Source of the DNA: Candidatus Thiodiazotropha sp. (ex Codakia rugifera)
GTDB taxonomy: Bacteria > Pseudomonadota > Gammaproteobacteria > Chromatiales > Chromatiaceae
Assembly: GCA_025656675.1 (NCBI GenBank)
Contig: JAHXHN010000003.1
Coordinates: 186,001-250,000, forward strand
Length of the DNA: 64,000 nucleotides
Reading direction: 5' to 3'
Shown here piece by piece: positions 1-64,000 of the stretch. The position numbers and the translations under genes were made by a program. Under the pieces are notes generated by a model. That model searched no databases. It was not told where the DNA came from and worked only from the letters and a program-made list of their open reading frames with translations. Positions within the stretch are counted from its first letter, which is position 1, and every line of letters starts with the position of its first letter.

Positions 1-141
1 TTGATCAACACCTTACGTAGAGAACAAGGTCGTTACGGCGCAGGAGGTACTCCAGGTCATCTATGGGCTGCTACACGACGCTGGCTAGCATCGAATCAAG
101 ACAAGGGTATCTATCGCGAGGTCGGATTAAGCGTCGATTGA
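1..141 (+). CDS. C-terminal fragment of an unidentified protein
   Basis: An open frame enters from the left edge and stops at TGA 139-141, giving 46 residues that include RYGAGGTPGHLW and end in GLSVD. The 5' part is outside the window. I do not recognise the family. The gene lies upstream of and on the same strand as the phosphate permease gene, 54 bp away, so the two could be co-transcribed. Nothing visible links their functions. Confidence 0.4.
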   Translation: MINTLRREQGRYGAGGTPGHLWAATRRWLASNQDKGIYREVGLSVD

Positions 142-195
142 ACCCCAATTGCGACATAATATGTCTTCTTATTAATCAAATGCAAGGTAAATAAT

Positions 196-1443
196 GTGCT
201 AGAGGCGTTTGTAAATTCAGACATTATGATCTACATCATCATTGGTATCGGCCTTGTCATGGCATTCGGTATAGGTGCCAATGACTTCAGTAATTCGATG
301 GGACCAGCGGTTGGTGGAAAGGTCATTGGCTTAGGTACAGCGATGGTTTTGGCTGCAATATTTGAGTTTATTGGAGCCATGTTTCATAGCACCAGTGTTA
401 CTGAGACCATACGCAACAATATTATCAACTTTGACCAGTTGAATGATCAGTCTTCCATACTACTCTACGGAATGATCTCAGCATTACTGGCTGCTGGTCT
501 CTGGCTGATATTTGCCTCAGCCAGAGGATGGCCTGTATCTACAACTCATTCAATCATTGGTGCTATTCTGGGTTTCGGTATCGCAGGGATTGGTTTTGAT
601 GCAGTACATTGGAATGATGTCTCAATTATTGCCAGTAGCTGGATTATTTCACCACTACTGGGCGGAGCGATTGCATACTTGCTTATGAAAGGAATCATTA
701 TCCTGATATTAGAGTCTGCATCGCCTGTTCAGTCCGCCAAACGCTGGGGACCAATGTACGTTCTCCTTACTGGCTTTACACTTTCCCTGGCACTCTTATT
801 CAAAGGCATGACGCTGTTTGTTGACGATGCAATGGAAGCATATGAGATCTTCATCATGGTTATGCTGGCTGGTACAGTTATATCGGCAATGGGTCTGTTT
901 GCCTTTTTAAACCTGGATGTGGACGAGGTAGAACATGCATTCTATCCCATGATCCTATTTACAGTCTGCACCATGGCCTTTGCTCATGGCGCAAATGATG
1001 TAGCCAATGCGGCAGCGCCTGTTGCGATAGCCCTTGATATGCTAAATAACGCTGAAAAGGGATTGAGCAACCAGTTGGCACTGACACAGATCTATCTCAT
1101 TTGTACAGTTGGTATCATCCTCGGCATGGTATTATTTGGATCCAGAGTCCTGAGAACAGTAGGGACCCAGATCACAGCACTCTCACCATGCAGGGCCTTT
1201 TGTGCCTCACTGTCAACTGCCGGAACTGTCGTGGCTGCATCAACCATAGGACTGCCTGTATCTACAACTCATATTCTAATCGGTGCTGTACTTGGTGTGG
1301 GTCTTGCGGAGGCTAAGCATAGCGTTCATTGGAGCACTATCCGTACGATATTCTATGCCTGGCTGATTACCATTCCTATAACAGGCATACTTGCAGCACT
1401 TCTTTTTTCGGTTATTACTGCAACAAACTCAATTCCGTTATAA
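196..1443 (+). CDS. PiT-family inorganic phosphate permease
   Basis: Inner-membrane carrier of 415 aa, probably taking up phosphate coupled to H+ or Na+. The internal repeat of the PiT family is visible: GANDFSNSMGP near residues 27-37 and HGANDVANAAAP near 264-275, each followed later by a (W/L)PVSTTH segment (about 113-118 and 355). About ten hydrophobic segments surround these. Start is GTG at 196, preceded by AAGG at 184-187; the ATG at 194 meets a stop two codons on. No DUF47/PhoU-like partner gene is seen beside it. Its stop overlaps the stop of the convergent TonB receptor gene by 6 bp (1438-1443). Family is clear; ion coupling is inferred. Confidence 0.93.
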   Translation: MLEAFVNSDIMIYIIIGIGLVMAFGIGANDFSNSMGPAVGGKVIGLGTAMVLAAIFEFIGAMFHSTSVTETIRNNIINFDQLNDQSSILLYGMISALLAAGLWLIFASARGWPVSTTHSIIGAILGFGIAGIGFDAVHWNDVSIIASSWIISPLLGGAIAYLLMKGIIILILESASPVQSAKRWGPMYVLLTGFTLSLALLFKGMTLFVDDAMEAYEIFIMVMLAGTVISAMGLFAFLNLDVDEVEHAFYPMILFTVCTMAFAHGANDVANAAAPVAIALDMLNNAEKGLSNQLALTQIYLICTVGIILGMVLFGSRVLRTVGTQITALSPCRAFCASLSTAGTVVAASTIGLPVSTTHILIGAVLGVGLAEAKHSVHWSTIRTIFYAWLITIPITGILAALLFSVITATNSIPL

Positions 1444-3504
1444 AAAATCGTATCGCAGTTCAATGCCGGCATAAAGATTCCTATCAGGTGCAGGTTCATA
1501 GTAACGACTACCAAATGCATTGATCCGGATGTTACTGTTATACTCTTCATCGAAAATATTGTTTACGCCCAGGAAAGGTGCTAACTCCCAATTCCCCATG
1601 AAATGGCTGTACCCCAGCTTTAGATTTGCAACTGTATAGGCATCACTTTCAACACTGTTGTCGTTGTTGGCAAATATCGTATCGGCATACAGTATATCGA
1701 ATTGCCCATAGAGTCCTGATGTGTGTGTATAGCTAATGTCTACATGAAGTAGGTTTTCAGGTACACCTGGTATAGTTTTGCCACTGAAATCATTGTTCTC
1801 ATCATCTACAAATTCCCTAAACTCAAAATCCGAATAAGTATAGGCCAATGAGGCGGTCAACCCATCAAATGGTTGCATAGATAGCGATAATTCCAAGCCT
1901 TGACGTCTTGATTCCCCTGCATTTTCGTAGAATGTCTCTCCATCTACCTCAAATGGAACCAGCTCATCATCGACACTAATATGAAACAGTGCCACCTCAT
2001 ATTGGCTTGTTTCACTAAAAAGACCCTTCACACCTATTTCATAATTAGTTGCCGTTTGTGGTTTTAACTCCTGGTTAAAACCACCACCATCCGGATTACC
2101 TAATTCACGGGCAGTTGGTGTCTCGAATGAACGTGAGATGTTTGCATAATAATTTAGGGATAATCTTGGGCTATAACGTAATCCAACACTGGGACTGAAT
2201 TCATCAAATGTACGGTCCCCTGAGTCATCACCATCACTAAGAAACTTATCTGTCACATCGAACTTCACCCTATCGTAACGCCCACCCAAGGTCAGTTCAG
2301 CTTTATCTGACAAACGCAATTCATCTTGAATGTAGACACCCAAGCTGGAAACCTCTTCATCTTGATCCTGCGTTTGATCACCGACTCCAAGCCCATCCAG
2401 AATGAATCGCTGCCGCTCGTCATCCTGAATGTCCAGATCAATGCCTGCGGTTAAACGATTATCATAATCTACCAATCTATGTTTGCTGGTATATTGCACA
2501 CCTCCACCAGCGGCAAAACGCTGTAAATTAATCCCCTCGCCAAACCGACCAGCCGGCGTGCGAATATCAAGGTCACGCCAAATATAGTAATTACGTAGCG
2601 TCAACTTATCTGAATTGCTAAGATTTTTTTCGTAGATCAATCCCAGCCGCTCCTGTTCAAGCGCCTCCCCCGAATCCACAGTGACATTCTTTTCCCTTGC
2701 CTGACTGGGATCTTCAGCGACCTCTTCCAATGTTAAACCACCTGGATCATCCGCAATTGGGGAATCTGTAACATTCAGTATTGCTGTAAGTTTGGAGCTA
2801 TCATCAATGGTAAAACCGAATTTACTGTTTAAAAGGGTACTTTCCGTGTGGCTATGATCACGATAGCCGTCGTAATCTAGATCAGATATATTAATTAGAT
2901 AATCCAGTTTTTCCTGCCTGCCGCCAAACTTAATCTGGTGCTTTTGAAATCCATTCTCACCATAACTGGGACGGATAGAGATGAAAGGTGTCTCAGGTGG
3001 TGATTCTGACTCTATGATAATTGCACCGCCAGAGGCATTCCCATAGAGAGAGGAGACGGGACCTCGTATGACTTGCATGCGGCCACTGGAACCGATATCT
3101 ATACTGTCAACATTCGCCTGGCCATCAGGCGTACTTTCAGGAATGCCGTCAACAAGCACTTTGATACCACGAATACCAAAGCTGGAGCGGGCACCGAATC
3201 CACGAATTGAAATGCGTAAATCCTGTGCAAAATTGTATCGATTCTGCATGAAGATTCCAGGCATTTTGACGAGTGATTCATCAAGTCCTGTCTGTTGTGC
3301 AGCAAATTGGATATCCCGCTTCTCGATAACACCCACACTAGCAGGAATCTCGTCTGCTTTCTTCTCAATCCGTGTGGCAGTGACAGTGATATCATCCAAC
3401 GATGTTACATTTGGATTATCCTGGGCAGGTAGATCCAGTGAAATGAATATGAAAGTCACTGCAGTGAGGAATGAAGTCAAATTAGTTTTTATTAACATTG
3501 TCAT
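1438..3504 (-). CDS. TonB-dependent outer-membrane receptor
   Basis: Outer-membrane beta-barrel of 688 aa for uptake of a metal chelate or other scarce ligand, powered by TonB. Residues 1-27 form a signal peptide ending in LPAQ; DDITVTATR near 37-45 serves as TonB box; a plug follows with RGFGARSSFGIRG and DGIPESTPDGQA and the VIRGP...YGNASGGAI motif; the rest is barrel with receptor-type repeats (ATNYEIGVKG, NNIFDEEY) ending in RYDFL. There is no N-terminal signalling domain, so it should not act through a FecR/FecI pair. The plug looks most like siderophore or iron-complex receptors, but the ligand cannot be read. No Fur box was convincing upstream. Convergent with the phosphate permease. 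Confidence 0.92.
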   Translation of the reverse strand: MTMLIKTNLTSFLTAVTFIFISLDLPAQDNPNVTSLDDITVTATRIEKKADEIPASVGVIEKRDIQFAAQQTGLDESLVKMPGIFMQNRYNFAQDLRISIRGFGARSSFGIRGIKVLVDGIPESTPDGQANVDSIDIGSSGRMQVIRGPVSSLYGNASGGAIIIESESPPETPFISIRPSYGENGFQKHQIKFGGRQEKLDYLINISDLDYDGYRDHSHTESTLLNSKFGFTIDDSSKLTAILNVTDSPIADDPGGLTLEEVAEDPSQAREKNVTVDSGEALEQERLGLIYEKNLSNSDKLTLRNYYIWRDLDIRTPAGRFGEGINLQRFAAGGGVQYTSKHRLVDYDNRLTAGIDLDIQDDERQRFILDGLGVGDQTQDQDEEVSSLGVYIQDELRLSDKAELTLGGRYDRVKFDVTDKFLSDGDDSGDRTFDEFSPSVGLRYSPRLSLNYYANISRSFETPTARELGNPDGGGFNQELKPQTATNYEIGVKGLFSETSQYEVALFHISVDDELVPFEVDGETFYENAGESRRQGLELSLSMQPFDGLTASLAYTYSDFEFREFVDDENNDFSGKTIPGVPENLLHVDISYTHTSGLYGQFDILYADTIFANNDNSVESDAYTVANLKLGYSHFMGNWELAPFLGVNNIFDEEYNSNIRINAFGSRYYEPAPDRNLYAGIELRYDFL

Positions 3505-4000
3505 ATCGGTTCATTCTCTAGTTACTGGCTTTTCTAGTGTGTTCACCCCTTCAATAATTCAGAAGGCGCACTAAGAGAACTACTACAATATGCATGCCAA
3601 AAAGAGAGAGCGCCAATATTTCAGGACATATACCCTTCCGTTTCATGAAGCAGTGCTCTGAATCTCACAAATTGGTTAATTTTATCCAACATATACCCGA
3701 TTTTTACCAACCTGATTAGCTGTCTGTGCCTACTGTTGTGCAAATAATGAACACAAACCACATCAAAATTTGACAGTTAACTCATCTGATTTGTTAGTAC
3801 GCTAAGGATCTCCTTGTGATTTAAATCATTCTTAATGCCCCATACCTGTAAATAATATGCGTTCGTATTCATTGCGCATTTGGTATTCAGAATGAGTAGC
3901 AGGTTCCAATATTATCGAGCAGCATCGTTGAGGTACCCTGTAAATCGTGGCAACATGCACGCTTGTAGCCACTTAAATCCGAATAACAACAATATTAATT
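3505..4000. other. Intergenic region between divergent receptor and TSUP genes
   Basis: About 496 bp without a supported gene, rich in A/T. It must hold the promoters for the TonB receptor (leftward) and the TauE/SafE permease (rightward). I looked for a Fur-type inverted repeat and for tRNA-like folds and found nothing I would defend. Confidence 0.5.
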
Positions 4001-4735
4001 GTGCCTGAGTCTCTTTCCAGTCTAAACCTAATACTTGCCACTATCGTAATCTGCTCCGCCTACCTGGTCCGAGGTATGGCTGGGTTTGGCTCTGGTCTTA
4101 TTGCGATTCCGTTACTTGCCCTGATGATGCCATTGACAACAGTTGTCCCTCTGGTTGTATTTCTGGACTATATCGCTTCAGCAAGCCATGGCATTAAACA
4201 TCGGGATGCAATCCAATGGAAAGAACTGTTGCCCCTGTTGCCATTTGCGATTATCGGTGTTTTAACTGCTCTTTACTTATTTGATTCGATCGAGAAAGAG
4301 ATATTGCGCGTAGGACTCGGGGGCTTTGTTCTGAGCTTTGCCATATACTCACTTTTTTCGTTTTCACCCAATGTTAAGGCCTCTACGATATGGACCATTC
4401 CAGCGGGAGGAATGGGAGGGCTTATAGGTACACTATTTGGTACAGGCGGACCCTTTTATGTCTTATATTTAAAATTCCGTGGTCTTGATAAAACCCAGTT
4501 TAGGGCAACCTTCGCCACTATCTTTCTACTTGATGGTGCTGGTCGTATCTCAGGATATGCCATCTCTGGTTTCTTCAATCTGGATCTTCTCAAGATGATT
4601 GCTGTTGTAATTCCACTGATGATGATAGGCATGTATATTGGTGGGCAGATACACACCACGATGTCTCAACAGACATTTCAGCGCGCCATTAGTATATTAC
4701 TGATATTCAGCGGTCTGGCTTTATTATTTAAGTAA
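4001..4735 (+). CDS. TauE/SafE (TSUP) family membrane permease
   Basis: Inner-membrane protein of 244 aa with about eight hydrophobic helices. The family hallmarks are MAGFGSGLIAIPLLALM near the N terminus and GGMGGLIGTLFGTGGPFYVLYL in the second half, the two pseudo-repeats of the TSUP fold. Members export or import sulfonates, sulfite, thiosulfate or organic anions; the substrate here is unknown. Start taken as GTG 4001; there is no clear Shine-Dalgarno, and ATG at residue 26 would cut into the first helix. The gene is divergent from the TonB receptor and convergent with the FAA hydrolase gene 2 bp away. Confidence 0.88.
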   Translation: MPESLSSLNLILATIVICSAYLVRGMAGFGSGLIAIPLLALMMPLTTVVPLVVFLDYIASASHGIKHRDAIQWKELLPLLPFAIIGVLTALYLFDSIEKEILRVGLGGFVLSFAIYSLFSFSPNVKASTIWTIPAGGMGGLIGTLFGTGGPFYVLYLKFRGLDKTQFRATFATIFLLDGAGRISGYAISGFFNLDLLKMIAVVIPLMMIGMYIGGQIHTTMSQQTFQRAISILLIFSGLALLFK

Positions 4736-4737
4736 TC

Positions 4738-5460
4738 TCATGACTGCTTGAAATCATTGACCAGTGTACCGATCCCTTCTATCTTCACTTCAACGGTACA
4801 ACCAGGGAGCATAGGCCCAGTACCAATTGAGGTACCGCATGCAATAACATCACCAGGATAGAGTGTCATGTCCTGGGATAATCGACTGACGATTTGGTGA
4901 GGTAGGAAAAACATATCGTTGACTGGATAGTTTTGTTGTTCGATCCCATTTACCAAAGTTCTCACTTCTAACGTGGAAACATTCAGATCGGTCGCAATAA
5001 CCGGCCCTACCGCACCAAAGGTATCGAAGCTCTTTGCCCTCGTCCATTGTACAAATGAAGGATCCTCCCTCATCACGCCGCGAGCCGTCACATCATTGAC
5101 ACAGGTATATCCAAAGATGTAGTGCTCGGCATTGGTTTCACTGACATTCGCACATAGCTTGCCAATGACAATACCTAACTCACCTTCAAAGGCTACCGGC
5201 CCATCGTATGAAGGTGGTTGTCGAATAGTTTGTCCGGTTGCTGATAAAGAACCATTTGCCTTCATAAAATAGAGTGGGTGAAGTGGTTTCTCACATCCCT
5301 CCTCTGTCGCTCTCGAGTAAAAATTATTCCATAGCCCAATCATTTTAGTTGGATGACTCGGTGTTAATAGCTTGATATCATTTAATGGCAGTATCGTATC
5401 AGTTGCCATGGGCCTACTGTACATGTCGCCATAATGTGCAGTTACCTGATTCTCACACAA
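4738..5460 (-). CDS. Fumarylacetoacetate hydrolase (FAH) family protein
   Basis: Cytosolic enzyme of about 240 aa that probably cleaves or hydrates/decarboxylates a 2-keto acid of an aromatic-degradation-like pathway. The FAH core is visible: IGLWNNFYS, PLYFMKANGS, the metal-binding FEGELGIVIGK with its Glu residues, YTCVNDVTARG, FDTFGAVGPVI and PGDVIACGTSIGTGP. The frame opens with TTG at 5460; ATG at 5424 or 5409 are alternatives that would shorten the N-terminal strand. Family members range from true hydrolases to oxaloacetate decarboxylases, so a precise reaction is not claimed. No other catabolic gene lies nearby. Confidence 0.85.
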   Translation of the reverse strand: MCENQVTAHYGDMYSRPMATDTILPLNDIKLLTPSHPTKMIGLWNNFYSRATEEGCEKPLHPLYFMKANGSLSATGQTIRQPPSYDGPVAFEGELGIVIGKLCANVSETNAEHYIFGYTCVNDVTARGVMREDPSFVQWTRAKSFDTFGAVGPVIATDLNVSTLEVRTLVNGIEQQNYPVNDMFFLPHQIVSRLSQDMTLYPGDVIACGTSIGTGPMLPGCTVEVKIEGIGTLVNDFKQS

Positions 5461-5518
5461 AGTACCGAATCCTTGTTCTCCCTGATGTTCATAACAAATC
5501 CACTACTCCATAATATTA

Positions 5519-6422
5519 CATCCCTTTAAACAATCTTATTTTTCAGCATTATTCCCAATATGAGTTTAGAAATATTTCAGGTGATCAAAAACAATAGCTA
5601 GTTGTCGCTATAGGAGTTAATGAACAAGTTGCTTCAAAGCAACAGATCCTCATCGATACGATGAAAAACTGAAGCAGCATCAATGAGGCTGTTTGCAGTA
5701 AGGGCCGGTACGCCATAAACTTCGGCTGTAACGGCATAGTTACTTTTAATCTTTTTCAAAAGCAGATCGAAGTCTCCGTCACCCGATAGCAGTATTATTG
5801 TGTGTATCTCTTGCGCAGCTTCCAACACATCAATGGTGATGCCTACATCCCAATCACCTTTAGATGAACCATCACTACGTCGAATATAGGGCTTGAGTTT
5901 GACAGAAAAGCCAATATGCTTGAGTGCATCCTGGAATTTCAGCTGCTTCTCATCTCCACGATGTATAGCATAGGCAACAGCTGATACAATCTCTCCTTCC
6001 TTACTTACCTTTTTCCACAACTTTTTGTAATTAAACTGTCGCCCATAGGCTTGACGGGTTGTGTAGTAGATATTCTGCACATCAGCAAAGATTGCTATTT
6101 TCTTCACACGAATACCTCAAAATGCATCTGAAAATCCATGAACATCAATTCCGCAACTGTTAGTAAGATAGTCTAGTAATATACATTACATTAACTTATC
6201 TATGTATATTATTGTTTTTATTATATTATATATTACATTTAATCAAGAGGTATTTGGTCCTGCTGCACGCTACAACCACGCTCTCTTGTTGTTATAGTCT
6301 CATAACCTATTTGATAACAAAAAGTCCCATTAGCAGTGATTAAAAAACTTGAAATTTCTCATGACATCCACTCTATCAACAAACTTCTATCTCTATACTA
6401 ATCCTAACCATCTTTGAAGGGA
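5519..6422. repeat. Left copy of a long direct repeat flanking the island
   Basis: Bases 5519-6350 match 18815-19646 without a visible mismatch (832 bp, same orientation, constant offset 13,296). The next roughly 72 bp, to the shared CATCTTTGAAGGGAT ending at 6422, still align but with about nine substitutions. The repeat holds the complete NYN gene with its upstream AT-rich region. Outside it the two flanks are unrelated: before it lies the FAH gene, after it an IS21-type end remnant. Confidence 0.93.
5634..6107 (-). CDS. NYN-domain (LabA/DUF88-like) putative ribonuclease, copy 1
   Basis: 157-aa cytosolic protein with a PIN-like NYN fold, a family of metal-dependent RNases. Acidic residues expected at the active site are visible: D9 in IFADVQN, D85/D87/D93 in KGDWDVGITID, and D110/D112 in LLSGDGDFD. 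There is no extra DNA-binding or OST-HTH domain. The amino acid and nucleotide sequences are identical to the copy at 18930-19403. An AT-rich leader (6108-6260) probably carries the promoter. RNA target unknown; it could be a housekeeping nuclease at the ancestral locus or an island passenger. Confidence 0.88.
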   Translation of the reverse strand: MKKIAIFADVQNIYYTTRQAYGRQFNYKKLWKKVSKEGEIVSAVAYAIHRGDEKQLKFQDALKHIGFSVKLKPYIRRSDGSSKGDWDVGITIDVLEAAQEIHTIILLSGDGDFDLLLKKIKSNYAVTAEVYGVPALTANSLIDAASVFHRIDEDLLL

Positions 6423-6427
6423 TTAAG

Positions 6428-6516
6428 CTGCAGGCGCTGCACACAATTGACCACCCTGCTGGCAACAACTGACCACCTAAACCGGAAAGGACTGACCAGC
6501 CAGCTGCTATTGACCG
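6428..6516. mobile_element. IS21-type terminal repeat remnant (right-end type)
   Basis: An 89-bp stretch with the repeated TTGACC/TGACCACC/CTGACCAG words that I associate with ends of one IS21 subgroup. It aligns without gaps to 16632-16720 at roughly 80% identity by eye, in the same orientation. No transposase remnant adjoins it. It starts a few bases after the direct repeat ends, so it may mark the junction created when the island was assembled. Confidence 0.5.
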
Positions 6517-6599
6517 CATCAATGAGACTAATTACTCCCTGTATAAAGTAAGCGAATGGTTTCTCCCCTAAAATTCTACGGACACCTCCCGCCACCCAC

Positions 6600-7109
6600 T
6601 CAAGGCTTCTTCATTATCGGTGCATAATATTTGATAAAAGAACCAATATCCATTGCCATTATAAAATCACCAAAATCACTTTCATTACGCGGCAATTCAG
6701 GGTTCTCTCTCCATTGTTTTTCCCAAAGCTCTTTTTCACACATACTGGAGACATTCTCAATAATCTCAATGGTAAATGGCTCTAGAGATTCAATATCACC
6801 TCTAAATTTTCTTTTATACTTATATGTAAAGACATCTCGTAATTGCTGTTCAGGACTGAACTTTTCAACAGGAACATCAATCAAAGATGCAAAATAATTT
6901 AGTAATTTCTTCGCTTCTGGGTAGAACTTTTCATCCAAATGGCACCTTAATAAAGCATCATCAATTGGAGTATCCGTACGTAATTTAGCTCTTTGCTGAA
7001 TATTTTTTTTTGCTACAGATAATAATGCGCAAGTTCTTCTTGTACGCAATTTAACGTAAAACAAGCTAAAAATAACAACAAAGATAAAAGTAAGTAGAAT
7101 TAGTTCCAT
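6600..7109 (-). CDS. Putative membrane-anchored immunity protein for the adjacent Rhs tip
   Basis: 169 aa, unrecognised. One N-terminal membrane helix (about residues 3-20, LILLTFIFVVIFSLFYV) is followed by a basic stretch and a cytosol-type helical domain rich in charged residues (for example CEKELWEKQWRENPEL), ending in IKYYAPIMKKP. It starts 5 bp after the Rhs-tip stop, in the position where immunity genes sit. Immunity function is inferred only from that position and size. Confidence 0.5.
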   Translation of the reverse strand: MELILLTFIFVVIFSLFYVKLRTRRTCALLSVAKKNIQQRAKLRTDTPIDDALLRCHLDEKFYPEAKKLLNYFASLIDVPVEKFSPEQQLRDVFTYKYKRKFRGDIESLEPFTIEIIENVSSMCEKELWEKQWRENPELPRNESDFGDFIMAMDIGSFIKYYAPIMKKP

Positions 7110-7114
7110 ATACT

Positions 7115-7654
7115 TTATTTGCCACTCCTACACTCTACCCAACAACGACCGGTTGCCCCTATTGTATAACCAACTGCAAATGCAGCTGTAGCAGCGGCAG
7201 CCGTACCGTATCGGCCTAAACATTTAATACGCTGTACTTTACCAGCTCTTCGTACCTCTGGCCCCCAGTCTGGATTGGCACCCGGTAAATTTGGAAAACG
7301 ACGATCGATACTACCCCACATCGATGCATTAGGTCTGATTTGACTTGGTGTTTTTACTCCAAACAATGGCGCTCCAACACCAATCATAAACACAGGTAAG
7401 AGTGGATCTCTAGCCATACACGAAAGCCAACATTCACATTTTTCTCCACATTCTCCATCAGAATTCTCTTGACCCCATTGTCCTGGCCCACCCCAATAAC
7501 TATATAAACCTAAAGGATCTATTCCTATTAGTGGATTGCCTTTTACGTATGCGAATGTATTAATACTTCCATTCAAACCAATTGGGTCTGATTGAAGGTA
7601 ACGCCCTGTGCTTGGATCATAATCCCTAAAGTAGTTGTAAACTAATCCCTTTCC
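7115..7654 (-). pseudogene. Orphan Rhs C-terminal tip (core end plus variable toxin region)
   Basis: In frame directly after TGA 7655-7657 the translation reads [19 protein letters not shown], then [18 protein letters not shown], the end of an Rhs/YD-repeat core. About 125 variable residues follow (cysteine-rich [13 protein letters not shown], later [11 protein letters not shown]), which would be the polymorphic toxin domain; I do not recognise it. There is no core, no plausible ATG and no secretion region, so this is a displaced tip rather than an expressed full gene. TTG at 7576 could start a 153-aa product. A DNA stretch around NYFRDYDP is nearly the same as in the second tip at 18.0 kb. 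Confidence 0.75.
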
Positions 7655-7657
7655 TCA

Positions 7658-7891
7658 CTATTTCTTGTCTTTCGGTGGACATGGATCACCGCCATGGCTG
7701 TCGGAGTTTTGGATAGTGCCATCCTGTTTATGGATAACAAATTCTGAGTTTTGATTCCGACTGACATTTCTACCGTAATCAACTGCTTCTTGTTTTTTGT
7801 CAAAATGTTTTATTGACCGTTGACCACCTCCTTTTTTGACATCCCAACCACCATCGGAATTTGGAACTATATGGTGTGTTTTTCTTGGCAT
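7658..7891 (-). CDS. DUF2188 protein
   Basis: 77-aa basic cytosolic protein matching the DUF2188 pattern: HHIVPNSDGGWDVKKGG near the N terminus, a central SIKHFDKKQEAVDYGRNVS, and the typical tail VIHKQDGTIQNSDSHGGDP. Function of the family is unknown. It sits between the RES toxin gene and the Rhs tip; its stop TAG is followed in the same frame by TGA and then by the Rhs-tip coding frame. That junction suggests it belonged to an earlier toxin/immunity cassette, but this is inference. Confidence 0.8.
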   Translation of the reverse strand: MPRKTHHIVPNSDGGWDVKKGGGQRSIKHFDKKQEAVDYGRNVSRNQNSEFVIHKQDGTIQNSDSHGGDPCPPKDKK

Positions 7892-7931
7892 TACTTAATC
7901 CCCCAATAATGTAAATAATCAATAAGACTGC

Positions 7932-8471
7932 TCAATCTAACATATTGTTTTCCTCGCCCCATTTTACCCAATCCACTTCTTTATCATCAATCAATTCCAA
8001 TGCCTCTAAATGCATGATGTTGTCAGTGAAGATGATTAAATTTTCGCAATGCCATCGAGCAGAAGGAACTAGCAAACCATGAAAATCAAGAAATGCTGAA
8101 GCATGGCCAATCTTCTGCATTTTTTCATAATTCATCTGTTGGTATTCGTGGTCATGAATACCTAGTGATTCTAAATCTGTCCGAAGGATCCGCATGGACT
8201 GTGGCAAATCAGCCTTGATACGGCTTAATTTCGCTGGCTTTGACGGCCTGGGATTAAGCATCCCCCAGTGATAGGCCAATTCAGATATAGCTCCATCTTG
8301 TGTCAGAGACGTATAGAGTACATTCATCTCATTTCTTGGCATCCAACGGCCTCCATTACTGGAAGCAGCCAAAGGATCTAAATTTTCTCGCGTAGCCCTA
8401 AACACCTCGCCGTTAAAATGCGTGACCTCAAGATTCGATAATTTTTCTAACAGATCGGGATCATGTACCAT
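7932..8471 (-). CDS. RES-domain toxin of a RES-Xre toxin-antitoxin system
   Basis: 179 aa. RES toxins such as ParT, MbcT and Res degrade NAD+ or ADP-ribosylate targets when freed from their antitoxin. Visible signature residues: R25 in VFRATREN, GGRW at 40-43, Y53 and E64 in LYTS...ISELAYHWG, and S137 in LVPSARWHCENL, i.e. the Arg, Glu and Ser that name the family. The gene starts 10 bp after the antitoxin stop. The normal antitoxin-then-toxin order and short gap indicate one operon, presumably repressed by the antitoxin. All expected residues look intact. Confidence 0.87.
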   Translation of the reverse strand: MVHDPDLLEKLSNLEVTHFNGEVFRATRENLDPLAASSNGGRWMPRNEMNVLYTSLTQDGAISELAYHWGMLNPRPSKPAKLSRIKADLPQSMRILRTDLESLGIHDHEYQQMNYEKMQKIGHASAFLDFHGLLVPSARWHCENLIIFTDNIMHLEALELIDDKEVDWVKWGEENNMLD

Positions 8472-8481
8472 CCATTACTCT

Positions 8482-8820
8482 CTACAGGTATATTCCATCT
8501 CTAAGTTGATCCAGAATCTGCATCACTGTATCAGTATCACCTTCTTGAATAAGATCAACAGGCCTTTTGCCATCTAATACTCTTTGACGACTAAATAGCC
8601 ATACTCTAGCTTCCAGAGGCTCATAAAAGTCTGACAATTGATCCACAATATAATCGAGATCTAAAAGCAATTTTTCAGTATCACCTCTAGGAAATGCTTT
8701 TCCCTGATTCCAGCGCGATACAGTTTCAGGGCGGGTACCTAAAATATTGGCCACATCGGCTGACCGCATACCACCTTTCTCTTCAATGGATTCTATTTTT
8801 CGAGCAATCGCGTTACTCAT
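8482..8820 (-). CDS. Xre/MbcA/ParS-type antitoxin (DUF2384-like)
   Basis: 112 aa. The N-terminal half is an Xre-like helix-turn-helix (MRSADVANILGTRPETVSRW); the C-terminal half (YEPLEARVWLFSRQRVLDGK then PVDLIQEGDTDTVMQILDQL) is the MbcA/ParS toxin-binding region. It should bind its own promoter and neutralise the RES toxin encoded immediately downstream. It follows the 436-aa gene by 44 bp, so it may also be read from that gene's promoter. Confidence 0.87.
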   Translation of the reverse strand: MSNAIARKIESIEEKGGMRSADVANILGTRPETVSRWNQGKAFPRGDTEKLLLDLDYIVDQLSDFYEPLEARVWLFSRQRVLDGKRPVDLIQEGDTDTVMQILDQLRDGIYL

Positions 8821-8864
8821 TTTCTCACCATATTCATTTTAATCTCATCATATAAATAATTATT

Positions 8865-10175
8865 TCAGCTTCTTGCTGCTCTCATCTTGGGATGTAAAGC
8901 AAATGACTTTGGAGGATTTTTTTCAGAGTAATCCCCTAAAGCAATTCTCAACGTATCAAGATGCTTTCTATTTTTTTGCATCTTTTCCAAAACTTTTTTA
9001 TCCGGCCACTCGATTTGAGTAGCAGCCACTGCTTTATCAGTCGCGGGTCTCAGGTGCTGATCTAAAAACCGTTGCGGCCTTAATGTTTCAGGCATGCGGC
9101 TTAAACCGGCAACTTCATGCATTCTCTGGTAAAGGTAATGGCGCGTATGATTATGTAGCATATCTTTCGTGCCTCGAGGGCAACAGCGGGAATCAGTGCA
9201 AGCAAAATGAGCCTTTGCCCTTCTACTTGAAAGCAGAATCTCAGCTTCTTTAGACGGTAACATGGCATCGATTGATGGTACATAAATTAATCTTTTGCGC
9301 CCAAATTTACTGAGTTTACGAGGCTTCTTTAAATGCGATGTTTGAAAAGATTCATGTTGCATCACTCCATGCGCAATCCCTCCGACTGCCCCAAAAGCAA
9401 GAAGTGAAAGACCGAACATGCCACCCATATGGTTGGCTACTAAAGGAATATCCAATGCATGAAAATCCCTGGCGGCATCAATATAATTTCTTGCCGCATT
9501 GGCAGTACTATTTCTTCCAACACCATCAATAGATAGCCAAATAGAGCTCACCGGAAGCTGCCGAATACGATCAATCAAAGCGTTTCTTTCATCAAAGTTT
9601 CTAAAGAGCCTGTAGGGGATTGCCAAGGGCAGAATTAAAGGGACAGAAGAACAGCCAACCTTATCTAGTGCTGTTCGAAAATTACATACCGACTCAATAT
9701 CAATGTCCACCCAGGAATCATCGATATTTGAAATGTAATGAGATGGAGCCATGACTTGGGTAAATCCATGCTCACAAGCAAAAGCCGCTAAATCACCTAT
9801 TAATCTACGCCCCGATAGACCTTTGAAGTCATCCTCATTATGCGGTCTGTTTTTCCCCCAGGGCAGTGCACTAATGGCATCAGAGTAACCACCAGGTGTT
9901 GCCGATCTGACAGTGCCCGGATCCAAAACCGCATCCAATTTGTTCTCAAATATCTGCTCACGGAGCTCTGCGTGTCGATCCATTTTTGTAGGGTCAAAAA
10001 CAGCACCAAAAAAGGTCTTGTCACCGGTAGCCAACATATTGAGCAACGCTTTATGGTCATTGTATCCAGCATGTAGATACAAACCTAAGGGATCAGGTAC
10101 AGCCCGCACAATTCTTGGAAATTTATTTTTTGGCACATCTTTCATCGCAATAACCCTAAATTCACCATCTATCAC
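8865..10175 (-). CDS. Uncharacterised 436-aa protein, weakly TGT/DpdA-like
   Basis: Not confidently recognised. Alternating strands and helices with glycine turns suggest a TIM-barrel: FGAVFDPTKMDRH, LDAVLDPGTVRSATPGG, QVMAPSHYIS, SIWLSIDGVGR, and VANHMGGMFGLSLLAFGAVG followed by GIAHG. Near the C terminus, FACTDSRCCPRG (C326, C331, C332) and nearby histidines (341, 343, 346) could bind zinc. The combination recalls tRNA-guanine transglycosylases and their DNA-modifying relatives, but the match is by eye and weak. Start is GTG 10175, or ATG 10145, which has TTAGGG about 8 nt upstream. It precedes the RES-Xre pair on the same strand. Confidence 0.55.
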   Translation of the reverse strand: MIDGEFRVIAMKDVPKNKFPRIVRAVPDPLGLYLHAGYNDHKALLNMLATGDKTFFGAVFDPTKMDRHAELREQIFENKLDAVLDPGTVRSATPGGYSDAISALPWGKNRPHNEDDFKGLSGRRLIGDLAAFACEHGFTQVMAPSHYISNIDDSWVDIDIESVCNFRTALDKVGCSSVPLILPLAIPYRLFRNFDERNALIDRIRQLPVSSIWLSIDGVGRNSTANAARNYIDAARDFHALDIPLVANHMGGMFGLSLLAFGAVGGIAHGVMQHESFQTSHLKKPRKLSKFGRKRLIYVPSIDAMLPSKEAEILLSSRRAKAHFACTDSRCCPRGTKDMLHNHTRHYLYQRMHEVAGLSRMPETLRPQRFLDQHLRPATDKAVAATQIEWPDKKVLEKMQKNRKHLDTLRIALGDYSEKNPPKSFALHPKMRAARS

Positions 10176-10395
10176 ATAACCATATTATAGACATATTCAT
10201 TGACATTACAATATACATTCACACCCTACATTGGATAGGCATATATATAGACTAACGGTATTATAGATGCTCACATACGCCACTAGCGTATATTTTTCAG
10301 CCAGCAGCACCCACTCAAATAATAAGCATCAGTCAGTACTACGCATTCCTATTAATAATCAATAAGTTACACGCATTCCTGACTAAGTAATATTC
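10176..10395. other. AT-rich spacer after the recombinase operon
   Basis: About 220 bp between the tyrosine recombinase stop and the 436-aa gene start. It contains a perfect 6-bp inverted repeat ATACGC-CACTA-GCGTAT at 10275-10291 followed by ATTTTT, and the word ACGCATTCCT twice (about 10339 and 10372). It should contain the promoter of the leftward 436-aa gene and perhaps one end of the recombinase element; no end could be proved. Confidence 0.4.
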
Positions 10396-11340
10396 TTATA
10401 TTTCCTTCGCAGCCGGATGAGTCTCATAGTAAACCCTATTCAAATCCAGAATGGTCACATGAGCATAGATCTGGGTTGAAGAGATATCACTGTGCCCCAG
10501 CATCTCCTGGACCTGCCGGATATCAGCGCCATGTCGCAGCATTTCTGTTGCCGTCACATGGCGCAGCAGATGGCAGGCGCCTTTCTTGTCTATTCCTGAT
10601 CTGTCTATGCACTTGGTCACCATATCGGTGACTTTGTGGGGTTTCATTCGTTTACCTGCCTCGGTCAGAAATAACGCTTCTCCAGATGCTAGACACGCAA
10701 GTCTGAGGTGCAGCTCCTTCAGGTACCGCTCAACCCAGTCCAGAGCCCGACGCGCGATGGGGACATTTCGATCATTCTTGTTCTTACCTTCCCGCACCGT
10801 CAGAATCTGCCGCTGGAAATCAATATCTCGTACGTTCAAATTCACCAGCTCTATACGGCGGATCCCTGTGGCATAAAACACTTCAATGATTGCCCGGTTT
10901 CTGAGTCCCAACCGTCCCATAATTAGGGCCTGGTCCAGCACTCGTTCGATATCTTCAATCGTGGGAATGTCCTTGGGTAGCCGGCGCGGAATGCGGGGTA
11001 GCCTAAATTTCTTGGCAAAAGTGCCATCGATGACATCGTAGTAATCCATGGTTTTGACAAACTTGGTCACTGCCATCAACCGGGCACATTGGGTACTGAT
11101 ATCCAGTGGCTGCCCGTTGCGCTTACGGTACCGGTTGAGATAACGCCGGTACTTCTCAAGCACCAACAGATCCAACTCCTGAAGATCGTAAATGCCTTCA
11201 CTTGTGACCCACTCGATAAATCTTGCCAGCAGTAATCGCTTGGATTTCAGAGTGGAATTACTCTCACCCAGCGCCATGCAGTCCTCAAAGTAGAACTCGG
11301 CGCATTGGCCGAGTTCTCTGAGCTTCAGCTTCCTTCTCAA
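10396..11340 (-). CDS. Tyrosine recombinase/integrase
   Basis: 314-aa site-specific recombinase. Residues 1-110 are the SAM-like core-binding domain; the catalytic domain follows with R161 (YATGIRRIEL), K186 (EGKNKNDR), H257-x-x-R260 (HLLRH), H283 (LGHSDIS) and the nucleophile Y292 (IYAHV). All catalytic residues are present, so it is probably active. It is XerC/D-sized and could also be integron- or phage-integrase-like. Its ATG overlaps the stop of the toprim gene by 4 bp (11337-11340), so it is translationally coupled to the istA-istB-toprim operon rather than standing alone. Confidence 0.92.
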   Translation of the reverse strand: MRRKLKLRELGQCAEFYFEDCMALGESNSTLKSKRLLLARFIEWVTSEGIYDLQELDLLVLEKYRRYLNRYRKRNGQPLDISTQCARLMAVTKFVKTMDYYDVIDGTFAKKFRLPRIPRRLPKDIPTIEDIERVLDQALIMGRLGLRNRAIIEVFYATGIRRIELVNLNVRDIDFQRQILTVREGKNKNDRNVPIARRALDWVERYLKELHLRLACLASGEALFLTEAGKRMKPHKVTDMVTKCIDRSGIDKKGACHLLRHVTATEMLRHGADIRQVQEMLGHSDISSTQIYAHVTILDLNRVYYETHPAAKEI

Positions 11341-12572
11341 TGGACAGCTACACAGCTGTTTACAAAGGATATGGGTTCCGGAATGACATCGTAGTAATGC
11401 AGTCTTGCCAGCATCCGGGTAACCGCATCCATACGCTCAATCTGGGTAGTCAGCGAAATCACGTTATCTGTGAAGACATTTTTTTCACTCTGCAGGTATT
11501 GCTGATAGGACTCAAGCACAGTGGTGGTTAAATCTGCAACATCTTCAACCTCAATGATATGGCAATAGTCCAGGAATCGCTCAAGATGGATACGGCTGGC
11601 ATTCAGTGTTCGGTAAGACTTTCCAGCATGTCGCGCCTCTTCCAAGTAGAACTGAATACAATCTTCCAGCGTTCCTAACTGCACCAACCAACGATCCATC
11701 ACACCGGGGACCAGCTTGCCATAGCATTGTTTAAAGGGCACAGCTTCATCCATAAGTCGATTGAAGGCACCCACCACATCCGTTTGTGTCATCGCAAAGT
11801 GATTTACATCCTGACCCGTTGGTGGCTTGATGCGATAACATTGAATACCCATAGCATCCAAAGCCTGTGCCACCAACAGTGCATAGCGATTAGCGGACGG
11901 GGTATTATCGAATGCCACAAAGACACGACTAACCCCATCTTCATGCAATCGCGATAGTTGGACCTCATTAAATCCCTGTGTACCCATCGTGGCGACAACA
12001 TTATTAAAGCCTGCCGTTAGCAGCGTTAAGACATCCAGGGCACTTTTACACAGTATTAGCGATTTGGGTAACCGCTGATCGGTAGCGTTAAAAAGTGATA
12101 CCCGCTGCGCATTCCAATAAAGATGATAAGCAGGTTTTCGCCGCTGGTGTCGGGGACGCCGGCCATAGGCCCCGATAATCTGACCATCATTATTGCAGTA
12201 GGGTATCACCAATGCACCACGAAAGAATTCATGCCCCGAGTCCTTGAGCAATCCCAGTCGCTGTAAATGACCTCGATTCCGGGAACCTAAAAGGCATTTC
12301 GGTGACTTCAGTTCATAACCCAAGGTTCTGTCTGCAAAACCAATATGGAAGTTCTCAATATAGCTGGGATCCACTTTCCGGCTGACTAGCATCTTCGCCA
12401 GTTTAGGTTGTAGCTTGAGCGTATTGTGGTAGTGTTTGAAGACCTGGTCGATAATAAGCAGATCCGGATTATGGGCATTATCCACCTCACCAAGAAGGTC
12501 TTGTTGGAGGTGAACAAAACTCTTCGACTGTATCGCGCTTTTGTTTCCGTTCGTATTGTTCGTCTTATACAT
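11337..12572 (-). CDS. DnaG-like toprim protein with a C-terminal recombinase core-binding domain
   Basis: 411 aa in two parts. Residues about 35-265 resemble the N-terminal/toprim half of DnaG primase: MLVSRKVDPSYIENFHIGFA, FRGALVIPYCNNDGQIIGAY, LILCKSALDVLTLLTAGFNN, VATMGTQGF, VFVAFDNTPSANRYA, GQDVNHFA. There is no zinc-binding N terminus. The usual toprim Glu aligns with K176 and the DxD motif is D222-N-T224, so catalysis is doubtful. Residues about 297-400 form a SAM-like domain alike to the N-terminal domain of the next gene's recombinase (shared YYDVI). AAGGAGG lies 5 nt before the ATG, 9 bp after the istB stop. Function unknown; a DNA-binding accessory factor is one possibility. Confidence 0.72.
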   Translation of the reverse strand: MYKTNNTNGNKSAIQSKSFVHLQQDLLGEVDNAHNPDLLIIDQVFKHYHNTLKLQPKLAKMLVSRKVDPSYIENFHIGFADRTLGYELKSPKCLLGSRNRGHLQRLGLLKDSGHEFFRGALVIPYCNNDGQIIGAYGRRPRHQRRKPAYHLYWNAQRVSLFNATDQRLPKSLILCKSALDVLTLLTAGFNNVVATMGTQGFNEVQLSRLHEDGVSRVFVAFDNTPSANRYALLVAQALDAMGIQCYRIKPPTGQDVNHFAMTQTDVVGAFNRLMDEAVPFKQCYGKLVPGVMDRWLVQLGTLEDCIQFYLEEARHAGKSYRTLNASRIHLERFLDYCHIIEVEDVADLTTTVLESYQQYLQSEKNVFTDNVISLTTQIERMDAVTRMLARLHYYDVIPEPISFVNSCVAVH

Positions 12573-12581
12573 AGGGCCTCC

Positions 12582-13316
12582 TTAAACTGATTTTTTCAGT
12601 TTGCGCATAGATTCACCACGCAATTGGATCTTGTGAGAACGATGTAGAATCCGGTCCAAGAGGGCATCAGCGATAGTGGGTTCGCCAAAGTACTCATGCC
12701 ACTGATCTACAGGCAATTGAGATGTGATCAGAATGGATCCAGAACCGATACGATCATCGATCAGCTCAAGCAACTCGTGCCGCCCTCTCTTAGTTATGGG
12801 GGCAAGTGCCCAATCATCCAGGATAATGAGATCCAGTTTTGCCAGTTTTGCCCGCACTTTCGTCAGACTGCCATCTCTATAGGCGATTTCAAGTTCTTCC
12901 AGGAGGCGAGACAGCCGTTTGTAGATTACCGACATCCCCTTCCGGGCAGCCTGCTGACCCAGGGCACAGGCAATCCACGTCTTACCAACACCAGTCGGAC
13001 CGGTGATAATGGTGTTGAGTGATTTGGAGATCCAGTCGCATGTAGTCAAGTTGGAGAAAACCTGCCGATCAAGCCCTCTAGAAGTTGAGAAATCGATATC
13101 TTCCGGACAAGCCTGCACTTTGAGTTTTGCCTGCCGGAGTAAGCGTGTCAGACGACGGTCTTCACGGTGATGGCGCTCCGCATCCACACACATCCCGAGC
13201 CTCTCCTCAAAACTCAACTCCTGTAAACTGGTATTCACACGCATCTCTTCCAGCATATTAACTATGCCGTGAAGTTTCATCTCTTTGAGATCTTGAATTG
13301 TCTGTTGAATAAGCAT
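12582..13316 (-). CDS. istB: IS21-family helper ATPase IstB
   Basis: 244-aa AAA+ ATPase (DnaC/DnaA-like) that assembles on target DNA and activates the IstA transposase. The frame is open from 13364, but ATG 13316 is preferred: MLIQQTIQDLKEMKLHG is the usual IstB beginning and GGAGG lies about 9 nt upstream. In the open-frame numbering Walker A is GPTGVGKT (122-129) and Walker B LIILDDW (179-185). The end SHKIQLRGESMRK is typical. It begins 1 nt after the istA stop. Full length and apparently intact. Confidence 0.93.
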   Translation of the reverse strand: MLIQQTIQDLKEMKLHGIVNMLEEMRVNTSLQELSFEERLGMCVDAERHHREDRRLTRLLRQAKLKVQACPEDIDFSTSRGLDRQVFSNLTTCDWISKSLNTIITGPTGVGKTWIACALGQQAARKGMSVIYKRLSRLLEELEIAYRDGSLTKVRAKLAKLDLIILDDWALAPITKRGRHELLELIDDRIGSGSILITSQLPVDQWHEYFGEPTIADALLDRILHRSHKIQLRGESMRKLKKSV

Positions 13317-13317
13317 T

Positions 13318-14856
13318 TTATTGCCCTCCATTCGCGTAGTACTCAGCTCCACGAAGGTTGTCATGGAGCGGCAAATTCACTTGGATAGAGAGTGGTTCAT
13401 CTCGCTGTGATTCCAGGCCACGCTGTAGAATGGAACGAATACTTTTCACTGTTGGAGAATCAATCTGCTGTGCACGCCGGCATGCTGCCTCAAAGCGCTC
13501 ATGGCCGTAGTCCTTAGCAAGACGCCGTAATGAAGCGCTTGCCCGAATAGCCAATAGTGCATGGGGACGACTATCAAATTGCTGCTGGACAACCGCTCCG
13601 GCTGCTGGCCCTATGGACCGAGCCCACTTGATGATCAATTCTGGAGTCTGCTCGGCATAGCGGCGATGTGCCGTAGGCTGGTGTTCGGGGTTGGTGGTAT
13701 GTCCACCAACCTCATGGCATCGAGGATGACTGGCTACTCTCCTTCCCTTGTGGAAAAGTTCCACGACATTCGCGGTCACTCTTGCTTCTATACGCGAACC
13801 CACAAGGGCATGGGGAACCGAATAGTAATGGTCACGGACACGCACATGGTAGTCAGGCCCAAGCTTGTGTGCAGAAGTCCATTCTGCATATTCGAAAGGT
13901 TCTGCAGGCAGTGGGCGCAGAAGGGGCTTATCCAGTTCTTCAAATCGTGAGCGTCTGCATCCAGGCAGCCTTTTAAATGGCCTTTCAATAAATAGTTTGA
14001 GCATTTCGGCAATGGCCGCATTGATCTCTTCTATGCTGAAAAATTTTCGATGCCGGAGACGGGCCAAAATCCAACGGTATGCTAATTTGACGGTTAGTTC
14101 TGCTTTTGCTTTATCTTTCGGGCGACGAACACGAGCGGGTACTATCACCACCTGATAGTGCTTCGCCATTTCGAGGTAGGTACGGTTGAGTACTGGCTCA
14201 CGTCCAGCACGGATCACAGCAGACTTCAGATTGTCTGGTACTACGACTTGTGTTGTCCCTCCAAAAAACTGGAACATCTGATTATGCGCCTCGACCCAGT
14301 ACGGAAGGGCTTGAGATTTGACAGCATAGGCAAATGGATAACTTGAGCAAGCAATTACGCCTACAAATAGCTGGGCTTGCCTCTCCTCACCTGAGTGCAC
14401 ATCAAAATAAGGTATAGTACGCCCGGCAAAATCGACAAAAGTGCACTCTCCTGCACGGTGATCTTGCCGCATGGTGAGATCCAATTTACCCAGGTATTGG
14501 CGATAGTAGTGTGTAAACTGCGAATAGGCATAGGCATGACTCGGATTGGCCATTCGATACTCTTCCCAGAGGAGTTGCAGTGTCACGCCTCGACATTGCA
14601 TTTCACGATGAACTGCTACTAAATCTGGCATGACTTTGTGTTGAACCCTGGATTTTTTTGACATCAGCAAATCCTCGAGCTGAGCATCATCCATGTCAAT
14701 TATTAAAGACCAATCAAGGCCCGCTTTAGCAATACGATTCCGGTAGCGACGAATGGTGTTGTGTGCCAAATTAATTGCCCGACCTATCATCCGGTTGGAC
14801 ATTCTTGTGGTCGTGATCAACCTCAATGCTTCTCTCTGTTTATTCATGGTTATCAA
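13318..14856 (-). CDS. istA: IS21-family transposase IstA
   Basis: 512-aa DDE transposase. N-terminal helix-turn-helix (residues about 17-45, MIGRAINLAHNTIRRYRNR), then a second helical DNA-binding region, then the RNase H fold with D142 (FVDFAG), D208 (VPDNLK) and E253 (DKAKAEL) as the presumed catalytic triad. A C-terminal beta-barrel-like part includes DHYYSVPHALVG. Length is usual for IS21 (about 500 aa). No frameshift or internal stop. First gene of a four-gene unit with istB, the toprim protein and the recombinase. The ends of the element were not found. Confidence 0.93.
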   Translation of the reverse strand: MITMNKQREALRLITTTRMSNRMIGRAINLAHNTIRRYRNRIAKAGLDWSLIIDMDDAQLEDLLMSKKSRVQHKVMPDLVAVHREMQCRGVTLQLLWEEYRMANPSHAYAYSQFTHYYRQYLGKLDLTMRQDHRAGECTFVDFAGRTIPYFDVHSGEERQAQLFVGVIACSSYPFAYAVKSQALPYWVEAHNQMFQFFGGTTQVVVPDNLKSAVIRAGREPVLNRTYLEMAKHYQVVIVPARVRRPKDKAKAELTVKLAYRWILARLRHRKFFSIEEINAAIAEMLKLFIERPFKRLPGCRRSRFEELDKPLLRPLPAEPFEYAEWTSAHKLGPDYHVRVRDHYYSVPHALVGSRIEARVTANVVELFHKGRRVASHPRCHEVGGHTTNPEHQPTAHRRYAEQTPELIIKWARSIGPAAGAVVQQQFDSRPHALLAIRASASLRRLAKDYGHERFEAACRRAQQIDSPTVKSIRSILQRGLESQRDEPLSIQVNLPLHDNLRGAEYYANGGQ

Positions 14857-15021
14857 TTCCTATCAATAGGGACAGCAAGCCATTTCGGGCTGGCCAATAG
14901 ATGGAAATTCAAGGTGTAAGGTGACCTGTCGGTTGGCCTAGAAAGCCAACAACACTTGACAGATCGCAGATGAGGATCGATACTTGGGACATCGAGGTTA
15001 CACTTCGATACACCAAGAGAA

Positions 15022-15055
15022 AGGCTTGAGAGTTGCAACCTCTCAGGCCTTTTTC
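15022..15055 (+). terminator. Terminator-like hairpin upstream of istA
   Basis: AGGCTTGAGAG (15022-15032) pairs with CTCTCAGGCCT (15040-15050) except for one position, with a 7-nt loop and a run of T directly after. Reading rightward it resembles an intrinsic terminator. It may insulate the element, or, read leftward, fold in the istA leader. A second hairpin, GTTGGC/GCCAAC, lies at 14932-14950. Confidence 0.5.
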
Positions 15056-15151
15056 GTTTCCCTGCTCTGTATTCACACATGCTTGTACTGAATTAGATAC
15101 TCGCTGTCACGCTACGCCATATTTTTCTCCTCTTTTTGCTGGTCGTGCTAG

Positions 15152-15412
15152 TTAATTGTCCACACGGTTTCTTTGTTCGGCGAGCCAGGCCGCAACATCC
15201 TTTGCTAAAGCAAACTTACCTCGACGATTTGGCAGAGAAAAAACGTGCACAGGTACTTTGTTCCGCGCAACTGCCTGACGCAATGCTTCGAGACTTGGAT
15301 ACCCAAGCGCTTTACGTAGCGAATTGCTTGTTAAGAGAGGCCCATACTCCCGTAACAGATCCGCTTCTAACGCTTTTTCTAAATCTGAGACTTGTTCGAT
15401 TCTATTTTTCAT
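15152..15412 (-). CDS. Small putative DNA-binding protein (86 aa)
   Basis: 86 aa with a helical, winged-helix-like look: ADLLREYGPLLTSNSLRKAL, then LGYPSLEALRQAVARNKVPV, then NRRGKFALAKDVAAWLAEQR. The pattern of a hydrophobic gate motif followed by a basic RRGKFAL and WL is like AlpA/excisionase-type or plasmid-borne regulators; this is by-eye similarity only. It is transcribed away from the 319-aa gene, with phased GTTAC repeats between them, so it is a candidate for the regulator binding those repeats. Confidence 0.6.
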   Translation of the reverse strand: MKNRIEQVSDLEKALEADLLREYGPLLTSNSLRKALGYPSLEALRQAVARNKVPVHVFSLPNRRGKFALAKDVAAWLAEQRNRVDN

Positions 15413-15476
15413 CGTGATAAATCGTGACTACCCCTGACAATAAAATATTAGGATAGGGGCCTAACTCCTACCAGTA

Positions 15477-15546
15477 GTAACATAATTGGTTATTTCGTTA
15501 CTCTAAAAATATACTATTATCGTTACTATATGTAACAGAGCGTTAC
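15477..15546. promoter_or_regulatory. Phased GTTAC/GTAAC operator or iteron cluster
   Basis: Five copies of GTTAC or its complement: GTAAC 15477-15481, GTTAC 15497-15501, GTTAC 15522-15526, GTAAC 15532-15536 and GTTAC 15542-15546. Start-to-start distances are 20, 25, 10 and 10 bp. The third and fourth form a perfect GTTAC-N5-GTAAC palindrome. The cluster fills the divergent gap between the 86-aa and 319-aa genes. The near-helical phasing suggests cooperative binding by one protein; autoregulation is inferred. Confidence 0.6.
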
Positions 15547-15581
15547 TACAACAGGTTTTGGTGACTGAGTGACAATTTTCT

Positions 15582-16541
15582 ATGGAAAAAACTGCTGGAA
15601 GACCACCCAACAAGAGCCCTATCAAGCCTCTCAGAGTGAAGAGTTGGTTCTACTATGTGGCCGCACGATTAGATCTAAAGCGCACAGGATATGCACTTGA
15701 GAGTTACTTAGAGCAGGAAAAGGTCAAACGAAATCACGAAGGAACTGTCAACCGTCCCTGCAAATACGACAGATATAAAAAAGGCCTGCATATTCCTGAG
15801 CTAACCTTGGTAGATAGAGTTGAGGATATTGTGCCAGGATCGAAGAGCCTCCTAAATCACCCTTTTTGGGAGGTGGCCAATCCTATTGAAGACATTGCTG
15901 AATTATATGTACATCTGAATAAACTCAGTCCTGAAGTCGTGAATCTTTTATTTCACCCTGGTACTGAGCCAGGAAAAATTCCAATCCGTCATCGACAAGA
16001 CTATATAACCACTCTAGAAACCTTATCAGAAATTGCTGATCTGGATGCCTTTGCAGCCCTTATTGGTCTTCACCAAGAAGATATCCTTACCAACACATTT
16101 AAATCTCCTATGCTACATATTCTTTATATGAAGCCACTGTTAACTGCATTCAGAAAACTGATTTCTCAACCGCTATTTCCCGATATCGCTGATGAACTCT
16201 TCGAATATATAACTACCACATTATTCTCTGAACTAAAAAGTGAAACCGCTGATAAGCTCATTACTAAGATGAATATTAGCCAAGCAATCGACTACTCACG
16301 CTTTCTGTTATCGATAGTAGATAAATTAGAAATACTACAAAAATACACTTACCCACCTGTATCATGCATGCACATCATCAATCGCTACATGACTAAAAAT
16401 ATTTTAGCCATAGCCTTTGCAAATGATTCAGATAAGGATTGGCTTGCGTTTAAAAGGCTTCCAGAAATTAAAAACTTAACGAAAACCCTTAAGAGATGGG
16501 AGTTAAAACAAACTAATTTTTCTCCAATCCCATGGTCCTGA
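15582..16541 (+). CDS. Uncharacterised island protein (319 aa)
   Basis: I do not recognise this protein. Basic N terminus (GRPPNKSPIKPLRVKSWFYY), then RPCKYDRYKKGLHIPE, which looks like a nucleic-acid-contact loop, then an all-helical region without membrane segments or catalytic motifs. No Walker, HNH or DDE signature. ATG 15582 has only a weak upstream GAG. It is divergent from the 86-aa gene and ends where the MITE-like IS21 remnant begins. Base composition is clearly more A/T-rich than the core genes, consistent with acquisition. Confidence 0.6.
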   Translation: MEKTAGRPPNKSPIKPLRVKSWFYYVAARLDLKRTGYALESYLEQEKVKRNHEGTVNRPCKYDRYKKGLHIPELTLVDRVEDIVPGSKSLLNHPFWEVANPIEDIAELYVHLNKLSPEVVNLLFHPGTEPGKIPIRHRQDYITTLETLSEIADLDAFAALIGLHQEDILTNTFKSPMLHILYMKPLLTAFRKLISQPLFPDIADELFEYITTTLFSELKSETADKLITKMNISQAIDYSRFLLSIVDKLEILQKYTYPPVSCMHIINRYMTKNILAIAFANDSDKDWLAFKRLPEIKNLTKTLKRWELKQTNFSPIPWS

Positions 16542-16722
16542 CTGGTCAACAGCAGTTTGCTGGTCAGTAAATATCGGATTAACTTGTCAGAGTTAAACAG
16601 CGAAGGTGGTCAATTCAACCGGAATCACCAGTTGCAGGCGCTGCACCGAATTGACCGCCCTGCTGGTGAGGGTTGACCACCTAAACCGGAGAAGGCTGAC
16701 CAGGGCGCTGCTGTTGACCGGC
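16540..16722. mobile_element. MITE-like IS21-end pair (non-autonomous remnant)
   Basis: Inverted terminal segments: CTGGTCAACAGCAG...GCTGGTCAG at 16542-16567 and its imperfect reverse complement CTGACCAG...CTGCTGTTGACCGG at 16696-16721. Inside are further inverted words (AGGTGGTCAA near 16604 versus TTGACCACCT near 16673). Together they look like the left and right ends of an IS21-type element brought together with the interior lost. No coding capacity. Confidence 0.55.
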
Positions 16723-16938
16723 TGCACGCACATTCCAGAGTAAATTGCAGTCTTCGTTGAAATGAACTACAACGCGAAACCAAAATTCACTGCAGAGCAC
16801 ACTGGAACCTTTAGTTGATAGTACGATTGTTGATGCCAATGTCGCAACAAAATTGAAATATATGATAATTATTTAAGTGTTCATAATATTAGCATTGGCG
16901 CCAACTTATATTATGAAGCTTTAATAAACACGTGGGAA
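16723..16938. other. A/T-rich spacer with no supported gene
   Basis: Lies between the MITE-like remnant and the putative immunity gene. No ORF with a start signal, no hairpin followed by T-run, and no similarity to the neighbouring repeats was seen. Confidence 0.4.
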
Positions 16939-17439
16939 TTATTCACTACAAGTACTCAATGCTCCATATCCGCATATTCCTTCTAATAGTAGAAAACTTT
17001 TGCTCTCTCGAGCTTTTTCGGATATAGCCAGTAGTCCCCTTTCATATGAGAAAAGGAACTCCTGCACATATTTATCATCTTGCTGAAAACTTGCTTTTAT
17101 AAGCATCACGTCAGGTATTGTTTGACCAAAGACCTTCAGCATTTTTGTGGTTTCAACCGTGTAGTCAACCTTATTTTTAGTCCACTTACTCTTTTCTCCT
17201 GGTATTCTAGGTATTGAGAAAGAGATAAGGCCACTCATCAAACAGATGTAACTTGCATCTTCACAAGAAAACCATGTAAATTCTCTATGATTTAGACTGA
17301 TCTTATTTGACGATTCGATAACTAAAACATGTTCTTCATCAGAAGGAATGTAACCCCTATAAATCCAAGAAGATGCGTTCACATGAAATGACACAAAAAG
17401 TACTGCAATAGCATAATATCTTTTATTAATCATTGGCAT
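16939..17439 (-). CDS. Exported protein, putative immunity to the metallopeptidase Rhs tip
   Basis: 166 aa with a signal peptide (residues 1-22, [16 protein letters not shown] then SSW), so probably periplasmic. The mature part is beta-rich with several cysteines ([12 protein letters not shown] near 59-70 and [14 protein letters not shown] at the end). It overlaps the toxin-tip frame by 10 bp. Its place directly after the toxin and its export suggest it neutralises the peptidase in the periplasm; this is inferred from position only. Family not recognised. Confidence 0.55.
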
Positions 17440-18092
17440 AATGAACGACCATTCGTCAAGGCATCAAGTATGTATGCTTCCATTTGATTTGCAGCTGCTT
17501 CATTAGGATTATTCCCAAATTTTTGCCGAACATCTACAACACCAGGCAACATGTGTCCATATTCGTGAACAGCAGTATTTCTTGGAGCAGAAAAAGCTTC
17601 ATTATAGAAAACAGTAGTACCACCTGTTGCACTATTTCCGATCACATCATATGGTGTAAAAACGGGTCTTTGATAATTTATGTGTGTTTCAGCTGCTTTA
17701 TTAACTCCATCTGACATTGAAATTTTTACGATCCAATTGTCATATATATTTTGTAACATCTCTTTGCATTCACAATCAGTTTCAGAGTCGATAGCATTCT
17801 CTAGTTGCCTAGCAATATCCCAAAGAATATTCTCTCGAACTCTTCTCGTTTTCCCTTCAGGGGTTCGATAGTATGCAGCTGTGTCACTAAATGTTGCTCC
17901 TCTGTATGTTACAACATTAAATAATCCAAATGGATCCATTCGTAATAATGGGTTCCCACCAACATAGGCATATGTATTTAGTCCTCCTCCCAGCCCAATA
18001 GGATCGGACTCCAGGTACCTCCCCGTGTTTGGATCATAATCCCTAAAGTAGTTGTAATAATTCCCGGTTTCCTGATCGAAGTACTGCCCCGG
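17430..18092 (-). pseudogene. Orphan Rhs tip with a HExxH zinc-metallopeptidase toxin domain
   Basis: The frame opens right after TAA 18093-18095 with [20 protein letters not shown], then [11 protein letters not shown] and [12 protein letters not shown], the Rhs core end. From ATG 17939 a 169-aa product would start at MDPFGLF. The variable domain contains [12 protein letters not shown] (H125, E126, H129 from that Met), a zinc peptidase motif, with [11 protein letters not shown] behind it supplying a likely third ligand (E147). The rest of the Rhs protein is missing, so this is a displaced toxin cassette, usable only after recombination onto a full rhs gene or if expressed alone. Confidence 0.78.
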
Positions 18093-18548
18093 TTATTTTT
18101 TGCTCATAAGCATCAAGCTTGTGGCGCAAATAAGCACAAACCCAAGAAACAATAATGTTATATTCAGTGAATTGGGATAGAGATTTGTAAAATCAGGCTC
18201 ATCCATACCTACAAACACTAGATATAAAACAAATGGCAAAAGAGTGGTAAGGATAACTTGTACAATATTCTGAGTAATAATTGATTCATTTGCCCACGAC
18301 TTAGACATTAAGTAGCCAAAAGCAGAAATAACGGACCAAGAAATGAGTACAATTGTTGCTATGCTAATTAACGACAATAATGGGCGATCAGATTGGGACA
18401 ACTTTCCAAGCATTAATATAAACAATAATATATGCGCTGAGAAGCTCAAATAAACACCTAGCTTCTCAGTAGCTTTTTTATACCTAACCTTCACAACTAC
18501 ATATTTCCTGCTTCTGACCCAATTCCACTGCCCACCTAACCAATCCAC
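18093..18548 (-). CDS. Four-helix membrane protein, possible immunity protein
   Basis: Up to 151 aa from GTG 18548, with four hydrophobic segments (starting near LSFSAHILLFILML, LISIATIVLISW, VILTTLLPFVLYLV and ITLLFLGFVLICA) and a short basic tail MSKK. The N-terminal start is uncertain because no ATG with a Shine-Dalgarno is present. Its stop TAA is followed in the same frame by the Rhs core remnant, the same junction type as DUF2188/first tip. It may be the immunity gene of an earlier, lost toxin. Confidence 0.5.
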   Translation of the reverse strand: MDWLGGQWNWVRSRKYVVVKVRYKKATEKLGVYLSFSAHILLFILMLGKLSQSDRPLLSLISIATIVLISWSVISAFGYLMSKSWANESIITQNIVQVILTTLLPFVLYLVFVGMDEPDFTNLYPNSLNITLLFLGFVLICATSLMLMSKK

Positions 18549-18814
18549 CCAGACTTTGAGTTCTACCCAAGAAAACCAAGTATATTACGAGTACAAGAAT
18601 ATAAAGTATAAGTGGGCATCCACTCTAAAGTTTACCAATTATTGTAGGAACATACCCATTCATATCGGGCCCGTATCAATCACTAAAACATTGAATATAC
18701 TTGATTGCAGGATCAGAAATTCCAATTAATACTCTGAAAGTGGAACAGAAACCGTCCTCAACCCTCAGCATGAGGCTGATTTAGTATTTAAGGGTACTGA
18801 CCCCTTTTCTTTCC
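18549..18814. other. Spacer between membrane protein gene and right repeat copy
   Basis: About 270 bp, no supported gene. It includes a small inverted word GGGT-ACT-GACCC near 18793-18803 followed by CTTTTCTTT, which could act as a weak terminator for rightward transcription. Nothing similar lies before the left repeat copy. Confidence 0.35.
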
Positions 18815-19718
18815 CATCCCTTTAAACAATCTTATTTTTCAGCATTATTCCCAATATGAGTTTAGAAATATTTCAGGTGATCAAAAACAATAGCTAGTTG
18901 TCGCTATAGGAGTTAATGAACAAGTTGCTTCAAAGCAACAGATCCTCATCGATACGATGAAAAACTGAAGCAGCATCAATGAGGCTGTTTGCAGTAAGGG
19001 CCGGTACGCCATAAACTTCGGCTGTAACGGCATAGTTACTTTTAATCTTTTTCAAAAGCAGATCGAAGTCTCCGTCACCCGATAGCAGTATTATTGTGTG
19101 TATCTCTTGCGCAGCTTCCAACACATCAATGGTGATGCCTACATCCCAATCACCTTTAGATGAACCATCACTACGTCGAATATAGGGCTTGAGTTTGACA
19201 GAAAAGCCAATATGCTTGAGTGCATCCTGGAATTTCAGCTGCTTCTCATCTCCACGATGTATAGCATAGGCAACAGCTGATACAATCTCTCCTTCCTTAC
19301 TTACCTTTTTCCACAACTTTTTGTAATTAAACTGTCGCCCATAGGCTTGACGGGTTGTGTAGTAGATATTCTGCACATCAGCAAAGATTGCTATTTTCTT
19401 CACACGAATACCTCAAAATGCATCTGAAAATCCATGAACATCAATTCCGCAACTGTTAGTAAGATAGTCTAGTAATATACATTACATTAACTTATCTATG
19501 TATATTATTGTTTTTATTATATTATATATTACATTTAATCAAGAGGTATTTGGTCCTGCTGCACGCTACAACCACGCTCTCTTGTTGTTATAGTCTCATA
19601 ACCTATTTGATAACAAAAAGTCCCATTAGCAGTGATTAAAAAACTTCAAATTTCTCATGACATCCACTCTATCAACGAACGACTATCCTTATACTGATTC
19701 CAACCATCTTTGAAGGGA
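18815..19718. repeat. Right copy of the long direct repeat flanking the island
   Basis: Bases 18815-19646 are identical to 5519-6350; 19647-19718 are the diverged tail matching 6351-6422 with about nine substitutions. The sharp change from perfect to about 87% identity suggests gene conversion or a recent crossover within an older duplication. Confidence 0.93.
18930..19403 (-). CDS. NYN-domain (LabA/DUF88-like) putative ribonuclease, copy 2
   Basis: 157 aa, identical in protein and DNA to the gene at 5634-6107, including D9, D85/D87 and the SGDGDFD motif, and with the same upstream 240 bp, so both copies should be expressed from the same kind of promoter. Downstream of this copy is the four-helix membrane protein gene rather than the FAH hydrolase. 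Confidence 0.88.
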   Translation of the reverse strand: MKKIAIFADVQNIYYTTRQAYGRQFNYKKLWKKVSKEGEIVSAVAYAIHRGDEKQLKFQDALKHIGFSVKLKPYIRRSDGSSKGDWDVGITIDVLEAAQEIHTIILLSGDGDFDLLLKKIKSNYAVTAEVYGVPALTANSLIDAASVFHRIDEDLLL

Positions 19719-19804
19719 TGAACCCATAAAAACAAAAAATAGATCCTATAGACGTCAATGCTCAAAGGCGATAATGCATATGATCTACTGCGCCAACTTA
19801 ATGG

Positions 19805-21268
19805 ATGAATACAATGCCGAAAAAAAGCAATTACAGTCGAGACCAGGATCACTTATTAAGCAGAGACAATAAATTCACCTTTCCACGTTGCTGTAAATGG
19901 TTATCTCTGACAGTCTTTGTGCTCACTCTTTCTGCATGCGGTGGTGGAGATTCAAGTGACGCTGTTACAACAATATCTGATGATACTGACCTGGATGGTT
20001 TGACAGATCAGCAAGAGGAGAACTTGGGTACGAACCCTACTGTTGCAGACACCGATAATGATCGTATTTGGGATGGCGATGAAGTGAGCATGTTCAATAC
20101 AAATCCAACGCTTTCAGATACCGATAGTGATGGTATTGATGATGGCGCTGATCCACAGCCAACTGTTTTCAATACCATTCCGACTGATCCCAATTCTGGT
20201 CGATTTGTCGAATATGGTGTTTTTAAGACAAATACCACCAGTTCATCGACTCAGCGGATAACAAACACAAGACATGAAGAGAATCACGTAGTTTATGCAC
20301 CATTGTCGACCTCAAATCAACCTCTTCTGATTTATCAAACCTACATTGAGGATACAAACTCGGACACACTCTTCAATGAGGGTGATTTATCGGGTAGTGT
20401 CATTGCAATCATGAATGTTGATGGAACAAGACCACGCTATCTTACCGATATTGACCCATCCAATGGAATGATTCAGAACAATCATTCCATTGACGCGACA
20501 CCTGAACCCTCTCCTGACGGACAATATATTATATTTGTGAGTGACCGTGACAACCCAGGAAGCTTCCAGCTTAAACTGTATGTTATGGATATTCATGGTA
20601 ACAACCAAACCCCTTTGAATTATGCGTCAAACCCACCTGCAAGCAATGAGATAGATGCCGACCCATTCTGGGGTGTTGACAATAAAATCACCTTCAAACG
20701 CCAACAATTTATTTCAGGTAGGGCTGGATTCAGTCGTGTCTTTACAGCCAATATAGATACTGCAACCATGACGATTTACAATTTAGTGGAAAGAACATCA
20801 GGATCTAACACACCATTGAATACACCCAATGGACCTGGTGATTTTGATCCAAAGATTTCGCCCGATGGTCATTTAATAGCAAGCTATCGCCATCTTTCCG
20901 ATAGTGTTTCTATTTTCGGTGATTACGACCTATGGATAGGAGCCTATCACCATGTAGATGCACCCGCTGATTCTTCCATTACACTGTTTGATCAAGATAC
21001 TTCGACTGCGGTCTTATTTCCCAGATGGAATATTAGTGGTGACAAATTAGCTGCATGGCAACTTGATGAAACGGCCCTAAGTATGGGTATGGATGCTATA
21101 GATTTAATTGTCTATGAGTTGGACCTGTCTGAGCAACCATTCTCTTTCTCCGCTACTAGAACGAACATCACACCGAATAATGATGGTTGGTTTGAGACTA
21201 TGCCCTCGTGGAATACAGATCCAAATAGAGCTGAGGAACTCATCTATTCCGCTTCAAGACAATTTTAA
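19805..21268 (+). CDS. Lipoprotein with TSP3-type calcium repeats and a TolB-like beta-propeller
   Basis: 487 aa. A long basic N terminus precedes the hydrophobic stretch WLSLTVFVLTLSAC; lipobox LSAC puts the lipidated Cys at 45. Residues about 59-117 carry three thrombospondin type 3-like Asp-rich repeats (DTDLDGLTDQQE, DTDNDRIWDGDE, DTDSDGIDDGAD), expected to bind Ca2+. The rest has PD40/TolB-like blades: SPDGQYIIFVSDRDN, LYVMDIHGNNQ, SPDGHLIASYRHL, FPRWNISGDKLAAW. Likely held at the outer membrane or cell surface; partner unknown. First gene outside the island on the right. ATG 19805 or ATG 19814 can start it. Confidence 0.8.
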   Translation: MNTMPKKSNYSRDQDHLLSRDNKFTFPRCCKWLSLTVFVLTLSACGGGDSSDAVTTISDDTDLDGLTDQQEENLGTNPTVADTDNDRIWDGDEVSMFNTNPTLSDTDSDGIDDGADPQPTVFNTIPTDPNSGRFVEYGVFKTNTTSSSTQRITNTRHEENHVVYAPLSTSNQPLLIYQTYIEDTNSDTLFNEGDLSGSVIAIMNVDGTRPRYLTDIDPSNGMIQNNHSIDATPEPSPDGQYIIFVSDRDNPGSFQLKLYVMDIHGNNQTPLNYASNPPASNEIDADPFWGVDNKITFKRQQFISGRAGFSRVFTANIDTATMTIYNLVERTSGSNTPLNTPNGPGDFDPKISPDGHLIASYRHLSDSVSIFGDYDLWIGAYHHVDAPADSSITLFDQDTSTAVLFPRWNISGDKLAAWQLDETALSMGMDAIDLIVYELDLSEQPFSFSATRTNITPNNDGWFETMPSWNTDPNRAEELIYSASRQF

Positions 21269-21473
21269 TGGTATAAAAAAACTGACTATTATTTTTTTTT
21301 CATTCTGATGCATACCAATATCCAGTAGTCCCCTGCTTCTAATACACTGGATGTCTGATCTACGTTCAGCCCAGACTGACGAGTATATTTGAGATGGAGA
21401 GGTATCATAGGTAATAAAGCAGTGTTACATTACTGACTGGGTCTATCCTTATTCATAGTTAGGCAACTGCAGA

Positions 21474-22085
21474 ATGAGTACAGAATTCATAATCACCTCA
21501 TTGGTAATCGTGTTGCTACCGGGCACAGGTGTCCTTTTTACCATTTCAACCGGCCTATTCCATGGAAAGCGAGCAAGTCTTTATGCTGCCCTGGGCTGTA
21601 CTCTCGGAATCATTCCACACTTAATCGCTAGCATATTGGGACTGGCTGCAATCCTTCATGCGAGCGCCGTTGCCTTCCAAATCCTGAAGATTCTAGGCAT
21701 CATATATCTTCTTTATCTTGCATGGGGAATGTGGAAAGAGTCTGGCGAATTGAAACTACAAGATAAATCGAAGGAAATGGAATTTGGGATGATTGCTGTA
21801 AAAGCATTTCTCATCAATATTCTGAATCCCAAGCTATCACTGTTTTTCCTGGCCTTTCTTCCACAGTTCGTCCCTAATAATTCTGAGTTTCCAATAGTGG
21901 ACATGGCGTTTCTTGGCGCTGTCTTTATGTGCCTTACATTAGTAATATTTGTAATTTATGGGCAGTTTGCATACTACTTGCGAAATCATATAGTCAGATC
22001 TCCGCGTACTATGCGTTGGATACAGCGTACATTTGCAGGCATATTTGCATTTCTTGCATTAAAACTAGCCACATTTGAACGCTAA
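21474..22085 (+). CDS. LysE/RhtB family exporter
   Basis: 203-aa inner-membrane amino-acid or metabolite exporter. Family marks: the N-terminal IVLLPGTGVLFTISTGLFHG (usually PGP), GCTLGIIPHL, the YLLYLAWGMWKE segment, and FLINILNPKLSLFFLAFLPQ. Five or six hydrophobic segments. Single gene with its own region upstream; substrate unknown. Confidence 0.88.
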   Translation: MSTEFIITSLVIVLLPGTGVLFTISTGLFHGKRASLYAALGCTLGIIPHLIASILGLAAILHASAVAFQILKILGIIYLLYLAWGMWKESGELKLQDKSKEMEFGMIAVKAFLINILNPKLSLFFLAFLPQFVPNNSEFPIVDMAFLGAVFMCLTLVIFVIYGQFAYYLRNHIVRSPRTMRWIQRTFAGIFAFLALKLATFER

Positions 22086-22151
22086 AGCGGCGTGGCACGA
22101 CAATTGTGTAGTGTCCTGCATTAGAGCGTCATTTCTATCAATAACCAACCC

Positions 22152-23072
22152 TCACATTGTATTTATTTTCTGTATTCGTAATCGGGTTTTCTTGTCATTC
22201 GGATTAAACTTGAGCGCATATTCCCAATACTTTAGAGCTTGCTTGGGTTCACTACGAGAGCTTCTTAATCCCTTAATGTACAAACCCTTGCCATATTCCT
22301 TTCTGATTTTTGTGATTGTCTGGAGCTTCTTCTTGTCTCCATTTACTGCTGACTCAGCCTGCTCAAGGTAATTCAGTGTGTCGCTATAATTTTCGGCCTG
22401 AAAGGATTTTTCTGCTTGTCCCATGCGCGTTTTAGATAGCAAACTGCGCATTTCCAGGTCATTGGGATATTTGGTAATGTGTTTTTCAAGTTCTTTTATC
22501 AATCCATCGATATCTGCCGGTCTATTGCCAGCTTGAAGAATGGCCTGACGTGAATAAGTATAGGTCTCATCTCCATAGCCATTGTTAGCTTTAGCCTTTT
22601 TCCTTCTGCTTTTATAGTTACGTTGTGAAATCGCAACCTTTCTCTGCATAGACCTTCTGGAACTTTTCTCATCGAGCCGGCGCATGGCTTCCAGCGCATC
22701 TTTATTGATCGGCTCCAGCCCCAGTGTTTCAAGATAGAGCCTCCTGGCTTTACTGATCTTACCTTGACGAACGGCCTTGTTGCCCTGGGCGATCAGTTTC
22801 TTGGTTCGCTTGCTAATCTGAGATTCAAGATGTTTTATCGATTGCTTAATCTCTGAATCCTGTTTTGCCAATGTCCTGGCCACTCGATATTCGAATAGAG
22901 CTCCCTGAAAATCCCCCTGTTTTTCATGTGCTTCAGCAGCAGCAACCCAGGTTTTCGGATCACCGTAACCTCCAGATGAACCCTTCACTCTTTTGGAGTC
23001 AACAGCACATCCAGAACCTAAGAGGATGACAGTCGCCGAGAAAGAGGCAATTAAAAATGCAGTTACTTTCAC
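22152..23072 (-). CDS. TPR-like lipoprotein
   Basis: 306 aa with lipoprotein signal ILLGSGC (Cys22). TPR-like helical repeats follow: AAAEAHEKQGDFQGALFEYR, GNKAVRQGKISKARRLYLE, then a basic SRRSMQRKVAISQRN stretch, then AEKSFQAENYSDTLNYLEQA and PKQALKYWEYALKFNPND. Probably a periplasmic scaffold. GTG start overlaps the stop of the deacetylase gene by 1 nt (TAGTG), so the two are coupled. Last gene of the kinase-deacetylase-TPR operon. Confidence 0.8.
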   Translation of the reverse strand: MKVTAFLIASFSATVILLGSGCAVDSKRVKGSSGGYGDPKTWVAAAEAHEKQGDFQGALFEYRVARTLAKQDSEIKQSIKHLESQISKRTKKLIAQGNKAVRQGKISKARRLYLETLGLEPINKDALEAMRRLDEKSSRRSMQRKVAISQRNYKSRRKKAKANNGYGDETYTYSRQAILQAGNRPADIDGLIKELEKHITKYPNDLEMRSLLSKTRMGQAEKSFQAENYSDTLNYLEQAESAVNGDKKKLQTITKIRKEYGKGLYIKGLRSSRSEPKQALKYWEYALKFNPNDKKTRLRIQKINTM

Positions 23073-24067
23073 TATTTTTTTCGTGACTTATAGGTTACCA
23101 GGCTCGCTTTGAATGCTTTTATATCTCGATCACCGAATATCATGGTCCGGTGTAACAGATAGGGATAAGCAAAAGCCGCATTGGTACGAGGCTGAACAGT
23201 CAAGCCCAAGAGCAGCCCGTTTGCCTGTAATTCATCTATAACATATTCATTGCTATCACCAAATGGATAGGCATAAAAGCGTGGCTTCTTTCCAATATAT
23301 TGGGCCAGTTTTTCCGTTGGAACGACCACCTCTTGGCGTACTCTGTGTTGATATTGTTTATGATTTTCTCCACCTTGCTGTACTGCCAGATTGCCGTGTG
23401 TTTTGGAGTGAGGTTGGATGCTGATCAAACCGCTCTCAACCATGGTAGCGATCTCTTTTGTTCTCAAGCCGCCATTATTCATGTAGTCGCTATATACAAA
23501 GACAGTTGCAGGATAACCAAACTCCTTGAGAAGAGGAAAGGCTTCCTTGTAGATCGAACGGTGACCGTCATCAATGGTGATAACTACTGAACGCTTTGGC
23601 AGTGCTTGCTCGCCCTTGAGAAATCCCAGCAGACTGGCTAAAGGGATCACTCTGAAATCATTTTTCTTGAGATATTCCAGCTGTTGCCTGAACTGCTGGG
23701 GTGAGACCTCCAGGCGATCCCCTCGGTTGCCGAAACGATGATAGCAAAGAATAGGGATAGTCTGGTAACCGTTGTAATCGATACCTGTAGGATTGTCAGT
23801 TTTAAGGGGAATGATGATCTCATTTCCCGGCTTGATAGCACCGGATGGATTGGCATCCTCAATTCTCCAATAGAGGGCCTCATCACCAAGGAAATTGCTT
23901 GCCAGGGTACGTGCATCCTCTTTTCCAACACGCAATACGACAAACTCACTATCCTTGGCAATGATGCGACTTGAAGCTGAAAGAGCAGAATAGATGCCCG
24001 GTGAAGAGCAGCCGGCATTAAGCAGCATTACAAGCAGCAGAATTACAGAAATCTTCACTGGATTCAT
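23072..24067 (-). CDS. Polysaccharide deacetylase (NodB) lipoprotein
   Basis: 331 aa, lipobox LNAGC (Cys20). Residues about 40-90 resemble a LysM-like cell-wall binding segment (VGKEDARTLASNFLGDEALY, then GNEIIIPL). The NodB domain follows: IPILCYHRFG, VVITIDDGHRSIY with the metal Asp pair, and QPHSKTHGNL with the metal His residues, later YAYPFGDSN. It should remove acetyl groups from a surface polysaccharide or peptidoglycan. The kinase gene ends 50 bp upstream and the TPR lipoprotein overlaps downstream. Confidence 0.87.
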   Translation of the reverse strand: MNPVKISVILLLVMLLNAGCSSPGIYSALSASSRIIAKDSEFVVLRVGKEDARTLASNFLGDEALYWRIEDANPSGAIKPGNEIIIPLKTDNPTGIDYNGYQTIPILCYHRFGNRGDRLEVSPQQFRQQLEYLKKNDFRVIPLASLLGFLKGEQALPKRSVVITIDDGHRSIYKEAFPLLKEFGYPATVFVYSDYMNNGGLRTKEIATMVESGLISIQPHSKTHGNLAVQQGGENHKQYQHRVRQEVVVPTEKLAQYIGKKPRFYAYPFGDSNEYVIDELQANGLLLGLTVQPRTNAAFAYPYLLHRTMIFGDRDIKAFKASLVTYKSRKK

Positions 24068-24117
24068 GGTGGACAGATTCCCCTCTATCTACACACTGTG
24101 ATGACGAGCCTACTTTA

Positions 24118-25965
24118 CTAACCTGCTTTCGGGTTAGTCGGTTTCATGATTCTGGTTGCATCATCGACATCCTCCTCGAGGATAGGCAGGCTTTCCTCAT
24201 CGAGCGCTGTTATTTGTTTGCTATCCTGGGGCAGTGCCAGATTGGTCTTATCTTCATCAGGTTCAATTGATTGCGAAGCTGCTTCGTCTATGTGCTGGGT
24301 CTCCTCCTGCTCATTCAGGAGTGCCTCTGCCATTCTGTTGTACTCCACAAACAGGAGACCTAACTCATCATTACGTTCTTTTTTAATTCGATAGCCGTAA
24401 TTGCCATGCTGGGCATGCGTAATGGCTCGCCTGAGTATTTTCATCGGTACCGTAATACCGGTTGCTAATAGATAGGCAACGATGGCAACCGTGAGGACCA
24501 CAGCCACCAATAGTCCAAGCATCGTATAAAAAGTCAGATCGGCGGCTGCAATGAGCGGTGTTTGGGACAGTCCGAGCTGTATTTTCCCTATTTTCTTGTT
24601 CTGAAATACCAAAGGCGCCTGGAAATCGAAAACCATTTCACCATTCGACTCCCCTTCGGAAATGACAATCCCTTCATTCTCACGCAGCAGCTTCATGGGT
24701 ACATCGTTACTTAATGTTTGACCCACTTCATCAATGGAGGTGCTGGCACGGAGAACTTTCTTGTGATCAAGAATGCGTAAATAGCTGATCTGCTGTCTTT
24801 CTTTGATCTCATGTACAAATGTCTCTATGGCAACCCAATCCTGTATTAAAACAGCCTCAGCACTCTCAATTGCAATGAATTCCGCCAGGGAGCCGCCGGA
24901 ATCGAGTGCCAGTTCGATCATTGCATCCACCTGTTTCTGATAAACCAGATAGGAACCCAGGATCATCGCTATCGAAACTACGCCAGCCATAATGGCGGTC
25001 CATTTGATACGAAGCGGAAGAATATTTGTATCCTTGATATGTTGCTGCCTTTCATCGATTTCGTGTACGACACTACGAAGCGCTGTTGCCACTTCTTTGC
25101 CAGTTTGAAAACGATATTCCGGTTTTTTATTGAGCAGTTTCTCAACAACCTTGATCAGACTCTGAGGAACATCCTGAATTTTGCTCTCAATTGGTGCCGG
25201 ATCTTCTTGTACTATCTTCATCAGCAATGATGTTAAGGTCTCGGATACAAAGGGTTTTTCGCCTGTAATTAACTGGTAGAGAATAACCCCCAGGGAGAAA
25301 AGATCCGAGCGTCCATCGACAGGCAGCCCTTCGACCTGTTCAGGTGACATATATTGAGGTGTACCCAATACTGCCCCCATCATTGTGCGATGCTCCTTGT
25401 TGGGTGAATCTACATGAGCGATGCCAAAGTCAGTAATACGAATGGTATGACCATCATCCGGTGAGATGATATTACCTGGCTTAACATCGCGATGTACGAT
25501 GCCACGTGCATGTGAATAATCCAGTGCCTCTGCCAGTTGGATGCCATACACGACCGTTTCACGCGTGGAAATTTTAGCGTCTGAGTCCATCATCTGCTCA
25601 AGCGTCCTGCCCTCAAGAAACTCCATGGCAATATAGGGACCTTGAGCCACTTCACCCACATCGAAAATCGTCACAATATTGGGGTGAGTTAACTTACCGG
25701 CGGCCTTCGCCTCTTGCAGAAAGCGGTAGCGGTATTCAGGATCAGCTGCACACTCCCCACGTAACAGCTTTATCGCCAATGTGCGATTGATTTCCGGGTC
25801 GAATGCCTTATACACGATAGACATTGCCCCTTCACCAATCTCTTCAATCAGGCTAAATCTTCCTATCGACTCAGGCATTAGCGGTTGGTTGTCCAAATCT
25901 TCTCCTCCCCCTCTACCACATCTACTGGGATAGCCACAGCAGACATCAATATTCTTATGTCTCAT
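24118..25965 (-). CDS. PknB-like Ser/Thr protein kinase with extracytoplasmic sensor and HAMP domain
   Basis: 615 aa. Kinase domain about 36-300: GEGAMSIV (44-51), K66, HRDVKPGN (158-165), DFG (179-181), GTPQYMSPEQ. TM helices about 322-342 and 477-501 enclose a 135-residue periplasmic sensor; a HAMP-like segment (502-550) returns to the cytosol; an acidic tail ends DDATRIMKP, a likely phospho-Thr/FHA-type site. ATG 25965 has AGGGA upstream, but TTG 25896 (residue 24) follows GGGGGAGGAG and would remove the odd Cys-rich leader. It probably senses the envelope and heads an operon with deacetylase and TPR lipoprotein. Confidence 0.88.
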   Translation of the reverse strand: MRHKNIDVCCGYPSRCGRGGGEDLDNQPLMPESIGRFSLIEEIGEGAMSIVYKAFDPEINRTLAIKLLRGECAADPEYRYRFLQEAKAAGKLTHPNIVTIFDVGEVAQGPYIAMEFLEGRTLEQMMDSDAKISTRETVVYGIQLAEALDYSHARGIVHRDVKPGNIISPDDGHTIRITDFGIAHVDSPNKEHRTMMGAVLGTPQYMSPEQVEGLPVDGRSDLFSLGVILYQLITGEKPFVSETLTSLLMKIVQEDPAPIESKIQDVPQSLIKVVEKLLNKKPEYRFQTGKEVATALRSVVHEIDERQQHIKDTNILPLRIKWTAIMAGVVSIAMILGSYLVYQKQVDAMIELALDSGGSLAEFIAIESAEAVLIQDWVAIETFVHEIKERQQISYLRILDHKKVLRASTSIDEVGQTLSNDVPMKLLRENEGIVISEGESNGEMVFDFQAPLVFQNKKIGKIQLGLSQTPLIAAADLTFYTMLGLLVAVVLTVAIVAYLLATGITVPMKILRRAITHAQHGNYGYRIKKERNDELGLLFVEYNRMAEALLNEQEETQHIDEAASQSIEPDEDKTNLALPQDSKQITALDEESLPILEEDVDDATRIMKPTNPKAG

Positions 25966-26234
25966 CTATGCTATCCCTGATAGAGTGTAGCAAATGGCAA
26001 TGAATTAAAAAAAGCCACTGATTTACTACCCCGGTCTTTGTGGCTGCAAACTCAGTTGCTTTACTCACTTTCGGAGCTTCCAACACAGACAACTCTTTTC
26101 ATACCTGGAAAGCACATACTTACATATAAAATAACATTGACGCTAAAGCCTTCTTTTATTAGCTTTCATAGAGTGCCAGGGGTGAAAAAAGCACCTGGAT
26201 AATAAATTGGACATAAAGAATAGCGGGCCAGCAC

Positions 26235-27020
26235 ATGACTGATACCTTCGACATCCCTAGAATACTGGAATTACGTAAGCTCACGAGATCGATTTCTGAA
26301 AAGATTGAAACCGACCTCAAGGGCTATTTGTCCACACTTGCTCCTCTATTTTCACCGGTGCCGATTTTAGGCGAGCACATCCGTGGTGGCTCCAAGGCAC
26401 CGATAAAAGGCGCGGAAAAGGCTTTTAGGGATCTAAAAAGCAGATTTCAGACCATTGCAGGGCAAAAACCCTTTTCTTTGGCTACCGAGATCTCTTCACC
26501 CCTGGACGTATTTGCCGCTACCCCTACGTTGACTGCAGTAGAGTACCCATACACGGCAACACAAGAGAATAAGTCAGCTTCTCTAACAGTGACATCTCCC
26601 TTGAAATGGGTTCTCTCATATCCAGACATAAGCCCTAAAAAGGTTTTAGAACTGTTGGATGGCAATCGCAGCCAGCTCAAAGATGAGCTATCTCACACCC
26701 TACTTCAAAGTTTGACATTAGGCCTTGTCCTGGAAAACCGACCCGGTATTGTGACACTGCTCCAAGGCCTGCGCTTTCACTTGGAAACCACCCACATGGA
26801 GGGATTAGGTGATTTGCCTGTGATATTGGTCTCCTGTCCGCTTTCAACCATACTGCCACCAGACGACATAATCATTCAAAATACCGAGATTTCCGGAATT
26901 CCCTCTTTTGAAGAGATCATTAACATCAATGATATTCAAGCGTTGTCTGACCCCCTAAAACAGGGCATTTTGTCGATTACACAAGAGATTTCGCCGAATA
27001 TTTTCAGAGAGATAGCTTAG
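26235..27020 (+). CDS. Conserved-looking protein of unknown function (261 aa)
   Basis: Not recognised. 261 aa, soluble, no signal peptide or membrane segment. Mixed alpha/beta with a helical N terminus (IPRILELRKLTRSISEKIET) and motifs such as KWVLSYPDISPKKVLELLDG and LPVILVSCPLSTILPPDDII. ORF is intact, begins with ATG and has core-like codon use. Stands alone between the divergent kinase operon and tpx. Confidence 0.6.
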   Translation: MTDTFDIPRILELRKLTRSISEKIETDLKGYLSTLAPLFSPVPILGEHIRGGSKAPIKGAEKAFRDLKSRFQTIAGQKPFSLATEISSPLDVFAATPTLTAVEYPYTATQENKSASLTVTSPLKWVLSYPDISPKKVLELLDGNRSQLKDELSHTLLQSLTLGLVLENRPGIVTLLQGLRFHLETTHMEGLGDLPVILVSCPLSTILPPDDIIIQNTEISGIPSFEEIININDIQALSDPLKQGILSITQEISPNIFREIA

Positions 27021-27219
27021 GGGTGATCCTCTGCCTCACTGGCTCATAGGCATTGATAACGATTGATCTGCAGTTGAGCGGATCGTCCGCGCTATTTAGA
27101 TAGGTTATCTAAACGACAAAAACGTTGTTCAGTTTAGGGTTTTTCCAATAACCCGATAACAATACAATCTGCACTTTTCCACAAACCATACTTCGTTAAT
27201 TCAAAACCAGGAAAGAAAC

Positions 27220-27720
27220 ATGGCAACAATCACCCTTGAAGGTAATCAAATCAACACCAGCGGCGATCTTCCAGCCGTGGGTTCCGATGCACCGGATTTC
27301 TCAATGACTGCAGGGGATCTCTCCGACGTCTCATTGGCAAACTATGCAGGTAAGAGGAAATTGCTGAATATTGTACCCAGCCTTGATACAGGTGTATGCG
27401 CAACGTCCACAGTCAAGTTCAATCAAGCGATGGGTGATAAGCCGAATTCCGTAGCACTCGTTATTTCTGCCGATTTGCCATTTGCGCAAGGACGTTTCTG
27501 CAGTGCTGAGGGCATCGAGAACGTAGTCTCATTATCAATGATGCGAAATCGCAACTTCGCAAAAGACTATGGCGTTTTAATCAACGATGGGCCACTGGCT
27601 GGAATTTGTGCACGTGCGGTTGTCGTACTGGATGAGAATAACAAAGTGATCTATGCTCAACTGGTTCCCGAGATTGTACAGGAGCCGGATTATGAGCCAG
27701 CATTGGCTCATCTTAACTGA
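27220..27720 (+). CDS. tpx: Thiol peroxidase Tpx
   Basis: 166-aa atypical 2-Cys peroxiredoxin that reduces lipid and other hydroperoxides with thioredoxin. Peroxidatic Cys60 in [12 protein letters not shown] and resolving Cys94 in QGRFCSAEG match Tpx; N-terminal [14 protein letters not shown] is also typical. AGGAAAG lies just before the ATG. Followed by a strong bidirectional terminator. Confidence 0.96.
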
Positions 27721-27779
27721 CAATCCTGCATACACAATGCTATATAGTGTGTAAATCTGAAAACCTTGTCGTAAAAAAA

Positions 27780-27804
27780 AACGGGCACTAAGTGCCCGTT
27801 TTTT
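27780..27804. terminator. Bidirectional intrinsic terminator between tpx and the convergent gene
   Basis: ACGGGCAC (27781-27788) and GTGCCCGT (27792-27799) pair perfectly around TAA, with a run of A before and T after, so it can stop transcription from both sides. Confidence 0.9.
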
Positions 27805-27809
27805 ATGTC

Positions 27810-28976
27810 TCAGCGTCGATTATAGGGTGAGTAACCCTGGGACTGTGGGTAAGTACCGTAGGGTGAATAGGTTGGCCCACGTCCACGCCATGCTGGTGGA
27901 TTAACTGGTGGGGGCGAAGCCATGGCTTCCTGTAGCTCACGTTCAGCCTGCATCAAATTACGCATTGCTTCCATCTCCGCCTTGGCAGCATCGCGAAGAT
28001 CATCAAACTCCTTGAGTATTTTACTGACTGACTCAGCATGCAGATCACGAATTGACTGTGGGACATCTTGACTCTGTGATGAGGCAGCAGGTGTCGTCGT
28101 ACTCTCACTCTGTTGTGATGTTACAGCCTGACCCTGATCGACACTACTCGAGGCCGCTGCTGCGGATGAAGTCTCTTGTGGATCTGAAGAGGTACCAGCA
28201 CTGCCGGTCGCGATAGGCGCTGCTGCTGATACTGGGCTGGTATGTTTCTGTGAGCTGATGCTCGAACCGGAAACAAGGCCGCTATTCTGTCCGGCTTCTG
28301 TTGATTTTACAGCAGATTCATCAGTAGTGGATGTGGTTGCTGCTTGCTCATCGATCGAAGCTCCACCTGCAGCGGATGAGGAATCACCCGATGCAGCCAT
28401 CTCTTCATGTTGCGCACCAGTGGTATTGGCTGCAGATTCAGTTACTGGGTTTTTAGCCAAAGACCTTATGTACATAAATGCAAGCACGATAATGACAAGC
28501 CAGAAAATGACTTTTACCCAAAAGCCACTGCTACTTTTCGAATCAGTTGACATCGATGATTCCTCCGGTGTGTTATCTTTTTTAATCTCTGTATGAATAA
28601 TGACATTTGATGAACTGGTCTGGCCGGATGACGACACCGGCTTTGATTCAGCCGGTTTGGGCTTTGAAGCCAGAGCGCTCGCAGCCGCAACGGCTGTAGG
28701 TGTTGCTGCCTTAGATTCAGCTTTTGATACATCTGATGCTACAGGCTTTGTCTCTCCTTGTGGAGCCTTTGCTGTATCCCTGTTTGACACGGCTTTTTTA
28801 GGACTAGCTTTCTTTTTTGCCACAACCTTTTTCTTTGTCGTGGCTTTTTTCTTTGTGGTTGCCTTTTTCTTGGTTACTTTCTTCTTAGCAACCTTCTTCT
28901 TAACAGCAGTGGTTTCTGCTGCTGATTTGTTTTCTACATTGTCTTCAGAATTGGTTGTCTCGTCAGCCATCTTCAC
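27810..28976 (-). CDS. Low-complexity membrane protein with histone-H1-like Lys/Ala tail
   Basis: 388 aa. Residues about 25-65 are KKVAKKKVTKKKATTKKKA-type repeats like bacterial histone-H1/AlgP-like tails; then an Ala/Ser/Pro-rich linker, one membrane helix (FWVKVIFWLVIIVLAFMYI, about 152-170), a long Ser/Thr/Ala/Gln-rich region, a short helical stretch (EFDDLRDAAKAEMEAMRN) and a Tyr/Gly/Pro-rich tail ending YSPYNRR. The Lys-rich part should be cytoplasmic and could touch nucleic acid or anionic lipid, the rest periplasmic. Function unknown. Confidence 0.75.
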   Translation of the reverse strand: MKMADETTNSEDNVENKSAAETTAVKKKVAKKKVTKKKATTKKKATTKKKVVAKKKASPKKAVSNRDTAKAPQGETKPVASDVSKAESKAATPTAVAAASALASKPKPAESKPVSSSGQTSSSNVIIHTEIKKDNTPEESSMSTDSKSSSGFWVKVIFWLVIIVLAFMYIRSLAKNPVTESAANTTGAQHEEMAASGDSSSAAGGASIDEQAATTSTTDESAVKSTEAGQNSGLVSGSSISSQKHTSPVSAAAPIATGSAGTSSDPQETSSAAAASSSVDQGQAVTSQQSESTTTPAASSQSQDVPQSIRDLHAESVSKILKEFDDLRDAAKAEMEAMRNLMQAERELQEAMASPPPVNPPAWRGRGPTYSPYGTYPQSQGYSPYNRR

Positions 28977-29049
28977 TCCCCTTCGGCATACAGATAATCA
29001 TAAGAATATTGTACCCTAATCTTGTGATCTAAAAAATTTTTCTATCAAT

Positions 29050-29724
29050 TTAATGATTTAGCTCTACCAGCCAATCGGCAATCCAAGCAAAACTCATATC
29101 TGCCGGGTCGACTACCCTGTACCAATCACCTTGGTGATCAATAGCAATCAGTGAGTGTCCGTTTGTGACATGCTTGACAATCATACTATCCATGCCAGGA
29201 CTGGAACGTAGGTTTACCTTTGCCCCAGAAACTATAATACTTTTACCAATCCAGGACTCCTTCAGTAACACCTTAAGTCGAGGAAGCACTTCCTTTTCCC
29301 TGTTAGCTATTTTCTGTTTAATGATCTCTTGAGCATCTTCATGACCGTTTTTTGCTGCTCGTAGATACCAATCCAATGCTTGTTGATAATCCTTTTTTAT
29401 CCCTTCTCCATGTGTATAGGCAAGGGCTAATGCAAACATAGCGTCGTTATGGCCATGATCAGCTGATTGCCTCCACCAATAGGCAGCTTTGGATATATTG
29501 ACACGCAATCCGTTGCCATTGGCATACAGCCAGCCTAAGTGATAGGCAGCTTCTACATGACCCTGCATGGCCAGTGGTCGCCAGATACAAAATGCCTCTG
29601 CAAAATCTCCTGCATTCAGTGAATCCATTCCAAGTTCAAAAGCATCAGCATGAAGTTGCCGACCTGGAATTAGAATCAACAGTAAAACAGCTATTTTAGT
29701 TATTGTTTTTATTGAATAATTCAA
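29050..29724 (-). CDS. Sel1-repeat and SH3-domain exported protein
   Basis: 224 aa with a signal peptide (ITKIAVLLLILIPGRQLHA). Sel1-like repeats follow: AYHLGWLYANGNGLRVNISK, AMFALALAYTHGEGIKKDYQ, ALDWYLRAAKNGHEDAQ. The C-terminal 70 residues form a bacterial SH3 domain (KVNLRSSPGMDSMIV, WYRVV, AWIADWLVEL), usually binding cell wall. Likely periplasmic scaffold; partner unknown. Single gene. Confidence 0.85.
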   Translation of the reverse strand: MNYSIKTITKIAVLLLILIPGRQLHADAFELGMDSLNAGDFAEAFCIWRPLAMQGHVEAAYHLGWLYANGNGLRVNISKAAYWWRQSADHGHNDAMFALALAYTHGEGIKKDYQQALDWYLRAAKNGHEDAQEIIKQKIANREKEVLPRLKVLLKESWIGKSIIVSGAKVNLRSSPGMDSMIVKHVTNGHSLIAIDHQGDWYRVVDPADMSFAWIADWLVELNH

Positions 29725-29760
29725 GGTATGGCTATTGGAGAGGTATTTTCAACTACCTAT

Positions 29761-30507
29761 CTAATGCGCGCTTAATCGAAGTAGGGCTAAGAGCAGGGAC
29801 TTAACCTGGTCCATTCCGTGTATAAGGTTTTTTTCGATAGCCTTCATACTGATCTGTGTATCCACTTTGCCTGCAGCCCAATTTGAGACCACCGAGCAGG
29901 ATGCATAGCAAAGATTGAATTCTCTCGCCAACGCCGCTTCCGGCATGCCTGTCATGCCGACAATATCACAACCATCCCGCTCCATTCGAACTATCTCTGC
30001 AGCTGACTCCAGCCTGGGTCCCTGGGTGGCTCCATAAGTAGCCCTATCAATAGGATTGACGTCACAAAGCCTGCCAGCCTCGATCAGCTCTTGTCTCAGG
30101 TTTTCGCAATAGGGTTGGGTGAAATCGATATGGGTTATGTGGCTCAAATCCGTATCGTAGATGGTATGATCGCGACCGAATGTATAGTCAATAATCTGAT
30201 CGGGAATAACAATCCTAGCTGGCGCCATCTCCGATGTAATACCTCCTACAGCTGCCACACCGAGTACCGTCTCTACACCTAGATGCCTAAGCGCCCACAG
30301 ATTTGCACGGTAGTTAACAAGATGTGGCGGTATCATATGCGACGCACCATGACGGGGAAGGAATACAACCTCCCGATCACTCATTATCCCGTGTGTCAAC
30401 GCAGCCGATGGTTCACCAAAAGGTGTATGGCAAACTTCACGATGAGTAATTTCTAGATCCGGCATTTCATCCAGACCTGTTCCCCCTATGATGGCTAGTT
30501 TTGTCAT
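29761..30507 (-). CDS. S-methyl-5'-thioinosine (or -adenosine) phosphorylase
   Basis: 248-aa PNP/MTAP-family enzyme that cleaves a methylthio-nucleoside with phosphate, part of methylthioadenosine salvage. IIGGTGLDE, LPRHGASHMIPPHLVNYRAN and TQGPRLESAAEI are family marks. The base-recognition part VGMTGMPEAALARE and SNWAAGK lacks the Asp pair typical of MTA phosphorylases, favouring methylthioinosine as in Pseudomonas; this is by-eye. Neighbours include hpt, which would use the hypoxanthine released. Confidence 0.85.
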   Translation of the reverse strand: MTKLAIIGGTGLDEMPDLEITHREVCHTPFGEPSAALTHGIMSDREVVFLPRHGASHMIPPHLVNYRANLWALRHLGVETVLGVAAVGGITSEMAPARIVIPDQIIDYTFGRDHTIYDTDLSHITHIDFTQPYCENLRQELIEAGRLCDVNPIDRATYGATQGPRLESAAEIVRMERDGCDIVGMTGMPEAALAREFNLCYASCSVVSNWAAGKVDTQISMKAIEKNLIHGMDQVKSLLLALLRLSAH

Positions 30508-30626
30508 CTACTATTTGCTTTGTCGCTGTAATATGAACGCAGCATTGTACCTTGTGATGAGAGGCAATAAAAACAGTGGCTCATCGTATCGTGCCTCTAG
30601 TGTGGTGTCCTACACCAGGGACGACT

Positions 30627-30649
30627 GGGCCGGTATATGCGACCGGCCC
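30627..30649. terminator. GC-rich hairpin after the peroxiredoxin gene
   Basis: GGGCCGGT (30627-30634) and ACCGGCCC (30642-30649) form a perfect 8-bp stem. There is no T-run on either side, so it may be a processing or transcript-stability structure rather than a complete intrinsic terminator. It lies 16 bp past the peroxiredoxin stop. Confidence 0.5.
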
Positions 30650-30665
30650 ATGTCAGCGGGTAGAT

Positions 30666-31271
30666 TTACAAATCACCTGCATGATTGGAGAGGTAGTCAG
30701 CCACTCCTTGAGGTGTATTTTTCATGCCATCATCACCCTCTTTCCAGCCAGCAGGGCAGACTTCGCCATGCTCTTCATTGAACTGCAAGGCATCGATCAT
30801 GCGTAGCATCTCATCGATATTTCTTCCCAGAGGCAGATCATTAACCACCTGGTGACGCACTACTCCACTTTTATCGATCAAGAAGGAACCGCGAAACGCC
30901 ACATTTCCGTTAGGCGTTTCAACATCGTAGGCTTTGCAGATCGCATGATTCAAATCGGCCACTAATGCATACCCAACCGATCCGATTCCACCGTCATTAA
31001 TGGGCGTGTTTCGCCATGCGTTGTGTGTGAAGTGCGAGTCAACAGAACATCCAATGACTTCCACGTTACGTTTTTTAAATTCATCAAGCCGATGATCAAA
31101 TGCAATCAATTCAGATGGACAGACAAATGTAAAATCAAGCGGATAGAAAAACAGAACCGCATATTTGCCACTAGTACTCTCTTTGAACTTAAAATCATCA
31201 ACAATCGTTCCATCACCCAGCACAGCAGCAGCTGAGAAATCGGGTGCCTCACGGCCAACAAGTACGCCCAC
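30666..31271 (-). CDS. Typical 2-Cys peroxiredoxin (AhpC/Prx1 type)
   Basis: 201-aa cytosolic peroxidase: peroxidatic Cys in PLDFTFVCPSELIAF, resolving Cys in HGEVCPAGWKEG, with the long C-terminal tail of Prx1-type enzymes. The frame is open from ATG 31286, but GTG 31271 is preferred: GGAGG ends 6 nt before it and VLVGREAPDF is the usual N terminus. Reductant probably thioredoxin since no ahpF is nearby. Second peroxidase in the window besides Tpx. Confidence 0.93.
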   Translation of the reverse strand: MGVLVGREAPDFSAAAVLGDGTIVDDFKFKESTSGKYAVLFFYPLDFTFVCPSELIAFDHRLDEFKKRNVEVIGCSVDSHFTHNAWRNTPINDGGIGSVGYALVADLNHAICKAYDVETPNGNVAFRGSFLIDKSGVVRHQVVNDLPLGRNIDEMLRMIDALQFNEEHGEVCPAGWKEGDDGMKNTPQGVADYLSNHAGDL

Positions 31272-31488
31272 TGAATACCTCCACATGGGTAGTTAAAAAA
31301 AGAATCCACAGATATGGGATAGTTAGCTATTCACCAATCCTAAAAAAAAAGGGCTGTTGAATTGTTACCGGGGAGGTATCTTAGAACTTCTTTGGAGAGG
31401 ATGCTATGCCTGATATGGACAGTATGGAAATAGCCTGTATTAACCGGAAGTGGTGAGTTACCCTGTTAATAGAAACCGAAAAAAAAAG

Positions 31489-31506
31489 GGAGCTGATAGG
31501 CTCCCC
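31489..31506 (-). terminator. Intrinsic terminator of the hemerythrin-like gene
   Basis: On the minus strand GGGAGC pairs with GCTCCC around a 6-nt loop and is followed by nine T (plus-strand A run 31480-31488). It lies about 30 bp beyond the stop of the hemerythrin-like gene. Confidence 0.85.
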
Positions 31507-31536
31507 TGTATACTTCTCCTCCATCTATCCTGATGT

Positions 31537-31977
31537 TTATATTGCCCTAGCAAAAACTCCGGACTTTTCTAACGTTGGTATCAGGATCGTTTCTTCACGC
31601 TGTATGCGATCCTCGATCATGTCGAAGACCTCAAAAGTATCTGCGATAAACGCATCGGTGAAATTGAAATCGCAGTTCTTTAGCCATTGATTGTGGTACT
31701 GCTCAAACTGCTTCCTCATTGGTTTTTGACCATTCAGAAATCCCCATGCCATCGATTTAAGCTTTGGATCCTGATGGGTAAGCAGGTCAGGGTAGATACC
31801 TCTATCCTGCTCAGACATATGTACTTTCATCTTTTCCGCCAGATCACAGATCATTTTGTGTGCTGTCATGGCGTTTGGACGTATGCTCAACTGCTCCTTG
31901 GTCATCATAGCCCTGAGATCACTGATAATTTCCTGCATATCAGTATGACTGCCTTTCAGGCTTTCTAATGTACTCAC
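31537..31977 (-). CDS. Hemerythrin HHE-domain protein
   Basis: 146-aa all-helical protein. Expected di-iron ligands can be placed: H in LKGSHTDM, H-x3-E in VHMSEQDRGIYP, H in QYHNQWL and E in QREETILIP. Could bind O2, NO or handle iron in the cytosol. Single gene with its own terminator, next to the peroxiredoxin, which fits a role in oxidative or nitrosative stress but does not prove it. Confidence 0.83.
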   Translation of the reverse strand: MSTLESLKGSHTDMQEIISDLRAMMTKEQLSIRPNAMTAHKMICDLAEKMKVHMSEQDRGIYPDLLTHQDPKLKSMAWGFLNGQKPMRKQFEQYHNQWLKNCDFNFTDAFIADTFEVFDMIEDRIQREETILIPTLEKSGVFARAI

Positions 31978-32208
31978 ACTCCACCCTCCTTCTTGATAAC
32001 TTGCTCCTGGGTATCAATTGGAGACAAGTAAACGCTATTTTCAAAGTAAAAATCGCACCGCCTGCTCTCCGGCAGGTTCAGTACACTCATACCAAGCTTG
32101 TACCATTATTTGAGAAATGGCAATAGATACCTAATATTACTAGGTTTTTTATAACAATTCACACCCGGGATATCCCTCGTGTCTGTTATTTTTTTGTAAG
32201 GGTTATTA

Positions 32209-32760
32209 CTAATCTTTTGGCACTGCATAAATGCCAGGCAGATTTCTGTGGTACTCCATATAGTCCATGCCATATCCAAAAACGTAACGATCTTCGACAG
32301 TCAGGCCTACAAAATCAGCAACAAAGTCATTTCCTCTTTTGTGTATCTTTTCAACCAGCACCAGGCTATACACCGCTTTTGCACCCGCTTCTCGACATGC
32401 TGCAACGATGGAAGAGAGCGTCACACCTTCATCCAGGATATCATCAACCACTAATACAGTCTCTCCAGTTAGCTTAGTACTCGGTCGACCTATCCATTCA
32501 AGCTCGGTGCCTGAGGTTCTTCCCCGGTAGCGGGTTGCATGAATGTAATCGTGACGTAAGGGAAAATTCAAACGTGTCAGCAGATGCCCTGTGGGTATAA
32601 GCGCCCCATTTAAAACGCAAAGCAGCAGTGGGTCTTCTCCCGAAAGTTTTCCGGTAACCTCCATCGCCAGCCGATCCAAAGCCGTCTCCACATCAGCTTG
32701 TGAATAGATCAAATCGGCTGTCGCCAATACCTCGGCTGCCTGTTGTTGTGTGATACTCAT
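32209..32760 (-). CDS. hpt: Hypoxanthine-guanine phosphoribosyltransferase
   Basis: 183 aa. The PRPP-binding loop VLVVDDILDEGVTL is complete, as are CVLNGALIPTGHLL and the flexible loop region HATRYRGRTSG; the C-terminal FVGLTVEDRYVFGYGMDY contacts the base. Salvages hypoxanthine/guanine to IMP/GMP. Begins 13 bp after nagZ, so the two form an operon as in other gammaproteobacteria. Confidence 0.93.
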   Translation of the reverse strand: MSITQQQAAEVLATADLIYSQADVETALDRLAMEVTGKLSGEDPLLLCVLNGALIPTGHLLTRLNFPLRHDYIHATRYRGRTSGTELEWIGRPSTKLTGETVLVVDDILDEGVTLSSIVAACREAGAKAVYSLVLVEKIHKRGNDFVADFVGLTVEDRYVFGYGMDYMEYHRNLPGIYAVPKD

Positions 32761-32773
32761 TTATGTTGTGCTT

Positions 32774-33823
32774 TTATTCCAAATCAAGATCAAGGCTTGC
32801 TTCTTCCGGAGCAACCGATAATCGATGAACAGCGCTTTTCCATCGTGGATCGAGATGTAACTGCTGTAGGGTTTTCTGTTTTCGGCCATGCATCCTCACC
32901 AATCGAACATGAGCCGCTGGATCATTGTAATCCTTTAGTCGATCCAACACCTCCATTGCTGCAGATCGATTGTTACAGACCAAAACCATATCGCAACCGG
33001 CAGAAAGCGCAGTAGATGCACGGTCTGCATGACCTCCAGCCTCCTTTGCTGCAGCCATGTTGAGGTCATCGCTGAAGATAACGCCCTGAAATCCAAGTTG
33101 CTTACGCAGTACATTGCCCAACCAGAACGGAGAAAAGCCAGCCAGATCCTTATCGATATGGTTATAGATGACATGTGCCGGCATGATCGCCTCCATACCT
33201 GCATTAATCATTCTTTCGAATGGCCGTAAATCTTCCATTTCGAGGTCTTCAAAGCGTCGCTGATCTACCGGCAGCGCCAGATGTGAATCTGCTTCGACAG
33301 CACCATGACCTGGAAAATGTTTTCCGACTACAGCCATCCCCGCACTATGACAACCCTGCATCCAAGCCTGCGCCAATCGGGCAACGATATCTGCATCCGG
33401 GGAAAATGCCCGGTCCCCAATGACTTCGCTGACACCCAGCCCCAAGTCGAGTACCGGAGCAAAGCTGAAGTCCACACCGCAGGCACGTAATTCCGAGGCC
33501 ATCAGCCAGCCTCCCTGTTCTGCCAGCTTCAGGCCTTGATCAGGTTGGTTATGGTAGTGATCACCATACCAGGCCGCTGCAGGGAGTGGAGTAAAGCCCT
33601 CTCTGAATCGCTGAACACGGCCTCCTTCATGGTCGACTGCGATGAGAAGATGAGGGGTCCGAATGGCATGGATATCTGCACATAGTGCGGTGAGTTGCAC
33701 TTGGGATTCAAAATTGCGACTGAACAGAATTACACCGCCAACCGCCGGATGACTCAACAAGCGCTTCTCATCATCAGAGATCGAGATCCCCTCCAGATCG
33801 AGCATGACAGGTCCCAGGCTCAT
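32774..33823 (-). CDS. nagZ: Beta-N-acetylhexosaminidase NagZ
   Basis: 349-aa GH3 enzyme of peptidoglycan recycling that removes GlcNAc from anhydromuropeptides in the cytosol. Hallmark KHFPGHGAVEADSHLALP (catalytic Asp/His loop) and GVIFSDDLNMAA with the nucleophile Asp are visible, with N-terminal GPVMLDLEG and VDHEGGRVQRF. No signal peptide, as expected. Confidence 0.95.
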   Translation of the reverse strand: MSLGPVMLDLEGISISDDEKRLLSHPAVGGVILFSRNFESQVQLTALCADIHAIRTPHLLIAVDHEGGRVQRFREGFTPLPAAAWYGDHYHNQPDQGLKLAEQGGWLMASELRACGVDFSFAPVLDLGLGVSEVIGDRAFSPDADIVARLAQAWMQGCHSAGMAVVGKHFPGHGAVEADSHLALPVDQRRFEDLEMEDLRPFERMINAGMEAIMPAHVIYNHIDKDLAGFSPFWLGNVLRKQLGFQGVIFSDDLNMAAAKEAGGHADRASTALSAGCDMVLVCNNRSAAMEVLDRLKDYNDPAAHVRLVRMHGRKQKTLQQLHLDPRWKSAVHRLSVAPEEASLDLDLE

Positions 33824-34029
33824 CTTACTGATCCTGAAATATCATCGGATCTATAACGGTCTATCAGAATAATCATTTTCCTAGAAGAGAGGCAAAATCC
33901 AGCCATAACCGATTTCTTTTGTCAGATAGCCAAAACACGCCTCGCGTACCTCAACTGCTTAATATTTCCGGCAGTATGCCGCAAACATAGGTTGAGTGGA
34001 AACCAAACTGCCTCACCAAGGTAATAGCC

Positions 34030-34443
34030 ATGCGTTTAGCCCAGATACTCATTGCGATGCTTATTTTTTTAGCTCTGCCACTAATGGCTGAGGATGAAAA
34101 AGATGAAAAAACCGAAGAAGAAGCACCGCCAACCATTAACTACTATCAGGTCAAGCCTTCGCTGGTAGCCAATCTGGCGACTGGTGGAAAATACATACGT
34201 TGCGACATCCAGCTTATGACCAATGATGAGCTGTTTCTTGAAGATTTGACTCTACACGGCCCGGCAATTCGTCATACATTGCTCTTGCTGCTGACCGAAC
34301 AGGATGGTAGAAAAATTAAAACTCCGGATGGCAAGGAGGCACTGCGTAAAGAGGCCTTGTCCGTAATCAGCAAACTGATGCAGGATCTGAGTGGTAAAGA
34401 AGGGATAAAGGCCCTTTTCTTCACCACATTTTTAGTTCAATAG
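34030..34443 (+). CDS. FliL-like periplasmic protein
   Basis: 137 aa. Signal peptide or N-terminal anchor (RLAQILIAMLIFLALPLMAED), acidic linker, then a FliL-type domain: YYQVKPSLVANLATGGKYI, CDIQLMTNDE, and a helix ending ISKLMQDLSGKEGIKALFFT. FliL homologues sit at the flagellar stator, but no flagellar gene is present here, so a non-flagellar paralogue is likely. Convergent with the transporter operon. Confidence 0.75.
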   Translation: MRLAQILIAMLIFLALPLMAEDEKDEKTEEEAPPTINYYQVKPSLVANLATGGKYIRCDIQLMTNDELFLEDLTLHGPAIRHTLLLLLTEQDGRKIKTPDGKEALRKEALSVISKLMQDLSGKEGIKALFFTTFLVQ

Positions 34444-34497
34444 CGATTCTACAAGTCACTGCTTACTGAGCCCGATTCAGAGGCTTCCTGCAAAAAA

Positions 34498-35292
34498 CTA
34501 ATCGATTCGAATATCCAGATAATCACGTAACCGGTCACCAATCAAATTGAGTGACAACACCACCAGCAAGATAGCCATACCCGGTGCCAGTACCATATGG
34601 GGAGCCATCAGCATATAGCTGGCGCCATCACGTATCATGCTTCCCCAGGAGGCATGTGGTGGTTGAATACCCAAACCGAGAAAGGAGAGCCCGGCCTCGG
34701 CGATGACCATCCCTGCCATGCTAAAGGTGACTTCCACGATCAGGGGAGCCAGCAATAGTGGCAACAGATGTCGTGTAAGGGTAAACCAGCGTGAGCTTCC
34801 CAATGCGATGGCAGCGGTAACGTGATCACGTTCTCTGAGTGATAGAACCTGGCCACGGGTAAGGCGGGCATAACCTACCCAGCCCACCAATGAGAGGGCA
34901 ATAATCAAATTATCGATGCCTGGCCCCATCACACCAGCCAATGCTATAGCCAGCAGAATACCGGGGAAGGCGAGAAAGATATCGATCACTCTAGTCAGTA
35001 CCAGGTCAAACCATCCTCCCTGAATACCCGCCAGCAGACCAAGCAGGGTGCCGGAAATAGCTGATAGAGTGACCACCCCTACCGAAACAAGAAACGAAGT
35101 CTGTGCCCCTGACAGCAGTCGCGGGAGAATAGGACGGCCTAAATCGTCATAACCCAGCAGACTGGATAGACCGGGGGGATGTAGAATCTTATCGAGGGCA
35201 ATAAGATTACCCGATTCACTGAACCAGGTCCCTGTAACAGCGGCTACTGCCCAGAGCATAAGCATGATGATTGGAAACCACCGGTGGATCAT
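34498..35292 (-). CDS. Peptide-type ABC transporter permease (DppC-like)
   Basis: 264-aa inner-membrane permease with six hydrophobic segments; the ATPase-contact EAA loop is visible as GYARLTRGQVLSLRERDHVTA then ALGSSRW. C-terminal PPHASWGSMIRDGASYM is typical of DppC/OppC. Its start overlaps the stop of the DppB-like gene by 4 bp. The expected DppD/F ATPase genes do not follow; a convergent FliL-like gene does. Confidence 0.9.
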   Translation of the reverse strand: MIHRWFPIIMLMLWAVAAVTGTWFSESGNLIALDKILHPPGLSSLLGYDDLGRPILPRLLSGAQTSFLVSVGVVTLSAISGTLLGLLAGIQGGWFDLVLTRVIDIFLAFPGILLAIALAGVMGPGIDNLIIALSLVGWVGYARLTRGQVLSLRERDHVTAAIALGSSRWFTLTRHLLPLLLAPLIVEVTFSMAGMVIAEAGLSFLGLGIQPPHASWGSMIRDGASYMLMAPHMVLAPGMAILLVVLSLNLIGDRLRDYLDIRID

Positions 35293-36221
35293 CTACCGGT
35301 TCCGTCACTGATGCGTGGATCAATCAGACCATAGACTATATCAGTCAGTGTATTGACCAAAACATAGGAGAGGCTGATAAACAATACACAACCCTGTACC
35401 ACCGGATAGTCCCGTTTCTGGATGGATTCGATCATCAGTGACCCAATTCCCGGCCAATCGAATACCACCTCAGTGACGATAGCCCCACCCAATAATGCGC
35501 CAAGTTGCAGGCCAAGCAAGGTAATCACTGGCAACCAGGCATTTCGCATTGCGTGATGCCAGATAACCCTCGATTCACCCAACCCCTTAGCTCTTGCCGT
35601 ACGTACATAATCCTCTCCCAACACCTCCAACAGACTGCTCCGGACCATCCGCGCCAGGATGGCGGCAAAGGATGAGCCCAATGTCACAGCAGGTAGTATC
35701 AGGCTGCTGAATCCCTCCCTGCCACTGACCGGGGTCCAACCTAGCCAGAGAGAGAAGCAGAGAATCAACATCGGCCCCAGCCAAAAATTGGGGATAGATA
35801 TGCCCAGCATAGAAAACCCCATTGCACCCCAATCCCATGATCCACCACGGTTCACGGCGGCTAAAATACCCAAGGGAATGGCAATCAACAGGGCACAAAG
35901 GAGTGCCGCAAAGGCAAGTTGCAGGGTTGCAGGAATATGACCGGCCAACAGCTCAGTAACGGGTTGTTTCGTGTGTAAAGAACTCCCCAGGTCAAGCACC
36001 GCAATGCCTTTCAGGTACTGGCTCAGCTGAATGGCTATCGATTGGTCGAGTCCCAGGCTGACACGCAGTGCTTCCCGATCACTCGGTCTTGCCGATTCCC
36101 CAAGCATGACATCCACTGGATCACCAGGCACCAGATGGATCAACATAAAAACCAGACAAACTGTCCCTAATATCACAACCAGGGCACTCAACAATCGCGA
36201 TATGAGAAAATCCCCCATCAA
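35289..36221 (-). CDS. Peptide-type ABC transporter permease (DppB-like)
   Basis: 310-aa partner permease with N-terminal ISRLLSALVVILGTVCLVF, VPGDPVDVMLGE, the EAA loop VRSSLLEVLGEDYVRTARAK and GALLGGAIVTEVVFDWPGIG. Starts within the stop of the L,D-transpeptidase gene (4-bp overlap at 36218-36221). Works as heterodimer with the DppC-like protein. Confidence 0.92.
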   Translation of the reverse strand: MMGDFLISRLLSALVVILGTVCLVFMLIHLVPGDPVDVMLGESARPSDREALRVSLGLDQSIAIQLSQYLKGIAVLDLGSSLHTKQPVTELLAGHIPATLQLAFAALLCALLIAIPLGILAAVNRGGSWDWGAMGFSMLGISIPNFWLGPMLILCFSLWLGWTPVSGREGFSSLILPAVTLGSSFAAILARMVRSSLLEVLGEDYVRTARAKGLGESRVIWHHAMRNAWLPVITLLGLQLGALLGGAIVTEVVFDWPGIGSLMIESIQKRDYPVVQGCVLFISLSYVLVNTLTDIVYGLIDPRISDGTGR

Positions 36222-36703
36222 TCGACAATCTCCACCAAGGTACCGTTTTCAACTTGCTCAAACAGTTCCAGCAGATCCCTGTTTCGCATCCGTATACAAC
36301 CATGGGAAGCAGCTTCACCTATCAGCGCCTCATCCGGCGTGCCGTGGATATAGATGAATCGACGCAGCGTATCCACCCGGCCCCCTCTGTTCTTTCCCTT
36401 TTCTAAGCCGCTCAACCAGAGTATACGGGTAAGAATCCAGTCCCGATCGGGTTCCCGCTCACTCAGTTGCTTGCTGTAGCGTTCTCCCGTTGGACGTCTT
36501 GAAACAAAGACAGTGTTCTCTGCGCACCCCTCACCGATTTTCAGACGAATGTGATGTTTACCGCGAGGGGTACAGCCACTGTTACTCTGCTCTCCAGCCC
36601 CGTTTACCGCTGTTGAGACCTGGTAGCTATTGGTTATCTGACCCGCCACAATGCAAAGCAGACGCTGTTGCAACAGTTCAATACGCAGCTGCAGTTTGGG
36701 CAT
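36218..36703 (-). CDS. L,D-transpeptidase (YkuD) without a signal peptide
   Basis: 161 aa. The catalytic motif is HGTP (120-123) ... SHGCIRMRN with Cys136; TPRGKHHI and GERYSKQLSE are also usual. No signal peptide or membrane helix is seen in the frame (MPKLQLRIELLQQRLLCIVA), unlike periplasmic cross-linking enzymes. Overlaps the binding-protein gene by 26 bp and the DppB gene by 4 bp, so it is embedded in the peptide-transport operon. It may act on imported muropeptides, or the true start and export signal may be missed. Confidence 0.87.
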   Translation of the reverse strand: MPKLQLRIELLQQRLLCIVAGQITNSYQVSTAVNGAGEQSNSGCTPRGKHHIRLKIGEGCAENTVFVSRRPTGERYSKQLSEREPDRDWILTRILWLSGLEKGKNRGGRVDTLRRFIYIHGTPDEALIGEAASHGCIRMRNRDLLELFEQVENGTLVEIVD

Positions 36704-38330
36704 GCTGTAAATCCTCTGAGTGGTGAATACTCACCCGTTCAAGTCCGTCATAGTTTCCATCCATCATCAGTTCATAACCTGAAACCCGAGCTCCCAATGC
36801 AGATACCTGATCTTCATACCATAGCGGAACATAGGGTAGGTCATGATGGATCTGCTGTTGTATTTGACGATAGAGGCTTGCCTGTTGTGGCAAGGTTTTC
36901 GCTGCTTCAGCCTGAAGCAACAACCTATCAACCGATGGACTACTGTATCGCCCACGATTGGCCCCTATCGGTGGCAGTGAATCACTGGCAAAGATATACC
37001 TGAAAATATCCGGTGTACGGATACCGACCCAACTCAAACTATAGAGCTGGAAATTTCCTCGCTTAATGTCACCGAAAAATGTCCCCCAATCATAGCTACG
37101 CAGGTCAACCTCAATTCCGACTGCTTTCAACTGGCTTTGAATGATTGTTGCAAGCCGGATTCGATAGGGGTCACTGGAAGTTTTATAAATCAGACGCAAA
37201 GGATTTTCTGCATCGTAACCCGCTTCAGAGAGAAGCGCTCTTGAAGTGGCAGGATCATAAGTATACCTAGTCAGATCGCCGCTACCTGCCCAGTGTTCAG
37301 GTGGAAAAAGGGTTTCAGCCTGGCGTGCTGCACCGTGCATCACCTGATCGATGATCCCCTGTCTATCAATTGCATGAGCTATGGCCCGGCGTACTCTAGG
37401 GTCTCCTGTATCAGGATCCTGCAAATTAAATCCGAGGTAGGTGAAATTGCTTCCGTGGCGTCGCTGCAGATCAATCCCGGTCTGTAGCTGGAGGTATCCG
37501 ATCAATTCTGGCGAGAGATCATTCTGCAGCATGTCAATTTCACCACGCAGAAGTTTCAGCGCCCGCACAGTAGGATTTTTCACCTCCAGCAACTCAATGA
37601 GTTGATGGTCGTGCCTTCTCTCCAATATGAGCTTTCCCGATTCCGGCCAAGCGTAAACGGTAAACGGACCGCTCCCAATCGGTTGACGTGTAAAATTGTG
37701 GGCTTTCTTGAGTAACTCAGCAGGCAGAATATCCAGTGTCATGTAGGCGGGAAACAGTGGATCAGCACGGGAAAGACGGAAATCGATCGTGGACTGATCC
37801 ACTATCCTGACCGACTCAATCAGGGTCAGGCTGGCACGTCGAGGCGATGCATTGTCCGGATCAAGTACATGTTGGTAAGTCGCTATCACATCATCTGCTT
37901 CGAGCCGACCGCCATCTGTGAAATGGTTGGCACTATCATTCAAGTAAAACCGATAGTGTCGTGGGGATAGCTTTTGCCAGTCAGCAATACCGGGTACCGG
38001 CATGCTCTGTGAGTCAAACTCTACCAATCGTTGGTAGATCAGCCTGTTGATCCTCTCAGATGTCGCATCGGTGGCGAAGCGTGGATCGAGATTCAAAGGC
38101 GCTGATGCCAACCCCATTCGTATCGCCGGATAATCATCAGGTTGACTGCAGGCGGCAAGTAACAACAAAACCATTAATCCGATAGCGGGTAGCCATCCAG
38201 AAACAAGGGAGTTCTTTTTGCTAAGCCGCAAAGAAAAAACCGATAGGGTGAGAGATAACAAGCGATTGTAATTTTGCAATCTTAGCGTCGTTGTGAGCAC
38301 TTCTCTTCCAGCTAAGTACTGCCATCTCAT
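36678..38330 (-). CDS. Peptide/solute-binding lipoprotein of an ABC transporter (SBP_bac_5)
   Basis: 550 aa as opened at ATG 38330. The lipoprotein signal lies late (LPAIGLMVLLLLAAC, Cys61), so the real start may be further in, for example TTG near residue 34. Family features: INRLIYQRLVEFD, the YRFYL...FTDG segment, DPRVRRAIAHAIDRQGI and YVPLWYEDQ. Captures peptides or similar in the periplasm for the two permeases downstream. First gene of a four-gene operon. Confidence 0.9.
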   Translation of the reverse strand: MRWQYLAGREVLTTTLRLQNYNRLLSLTLSVFSLRLSKKNSLVSGWLPAIGLMVLLLLAACSQPDDYPAIRMGLASAPLNLDPRFATDATSERINRLIYQRLVEFDSQSMPVPGIADWQKLSPRHYRFYLNDSANHFTDGGRLEADDVIATYQHVLDPDNASPRRASLTLIESVRIVDQSTIDFRLSRADPLFPAYMTLDILPAELLKKAHNFTRQPIGSGPFTVYAWPESGKLILERRHDHQLIELLEVKNPTVRALKLLRGEIDMLQNDLSPELIGYLQLQTGIDLQRRHGSNFTYLGFNLQDPDTGDPRVRRAIAHAIDRQGIIDQVMHGAARQAETLFPPEHWAGSGDLTRYTYDPATSRALLSEAGYDAENPLRLIYKTSSDPYRIRLATIIQSQLKAVGIEVDLRSYDWGTFFGDIKRGNFQLYSLSWVGIRTPDIFRYIFASDSLPPIGANRGRYSSPSVDRLLLQAEAAKTLPQQASLYRQIQQQIHHDLPYVPLWYEDQVSALGARVSGYELMMDGNYDGLERVSIHHSEDLQHAQTAAAY

Positions 38331-38340
38331 TTAGAGACCA

Positions 38341-38808
38341 CTACCAATTACAAAATGGATGACTGACCAGGCTGGCATTGTAGTAGCGACTATCTGTTGA
38401 GACTTCCTTACCTGCCCATGCCGGCATGAGAAACGCCTCCTCCTCTGAGCTTAATTCCACTTCAGCAACCACCAATCCCTGGTTGGCACCATGAAAGACA
38501 TCCAACTCCCAGGTATGGTCACCACACTGCACCTGGTAACGCACCTTGTCTATAACAGCCCCTGATACCTGGTTTGCAAGCAACGCCTCAGCATCCTGTA
38601 TCGGAATGGTATATTCATATTCACTACGGCTGATGCCTTTCGTTCTGCCCTTTATGGTCAATCGGGCTTCATTCTCTGCTACACGCACCCGCACACTTGC
38701 ATTGGGCGAGTTACACAGATAACCCTGTTTCATGACCGCTTTACTAAGAACATCGTTACGCCATTTATCGTTTATTACCAAATATTTACGTTCGATTTCT
38801 AAAGCCAT
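38341..38808 (-). CDS. CYTH-domain (inorganic triphosphatase-like) protein
   Basis: 155 aa. The CYTH signature EIERKYLV lies right at the N terminus; basic residues of the tunnel (RVRVAENEARLTIKGRTKG) and acidic ones (EYEYTIP, AEVELSSEEEAF) follow. Single CYTH domain without a CHAD domain, as in small bacterial triphosphatases of the YgiF/NeuTTM type. Ends 10 bp before the transporter operon and may be co-transcribed. Confidence 0.9.
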   Translation of the reverse strand: MALEIERKYLVINDKWRNDVLSKAVMKQGYLCNSPNASVRVRVAENEARLTIKGRTKGISRSEYEYTIPIQDAEALLANQVSGAVIDKVRYQVQCGDHTWELDVFHGANQGLVVAEVELSSEEEAFLMPAWAGKEVSTDSRYYNASLVSHPFCNW

Positions 38809-38924
38809 ATATTAACCACTTTTGTCATCATTCATTTACCCATTCCCTGGTAGCTGGTGAAGCACTCATATCCCCTTTCTCACTAACCGGTAACCGCTGC
38901 TATTGCAAGTAGTGATCTGAGTTA

Positions 38925-40259
38925 TCAACGCTTTTCAAACAATGCAATCGACTCCACATGGGCCGTATGGGGGAACATATCCATGACACCCGCATGCACC
39001 ATGCGATAACCGAGTTCATGCACCAGAATACCGGCATCCCGCGCCAGTGTGCCCGGATAGCAGGAGACATAGACAATACGCTGAGCACCCAGTTTAGGGA
39101 GGTGTTCAACGATTTCTTGAGCTCCACTACGGGGTGGATCAAGCAATACTTTATTGAATCGTTGTAGCAACCAAGGCTCATTTTCCAATGTTTCGTAGAG
39201 ATTTGCTGTATAGAAACTTACATTGTCCATGTGATTGAGTTCAGCGTTCTCTCTGGCTCTTGCAACTAGCCCAGCATCACCTTCAATACCGGTAACATGC
39301 CCAGCGGCACGTGCCAGTGGCAGGGTAAAGTTGCCTAACCCACAAAACAGATCCAATACCTGGTCATCCCTATTCAACTGCAGCATTGTGATTGCACGCC
39401 GGATCATCTGCCGGTTGATATCGCTATTGACCTGGGTAAAGTCACTGGGCAAAAAATGCAGTTGCAGATCAAAGTCAGGCAGATCATAAGTCAGCGATGC
39501 TGCCTCACCATTCAATGGTTTGACGCTGTCTGGACCCGCTTCCTGAATATAGATAGCAACCTGATGTTGAGGGCCAAACAATGCCAGCTTCGACAGGTCC
39601 TCATGACTGGGGGTTGAAAGCATGCGAAAGATCAATACACAACTTTCATCGCCCATCGCCATTTCAATCTGTGGTATTTGATCGCGTATCGAGAGCTGGT
39701 CGATCAGGCTGCTTAGTTGCGGCAACAACTCACCCACCCGGGGATGTAAAATATGGCAACGATCGATATCAGCGACAAAGGAGGAACCGCGTTCACGGAA
39801 GCCGACCAAAGTACCTCCTTTTTTGGGCACATAGCGTACCCCCAATCGAGCTTTACGACGATAGCCCCACACGGAATCACCGACCAGAGGAGTGAGTACC
39901 TCTTCAGGTGTCACCTTTCCAATATGCTTCAACGCATCCAGCATCGCCTGCTGCTTACTCTCCACTTGTGCTTTCGACTCCTGATGCTGCAGACTGCATC
40001 CTCCACAGACACCAAACTGGTTACAAAGCGGTTCTACTCTTTGTGGGGAGGCGTTGATGACCTCTACCAGCCTGCCCTCATCGTATTTACGCCAGCGACC
40101 CGTATAGAGAAAACGCACCCGTTCCCCGGGTAGTGAACCATGTACAAAGGTTGCCTTGCCCGCTATATGTGCGACACCTTTACCATCATGTGTCAAAGTG
40201 TCAATCTCTGCTTCAAACGGTTCTACCGGAAGCTGCTTACGTCTACGTCTGCGCCCCAT
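38925..40259 (-). CDS. rlmD: 23S rRNA (uracil-1939-C5)-methyltransferase RlmD
   Basis: 444 aa. TRAM domain at the N terminus, 4Fe-4S cysteines in CNQFGVCGGCSLQHQ, SAM motif VLDLFCGLGNFTLPLA, LDPPRSGAQE and the catalytic Cys in IVYVSCYPGTLARD. The frame is open to 40322, but ATG 40259 (MGRRRRRKQ) is preferred; it begins 1 nt after the cysM stop (TGA-G-ATG), so the two genes are coupled. Confidence 0.94.
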   Translation of the reverse strand: MGRRRRRKQLPVEPFEAEIDTLTHDGKGVAHIAGKATFVHGSLPGERVRFLYTGRWRKYDEGRLVEVINASPQRVEPLCNQFGVCGGCSLQHQESKAQVESKQQAMLDALKHIGKVTPEEVLTPLVGDSVWGYRRKARLGVRYVPKKGGTLVGFRERGSSFVADIDRCHILHPRVGELLPQLSSLIDQLSIRDQIPQIEMAMGDESCVLIFRMLSTPSHEDLSKLALFGPQHQVAIYIQEAGPDSVKPLNGEAASLTYDLPDFDLQLHFLPSDFTQVNSDINRQMIRRAITMLQLNRDDQVLDLFCGLGNFTLPLARAAGHVTGIEGDAGLVARARENAELNHMDNVSFYTANLYETLENEPWLLQRFNKVLLDPPRSGAQEIVEHLPKLGAQRIVYVSCYPGTLARDAGILVHELGYRMVHAGVMDMFPHTAHVESIALFEKR

Positions 40260-40260
40260 C

Positions 40261-41154
40261 TCAGCTACTTGGAAAGACGTCAGTCGAGAGGTAGCGATCA
40301 CCTCGATCACAGACAATGGCAACGATTACGCCATTCTCCACTGTACCTGCCAGTTTTAAGGCAGCAGCAACCGCTCCACCGGAAGAGATTCCTGCAAAGA
40401 TCCCTTCTCTGGCAGCCAATAGCCGTGTCGTCTCCTCCGCCTCTTGCTGCGAAATGTCGAGAATACGGTCGATTCGAGAGGCATCATAAATCTTTGGCAG
40501 ATAGGCCTCCGGCCAGCGGCGAATACCTGGAATATTGGCACCTTCCATGGGCTGTACACCCACTATCTCTATGGCTGGATTCTTTGATTTGAGATAAATC
40601 GAGGTACCCATTATGGTGCCGGTGGTACCCATCGCACTGACAAAATGGGTTACTTCACCCTTGGTGTCCTGCCATATCTCCGGTCCGGTCCCATCGATAT
40701 GGGCTTGCGGATTGTCCTGGTTTGAAAACTGATCCAGGATTACCCCCTGGCCGGTTGCTTCCAACGCCTGAGCCTTGTCAATGGCTGCCTCCATGCTGCC
40801 CTCTTTCGGCGTCAACACCAAATCAGCGCCATAGGCCTTCATCACCGCTCGGCGCTCCAGACTCATATGCTCAGGCATTACCAGGATTAAGTGATACCCC
40901 TTGATTGCCGCTGCCATAGCCAGTGCAATACCGGTATTCCCACTGGTCGCCTCGATCAGCGTATCACCAGGTTTGATGGTTCCACGCGCCTCCGCATGGC
41001 TGATCATGCTTAGAGCAGGTCTGTCCTTAACCGAACCGGCAGGATTGTTCCCTTCCAGCTTCACCAGTATGGTATTGCTGTTGTTCCCTGACAATCGCTG
41101 TAACCTGACCAGTGGTGTATTACCGACGAATTCTTCTATTGTTTTGTAGTACAT
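40261..41154 (-). CDS. cysM: Cysteine synthase B
   Basis: 297-aa PLP enzyme making cysteine from O-acetylserine and sulfide or thiosulfate. Schiff-base Lys in NPAGSVKDRPALSMI, then EATSGNTGIALAMAAA, VSAMGTTGTIMG and ISSGGAVAAALK. The CysM-type VGVQPMEGANIPGIRRWPEA separates it from CysK. Upstream partner of rlmD. Confidence 0.94.
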   Translation of the reverse strand: MYYKTIEEFVGNTPLVRLQRLSGNNSNTILVKLEGNNPAGSVKDRPALSMISHAEARGTIKPGDTLIEATSGNTGIALAMAAAIKGYHLILVMPEHMSLERRAVMKAYGADLVLTPKEGSMEAAIDKAQALEATGQGVILDQFSNQDNPQAHIDGTGPEIWQDTKGEVTHFVSAMGTTGTIMGTSIYLKSKNPAIEIVGVQPMEGANIPGIRRWPEAYLPKIYDASRIDRILDISQQEAEETTRLLAAREGIFAGISSGGAVAAALKLAGTVENGVIVAIVCDRGDRYLSTDVFPSS

Positions 41155-41320
41155 AAGGGCAATTTTACCCTGTTTATTCGACTGAGATCAGCATTCTTTT
41201 ACAATTCCATCGATAAAATTGACGTTAGATAGGCCGAAATGGTGGGATTGATGATCTATTATTAGGGAAACTCTGAAAATGTCAGGGATTAACTAGAAAA
41301 AACCATCAGGAGAGATCAGC

Positions 41321-41749
41321 ATGCATACTGTCAATCAACTCTTACAAAGCAAGGGCTTCGATGTCGTGACTATCGATCTCAACGCCTCGGTTTTCGAGGC
41401 ATTGAAGCTCATGGCCGAGAAGGGGATTGGCTCACTCGTGGTATTGGAGAATGGTAGTGTGGCAGGCCTCTTCTCCGAACGTGACTATGCCCGCAACATC
41501 ATACTGAAGGGGCGTACCTCGAAAGAGACCAGTGTAGAAGAGATCATGACTCGCCATGTCATTGTGATCACACCCCAACAAAGTGTTGAAGAGTGTATGG
41601 CGATCATGACCGATAAACGTGTTCGTCACCTTCCGGTCATGCAGGACGAGAAACTCGTGGGTATTATATCTATCGGTGATCTAGTGAAAGCCATTATCGA
41701 GGAGCAGCAGTTTGTTATTGAACAATTGGTCAGTTACATCAACGGTTAA
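41321..41749 (+). CDS. Two-CBS-domain protein
   Basis: 142 aa made only of a CBS pair: FEALKLMAEKGIGSLVVLEN and IMTRHVIVITPQQSVEECMA followed by RVRHLPVMQDEKLVGIISIG. GLFSERDYAR links them. Probably a small adenosyl-ligand sensor (AMP, ATP, SAM). AGGAGA lies about 8 nt before the ATG. Target not evident. Confidence 0.92.
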   Translation: MHTVNQLLQSKGFDVVTIDLNASVFEALKLMAEKGIGSLVVLENGSVAGLFSERDYARNIILKGRTSKETSVEEIMTRHVIVITPQQSVEECMAIMTDKRVRHLPVMQDEKLVGIISIGDLVKAIIEEQQFVIEQLVSYING

Positions 41750-41813
41750 ACCTTTTCCTGGAAATCTGCGTTAAATTCTATCCACCCGGAAGCTGCTCTT
41801 TGTCTTTAAAAGC

Positions 41814-42650
41814 ATGCGAAGAAATGGAATGCTGAAAAAAATAGAGCAAGCACCCATTGATTTCAACCAGCTGCAGAATACTCAGGGGGAAACTGTAAAG
41901 CGTTATAACAAACAGCCCCAGCCATTTGAAATACGCGAACAGGGAAGTCTGCGCTGGATTCGCTTCTCTGACGGATCGATTCAGTCAGTCATGCTACTGC
42001 AAGAACCTGCCTACCCAATGCTTGATTACATTCAGGGTCTGCTCTGCTCACTACTCTATTCTCAGCAACCCGGCAGTTTGCTCAATCTTGGTTTCGGGGC
42101 GGGATCAATTGAACGCTTTGTGTTATCTCAACTGCCAGAAATTGAAATAGTTTCAGTAGAAATCGACCCAAACATGGTCAGTTTTAGCAGAGACTATTTC
42201 AATCTCCCCAAATCTCACCCTGTAGCTGTAAGTTCTGCTGAGCACTTTCTCGATACGAATCGGAAATCGTTCGACATTGTAGTGTGTGACATCTACATAA
42301 AACGACACACAGAAAACCCACTGCAAACAACATCCTTTTATCAAGATATTGCTTCTATTCTCAACCAGGGTGGGGTGCTGGCAATAAACTGCCTGCCAGT
42401 CTCGGAGTCCGAAATAATCGATCTACTTCTGAAGATACGCAAAGTCTTCCCATGGATTGTTTTGTTTGATGTCCCATCGCTACAAAATGTTGTCTTGTAT
42501 TGCTCACTATCAGCACCTCCAGAAATTTCAACCCTGCTGATTCGTTCAGACCAGTTACATCAGTCATCAGGTTTGAATCTGTTACCTATATGTAAGCAAC
42601 TTATCCGGCTTCCGGAAAGTAACCCGCACAGCTGTAGCGTGAAACTATAA
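41814..42650 (+). CDS. Spermidine-synthase-like Rossmann protein
   Basis: Up to 278 aa. Motif I LLNLGFGAGSIERFVLSQLP, then EIVSVEIDPNMVSFSRDYF and FDIVVCDIYI are those of spermidine synthase/SAM-dependent transferases. The usual catalytic D in GGxG-x-D context is not obvious (HTENPLQTTSFYQ), so polyamine synthesis is not assured. ATG 41814 or ATG 41829 (MLKKIEQ) may start it. Followed 54 bp later by the DUF389 gene. Confidence 0.75.
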   Translation: MRRNGMLKKIEQAPIDFNQLQNTQGETVKRYNKQPQPFEIREQGSLRWIRFSDGSIQSVMLLQEPAYPMLDYIQGLLCSLLYSQQPGSLLNLGFGAGSIERFVLSQLPEIEIVSVEIDPNMVSFSRDYFNLPKSHPVAVSSAEHFLDTNRKSFDIVVCDIYIKRHTENPLQTTSFYQDIASILNQGGVLAINCLPVSESEIIDLLLKIRKVFPWIVLFDVPSLQNVVLYCSLSAPPEISTLLIRSDQLHQSSGLNLLPICKQLIRLPESNPHSCSVKL

Positions 42651-42704
42651 CAGGGCAAGATCTATCTATCTCCTCATACCTTAACCTGAGAGCAAAACTA
42701 AAAT

Positions 42705-43688
42705 ATGAAACTGATTGAGGTAATTGCAAATACAGGCAGCCAGGCAACAATTTCAATTATTGCAGAAAAGTACAAAGCAAGGGATTTCAGGCTTGGTCAG
42801 AAAGGAGAAGATGGTCGTCAACCAATTCGAATGCTGATCACGGATGAGTTTGTACAACCTACTCTTGATGCCTTACAGAATATCCTTGGCGCACAATCGA
42901 CAGCACGGATCATCGTCTTTCCCATCGATGCCACCCTACCACGCGCTAAAACTGAGCAGGAGAAGGAACAGGATATCGCCAGCTCGACCAGGGAAGCAAT
43001 GTATGCCTCTGTTGAAAAAAATGCCCGATTGGACAGTAATTTTATTTTTCTGGTTATACTTTCCACCGTGGTAGCAGCCATTGGTCTGGTGAAAGACAAT
43101 GTTGCTGTTGTCATCGGTGCGATGGTAATAGCCCCACTGTTAGGACCCAATCTCGCATTTGGGCTCGGTACGGCACTGGGTGATGTTCGTTTGATGCAAA
43201 AATCGCTCAAGTCACTCCTCACTGGAATCGTAATCGCTATCGCTCTCTCCTATTTAATTGGTCTGCTGTGGCCGTTCGGATTAACCAGTCCTGAGTTACT
43301 GGCACGCACTGAAGTGGGCATGGACTCACTTGCACTCGCTCTCGCTTCCGGTGCAGCGGCAGCACTCTCGTTAACCACTGGATTGCCAAGCGTATTGGTC
43401 GGTGTGATGGTGGCAGTAGCCTTGTTACCACCGGCTACCGCTGTAGGTCTGACACTTGGCCATTCAAGACCGGACCTGGCATTGGATGCAACTCTCTTGC
43501 TTGCGGCGAACATTGTTTGTGTTAATCTCGCAGCTAAACTCGTTTTCCTGGTAAAAGGTATACAACCCCGCACCTGGGCGGAAAAGGCGAAGGCAAAGCG
43601 TGCAATGAGTATCTACATTGGCGTCTGGATCATCACCCTGGTATTGGTAACCATGGCAATCATCGCACGTTCACAACTCAGCATCTGA
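42705..43688 (+). CDS. DUF389 (TIGR00341-type) membrane protein
   Basis: 327 aa. A soluble N-terminal alpha/beta domain of about 85 residues (MKLIEVIANTGSQATISIIA) precedes several membrane helices with the family words VVIGAMVIAPLLGPNLAFGL and VGVMVAVALLPPATAVGL. Function of the family is unknown; a transport or stress role is often assumed. Confidence 0.88.
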   Translation: MKLIEVIANTGSQATISIIAEKYKARDFRLGQKGEDGRQPIRMLITDEFVQPTLDALQNILGAQSTARIIVFPIDATLPRAKTEQEKEQDIASSTREAMYASVEKNARLDSNFIFLVILSTVVAAIGLVKDNVAVVIGAMVIAPLLGPNLAFGLGTALGDVRLMQKSLKSLLTGIVIAIALSYLIGLLWPFGLTSPELLARTEVGMDSLALALASGAAAALSLTTGLPSVLVGVMVAVALLPPATAVGLTLGHSRPDLALDATLLLAANIVCVNLAAKLVFLVKGIQPRTWAEKAKAKRAMSIYIGVWIITLVLVTMAIIARSQLSI

Positions 43689-43864
43689 TTTTCCACCTTC
43701 ACCCTAATAAGTGGGCAGGTCATATGAATCACAACAAGTTATTTCGTCAGGAGAGAGAAATCCAAATCCACGGTGTTTGGAGATACCTCCTATCGTCGGC
43801 ATGACACAAGACTTGAAATCAGAAATCCGTGATCGTTTCAGGAATCATTTACGAAGATTCGCAT

Positions 43865-44593
43865 CTATTTACAGCATAGTCTTTTCATCTCTTTCACAGC
43901 TTTGTCCAGGCCGGTAAATAGTGCGCGACAGATGATCGAATGACCAATATTCAATTCGGTGATACCATCAATTGCAACAATGCTTTGCACATTATGGTAA
44001 TCAAGGCCATGTCCTGCGTTGACCTGAAGACCGATACGCTTTCCATAATCAACTGCGTTGATTATCCGTTCCAGTTCTACATGCCGAGCCCGGTCATTTA
44101 TGGCATCGGCATAGTGCCCAGTATGTATTTCAACTACAGCAGCCCCAGACTCCTTAGCCGCTTCCAATTGCTGAGTATCCGCATCGATAAAAAGTGACAC
44201 TCTTATTCCGGCATCATTCAATTCACTACAATAGTCCTTCATGTAGTCCAGGTTTCCTACCACATCAAGACCACCTTCAGTAGTCAGTTCTTCACGCTTT
44301 TCTGGTACCAGGCAGCAATCATGAGGTCTGAAGCGTGTAGCGATCGATGCCATTTCAGATGTTGCGGCCATTTCGAGATTCATGCGAGTCTGCAATAGAT
44401 CACTCAGCATTTCTACGTCCCTGTCCTGAATATGTCTTCTATCCTCTCTCAAATGGAGAGTAATGACATCAGCACCTGCCTGTTCAGCCACTATGGCAGC
44501 TTGTACAGGTTCCGGATAACGGGTCCCACGTGCTTGTCGTAGCGTCGCCACATGATCAATATTGACGCCTAGTAGGATCTCATTTTCAACCAT
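43865..44593 (-). CDS. pdxJ: Pyridoxine 5'-phosphate synthase
   Basis: 242 aa, condenses 1-deoxyxylulose 5-phosphate with 3-amino-2-oxopropyl phosphate. [43 protein letters not shown] and [12 protein letters not shown] are diagnostic. Starts 8 bp after recO. Last gene of the lepA-to-pdxJ series; acpS, which often follows, is not present before the convergent region. Confidence 0.96.
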
Positions 44594-44601
44594 CTCTATT
44601 C

Positions 44602-45306
44602 CTATCTCAGGGATTGAAATAACTCCCTGCTCTTGAGGGGTTTGTCGCCTATATAGAAGTTGATGACACGGCGCATGAGGCGTTTTGCCTCGAATGCACC
44701 TTGTTCATCTAACTTCTCTCTATTATGCAGACATATCAATGTTCGTCCACGTATCCCGGTCTCGGATCGACCTGATACTGTTCTCACAGGTCCATGCTCG
44801 ATGTGATAATCATAATAACAATCAGGATCTATCAACTCGTCATTATCAGCAGTACGATCAAGCAGTAATCCATAGCCCAACTCTTTCATCAGTTGAATTT
44901 CAAAATCCCTCAAACATTGAGCAGCCAATTCTGTAGAAGTGAGTCGAACAAGTGTTTGATGATACTGTATGTAGAGGTAAGGATAAGGATCCCCCCGTTC
45001 CAATAGCCTCATCAACAACTCATTCAGATAGATCCCACAATAAACCCTATCGCCCGCTAAACGAAGCGGACGTCCATCGACCTCAACATGAGCAAGACTC
45101 TTTACCTCCCCCCTACCACTGAGAGAAACCAGCAAGGGAGTGAAAGGTTGTAGCAACAAGGCACGTGATGAACGACCTGATTTTGCACCTCGGGCAATGG
45201 CAGGCAATCTTCCCTCACTGGCGATAAACAGTTCTAACAGAAGACTCGTGTTGCGGTAGTCACGTCGATGTATGAGAAACGCAGGAATCAGTTCATTCCT
45301 CGACAC
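44602..45306 (-). CDS. recO: DNA repair protein RecO
   Basis: 234 aa. OB-fold N terminus with [29 protein letters not shown] and [20 protein letters not shown]; mediator that loads RecA on SSB-coated DNA with RecF/RecR. No zinc-binding cysteine cluster, as in other gammaproteobacterial RecO. Between era and pdxJ in the usual order. Confidence 0.94.
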
Positions 45307-45377
45307 AAGTCCAGTCCTCCTACATACAACCTATCGCCGTTTACCCGGCAACCGAATAGATTGCCAGGCTAGCAAAG

Positions 45378-46274
45378 TTATTCACCATATCCCAAGCGTA
45401 CCAGGGCAGCCTCATCACTAGACCAACTCTTTTTCACTTTCACCCAAAGCTCCAAATGCACTTTGCAATCAAAAAAACGCTGCATTGCCTTTCTAGCCAG
45501 CGTAGCCACTTCTTTAAGAGCCTGGCCTTCCTTACCTATGAGGATCCCTTTTTGTCCGGGTTTCTCCACCCAAATCACAGCATTGATGCGATAAAGATCC
45601 TGTTTTTCTTCAAAGCGCTCTATCTCAATTGATACCGCATAAGGTAACTCTTTGGCGTATCGCCTCGTAATCTGCTCACGAATAAACTCAGCAGCGAAAA
45701 ATTTTTCTGGACGATCGGTTATCTGATCACTGGGATAGAAGTTCTCACCCTCAGGTAGCGCTTTCAAGACCAACGCTTCAAGGGTTTGTAGATTTCTGCC
45801 ACTTTTAGCGGAAACAGGTATAATTTCAATGAATGAATGGTTCGCCGCCAGCTCCGACAAAAAGGGCAGAAGTCTCTCTTTCTTCTTGACTTGGTCAACT
45901 TTATTGACCGCAGCTATGACCGGTATTCCACTTTGTTGAATCAAACCCAGCACCTTTTCATCCTCCTTGGTCCATTGCAGGGCTTCAACCACAAAGATCA
46001 ATAGATTCACATCAACCAAGGCAGTTTTGGCAGTGCGATTGAGATAGCGATTCATCGCATTATCATGTCTATCATGAATACCAGGGGTATCCACATAGAT
46101 CACCTGTCCATTGTGAAGTGTGTTTATACCAAGAATTGAGTGTCGTGTGGTTTGTGCCTTATGTGAAGTAATCGCCAAATTGATACCAAGAATACGATTC
46201 AATAGGGTCGATTTTCCAACATTCGGTCGCCCTACTATCGCAGCATAACCACAATGATTTGTCGGTTTAATCAT
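45378..46274 (-). CDS. era: GTPase Era
   Basis: 298-aa GTPase that checks 16S rRNA 3'-end maturation. G1 GRPNVGKSTLLNR, switch YVDTPGIHDRHD, G4 NKVDQVKK, G5 SAKSGRN; C-terminal KH domain with LIGKEGQALKEVA. Start overlaps the rnc stop by 8 bp. Confidence 0.97.
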   Translation of the reverse strand: MIKPTNHCGYAAIVGRPNVGKSTLLNRILGINLAITSHKAQTTRHSILGINTLHNGQVIYVDTPGIHDRHDNAMNRYLNRTAKTALVDVNLLIFVVEALQWTKEDEKVLGLIQQSGIPVIAAVNKVDQVKKKERLLPFLSELAANHSFIEIIPVSAKSGRNLQTLEALVLKALPEGENFYPSDQITDRPEKFFAAEFIREQITRRYAKELPYAVSIEIERFEEKQDLYRINAVIWVEKPGQKGILIGKEGQALKEVATLARKAMQRFFDCKVHLELWVKVKKSWSSDEAALVRLGYGE

Positions 46275-46944
46275 GTTTGAGTACCGTCAGCATTTGCAAT
46301 GCAGCATCCTGCTCTGCTTTCCTTCTACTGCTGCCCAGCCCGGTTGTCTTTTTATCAAGCTCTGTAATAAAACAGATCACCTTGAACAGCTGATCGTGGG
46401 GATCACCACTGATGTTAGAGATCTCATAGCTCGGTAGACCAATCTTACTCGCCTGTAAATATTCTTGAAGCTGTGTCTTTGGATCTTTCTGATGCGCTTT
46501 CAGGCTAAGCTTGTTCAGACGCGGTGTGAATATTCGCTGAATAACTTCACGAGTAGCCTGATACCCCCCATCGAGGTAAATAGCGGCTAGAATCGCTTCT
46601 ACACCATCAGCAAGTATTGAATCTCGACTCTGCCCACCACTGCGCAGTTCTCCATGCCCAAGATGGAGATAGTCACCCAGCTTAAATTCACGTGCCATTT
46701 CGGCAAGTGTATCTCGTTTTACCAGGCTTGAGCGCAAACGGCTTAGTTGCCCTTCCGTAGCATCATGAAAATGGTGATAGAGTGCATCAGCGATGACAAA
46801 CCCTAGAATGGCATCACCCAGATATTCCAAGCGTTCATTGTTTTTCCCCGCGACACTACGATGGGTTAGCGCCTGCTCAATCAGCTGTGAATCAATGAAG
46901 CGATATCCAAGATGTCTACAGAGCTTTTCGACATCTGCTCTCAA
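46267..46944 (-). CDS. rnc: Ribonuclease III
   Basis: 225 aa. Catalytic signature NNERLEYLGDAILGFVIAD and DGVEAILAAIYLDGG, then a double-stranded RNA binding domain (DPKTQLQEYLQASK to GSSRRKAEQDAALQML). Processes rRNA precursors. Overlaps the DUF4845 stop by 4 bp. Confidence 0.97.
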   Translation of the reverse strand: MRADVEKLCRHLGYRFIDSQLIEQALTHRSVAGKNNERLEYLGDAILGFVIADALYHHFHDATEGQLSRLRSSLVKRDTLAEMAREFKLGDYLHLGHGELRSGGQSRDSILADGVEAILAAIYLDGGYQATREVIQRIFTPRLNKLSLKAHQKDPKTQLQEYLQASKIGLPSYEISNISGDPHDQLFKVICFITELDKKTTGLGSSRRKAEQDAALQMLTVLKHD

Positions 46945-47315
46945 TTGGCAGTCAACTCAACAGTTTCATCAAAGGTCATTATCAGCGAAATGTTATGAAC
47001 AATTGGACGACGCTCTTCATAGGCAATGTTGATTGTTGTCATACCACCTGCGCGCTTTATGCTGAGATGATCCTTTTTAACATGCCGAATGCTGTTGATA
47101 TTCAAACGATTGAGAATCATTTTACGTAATTCCTTAACTGACTTACGAGCAGAGAAGGGTTCGTTTTTAACCGATTCCATTACTGTTTTCACAGCAAAAT
47201 GATCAAGATAGACAGGTGTTATCTTGATTCCGACTAGAATCAGAAAACCTGCAACAATCAGAATAATCAACCAGCTGATGAAGGTCAATCCACGTTGTTT
47301 CTGTAAAGTACGCAT
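46941..47315 (-). CDS. DUF4845 membrane protein
   Basis: 124 aa with an N-terminal pilin-like segment (QRGLTFISWLIILIVAGFLILVG) and a small periplasmic domain. Regularly found between lepB and rnc in gammaproteobacteria; function unknown. Confidence 0.9.
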   Translation of the reverse strand: MRTLQKQRGLTFISWLIILIVAGFLILVGIKITPVYLDHFAVKTVMESVKNEPFSARKSVKELRKMILNRLNINSIRHVKKDHLSIKRAGGMTTINIAYEERRPIVHNISLIMTFDETVELTAN

Positions 47316-47411
47316 TCGAGGAACCTCGATATATTAATAAATATCAGAACTGTTCTTTAGATGATATTAGAAGAATAACAAGCTATTTATCCATTTCTTA
47401 ATCGACATCCA

Positions 47412-48257
47412 TCAATCAATACCTTTTCCTATCCGTTCCCAGGCAATAGGAGGAAAGCCATCAATCTCTGAATCCCAATTCATCCAAATACCAAAAGCCT
47501 TGCCAACCAGGTTTTCGTCAGGAACCAGCCCCCAGCAGCGACTGTCATTACTATTATCCCGATTATCACCCATCACAAAATAGTGACCATCTGGAATGGT
47601 AATCGGTCCTTGCCTCAATACACGGCACCCAGTAGGCAGATCGGGTGCCAGAGGATTAATCAAAATCGAATGCTCAGTTCCATCCAGGTTTTCAACTGCA
47701 GTAATGGCACCCGACATGCGTTCCCCACTGCCAACACCTGCGTATCGACCAACAGGTGTCTGAGGCATGGTGTCCCCATTAACATATAAGGTCTTGCCAC
47801 GATAGTAGAGGGTATCACCCGGTACGGCCACAACACGCTTGATATAGTCTACCCAGGGTTGCTTAGGATAGCGGAATACAACCGGATCACCGCGTTGAGG
47901 ATCACCCAAGTCGATAATCTTTTTATTCAGTACTGGCAGACGAATGCCATAGCTGAATTTGTTAACCAGAATAAAGTCTCCAACCAGCAGTGTCGGCATC
48001 ATGGAACCGGAGGGAATTCTGAATGGTTCGACCAGGAATGAGCGTAGTATCAATACGGCGAAAATTACTGGAAAGAAAGAGCGGGAGTATTCAACAATCA
48101 GTGGTTCTTTCCGGACAGTCTGGGTTTGTGTCGTGTCTTCCCCCCCATCAGTCGCTAACTGCCGCCGCTTCGGTGCCAAAAAAATGCTATCCAAGAGCCA
48201 GATCGCACCCGTTAGGGCGCTGGCCACAACAAGAAATGTGGGAAAATCAAAATTCAT
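47412..48257 (-). CDS. lepB: Signal peptidase I
   Basis: 281-aa inner-membrane Ser/Lys peptidase. SGSMMPTLLVGDFILVNKF with the catalytic Ser, DYIKRVVAVPGDTL with the Lys, and GDNRDNSNDSRCWG are the conserved boxes. Two N-terminal membrane segments (5-22 and about 55-75). 27 bp after lepA. Confidence 0.96.
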   Translation of the reverse strand: MNFDFPTFLVVASALTGAIWLLDSIFLAPKRRQLATDGGEDTTQTQTVRKEPLIVEYSRSFFPVIFAVLILRSFLVEPFRIPSGSMMPTLLVGDFILVNKFSYGIRLPVLNKKIIDLGDPQRGDPVVFRYPKQPWVDYIKRVVAVPGDTLYYRGKTLYVNGDTMPQTPVGRYAGVGSGERMSGAITAVENLDGTEHSILINPLAPDLPTGCRVLRQGPITIPDGHYFVMGDNRDNSNDSRCWGLVPDENLVGKAFGIWMNWDSEIDGFPPIAWERIGKGID

Positions 48258-48284
48258 TTTTTATCTATTTCCTCTCCAGGCATC

Positions 48285-50090
48285 CTAATTATCCTTACCC
48301 ACTTGCAGAACAGCAAGAAAGGCATCCTGGGGGATCTCTACCTTACCAACCTGCTTCATACGTTTTTTTCCTGCTTTCTGCTTTTCGAGCAGTTTGCGTT
48401 TGCGGGTGATGTCACCACCATAACATTTGGCCGTCACATTTTTACGCAAGGCCTTTACTGTGGTCCGGGCAATGATTTTGTTGCCGATTGCAGCCTGAAT
48501 GGCAACCTCAAACATCTGCCTGGGGATAATCTCCTTCATTTTCGATGTCAATTCACGGCCTCGGCCCTGCGACTGATCCTTATGCACAATCAATGATAGG
48601 GCGTCCACCCGGTCGCCATTGATCAGAATATCCAATTTTACCAGCGGAGCGGCCTGAAAATGGGTAAATTCATATTCGAATGACGCATACCCCCGACTCA
48701 CCGACTTAAGGCGGTCAAAGAAATCGAGTACCACCTCATTCATCGGCAGTTCGTAATTCAACTGAACCTGACCTGCCAGATACTGCATATTTTTTTGAAC
48801 ACCACGCTTTTCAATACACAGTGTGATGACATTACCCAAATAATCCTGTGGAACCAATATGGTTGCTACAATAATCGGCTCGCGCACCTCCTCGATCTTG
48901 CTTGGATCAGGTAGTGCTGCAGGGTTTTCTATATGGATCAGCTCTCCATCATTCTTCAACACCTCATACACCACTGAGGGGGCTGTGGTAATCAGATCGA
49001 GGTTATATTCGCGTTCCAGTCGTTCCTGCACAATCTCCATATGCAGCATACCCAGAAAGCCGCAGCGAAAGCCGAACCCCAAAGCCTGCGAAGTCTCCGG
49101 TTCATAGTGCAAGGCCGCATCGTTGAGTCGCAACTTCTGCAGTGCATCCCGCAGGTCCTCATAGTCGTCTGAGCTGACGGGGTAGAGCCCGGAAAAGACA
49201 CGTGGGTGCATCTCTTCGAAGCCGGGCAGCGGGGATGCTGCCTGGCGGTTCTCCAGGGTTATGGTGTCACCTACTGGTGCCCCATCTATCTCCTTGATAC
49301 CGGCGATGACATAACCGACTTCACCTGCTCCTAAATGAGTCTTGTCCTGTTGTTTGGGGGTAAATACACCCACATTCTCGACCTGGAAGACCCGTCCCGT
49401 TGACATGATACGCATCTTGTCCTTGGGTTTAATGGTGCCGTTCATGACCCGAATGAGTGAAATAACACCCACATAGGGATCGAACCAGGAATCGATGATT
49501 AATGCCTGTAACGCTGCATCTGAGTCACCTGATGGAGATGGTATGATCGCGACAATCTGATTCAGTAACTCACTGATACCCAAGCCTGTCTTGGCACTGA
49601 CTCGGATAGCATGTTCGGCGTCGATACCGATAATCTCCTCTATTTCATTGATCACCCTTTCCGGTTCGGCAGAGGGCAGATCGATTTTATTCAACACCGG
49701 CAGAACCTCCAGGCCCTGTTCGATGGCGGTATAGCAGTTGGCAACACTCTGTGCTTCAACACCTTGTGCCGCGTCCACAACCAGCAGCGCCCCCTCGCAG
49801 GCGGCCAGGGAGCGTGAAACCTCATAGGAAAAGTCCACATGACCTGGGGTATCAATAAAATTGAGCTGGTAGGTCTTTCCATCCTCAGCAGGAAAATCGA
49901 GTGTTACGCTCTGTGCCTTGATAGTGATACCGCGCTCGCGTTCCAATTCCATGGAATCACAGACCTGATCCCCCATCTCACGGTCGCTCAGCCCCCCACA
50001 ATGCTGGATGAATCGATCTGCAATGGTCGATTTTCCATGATCAATATGTGCAATGATCGAGAAGTTACGGATATGTCGCAAATCAGCCAT
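48285..50090 (-). CDS. lepA: Elongation factor 4 (LepA)
   Basis: 601-aa translational GTPase. G1 [37 protein letters not shown]; the LepA C-terminal domain ends in [19 protein letters not shown]. The frame extends to 50165, but ATG 50090 ([15 protein letters not shown]) is the usual start, has AAGG upstream, and the longer form would run through the terminator hairpin. Confidence 0.97.
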
Positions 50091-50110
50091 AAAGCCTTGA
50101 AATTCTCTCC

Positions 50111-50143
50111 GAAAAATGAGAAACGCCCCGTTTCGGGGCGTTT
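50111..50143 (-). terminator. Intrinsic terminator between the glutaredoxin-like gene and lepA
   Basis: AAACGCCCCG (50121-50130) pairs perfectly with CGGGGCGTTT (50134-50143). On the minus strand the stem is followed by CTCATTTTTC. It separates the sigma-E operon from the lepA operon and supports a lepA start at 50090. Confidence 0.75.
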
Positions 50144-50183
50144 CAACAGTCGCTTGATGCCGCAAAAGCGGGATGATACCAAA

Positions 50184-50429
50184 TCATAGGCCTCGCAAAT
50201 AGCGCAGAAGTGCTGCTTGATCGAGATAATATGTACTCAAGCAGCCACCCTGGACATCTTCCAGGAGCGGTATCCGGGAATTGTACTTCTCTCGAATCTC
50301 AGGGCTCCGATCGATATCGACCTCAATCAAGTCAAAATTCCACTCCGAACGCAGCTGAATCAGCTCCTCCAGCATATCATCACAAAGATGGCAACCATCC
50401 CGATAATAGAAGCGCAGGAGTCGGCTCAC
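50184..50429 (-). CDS. Glutaredoxin-like (DUF836) protein
   Basis: 81-aa thioredoxin-fold protein with active-site CHLC in FYYRDGCHLCDDM and the cis-Pro in SRIPLL. Overlaps the degP stop by 4 bp. Probable thiol oxidoreductase; partner unknown. Confidence 0.9.
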   Translation of the reverse strand: MSRLLRFYYRDGCHLCDDMLEELIQLRSEWNFDLIEVDIDRSPEIREKYNSRIPLLEDVQGGCLSTYYLDQAALLRYLRGL

Positions 50430-51862
50430 TCTTCGGGTACACGCAAAGCAAGAAAGATCGGTCCAGTATCACGATGCACCAAGAGGGCAACTGTCTTGTC
50501 CGACGGTAACTCTTTCACCAGTTGATTAAACTGTTCGACACCCTCCACTTCTCGATTGTTGATCATGGTGATGATGTCACCTTGTTGGATACCCGCCTCT
50601 CTGGCAGACTGCCCGGTAACTGACTCGACCACAACGCCTTTACGACTGGTTAAACGTAGTTGTTCACGGAGTTGCTCACTCACTGAGGAGACCATCATGC
50701 CAAGGCGGTTTTCTGATACCTTAGGTGCCTGATTACTGGCCAATGCCATTTTGTCGTCGGCTGGCAACTCACCAATATTCACTTTAACTTGCTTACTCTT
50801 ACCATTGCGCAAGATCGTCAGCACCGCTGGTTTGTCGACATTACTTCTGCCGACAAGTGGGGGTAACTCGGAAGAGGTAGCAATCCTGGTTCCATTAAAC
50901 TCAAGAATCACATCACCGACCTGCAGCCCGGCCTTTTCCGATGGACTGTCCGGTAAAACACGAGCAATCAGCGCACCTCTGGGGTGATCCATAGCAAAGC
51001 TATCAGCCAAGTCATTGGTCACGTCCTGAATCAATACGCCCAACCAGCCTCGCGTGACACGCCCTCTGGTTTTAAGCTGCTCGGCAACATTGATTGCCAT
51101 TTCAATAGGAATAGCGAATGAGAGTCCCATGAATCCACCCGAGCGGCTGTATATTTGAGAGTTTATCCCAACCACTTTACCGTCAAGATTGAATAGAGGA
51201 CCCCCTGAATTACCAGGATTGATGGCCACATCGGTTTGAATAAAAGGGACATAATTTTCACTGGGCAAATTACGGCCTTTTGCACTGACAATCCCCGCCG
51301 TGACTGAGTGGTCGAAACCGAATGGCGATCCTATAGCCAACACCCACTCACCTACCCTGAGTTTTTCAGAATCACCAATCTCCACTACGGGTAAATCATC
51401 GGCATCGATCTTTATCAAAGCTATATCGCTACGTTCGTCTTTGCCTATCACCTCGGCAACGAATTCCCTACGGTCATTCATACGCACCAGAATCTGGTCT
51501 GCTTCATCTACGACATGGTTATTGGTGAGAATAAAACCATCCTTTGAGATGATGAAACCGGAGCCTAGAGAGCGCTTTTCCGGTCCTTCTTCCGGCATCT
51601 GAAAACCGTGATTCCCAAAGAACTTCTTCATCAGTTCACCCAAAGGACTACCTTCAGGGAGATCTTGAAATTCAGGTATATTGAAACGCTGCATATTATT
51701 ACGCAGTGTCTTTTGCTTGGTACTGATATTGACGACAGAAGGGGCATTCTGTTCTGCAAGGTCTACAAAATTAGGTAGATCGCGAGCCTGTAAAGGTAGC
51801 GAAAAGATAAGTCCCAGAATGATCGTTGTAATGATTTGAATGGGGAATTTAATGTCTCTCAT
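50426..51862 (-). CDS. Periplasmic serine protease DegP/MucD
   Basis: 478 aa. Signal peptide MRDIKFPIQIITTIILGLIF; triad His in ILTNNHVVDEAD, Asp in ERSDIALIKID, Ser in INPGNSGGPLF; two PDZ domains (RGWLGVLIQDV and LGMMVSSVSE onward). Start ATG 51862 with AGGAGC upstream; the frame opens further up at 51910. Envelope quality control under sigma-E, MucD position in the operon. Confidence 0.95.
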   Translation of the reverse strand: MRDIKFPIQIITTIILGLIFSLPLQARDLPNFVDLAEQNAPSVVNISTKQKTLRNNMQRFNIPEFQDLPEGSPLGELMKKFFGNHGFQMPEEGPEKRSLGSGFIISKDGFILTNNHVVDEADQILVRMNDRREFVAEVIGKDERSDIALIKIDADDLPVVEIGDSEKLRVGEWVLAIGSPFGFDHSVTAGIVSAKGRNLPSENYVPFIQTDVAINPGNSGGPLFNLDGKVVGINSQIYSRSGGFMGLSFAIPIEMAINVAEQLKTRGRVTRGWLGVLIQDVTNDLADSFAMDHPRGALIARVLPDSPSEKAGLQVGDVILEFNGTRIATSSELPPLVGRSNVDKPAVLTILRNGKSKQVKVNIGELPADDKMALASNQAPKVSENRLGMMVSSVSEQLREQLRLTSRKGVVVESVTGQSAREAGIQQGDIITMINNREVEGVEQFNQLVKELPSDKTVALLVHRDTGPIFLALRVPEE

Positions 51863-51945
51863 AATACAGCTCCTGGAAGAAACTATTGGGTAGTAGACCG
51901 GATATGTCATCTATGAAAAACGTCAGATACTCACTGAGTCGTTGG

Positions 51946-52431
51946 CTAGCTAACATACTCCTTAGTAAATTGTACTGGAGTACCTTTAGCCTGGCGCAGT
52001 ATGACCGGTTGAAAACCTGGTTTATCACGTCTCTGCTCAGCAAGCCGCTTAAGCAGTAAAAATCCGCTAATCAGCCCCAATAGACCACCAATAACTTGCG
52101 GGAGTTCCCCTCCCTCCCAAGCAAACTGTGCTGCCAGACTCTGTGCAAGAATCGCCATCAGTATCATGCAGACAAGCGGAAGCAAATAAGCCATGAACGA
52201 TACCTTGAGAAGGGCCTGCTCCTGTAACCCGATAATGACCTGCTCACCGGGTATAGCTTGAATGGGATTGGTAACCTTCAGTCGATTGTGTCGACGTTTA
52301 AACAGGCCGGAAAGCACTGTTGTACTACAACTACCGGCACTGCCACAACTTCCGCAGGCTGCACGTTGCTGTGTTTCGACAATTGCAAAATCATTCTCAA
52401 TACTGATGACAGTGGCAGGTTCTTCAATCAT
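51946..52431 (-). CDS. rseC: SoxR-reducing/sigma-E factor RseC
   Basis: 161-aa membrane protein with the N-terminal cysteine cluster AACGSCGSAGSCST and two membrane helices (VSFMAYLLPLVCMILMAI and a second one after GGELPQVIG). Position after rseB and overlap of 8 bp fit the rpoE-rseABC unit. Confidence 0.9.
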   Translation of the reverse strand: MIEEPATVISIENDFAIVETQQRAACGSCGSAGSCSTTVLSGLFKRRHNRLKVTNPIQAIPGEQVIIGLQEQALLKVSFMAYLLPLVCMILMAILAQSLAAQFAWEGGELPQVIGGLLGLISGFLLLKRLAEQRRDKPGFQPVILRQAKGTPVQFTKEYVS

Positions 52432-53422
52432 TTATTTGCTTGAGTTGCATGCCTTGGACAACACCAAGAATTGTCGCAGCCGGCACTTCTCCTACAGCAG
52501 TAACCTGATAGCCATCAACCTGACCTCCCCAGGCGTTTATTGCACCCAGTCGGGAGACACCACTAAAGGCCTCTTCCCGTGTTTCTGCTTCGATAAAGAC
52601 TGAAAGTGAGCTCAAACCGTCACTGAAAACGTACTGTTCAATGGGATCACTACCCAGCGGATCAGGCAGTTGATGCTGCATGCTTAGCCTGAAACCATTC
52701 GGTAATCGCATAAAGTCCCACTGACTGGGATTGACCTGAGGATTATCAATTGCAACACCCGGATTATTTTTAAGCCGGTAGGTAAAGAGTGACTCTCTAT
52801 GGTGGAGTTCACTGATTTCTGCAATACCGATTTGCAGATTGGTAAACATCGTCTGTTCGACCAGTTCACCTTGTTCATCCATCAAATCGGACTTTAATGG
52901 AAACCCACTCTCAGTATCGAGGGAGAATCGGTAACCATAGCGCAGACGGTCATTTGGCATGATAACAACTATCTGGGCCTGACGATTGGCAATCCGAGCC
53001 TTACCCATATTCTGGAAGCTGTAGTGATCCTCCAACTGGGCCAGATCCTTGGGCAGAATGTTCAGAAATTTATCACTTGGCGTACGCTTATCGACTGATA
53101 CCTCTTGTGAGTCGGGCAATACACAAGTAACTGACTCCGCATCACGTATCACTTCACGAGGCGTACCATTGAGTGACATCAGGCTCTCTCTCACACGATC
53201 GCCATCTACAGCATGGGCGATTTTCATGGTTTCAAGCTGATTATCATGCAGATAGATAAATGTTCCCTGGTAATTCAGCTTCTGTACCGCCTCCATCATC
53301 CGCTCCAGCCAATCTTTTGGAGACAGATTATCGCTACCGATAACCGGCTGACAGAACGCCACAGAAAGGCAGAGAACCAAACAGATTTGTTTGTATGTAC
53401 GATTAACTGGCGCTGGACTCAT
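52424..53422 (-). CDS. rseB: Sigma-E regulator RseB/MucB
   Basis: 332 aa from ATG 53422. Signal peptide (LVLCLSVAFCQPVIGS), then a LolA/LppX-like fold: LERMMEAVQKLNYQGTFIYL, RYGYRFSLDTESGFPLKSDL, and the second domain PNGFRLSMQHQL. It binds RseA and senses lipoprotein or LPS stress. ATG 53467 or 53485 are possible and would overlap rseA. Confidence 0.92.
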   Translation of the reverse strand: MSPAPVNRTYKQICLVLCLSVAFCQPVIGSDNLSPKDWLERMMEAVQKLNYQGTFIYLHDNQLETMKIAHAVDGDRVRESLMSLNGTPREVIRDAESVTCVLPDSQEVSVDKRTPSDKFLNILPKDLAQLEDHYSFQNMGKARIANRQAQIVVIMPNDRLRYGYRFSLDTESGFPLKSDLMDEQGELVEQTMFTNLQIGIAEISELHHRESLFTYRLKNNPGVAIDNPQVNPSQWDFMRLPNGFRLSMQHQLPDPLGSDPIEQYVFSDGLSSLSVFIEAETREEAFSGVSRLGAINAWGGQVDGYQVTAVGEVPAATILGVVQGMQLKQIND

Positions 53423-53447
53423 TCCATATGCTCGTATGTTGCCTGTA

Positions 53448-54020
53448 TTATTGCTTGTTTTCGTCATAGCTGACGAAGGTGGCAAAAGGCATAATACCCT
53501 TAATGTTGCTAGAAGGTGAGAGATCCTGATGATTCACCAGGTAGGCATTGAGCCGAGACTCAACCTTGGGTTTTTTGAGCAGTTCCCAACGCGTACCATC
53601 TTGCACCACATAGACTGTTTTGTTCTCTGGGAGCTGATTACTTACAATCGTCTGCGGTGAAGATTCGGAACTGCCCGGATTGATCATCTGTGGCGCCAAT
53701 ACAACAGCCACTGCTGTTAAAGAGGCTGCAACAGCCAACCCGGTTATGGCATGTTTCCTGGCTGGCACAGCGCGTTTAAGCGGCTGTGGAGCCAAAACCA
53801 CGGGTTCATTTTCAAGACGTTGGCTGATGACGCTCGCCATATCAGTATTGTGCAGCTGGCCAAGTTCACTACGCATCGCATCTCCAATCAGATGGTAACG
53901 TGACCATAGATCCAGGTTAGCCTGTTTTTTTGTCAGCTTATTGATTTCACCTGGGATTTCGTCCTCTGATATTTCATCATCTACCAGTGCGGATAATCTT
54001 TCTAACTCTTGCTCAGTCAT
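53448..54020 (-). CDS. rseA: Anti-sigma-E factor RseA/MucA
   Basis: 190 aa. Cytosolic N-terminal domain (LERLSALVDDEISEDE to WSRYHLIGDAMRSEL) that holds RpoE, one membrane helix (HAITGLAVAASLTAVAVVLA) and a periplasmic tail that binds RseB. 16 bp after rpoE. Confidence 0.94.
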   Translation of the reverse strand: MTEQELERLSALVDDEISEDEIPGEINKLTKKQANLDLWSRYHLIGDAMRSELGQLHNTDMASVISQRLENEPVVLAPQPLKRAVPARKHAITGLAVAASLTAVAVVLAPQMINPGSSESSPQTIVSNQLPENKTVYVVQDGTRWELLKKPKVESRLNAYLVNHQDLSPSSNIKGIMPFATFVSYDENKQ

Positions 54021-54036
54021 CTTTATGTGCCTGATA

Positions 54037-54615
54037 TTAAGGTTTTAACAACGGTCTCAGTTTCTTATCGATTGCCTCGCGTGCCCTGAATATACGCGAG
54101 CGTACTGTCCCTACGGGGCAGGACATGGCATTGGCAATCTCCTCGTAGCTCATACCTTCAAGCTCTCTCAACACAATGGCTGTTCGCAGGTCCTCTGGCA
54201 GATCGTCAATGGCCTTTTGCACAGTCATGGTGATCTCTTCAGTCAATACATGGTTCTCCGGTGTGCCTGTTTCCTTTAGACGCACGCCGACATCCATTTG
54301 TTCAGCCATTTCAGCATCCACATCATCCGATGGAGGACGACGCCCTTGAGCCACGAGGTAGTTTTTTGCCGTATTGATGGCAATCCGATAGAGCCAGGTA
54401 TAAAACGCACTGTCACCACGGAACTTAGGTATGGCTCGATAGGCCTTGATGAAGGCCTCCTGAGTCACATCCAGTACCTCATGAGGATCCCTGATGTAGC
54501 GGGAGATCAGATTGGTGATTTTCTGCTGGTATTTGAGGACCAGCAGATCAAACGCCTTTTTGTCACCCTGTTGAACTCGAGTTACGAGTTCCTGATCGAT
54601 TAACCGCTCGCCCAT
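54037..54615 (-). CDS. rpoE: Extracytoplasmic stress sigma factor RpoE/AlgU
   Basis: 192 aa from ATG 54615 (MGERLIDQELVTRVQQGDK). Region 2 YIRDPHEVLDVTQEAFIKAY, region 2.4 GDSAFYTWLYRIAINTAKNY, region 4 ELEGMSYEEIANAM then GTVRSRIFRAREAIDKKL. The frame is open to 54663, but GGAGG at about 10 nt and the sigma-E-type promoter upstream favour 54615. Confidence 0.96.
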   Translation of the reverse strand: MGERLIDQELVTRVQQGDKKAFDLLVLKYQQKITNLISRYIRDPHEVLDVTQEAFIKAYRAIPKFRGDSAFYTWLYRIAINTAKNYLVAQGRRPPSDDVDAEMAEQMDVGVRLKETGTPENHVLTEEITMTVQKAIDDLPEDLRTAIVLRELEGMSYEEIANAMSCPVGTVRSRIFRAREAIDKKLRPLLKP

Positions 54616-54661
54616 CCGGGCTGTTACCTCCTCGTGACGGGCACATCCTGTGCACAGTCCC

Positions 54662-54688
54662 ATTGACAGTCATAGTTTGGATTAGTTC
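54662..54688 (-). promoter_or_regulatory. Sigma-E-type autoregulatory promoter of rpoE
   Basis: On the minus strand GAACT (54688-54684) and TCAAT (54666-54662) are separated so that, counting GAACTA, 16 nt lie between them, matching the GGAACTT-N16-TCAAA consensus. A transcript would start near 54655, giving a 40-nt leader to ATG 54615. The site overlaps the ATG at 54663, so that start cannot be used from it. Confidence 0.7.
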
Positions 54689-54796
54689 TCGCAATTCCCC
54701 AGCCGCAATTGATCTAGTTCAATGAAACAGCAAATTAGGCTAGGATGCGATACATCTGGATGCGCATTATCACCATAACGACCCTACCCCGCAAAT

Positions 54797-56416
54797 ATGA
54801 CAACTGATCACCAGCATGACGTTCTAATCATCGGCAGTGGCGCTGCCGGTTTAAGCCTGGCCCTGCAACTGGATGAACGGCTGAAAATTGCAGTCATATC
54901 CAAACGGGAGCTGGAAGAGACCAATACGTACTATGCGCAGGGGGGCATCTCCGTAGTCCTCGATGAAGCGGACACCATAGCATCCCATGTAAAAGACACC
55001 CTCGATGCCGGTGCAGGACTGTGTGACGAGGAGACAGTTCAACTGGTTGTGGAAAACGGCCCAATGAACATCGACTGGCTACTCAAGGGGGGAGTCAACT
55101 TCACCAAGGACGATACTGCCTCCTCCAGCGGAGGCTACCACCTGACGCGGGAAGGGGGACACTCCCATCGACGGGTGATACATGCTGCAGATGCCACTGG
55201 AAAGGAGGTTGAAACCACCTTGCAGGCACAGATCATGGCACGTCCCAATATCGAGGTCTTCGAACACCATATCGCCATCGATCTGATTACCAGCGAACGC
55301 AGTGAAAAAAAGCAACAGAAGCGCTGCTATGGTGCCTATATTCTTGACCATGAGAGCGGCCATGTTGAAACTTTTCGCGCTCGTTTTGTGGTCTTGGCAA
55401 CAGGTGGTGCAAGCAAAGTTTATCTCTATACCAGCAATCCGGACGTCTCCACCGGCGACGGCATTGCCATGGCCTGGCGGGCTGGATGTCGGGTCGCCAA
55501 CATGGAGTTCATCCAGTTTCATCCCACCTGCCTCTACCACCCGGAAGCCAAAAGCTTCCTTATCTCTGAAGCAGTCAGAGGTGAAGGTGCTCACTTGACC
55601 CTGCCGGATGGCAGCCGCTTCATGCACCTTTTCGATCAGCGCAAGGAGTTGGCGCCCCGTGATATCGTCGCACGTGCTATCGATCACGAAATGAAACGCA
55701 TTGGCGCTGACTGTCTCTATCTCGATATCAGCCATAAGCCAGCGGATTTCATTAAAGAGCACTTCCCTACAATCTACAGTCGCTGTCTCGATTTTGGCAT
55801 CGATATGACCCGACAACCGATCCCGGTAGTGCCAGCTGCCCACTACACCTGCGGTGGTGTGATGGCCGATCACCAGGCCCGAACCGATATTGCGGGGCTC
55901 TATGTGATAGGCGAAAGTGCCTACACCGGCCTTCATGGGGCCAATCGTATGGCCAGCAACTCCCTGCTCGAGTGTCTCGTGTTTGCCAATCTGGCTGCTA
56001 AAGACATCCATGCCCTGGACACCGAAACCAGTGAACCCCCCACCCTGCCTTCCTGGGATGAAAGCCGAGTCACTGAACCTGATGAAGAGGTTGTCGTCTC
56101 CCATAACTGGGATGAGCTTCGCCATTTCATGTGGGACTATGTGGGTATAGTACGCAGCAATAAACGCCTGGTACGGGCACGTCGAAGAGTCGATCTGTTA
56201 CAGCGTGAGATTGTTGAGTACTACAGCAATTTCAGAGTCAGTATCGACCTCCTTGAGCTACGCAACCTGGTCGATGTGGCCGATATGATCATCCGTTCCG
56301 CCCAGTGCAGACGTGAGAGTCGCGGACTCCACTTTACGATCGATTTTCCCTATCTGGATGACCGGGTTCAGAAAAAACCCACCATACTGATCCCTGAAGG
56401 TTATTGTCCCTTCTGA
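54797..56416 (+). CDS. nadB: L-aspartate oxidase
   Basis: 539-aa flavoprotein, first step of NAD synthesis. FAD motif [45 protein letters not shown]-type region ([12 protein letters not shown]), [22 protein letters not shown] and [10 protein letters not shown] are family boxes. Divergent from rpoE; the shared 181-bp gap holds both promoters. Confidence 0.96.
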
Positions 56417-56778
56417 ACCCGGCTGTATCAGTCATGATAATCTGCCTTTTTTATGAACAGGGTACGATCCTACAGCACCCTTCCAACCGGTCGGCATGCG
56501 ATGCAGCAGGGGTGCACCCTACCCTAACGACGCTGAATATCAGCCATATTTTTAACCTGGAATCCGCAGTTGAACATGGATTCATGGGAAATCCCGGCGT
56601 GCCCGGCAAGACATCTTTCGCCGTTAATTGTTGCTCCCTTAACGAGAACGACAGCACAGCAGGGTGCGTCGGGATTTTTCACAAATTCATGTTGTGCACC
56701 ACATCTCACCAATGGGCGTGGTAAAAAAAACCCATCACTTGATACGGCATGTCATTACCTTACGTCAGATTACAGCGG
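56417..56778. other. Intergenic region after nadB
   Basis: About 360 bp. A minus-strand frame 56524-56712 (62 aa with five cysteines, CLAGHAGISHESMFNCGFQV) catches the eye but lacks an ATG and a Shine-Dalgarno. A run of A at 56724-56731 may serve as terminator T-run for the minus strand. Nothing else supported. Confidence 0.35.
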
Positions 56779-57447
56779 TCAACTGCGGAACCTAGGTTTT
56801 AAGAGTTCTCGTAATTCACTGCCTTGAAAAGGGTTGTGCCCGCTGATGTTCAATATCCTGGGAAAACGAGGTTGCGCTACCCTTTTTCTGCGCCAGAAAC
56901 CAGGTAATTGCATCGCTTGATTCAATGCCTGTACCCGTGTATCTCCCTGATAGCCGATGGCCAGTTGCTGTTGACAGGTAGAGAAGTGTTGTAGTGGAAG
57001 CCCCTGAACAAGCCAGTAGTAGTGATAATGACCCGGTGAAGTTTCAACCCATATATGGGGTTGCAATGGAAACCTTCCCGGGTCACCGCCTCCATCATCA
57101 TCAATAAATACCGCCCGCACCTGATCAATATCGGAACTTTTCCTGCCCTCTCCATTGGTATGATTGATGGTCACACTGATTGCTGCTCCCTGTCGGTTGA
57201 GCCGTACGAGCTCCTTCCAACATGCCGCTAGTGAACCGTGAATAGTCCTCTCGAATGGATCGTGGGAAAGAGCAACTGTGTAATTGGTGTCTGAAAAGGT
57301 ACGAAACGAGAAGAAATTCACTCGGGAATCCAGTCTCTTCAGGAAAGCCTCAGCCTGCCTTATATCCGGGTACAAATGCCGACCCTGGTCAGCAATCCAA
57401 CAAGCGATATGAGAGATATAAGGATCTCGACTGAATCGGCCTGTCAC
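56779..57447 (-). CDS. RepB-like (AEP/PrimPol-fold) DNA primase protein
   Basis: 222 aa. Motif I VRAVFIDDDGGGDPG with the metal Asp residues, motif II VETSPGHYHYYWLV and motif III DTRVQALNQAMQLPGFWRRK match RepB/PrimPol-like archaeo-eukaryotic primases of plasmids and phages. GTG start. No helicase or replication origin nearby; lies after the Memo gene on the same strand. Could be a relic of a mobile element or a chromosomal PrimPol. Confidence 0.8.
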   Translation of the reverse strand: MTGRFSRDPYISHIACWIADQGRHLYPDIRQAEAFLKRLDSRVNFFSFRTFSDTNYTVALSHDPFERTIHGSLAACWKELVRLNRQGAAISVTINHTNGEGRKSSDIDQVRAVFIDDDGGGDPGRFPLQPHIWVETSPGHYHYYWLVQGLPLQHFSTCQQQLAIGYQGDTRVQALNQAMQLPGFWRRKRVAQPRFPRILNISGHNPFQGSELRELLKPRFRS

Positions 57448-57537
57448 CTAGCATTAACCCGAGTGGCATTCACAATGCACTGGAATTATACACGGGAAGA
57501 CCTACCGTGAATGCCATGGGTAATAAACCGGTATCTT

Positions 57538-58332
57538 TTAAGCCGACCCAGAAAAAGCATACGCTCCATAACCAACGACCTGGTCTTTACTGCCTGCGGT
57601 ATCTCCTGAATTCCTCAAATCAACCAATTCACCTTGTAGTCCAATCCGCTTTGCCTCCAGCAAAAATCCCTGTACCGGTATTCGACCGCAGGCATCATCG
57701 AATCCCAGCGCATCAGGATGTAGCGTTACAATTGCTTCACTGGTCGCCTGATCCATACGTTGCGCTGTCAAGTAGTCATGATAGTGGCTCAAATCAGAGC
57801 TGATCACGATGAGCGTCTCCTCGCTACCCCAAAGCCGGGTCAATACCTCAGCCACCTGACTGCCCGTTGCATCACCGACCACCAATGGAATCAGTTTGAA
57901 TTGCTCTAAAACCAGCTGCAGGAAAGGTAGTTGCACCTCCAGTGAATGCTCGTTCGCATGGGCTGCCTCAAGACATATAACCTGAGATAAATCCTGCAGA
58001 GTCTTTATAGCTTGATGGTCCAGTGGAATATCGCCCAGCGGGGTGCGAAAATAATCTGCCTCACTGATGGCGAGACCATAGAAAGGTACACGATGAGAGG
58101 GGCCCAAAAGCACAACTCGGTTGATTTTTTTACGTGCTGAGACCAGACGTGCATAGACGCTGGCAGCAATGGGTCCGGAATAGATATAGCCCGCATGAGG
58201 CACTATTACCCCTTTCGGCGGATTCCCCTCAGGTTCCACTGACTCAAGATAACCCATCACCATCTGTTTCAGATGATCAGGATCGGCCGGATAGAATAGA
58301 TCGGATACTGCAGGATTTCTGATCTTGCTCAT
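57538..58332 (-). CDS. Memo-family protein (AmmeMemoRadiSam system protein B)
   Basis: 264 aa. Metal-binding pattern GVIVPHAGYIYSGPIAA, HANEHSLEVQLPFLQ and SDLSHYHDY (His residues as ligands). Member of the extradiol-dioxygenase-like Memo family. Together with the radical SAM gene upstream it marks the AmmeMemoRadiSam system, whose reaction is still unclear; the AMMECR1 partner is not visible in the window. Confidence 0.92.
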   Translation of the reverse strand: MSKIRNPAVSDLFYPADPDHLKQMVMGYLESVEPEGNPPKGVIVPHAGYIYSGPIAASVYARLVSARKKINRVVLLGPSHRVPFYGLAISEADYFRTPLGDIPLDHQAIKTLQDLSQVICLEAAHANEHSLEVQLPFLQLVLEQFKLIPLVVGDATGSQVAEVLTRLWGSEETLIVISSDLSHYHDYLTAQRMDQATSEAIVTLHPDALGFDDACGRIPVQGFLLEAKRIGLQGELVDLRNSGDTAGSKDQVVGYGAYAFSGSA

Positions 58333-58444
58333 TTCTAACCCCTGAAGAATGTTTGAGTTATGAGTTTTTGTTTTGAGTCTCAGTGTTTGTTTCGCTCATG
58401 TTTTTTGCAAATCACGTGTACAAGGCGCACCCATTTACTCAAAA

Positions 58445-59518
58445 TCAAAAGCTCAGCTGCACTGCTTGCCGTCGACTACCCCACCCCCCGGGCTTGGTTT
58501 CAAAAACACCCGCCACCTTTACACCACAATGGTCACAACATCCATTATTCGTGAGATGCCAGTCACCCAGTTCATACCAATCTCTTTCAATCAAGCGTTT
58601 ACCGCATTGATGACACCAGGTACTCGACTCGTTGGCATCATGCACGTTTCCGATATATGTGTAGTGAACACCATTATCAATGGCGATTTTACGTGCACGA
58701 CTGAGGGTAGCGTGGGGTGTGGATGGAGTATCACGCATCTTCCAATCAGGGTGAAATGCAGTGAAATGCAGTGGTACATCTAGACCCAGGTTCGCTACCA
58801 CCCACTGGCATAGTGCATCGATTTCCTGGTCCGAATCGTTCTCACCCGGAATCAACAGCGTGGTAATCTCGATCCACACCGACGTCTCATGCTTCAGGTA
58901 TATCAAAGTATCAAGCACCGGTTGCAGATGGGCGCCAGTCAGCTTGTGATAGAAGGCCTCATTGAATGATTTCAGATCCACGTTCGCCGCATCCATGTGT
59001 CGATAAAAGGCCGCTCTAGGCTCCGCACAAACATAGCCTGCGGTTACTGCCACCGATTTAATTGCCCGCTCAGCACAAGCTTTGGCGACATCAATGGCAT
59101 ATTCGTGGAAGATCACCGGATCGTTGTAAGTATAGGCAACACTCCGGCATCCCAATCGCTGCGCCGCATCCGCTATAGTTTCCGGTGATGCCTGGTCTGC
59201 CAAGGTATCCATTTCGCGGGATTTGCTGATATCCCAGTTCTGGCAAAACTTACAGGCCAGATTGCAACCGGCCGTTCCAAATGAAAAAACCGGCGTGCCG
59301 GGTAGAAAATGATTCAACGGCTTCTTTTCAATGGGATCAATACAAAAACCGCTCGATCTGCCATAGGTATTCAATACCACCTCTCCCTGATAGTTTTCAC
59401 GCACATAGCAGAATCCCTGCTTGCCTTCCTTGAGGCGACAATAACGGGGGCAGAGATCACATTGAACCCTGTCGTTAGAAACCTTGTGCCAATATTGAGT
59501 TGGATAATGGGTGTTCAC
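58445..59518 (-). CDS. AmmeMemoRadiSam system radical SAM enzyme
   Basis: 357 aa. Radical SAM cluster in GTAGCNLACKFCQNWDIS (CxxxCxxC). An extra N-terminal cysteine set CDLCPRYCRLKEGKQGFC and a C-terminal pair WCHQCGKRLI ... CCDHCGVKV suggest auxiliary metal sites. Resembles pyruvate-formate-lyase activating enzymes. 112 bp upstream of Memo and 36 bp after hypF on the same strand. Confidence 0.92.
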   Translation of the reverse strand: MNTHYPTQYWHKVSNDRVQCDLCPRYCRLKEGKQGFCYVRENYQGEVVLNTYGRSSGFCIDPIEKKPLNHFLPGTPVFSFGTAGCNLACKFCQNWDISKSREMDTLADQASPETIADAAQRLGCRSVAYTYNDPVIFHEYAIDVAKACAERAIKSVAVTAGYVCAEPRAAFYRHMDAANVDLKSFNEAFYHKLTGAHLQPVLDTLIYLKHETSVWIEITTLLIPGENDSDQEIDALCQWVVANLGLDVPLHFTAFHPDWKMRDTPSTPHATLSRARKIAIDNGVHYTYIGNVHDANESSTWCHQCGKRLIERDWYELGDWHLTNNGCCDHCGVKVAGVFETKPGGWGSRRQAVQLSF

Positions 59519-59554
59519 CGGAACCTCAACCGATAAGGATCACCTACTTATAAT

Positions 59555-61903
59555 CTAGCTTGTCGTAGTACTTCTTGCTGCACCTATTACAGCCTGTCCC
59601 AATGCAAGTCCACCGTCGTTAGAGGGAACCTTTCGATGTGATAACACTGTAAAACCAGATCTATCAAGTTGATTTGCCACAAGTTCAAAAAGAGTTCTAT
59701 TCTGGAATACGCCGCCAGACAGGGCCACAGTTTCCAATCCATTGGCCTGTGCTAACCTTGTTGCCATTTCGCACACACCGGCTGCCAAACCAAGATGAAA
59801 ACGCCAGGCAATCTCTTGTCGATCATGACCTGAACGAAGATCGTCTAGCAGACTTGACCAAAGTACCGCACCATCCAAGCTAACCATTTCGTTTTCGACT
59901 TGTGTATGTAATGTATAAGCGCCACTGGTAGACCTCACACTGTGTTGCGCGGCAGCTTCCAATTCGATTGCGGCCTGTCCTTCGTAACTGATCGACTCAC
60001 GACAGATATTCAATAGGGCCGCCACAGCATCAAACAGGCGTCCGCAGGAACTGCTTAACGGTGAATTAACACCCCCTTCTATCATGCCAGTGAGTACCTT
60101 GACAGGTTGCCGATTCAGCCAGGCAATTGGCTCCAAATCTCCCCACTGTCGGATGACCTGTTGCCAGCCAAAATGGTGATGTAAATGACTGAAGGTATTT
60201 CGCCAAGGTTGCAGGATAGCCTGACTGCCACCCGGAAGAGGAATGGATTGCAGTTTTCCCAAACGTTGATACTGAAGGTAGTCAGCCAACAAAAACTCTC
60301 CGCCCCAGACTGTACCGTCATCGCCATACCCTGAACCATCCAGGGCAATCCCAAGCACTTTTCCTCCATGCAGGGGCCAGCCGTTGTCAGCCAGGACACT
60401 GGCAATGTGTGCATGGTGGTGTTGTACCTGCAACAGCGGCAGATCCCGTTCAGCTGCTATGACTTTTGCATGTTGTGTTGAGCGATAATTGGGATGCAGA
60501 TCTGCAACCAGTCGAGCTGGTCTATGGTCGAAAAGAGCGGCATAGAGTTCAATATTCTTTAAATAGTCCTGATACGAGATCAGGTTCTCCAGGTCACCGA
60601 TATGTTGAGAGAGAATAGCCTGCCCCTGCCTGATCAGGCAGAAGGTGTTTTTCAGTTCACCCCCCATGGCAAGTAATGGAGCTGCCTGTTCAAACCCATC
60701 AGGAAGTTGCAACGGCGCCGGTGCATAGCCTCGAGCACGCCTCAAACTTCTTGGTGCCCCATCCATGATTCTTATCACCGAGTCGTCAACCCGATTGGTA
60801 ATCTCCCTATCATGCAGGAGAAACAGATCAGCCAGGGGCCGCAAGCGTTCAGCCGCTTCCTGGTTATCGATACACTGCGGTTCTTCGATACGATTACCGC
60901 TGGTCATCACCAGGGGGCTATCCCAATCCGACAACAGCAGATGATGCAAAGGTGAATAGGGCAGCATAAAACCGAGGGAAGTCTGTTGTGGAGCGATATT
61001 TTCAGGGAGCCTTGCTTCTACGATACGAGACAAAAGGACGATCGGTGCTGCTGAACTTGATAACAGTGCGGCCTCATCATCACTCACCACACAATAGTTC
61101 CGAATGACTGAAAAATCTCGAGCCATCAGAGCAAATGGCTTGTGGTAACGTCCTTTGCGCGCTCGTAGTCGAGCCACTGCTGTTTCATTGGTTGCATCAC
61201 ATGCCAGATGAAACCCACCAACACCTTTAATCGCGAGTATGGCCCCATCAGACAAATAGCGGTATGCCTCATGCAGAACATCCTCTGCCACCCTTGAGGG
61301 TATGATGTTTTTCCCTTGAGCGTCACAAAGCCATACGCTGGGTCCACAAACAGGACAGGCATTGGGTTGTGCATGAAAACGTCGGTTTACTGGATCCAGG
61401 TACTCCGCTTCACAGTCAGCACATAGGGGGAAATGGCGCATACTGGTATTGGCCCGGTCATAAGGTATACCCTCTATCAGGGTCAATCGCGGCCCACAGT
61501 GGGTACAGTTGGTGAAGGGATAGCGATAGCGCCGATTAGCCGGGTCAGCTATATCCTGCAGACAGGCATCGCAGGTGGCTGCATCAGGCACTATCCCGGT
61601 TTGTACTTCACCTGAACGACTGTCGGTAATGATAAACTCATACTCATCAGGTAATGGTGTCAGCGGCTGGCGATCCAGTGACTCGATAGATGCCAAGGGT
61701 GGTGGCTCCTTCAGCAGACTTTCGCAAAACCGATCGATTTGTAGCTGTTCACCGCAAACATGAATCTCAACCCCCTGGCTATCATTCCACACTGCACCAC
61801 GCAGACCGATCTCCCTGGCCAGACGCCAAACGGTGGGGCGAAACCCCACACCCTGCACCAGACCCTGGACACGGATCTGCTCGGCTACCTCGATGCCAGT
61901 CAT
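59555..61903 (-). CDS. hypF: Carbamoyltransferase HypF
   Basis: 782 aa from ATG 61903 (open to 62011). Acylphosphatase domain (VQGLVQGVGFRPTVWRLA), two zinc fingers (CDACLQDI ... CTHCG; CADCE ... CPVCG), YrdC-like domain (AILAIKGVGGFHLACDA, KPFALM) and a Kae1-like domain (HHHAHIASVLADN, LDGSGYGDDGTVWGGEFL). Makes thiocarboxamide for the CN ligand of [NiFe] hydrogenase. No other hyp gene is in the window. Confidence 0.95.
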   Translation of the reverse strand: MTGIEVAEQIRVQGLVQGVGFRPTVWRLAREIGLRGAVWNDSQGVEIHVCGEQLQIDRFCESLLKEPPPLASIESLDRQPLTPLPDEYEFIITDSRSGEVQTGIVPDAATCDACLQDIADPANRRYRYPFTNCTHCGPRLTLIEGIPYDRANTSMRHFPLCADCEAEYLDPVNRRFHAQPNACPVCGPSVWLCDAQGKNIIPSRVAEDVLHEAYRYLSDGAILAIKGVGGFHLACDATNETAVARLRARKGRYHKPFALMARDFSVIRNYCVVSDDEAALLSSSAAPIVLLSRIVEARLPENIAPQQTSLGFMLPYSPLHHLLLSDWDSPLVMTSGNRIEEPQCIDNQEAAERLRPLADLFLLHDREITNRVDDSVIRIMDGAPRSLRRARGYAPAPLQLPDGFEQAAPLLAMGGELKNTFCLIRQGQAILSQHIGDLENLISYQDYLKNIELYAALFDHRPARLVADLHPNYRSTQHAKVIAAERDLPLLQVQHHHAHIASVLADNGWPLHGGKVLGIALDGSGYGDDGTVWGGEFLLADYLQYQRLGKLQSIPLPGGSQAILQPWRNTFSHLHHHFGWQQVIRQWGDLEPIAWLNRQPVKVLTGMIEGGVNSPLSSSCGRLFDAVAALLNICRESISYEGQAAIELEAAAQHSVRSTSGAYTLHTQVENEMVSLDGAVLWSSLLDDLRSGHDRQEIAWRFHLGLAAGVCEMATRLAQANGLETVALSGGVFQNRTLFELVANQLDRSGFTVLSHRKVPSNDGGLALGQAVIGAARSTTTS

Positions 61904-62144
61904 TAAGTCACACTGCCTGATTCCAGTTATGAATGATCCATGTTGCCATAGTTCGTGTCTGTTCAGAAACGCTGTATATTGACCTGGCTCCTTGCAGCTG
62001 GTGATCGTCATTTCATAGCATCCTGATTCGGCTTAGACGCGAAATCTCTGCTATCCCATTCAATCTATTCGGCATCGTTATAACCGATTGTTACAGAAGC
62101 ATTTTAAAATTGATGAGGGTCATGTAAGACATGAAACTAAAAAT

Positions 62145-62255
62145 GAGCGTCCCTTCTCCTTCAGGGAGAAGCACGGGATGAGGGGGGTTAAAATAATCAA
62201 TGCGTTTGCTTTTTCTAGTCCCCTCACCCCAACCCTCTCCCTGAGGGAGAGGAAG
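62145..62255. repeat. Palindromic dispersed-type repeat (CTCCCTGAGGGAG family)
   Basis: Inverted ends: TTCTCCTTCAGGGAGAAG with GATGAGGGG (about 62154-62186) and CCCCTCACCCCAACC with CTCTCCCTGAGGGAGAGG (about 62220-62252) are imperfect reverse complements. Each end is also a small hairpin. Such words are common in intergenic regions of many proteobacteria; copy number here is unknown. Confidence 0.65.
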
Positions 62256-62365
62256 TTAGCGGGACATTAGCAGTGGTGCAATATATGAATAAGACCCAGT
62301 TCTGCATATAATGTAATACATTATATAAACAATATAACTAACTTATTATTAATACTATATTCCCC

Positions 62366-64000
62366 ATGAATCTAGCCTGCCAGCTACAGACAGCCAGTCA
62401 ACAGAGACAACATCGAGCACTGCTTGTCCTGTCTGGAAAAGAGACCTGGTGTATCAAACAGGCCAGCGCAATAGTGAACCAGCTCAATGTGCCGGATTGT
62501 CTGTGGATAGGTGATCCGGGACCTGATGGCATCCATGCCTTGACGAATGCTCAGGCACTGGAACAGCTGGGCAGGGAGTGTGGACTGCTTGTCTACAATG
62601 CCTACGCCGGATTCGATCCTGATGCATTTGGGGCCCTTAGTGGCACCTTGCGTGGCGGTGGCCTGCTACTGCTGCTGACACCCCCACTGCAGAATTGGGC
62701 CGACTATGCTGACCCACAGGCTGATCGCATTGCGGTAGCGGGATATTCCGTTACTGACTTGAAAGGGCGCTTTCTACAAAGGATCTCATACATCCTGCAA
62801 ACAGATCCCGCGGTAACGCGTATCGGCCCTGATGAAAACCCTGTTTTGCAAGCACCCTCCTTGCCCATCGTCCAGCCACAACCGTTTCTCCATCCACACT
62901 GCCGTACCCGGGATCAGGCTCTGGCGGTTGAGGCCATTGTCCATGTTGTGAAGGGACATCGGAAAAGACCCCTGGTACTCACATCCGACCGTGGACGGGG
63001 AAAGTCATCGGCACTGGGGATCGCTGCTGCACAGCTGATCCGTGAGGGTTATAAAAAAATCCTGGTGACCGCACCGCGACAGGGGGCCGTTTTATCACTT
63101 TTCGAACAGGCGTCCAACGGTTTACCGGGATCAAAATCGTCCCGTCTGACCCTACAGAAAGATGATGCAACCCTTCGTTATAGTGCAGCAGATCACCTGC
63201 TGGCAGATCCACAACCCGCTGACATCCTTCTTGTGGACGAGGCTGCCGCCATCCCTACACCTCAGCTTGAAGCATTGCTCAACCACTATCCACGCATTGT
63301 CTTTGCTACAACCGTACATGGTTACGAAGGCACCGGTCTTGGATTCAATCTGCGTTTCAAGGACCATCTCGATCGTAAAATGCCTCAATGGCGGGAACTC
63401 ACACTCAAGGAGCCGATCCGCTGGGCACTGGAAGATCCACTGGAACAACTGGTTTTCAGACTGTTGGCCCTGGACGCCTCACCCGCCGACGATGTCATGG
63501 TTGAGGGTGCTCAACCGCAACATACCAAGTTGGAGTTCCCCAGCCAGCAACAGCTTCTCGAACAGGAGCGTGATCTCAACCAGTTGTTTGGCCTGCTGGT
63601 ACTCTCCCACTACCGAACCACCCCCCTCGATCTGCGTCATCTGCTGGATGGCCCCAATCTGCAGATTGCTCTGTTGCGTTATGGAGAAGCCATTGTCGCT
63701 GTGGCGCTGCTGGCAGCGGAAGGTGAGTTCTCAGCACAGATGGCTGCACAGATCTGGGCGGGTCAGCGGCGACCACGAGGCCACCTGTTGGCGCAATCCC
63801 TATCGGCCCATCTGGGACTGCAAACAGCAGCGACCCTGAAAGGCTTGCGGATCATGCGCATTGCTGTCCATCCGGCTGTACAAGGTAGAGGACTTGGCAG
63901 CCAACTGGTAGAGGCAGTCAAACAACATGCAATTGATCAGGGTTTTGACTACCTGGGTACCAGCTTCGGTGCAACACCCGAACTGATTAAATTCTGGCGG
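62366..64000 (+). CDS. tmcA: tRNA(Met) cytidine acetyltransferase TmcA (partial, runs off the end)
   Basis: 545 codons without stop from ATG 62366 to the edge. DUF1726-type N terminus, helicase-like ATPase with Walker A SDRGRGKSSALG and DEAA box (ILLVDEAAAIPTPQL), then GNAT acetyltransferase motif RIMRIAVHPAVQGRGLGSQL and LGTSFGATPELIKFWR. Forms N4-acetylcytidine at the wobble base of elongator tRNA-Met. The 3' part is outside the window. Confidence 0.94.
   Translation, partial: MNLACQLQTASQQRQHRALLVLSGKETWCIKQASAIVNQLNVPDCLWIGDPGPDGIHALTNAQALEQLGRECGLLVYNAYAGFDPDAFGALSGTLRGGGLLLLLTPPLQNWADYADPQADRIAVAGYSVTDLKGRFLQRISYILQTDPAVTRIGPDENPVLQAPSLPIVQPQPFLHPHCRTRDQALAVEAIVHVVKGHRKRPLVLTSDRGRGKSSALGIAAAQLIREGYKKILVTAPRQGAVLSLFEQASNGLPGSKSSRLTLQKDDATLRYSAADHLLADPQPADILLVDEAAAIPTPQLEALLNHYPRIVFATTVHGYEGTGLGFNLRFKDHLDRKMPQWRELTLKEPIRWALEDPLEQLVFRLLALDASPADDVMVEGAQPQHTKLEFPSQQQLLEQERDLNQLFGLLVLSHYRTTPLDLRHLLDGPNLQIALLRYGEAIVAVALLAAEGEFSAQMAAQIWAGQRRPRGHLLAQSLSAHLGLQTAATLKGLRIMRIAVHPAVQGRGLGSQLVEAVKQHAIDQGFDYLGTSFGATPELIKFWR

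What the first reader, a model, noticed from the sequence alone, without database searches (positions are those of the whole stretch)
10396..14856. Four-gene operon joining an IS21 transposition module to a toprim protein and a tyrosine recombinase
istA, istB, a DnaG-like toprim protein and a tyrosine recombinase follow each other with junctions of +1, +9 and -4 nt, and the toprim gene has AAGGAGG in the junction. Known IS21 elements carry istA/istB only. Two complete DNA-moving machineries in one transcript suggest either a hybrid element that transposes by IstAB and resolves cointegrates or circles by the recombinase, or an element captured by another. I do not recognise it as described.
Basis: partly seen in the sequence, partly recalled or inferred. 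Interest (0 to 1): 0.8.

Follow-up and report, generated by a model that had tools for sequence, protein, structure and literature searches.

The report
IS21-type transposon with recombinase and cargo
The four genes belong to one large jumping element of the IS21 type that also carries a second recombinase, a disabled primase and toxin genes (defence genes in a relative), a bigger and more complex kind of element than the two-gene IS21 insertion sequences in the textbooks.

Summary
The operon is real: istA, istB, a DnaG-like toprim gene and a tyrosine recombinase, junctions +1, +9, -4, in a Ca. Thiodiazotropha genome. The order occurs at six loci in all. One, in plasmid pPUV-2, has a clean empty site: a 24,686-bp insertion with TG...CA multi-repeat ends and a 6-bp target duplication brings all four genes plus defence cargo (Lamassu, AbiEi). 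Ends of the same family bound a 10,202-bp element here (6429-16630), whose L-end, the weaker one, abuts a neighbouring element's R-end across 2 bp, as in IS21 tandems; a sister species shows the same junction.

The toprim-recombinase pair is usually seen without istAB, with an active-looking primase, often in Rhs toxin arrays including those of E. coli. In istAB-linked proteins that reach the toprim domain its catalytic glutamate is gone (0 of 4 keep it, against 23 of 23 elsewhere); two more have lost the domain.

Best reading: an IS21-type cargo transposon that captured a Rhs-associated recombinase module, perhaps twice. The recombinase's job (resolving tandems or cointegrates, or exchanging cargo) is inferred, not shown.

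The parts
6429..6519 (+). R-end of the element (tip TGCAGGCGCTGCAC..., interior to the right), multi-repeat IS21-type end
   Evidence: HMM from the two pPUV-2 ends alone: E=4.7e-07 in 534 kb; HMM of six ends without any window end: E=4.8e-22 in 224 kb
6600..7109 (-). cargo: putative immunity gene next to the probable Rhs tip
   Evidence: position only; no Pfam or NCBIfam match
7115..7576 (-). cargo: probable orphan Rhs C-terminal tip
   Evidence: Rhs_assc_core E=0.0059, below its cut-off; no Pfam match; repeat of the segment at 17918
7932..8471 (-). cargo: RES-domain toxin gene
   Evidence: RES 3.6e-14
8482..8820 (-). cargo: Xre/MbcA/ParS antitoxin
   Evidence: PF09722 7.5e-09
8865..10175 (-). 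cargo: 436-aa protein of unknown family
   Evidence: no match; 91% identical in L078
10396..11340 (-). REC, XerC-like tyrosine recombinase with intact catalytic residues
   Evidence: NF002331 3.7e-96, below its cut-off; residues aligned over 23 proteins
11337..12572 (-). TOP, DnaG-like protein with degenerate toprim and a fused recombinase core-binding domain
12582..13316 (-). istB, AAA+ helper ATPase
   Evidence: PF01695 4.5e-76
13318..14856 (-). istA, DDE transposase, nearest among ordinary insertion sequences to ISPpu7 and IS1491
   Evidence: NF033546 3.7e-70; D, D, E aligned with IS5376 IstA; 47.8% to ISPpu7
14857..15151 (-). leader of istA with a terminator-like hairpin and a GTCAAG box shared by most P86-istAB loci
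15152..15412 (-). P86, small gene shared by a wider group of IS21-type units
15582..16541 (+). P319, divergent gene of unknown function
   Evidence: conserved in L078 at 48%
16538..16630 (-). L-end of the element (tip TGGTGATTCCGG..., interior to the left)
   Evidence: HMM of six ends without any window end: E=3.1e-09; not found by the pPUV-2-only HMM at E<=5
16631..16632 (.). 2-bp spacer (GT) between the abutted ends
   Evidence: the same 2-bp spacing (AT) in L078 1021-1022
16633..16723 (+). R-end of the neighbouring element
   Evidence: pPUV-2-only HMM E=1.1e-04; six-end HMM E=4.3e-20
16939..17939 (-). neighbour's cargo: second probable Rhs tip and putative immunity gene
   Evidence: position and repeat D2; no family match
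5519..6426 (.). 908-bp direct repeat with a NYN gene, left copy (right copy 18815-19722, 98.9%)

Best explanation
Window 6429-16630 is one IS21-type transposon carrying cargo. Shown: ends of one multi-repeat family enclose P319, P86, istA, istB, TOP, REC, a RES/Xre toxin-antitoxin pair and a probable Rhs tip; a relative in pPUV-2 (24,686 bp) inserted as one unit with TG...CA ends and a 6-bp target duplication. Inferred: IstA pairs the ends, IstB captures target DNA, and the element inserts, here head-to-tail next to another element's end, as IS21 makes tandems. Inferred: the TOP-REC pair was captured from Rhs-linked primase-recombinase units; REC resolves tandems, cointegrates or circles and/or exchanges cargo beside itself; TOP has lost primase activity and serves as REC's DNA-binding partner.
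For: pPUV-2 against pPUV-4: 100% identical flanks of 17,446 and 5,898 bp around a single insertion, ends and duplication. End profile from pPUV-2 alone found in window, L078, G003 and G004, best match in 19 further loci E=2.2; other profiles. Abutted ends with 2-bp spacer in window and L078. Four-gene order at six loci. Catalytic residues of IstA and REC intact in the window. Loss of toprim catalytic residues in the istAB-linked proteins. Cargo P436 and Xre less diverged at fourfold sites than istA, istB, TOP, REC (67% and 83% against 36-49%), as cargo exchange predicts. Defence cargo in pPUV-2: LmuA, LmuB, AbiEi.
Against: No empty site or target duplication was found for the window's own element. 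Its L-end is the weakest end and is missed by the pPUV-2-only profile; four of the six ends in the other profile were themselves found through their likeness to window sequence, so that test is not fully independent. Ends were not found for the G173 and Alteromonas loci, and the L-end of G003 is unclear. No recombination site for REC was identified. RES, beside P436 and Xre, is hardly less diverged than the core (52%). The G003 recombinase lacks the histidine of HxxR.
Confidence: 0.74

Rival explanations
1. Chance neighbourhood: a plain IS21 element landed upstream of a Rhs-associated TOP-REC pair and only looks like one operon.
For: The pair was mostly seen without istAB. In Caballeronia an IS21 pair lies between TOP and REC on the opposite strand (L035), so such landings happen.
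Against: Same order and same strand at six loci; in pPUV-2 one insertion event brought all genes; in the end searches nothing beyond noise lies between istB and REC (a match inside TOP of pPUV-2 has E=0.56 or worse).
Confidence: 0.06
2. The recombinase is the mover: a site-specific integrative element whose att sites are the repeats, with istAB as passenger or helper.
For: Direct repeats flank the unit; istAB-free relatives are found as small circular records and repeating units.
Against: The flanking sequences belong to inverted multi-repeat ends like IS21's, and pPUV-2 shows a short target duplication in an ordinary coding sequence, which a tyrosine recombinase does not make (established knowledge).
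Confidence: 0.1
3. The transposon is real but TOP and REC are decaying passengers without a role in movement.
For: Toprim catalytic residues lost, TOP shortened to 160-165 aa in two loci, HxxR histidine lost in G003; P86-istAB units without a visible TOP-REC pair exist.
Against: REC keeps its catalytic residues in the other five loci and stands at the end of the operon in all six; 88.5% protein identity to L078 with 46% identity at fourfold sites points to purifying selection.
Confidence: 0.2

Closest known systems
IS21 family (IS5376, ISPpu7, IS1491)
   Same: IstA with DDE residues, IstB, ends made of several direct repeats, terminal TG...CA, short target duplication (in pPUV-2), tandem-like junction
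   Different: 10 to 25 kb instead of about 2.5 kb (recalled size), extra gene P86, TOP-REC pair, cargo
P86-istA-istB units on plasmids (Azospira, Rms149, pSE5369-VIM, Xanthomonas, Comamonas)
   Same: P86, istA, istB; mostly a divergent gene upstream; some defence-type neighbours
   Different: no TOP-REC pair seen in the fetched stretches; only Comamonas matches the end profile
Rhs-associated CHC2 primase-XerC units (E. coli, Lonsdalea, P. aeruginosa pPA1609; also Leptospira without Rhs)
   Same: same recombinase family and the same DnaG-like partner
   Different: no istAB; long primase with intact toprim glutamate; none of the end motifs in the loci searched
Tn3-family transposons with a tyrosine recombinase (TnpI type, recalled; Tn6772/Tn6773 with XerC-like recombinase, passages of PMC7371123)
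   Same: transposase plus tyrosine recombinase in one transposon
   Different: unrelated transposase; no IstB, no DnaG-like protein (recalled)
Tn7, Mu, Tn5053 (recalled; IstB is compared with MuB and TnsC in passages of PMC10122671)
   Same: DDE transposase with AAA+ target-capture partner and cargo
   Different: different genes; no XerC-like recombinase with toprim partner (recalled)

Membership tests
IS21 family | istA and istB in order, same strand | tested here: met
IS21 family | catalytic D, D, E of IstA | tested here: met
   alignment to 8q4d, (residue roles recalled)
IS21 family | terminal inverted ends made of several direct repeats with TG...CA tips | tested here: met
   pPUV-2, window and L078; the window L-end is the weaker one
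IS21 family | short target duplication (5 bp for IS5376 in PMC10122671; 4-8 bp recalled) | tested here: inconclusive
   met in pPUV-2: 6 bp, or 8 if the ends are read without CA; no empty site for the window element
IS21 family | only two open reading frames between the ends | tested here: not met
   window element 10,202 bp with at least ten genes; pPUV-2 24,686 bp; so filed as an IS21-type transposon, not as an IS21 insertion sequence
IS21 family | forms tandems with abutted ends | tested here: met
   head-to-tail junctions with 2-bp spacer in window and L078; that they arose by tandem formation is inferred
Transposons with tyrosine-recombinase cointegrate resolution | tyrosine recombinase with intact catalytic residues in the element | tested here: met
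   activity not tested
Transposons with tyrosine-recombinase cointegrate resolution | resolution site inside the element | tested here: inconclusive
   no convincing site found
Rhs-associated CHC2 primase-XerC units | CHC2 zinc finger and toprim catalytic residues | tested here: not met
Rhs-associated CHC2 primase-XerC units | recombinase over the NF002331 cut-off (371 bits) | tested here: not met
   322.3 bits

The most novel reading that the evidence does not exclude
A distinct class of IS21-derived transposons uses IstAB to jump and pile up head-to-tail, and a captured XerC-like recombinase with a retired primase as its DNA-binding partner to take the piles apart again and swap cargo, so that one element shuttles Rhs toxin tips and another anti-phage systems.
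Probability: 0.4. Interest if true: 0.8.

Novelty: new variant of a known kind. Interest (0 to 1): 0.68.

Why it matters
The IS21 family is described as two genes between two ends (PMC10122671, passages). Here the same machinery carries 10 to 25 kb with toxin-antitoxin, probable Rhs tip or defence genes, and has merged with a recombinase module that otherwise is often found in Rhs arrays. This gives a concrete, testable route for moving toxin tips and defence systems. The loss of primase catalytic residues in the istAB-linked proteins is a natural experiment on what that partner protein still does for a recombinase.

Tried and rejected
Reading the 81% direct repeats at 6426 and 16630 as att sites of the recombinase was my first idea (note); I dropped it when pPUV-2 ends of the same kind proved to be inverted transposon ends with a target duplication. 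Empty site for the window through the NYN repeat: 2 of 39 other genomes gave short matches (269 and 342 bp, 66-69%), which I did not follow further. Viral contigs with the recombinase: none (one scan, close relatives only). Phage records with the toprim protein: none at 1e-8. Alteromonas: a related plasmid shares the RHS gene but is not an empty site. Comamonas: other plasmids share only the right flank; I fetched two longer stretches but did not compare them. pSE5369-VIM against pPUV-4: only the left junction seen, right end not located. Recombination site by conserved repeats: nothing convincing. Rfam on the istA leader: one match below its gathering score, taken as chance. Leader fold: z -2.35, -0.61 and -4.87 in window, L078 and L033, so not uniformly more stable than shuffled sequence. 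P86 structure: mean pLDDT 52.4, not usable. IstA tree: long branches of L132 and L077 make it uninformative about common origin.

Literature (open-access library only, ten searches): no paper held all of IS21, tyrosine recombinase, toprim, istB; none held three of polymorphic toxin, XerC, CHC2, toprim; three held Rhs, orphan, tyrosine recombinase, immunity (passages of one seen); none held CdiA, XerC, orphan, integrase; one held IS21, tandem, istA, istB, cointegrate (listing only); three held IS21 family, passenger genes, transposon, tyrosine recombinase (passages of two); 27 held three of IS21, circular intermediate, istB, tandem, ten listed (passages of three); 20 held three of Rhs, C-terminal displacement, primase, recombinase, twelve listed (passages of one); seven held three of Rhs, XerC, DNA primase, orphan (passages of one); none held IS21-like, cargo, defense systems, transposon. 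In these I saw no description of this combination; that is not proof that none exists.
Full report
1. What is there. The window is G000:C3:186001-250000. Its genus is that of Candidatus Thiodiazotropha: the same-genus genome G018 holds the match on a contig of the same length and position as the named record JAHXIP010000018. The four ORFs are at the stated places with the stated junctions and families. Upstream of istA lie P86 (86 aa) and, divergent, P319; downstream of REC lie P436, an Xre/RES toxin-antitoxin pair and a probable orphan Rhs tip, whose Rhs match is below its cut-off.

2. The same order elsewhere. istA-istB-TOP-REC in one direction was found at six loci: the window; G018 (L032/L078); P. 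aeruginosa plasmid pPUV-2, with 100% copies in two further plasmid records (L033); G003 (L039); G173 (L077); and an Alteromonas plasmid (L132). P86 was found in four of these six: window, L078, L033, L039. In an even draw of 369 genomes of the class, 19 have a TOP match at E<=1e-10, the window's own genome included. I looked at stretches of 14 of these 19; istAB precedes TOP in 2 (G000 and G173) and was not seen in 12, several of which sit on contigs that end close upstream or hold only a fragment of TOP. The other five (G164, G264, G304, G372, G390) were not examined; they are weaker matches (E 1e-10 to 1e-15) in frames of 558-637 aa and are probably chromosomal primase (inference). Recombinases over the NF002331 cut-off occur in 8 of 369 genomes, all among the 19. 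So the pair is a unit in its own right, mostly without istAB in what I saw.

3. The ends. pPUV-2 and pPUV-4 are identical over 17,446 bp left and 5,898 bp right of one insertion, with an 8-bp overlap. Reading the ends as TG...CA gives L TGTAGGGGC..., R TGTAGGGAC..., a 24,686-bp element and a 6-bp duplication AGGGGG; without the CA the duplication is 8 bp and the insert 24,684. The insert splits a coding sequence that is 1056 bp long in pPUV-4. Its cargo includes LmuA (1.8e-57), LmuB (1.2e-145) and AbiEi (5.5e-60).

4. The ends in the window. The pPUV-2 end sequence matches the window repeats. A profile made from the two pPUV-2 ends alone was run on 533,861 bases: window, L078, G003, G004, G173 and 19 further loci (18 controls and the Alteromonas locus). 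It finds window 6429 (4.7e-07), G004 (2.4e-05), window 16634 (1.1e-04), L078 (3e-04) and the G003 R-end (5.8e-04), then a second G003 end (0.021) and the L078 L-end (0.038); the best match in the 19 further loci is E=2.2. It does not find the window's L-end at E<=5. A profile of six ends without any window end, run on 224,001 bases that include those six ends, finds window 6429 (4.8e-22), 16633 (4.3e-20) and 16626 minus (3.1e-09); four of those six ends (L078 two, G003, G004) were first noticed through likeness to window sequence, so this test is less independent than the first. In direct comparison the window's L-end resembles its own R-end and L078's L-end (0 of 500 shuffles as good, each) and the pPUV-2 L-end less clearly (6 of 500). 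The element is thus 6429-16630, 10,202 bp.

5. Tandem junction. At 16630/16633 the L-end of this element meets the R-end of another, head-to-tail, with GT between; L078 shows R 1020 and L 1023 with AT between. In G003 an R-type end also lies upstream of the operon (19597 of the joined stretch, E=6.7e-09), but no matching L-end was recognised there. IS21 is known for (IS)2 tandems (PMC9330008, passages), and abutted ends with a short spacer are the reactive junction in the IS3, IS30, IS21 and IS256 families (PMC3299598, passages); a spacer of 2-3 bp for IS21 itself is recalled, not read. The neighbour has a different probable Rhs tip, so the array grew by insertion of different elements or by tandem formation followed by divergence (inference).

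6. TOP and REC. REC keeps R, K, HxxR, H and Y; of 23 aligned recombinases (22 different) all do except G003, which has Q for the first H of HxxR. TOP aligned over 28 rows (several rows are copies from one genome or near-identical records): the catalytic glutamate is present in 23 of 23 rows not in an istAB operon and in 0 of 4 istAB-linked rows that reach the domain (window, L078, L033, L039); the DxD pair in 22 of 23 against 0 of 4. The fifth istAB-linked row, L077, ends before the domain. L132 fell below the score cut for this alignment; it is 164 aa and matches only residues 19-139. Alignment to solved DnaG places K on the glutamate and D-N-T on DxD (residue roles recalled). The core-binding domain at TOP's C-terminus is found in window and L078 only (E about 1e-18; next best 0.03). 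In the recombinase tree the istAB label needs two changes, in 0 of 200 bootstrap trees one: five istAB-linked rows form a supported clade (98/96) and G003 pairs with the istAB-free G227 (92/90, below the tool's strong level); the strongly supported branches alone force only one change.

7. Cargo moves on its own. Between window and L078, fourfold-site identity is 36-49% for istA, istB, TOP and REC and 27% for P86, against 67% for P436 and 83% for Xre (47 sites); RES (52%) and P319 (44%) do not stand out. DNA identity steps from 73% (10391-16719) to 87% (7932-10248) just downstream of REC. This suggests exchange of cargo at that point, by REC or by homologous recombination.

8. Wider picture. 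P86 with istAB but no TOP-REC pair seen in the fetched stretch occurs on plasmids with various neighbours: Azospira (a Shedu nuclease gene nearby), Rms149, pSE5369-VIM, Xanthomonas, Comamonas. Only the Comamonas stretch matches the end profile. TOP-REC without istAB occurs in Rhs or two-partner toxin arrays: in E. coli as repeating units of about 8.8 kb, in pPA1609 as a partly duplicated unit, and on small circular records of Shigella and Lonsdalea; the Leptospira plasmid copy shows no Rhs gene in its stretch. A 2012 survey noted XerC/D genes next to polyimmunity loci (PMC3482391, passages). Bacteroidales rAID arrays pair a tyrosine recombinase with orphan immunity genes (PMC12247911, passages).

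9. Verdict. One IS21-type cargo transposon with a captured recombinase module; a new variant of a known kind. Shown: unit structure and insertion in pPUV-2; ends, abutted junction and gene content here. Inferred: IstAB movement of the window copy, REC's role, TOP's role, the capture.

Noticed in passing
L112 7120-21125 and L113 11158-25163 (E. coli); L110 (Shigella, 8758-bp circle): A CHC2 primase and XerC-like recombinase sit between Rhs pieces in repeating units of about 8.8 kb; a circular Shigella record matches one such unit. 44 of 5426 E. coli genomes hold a place covering at least 80% of that record.
   Followed up: partly
L111 14576-18356 and 22755-26493 (pPA1609): A 3.8-kb stretch with immunity gene, VbhA, HTH and the first part of the CHC2 gene is repeated at 95.5%, with XerC, a toxin-antitoxin pair and a C39 peptidase gene between the copies.
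   Followed up: partly
window 5519-6426 and 18815-19722: A 908-bp direct repeat with an NYN gene (98.9%) flanks the array; its origin is unexplained.
   Followed up: partly
window 14857-15151; L078 2499-2775; L033 3364-3627: The istA leader has a terminator-like hairpin (8 of 9 aligned loci, judged by eye) and a GTCAAG box (7 of 9; TGTCAAG in 5).
   Followed up: partly
L146 15410-20865 (Azospira plasmid): Helicase, AAA ATPase and Shedu nuclease genes lie beyond a P86-istA-istB unit, as if cargo.
   Followed up: no
L127 15528 (G004): A lone end of the same family; none of the ten window genes used as queries has a relative within the 35 kb fetched.
   Followed up: partly
L035 8573-10970 (Caballeronia): An IS21 pair lies between TOP and REC on the opposite strand, which looks like an ordinary insertion and contrasts with the operon studied here.
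   Followed up: no
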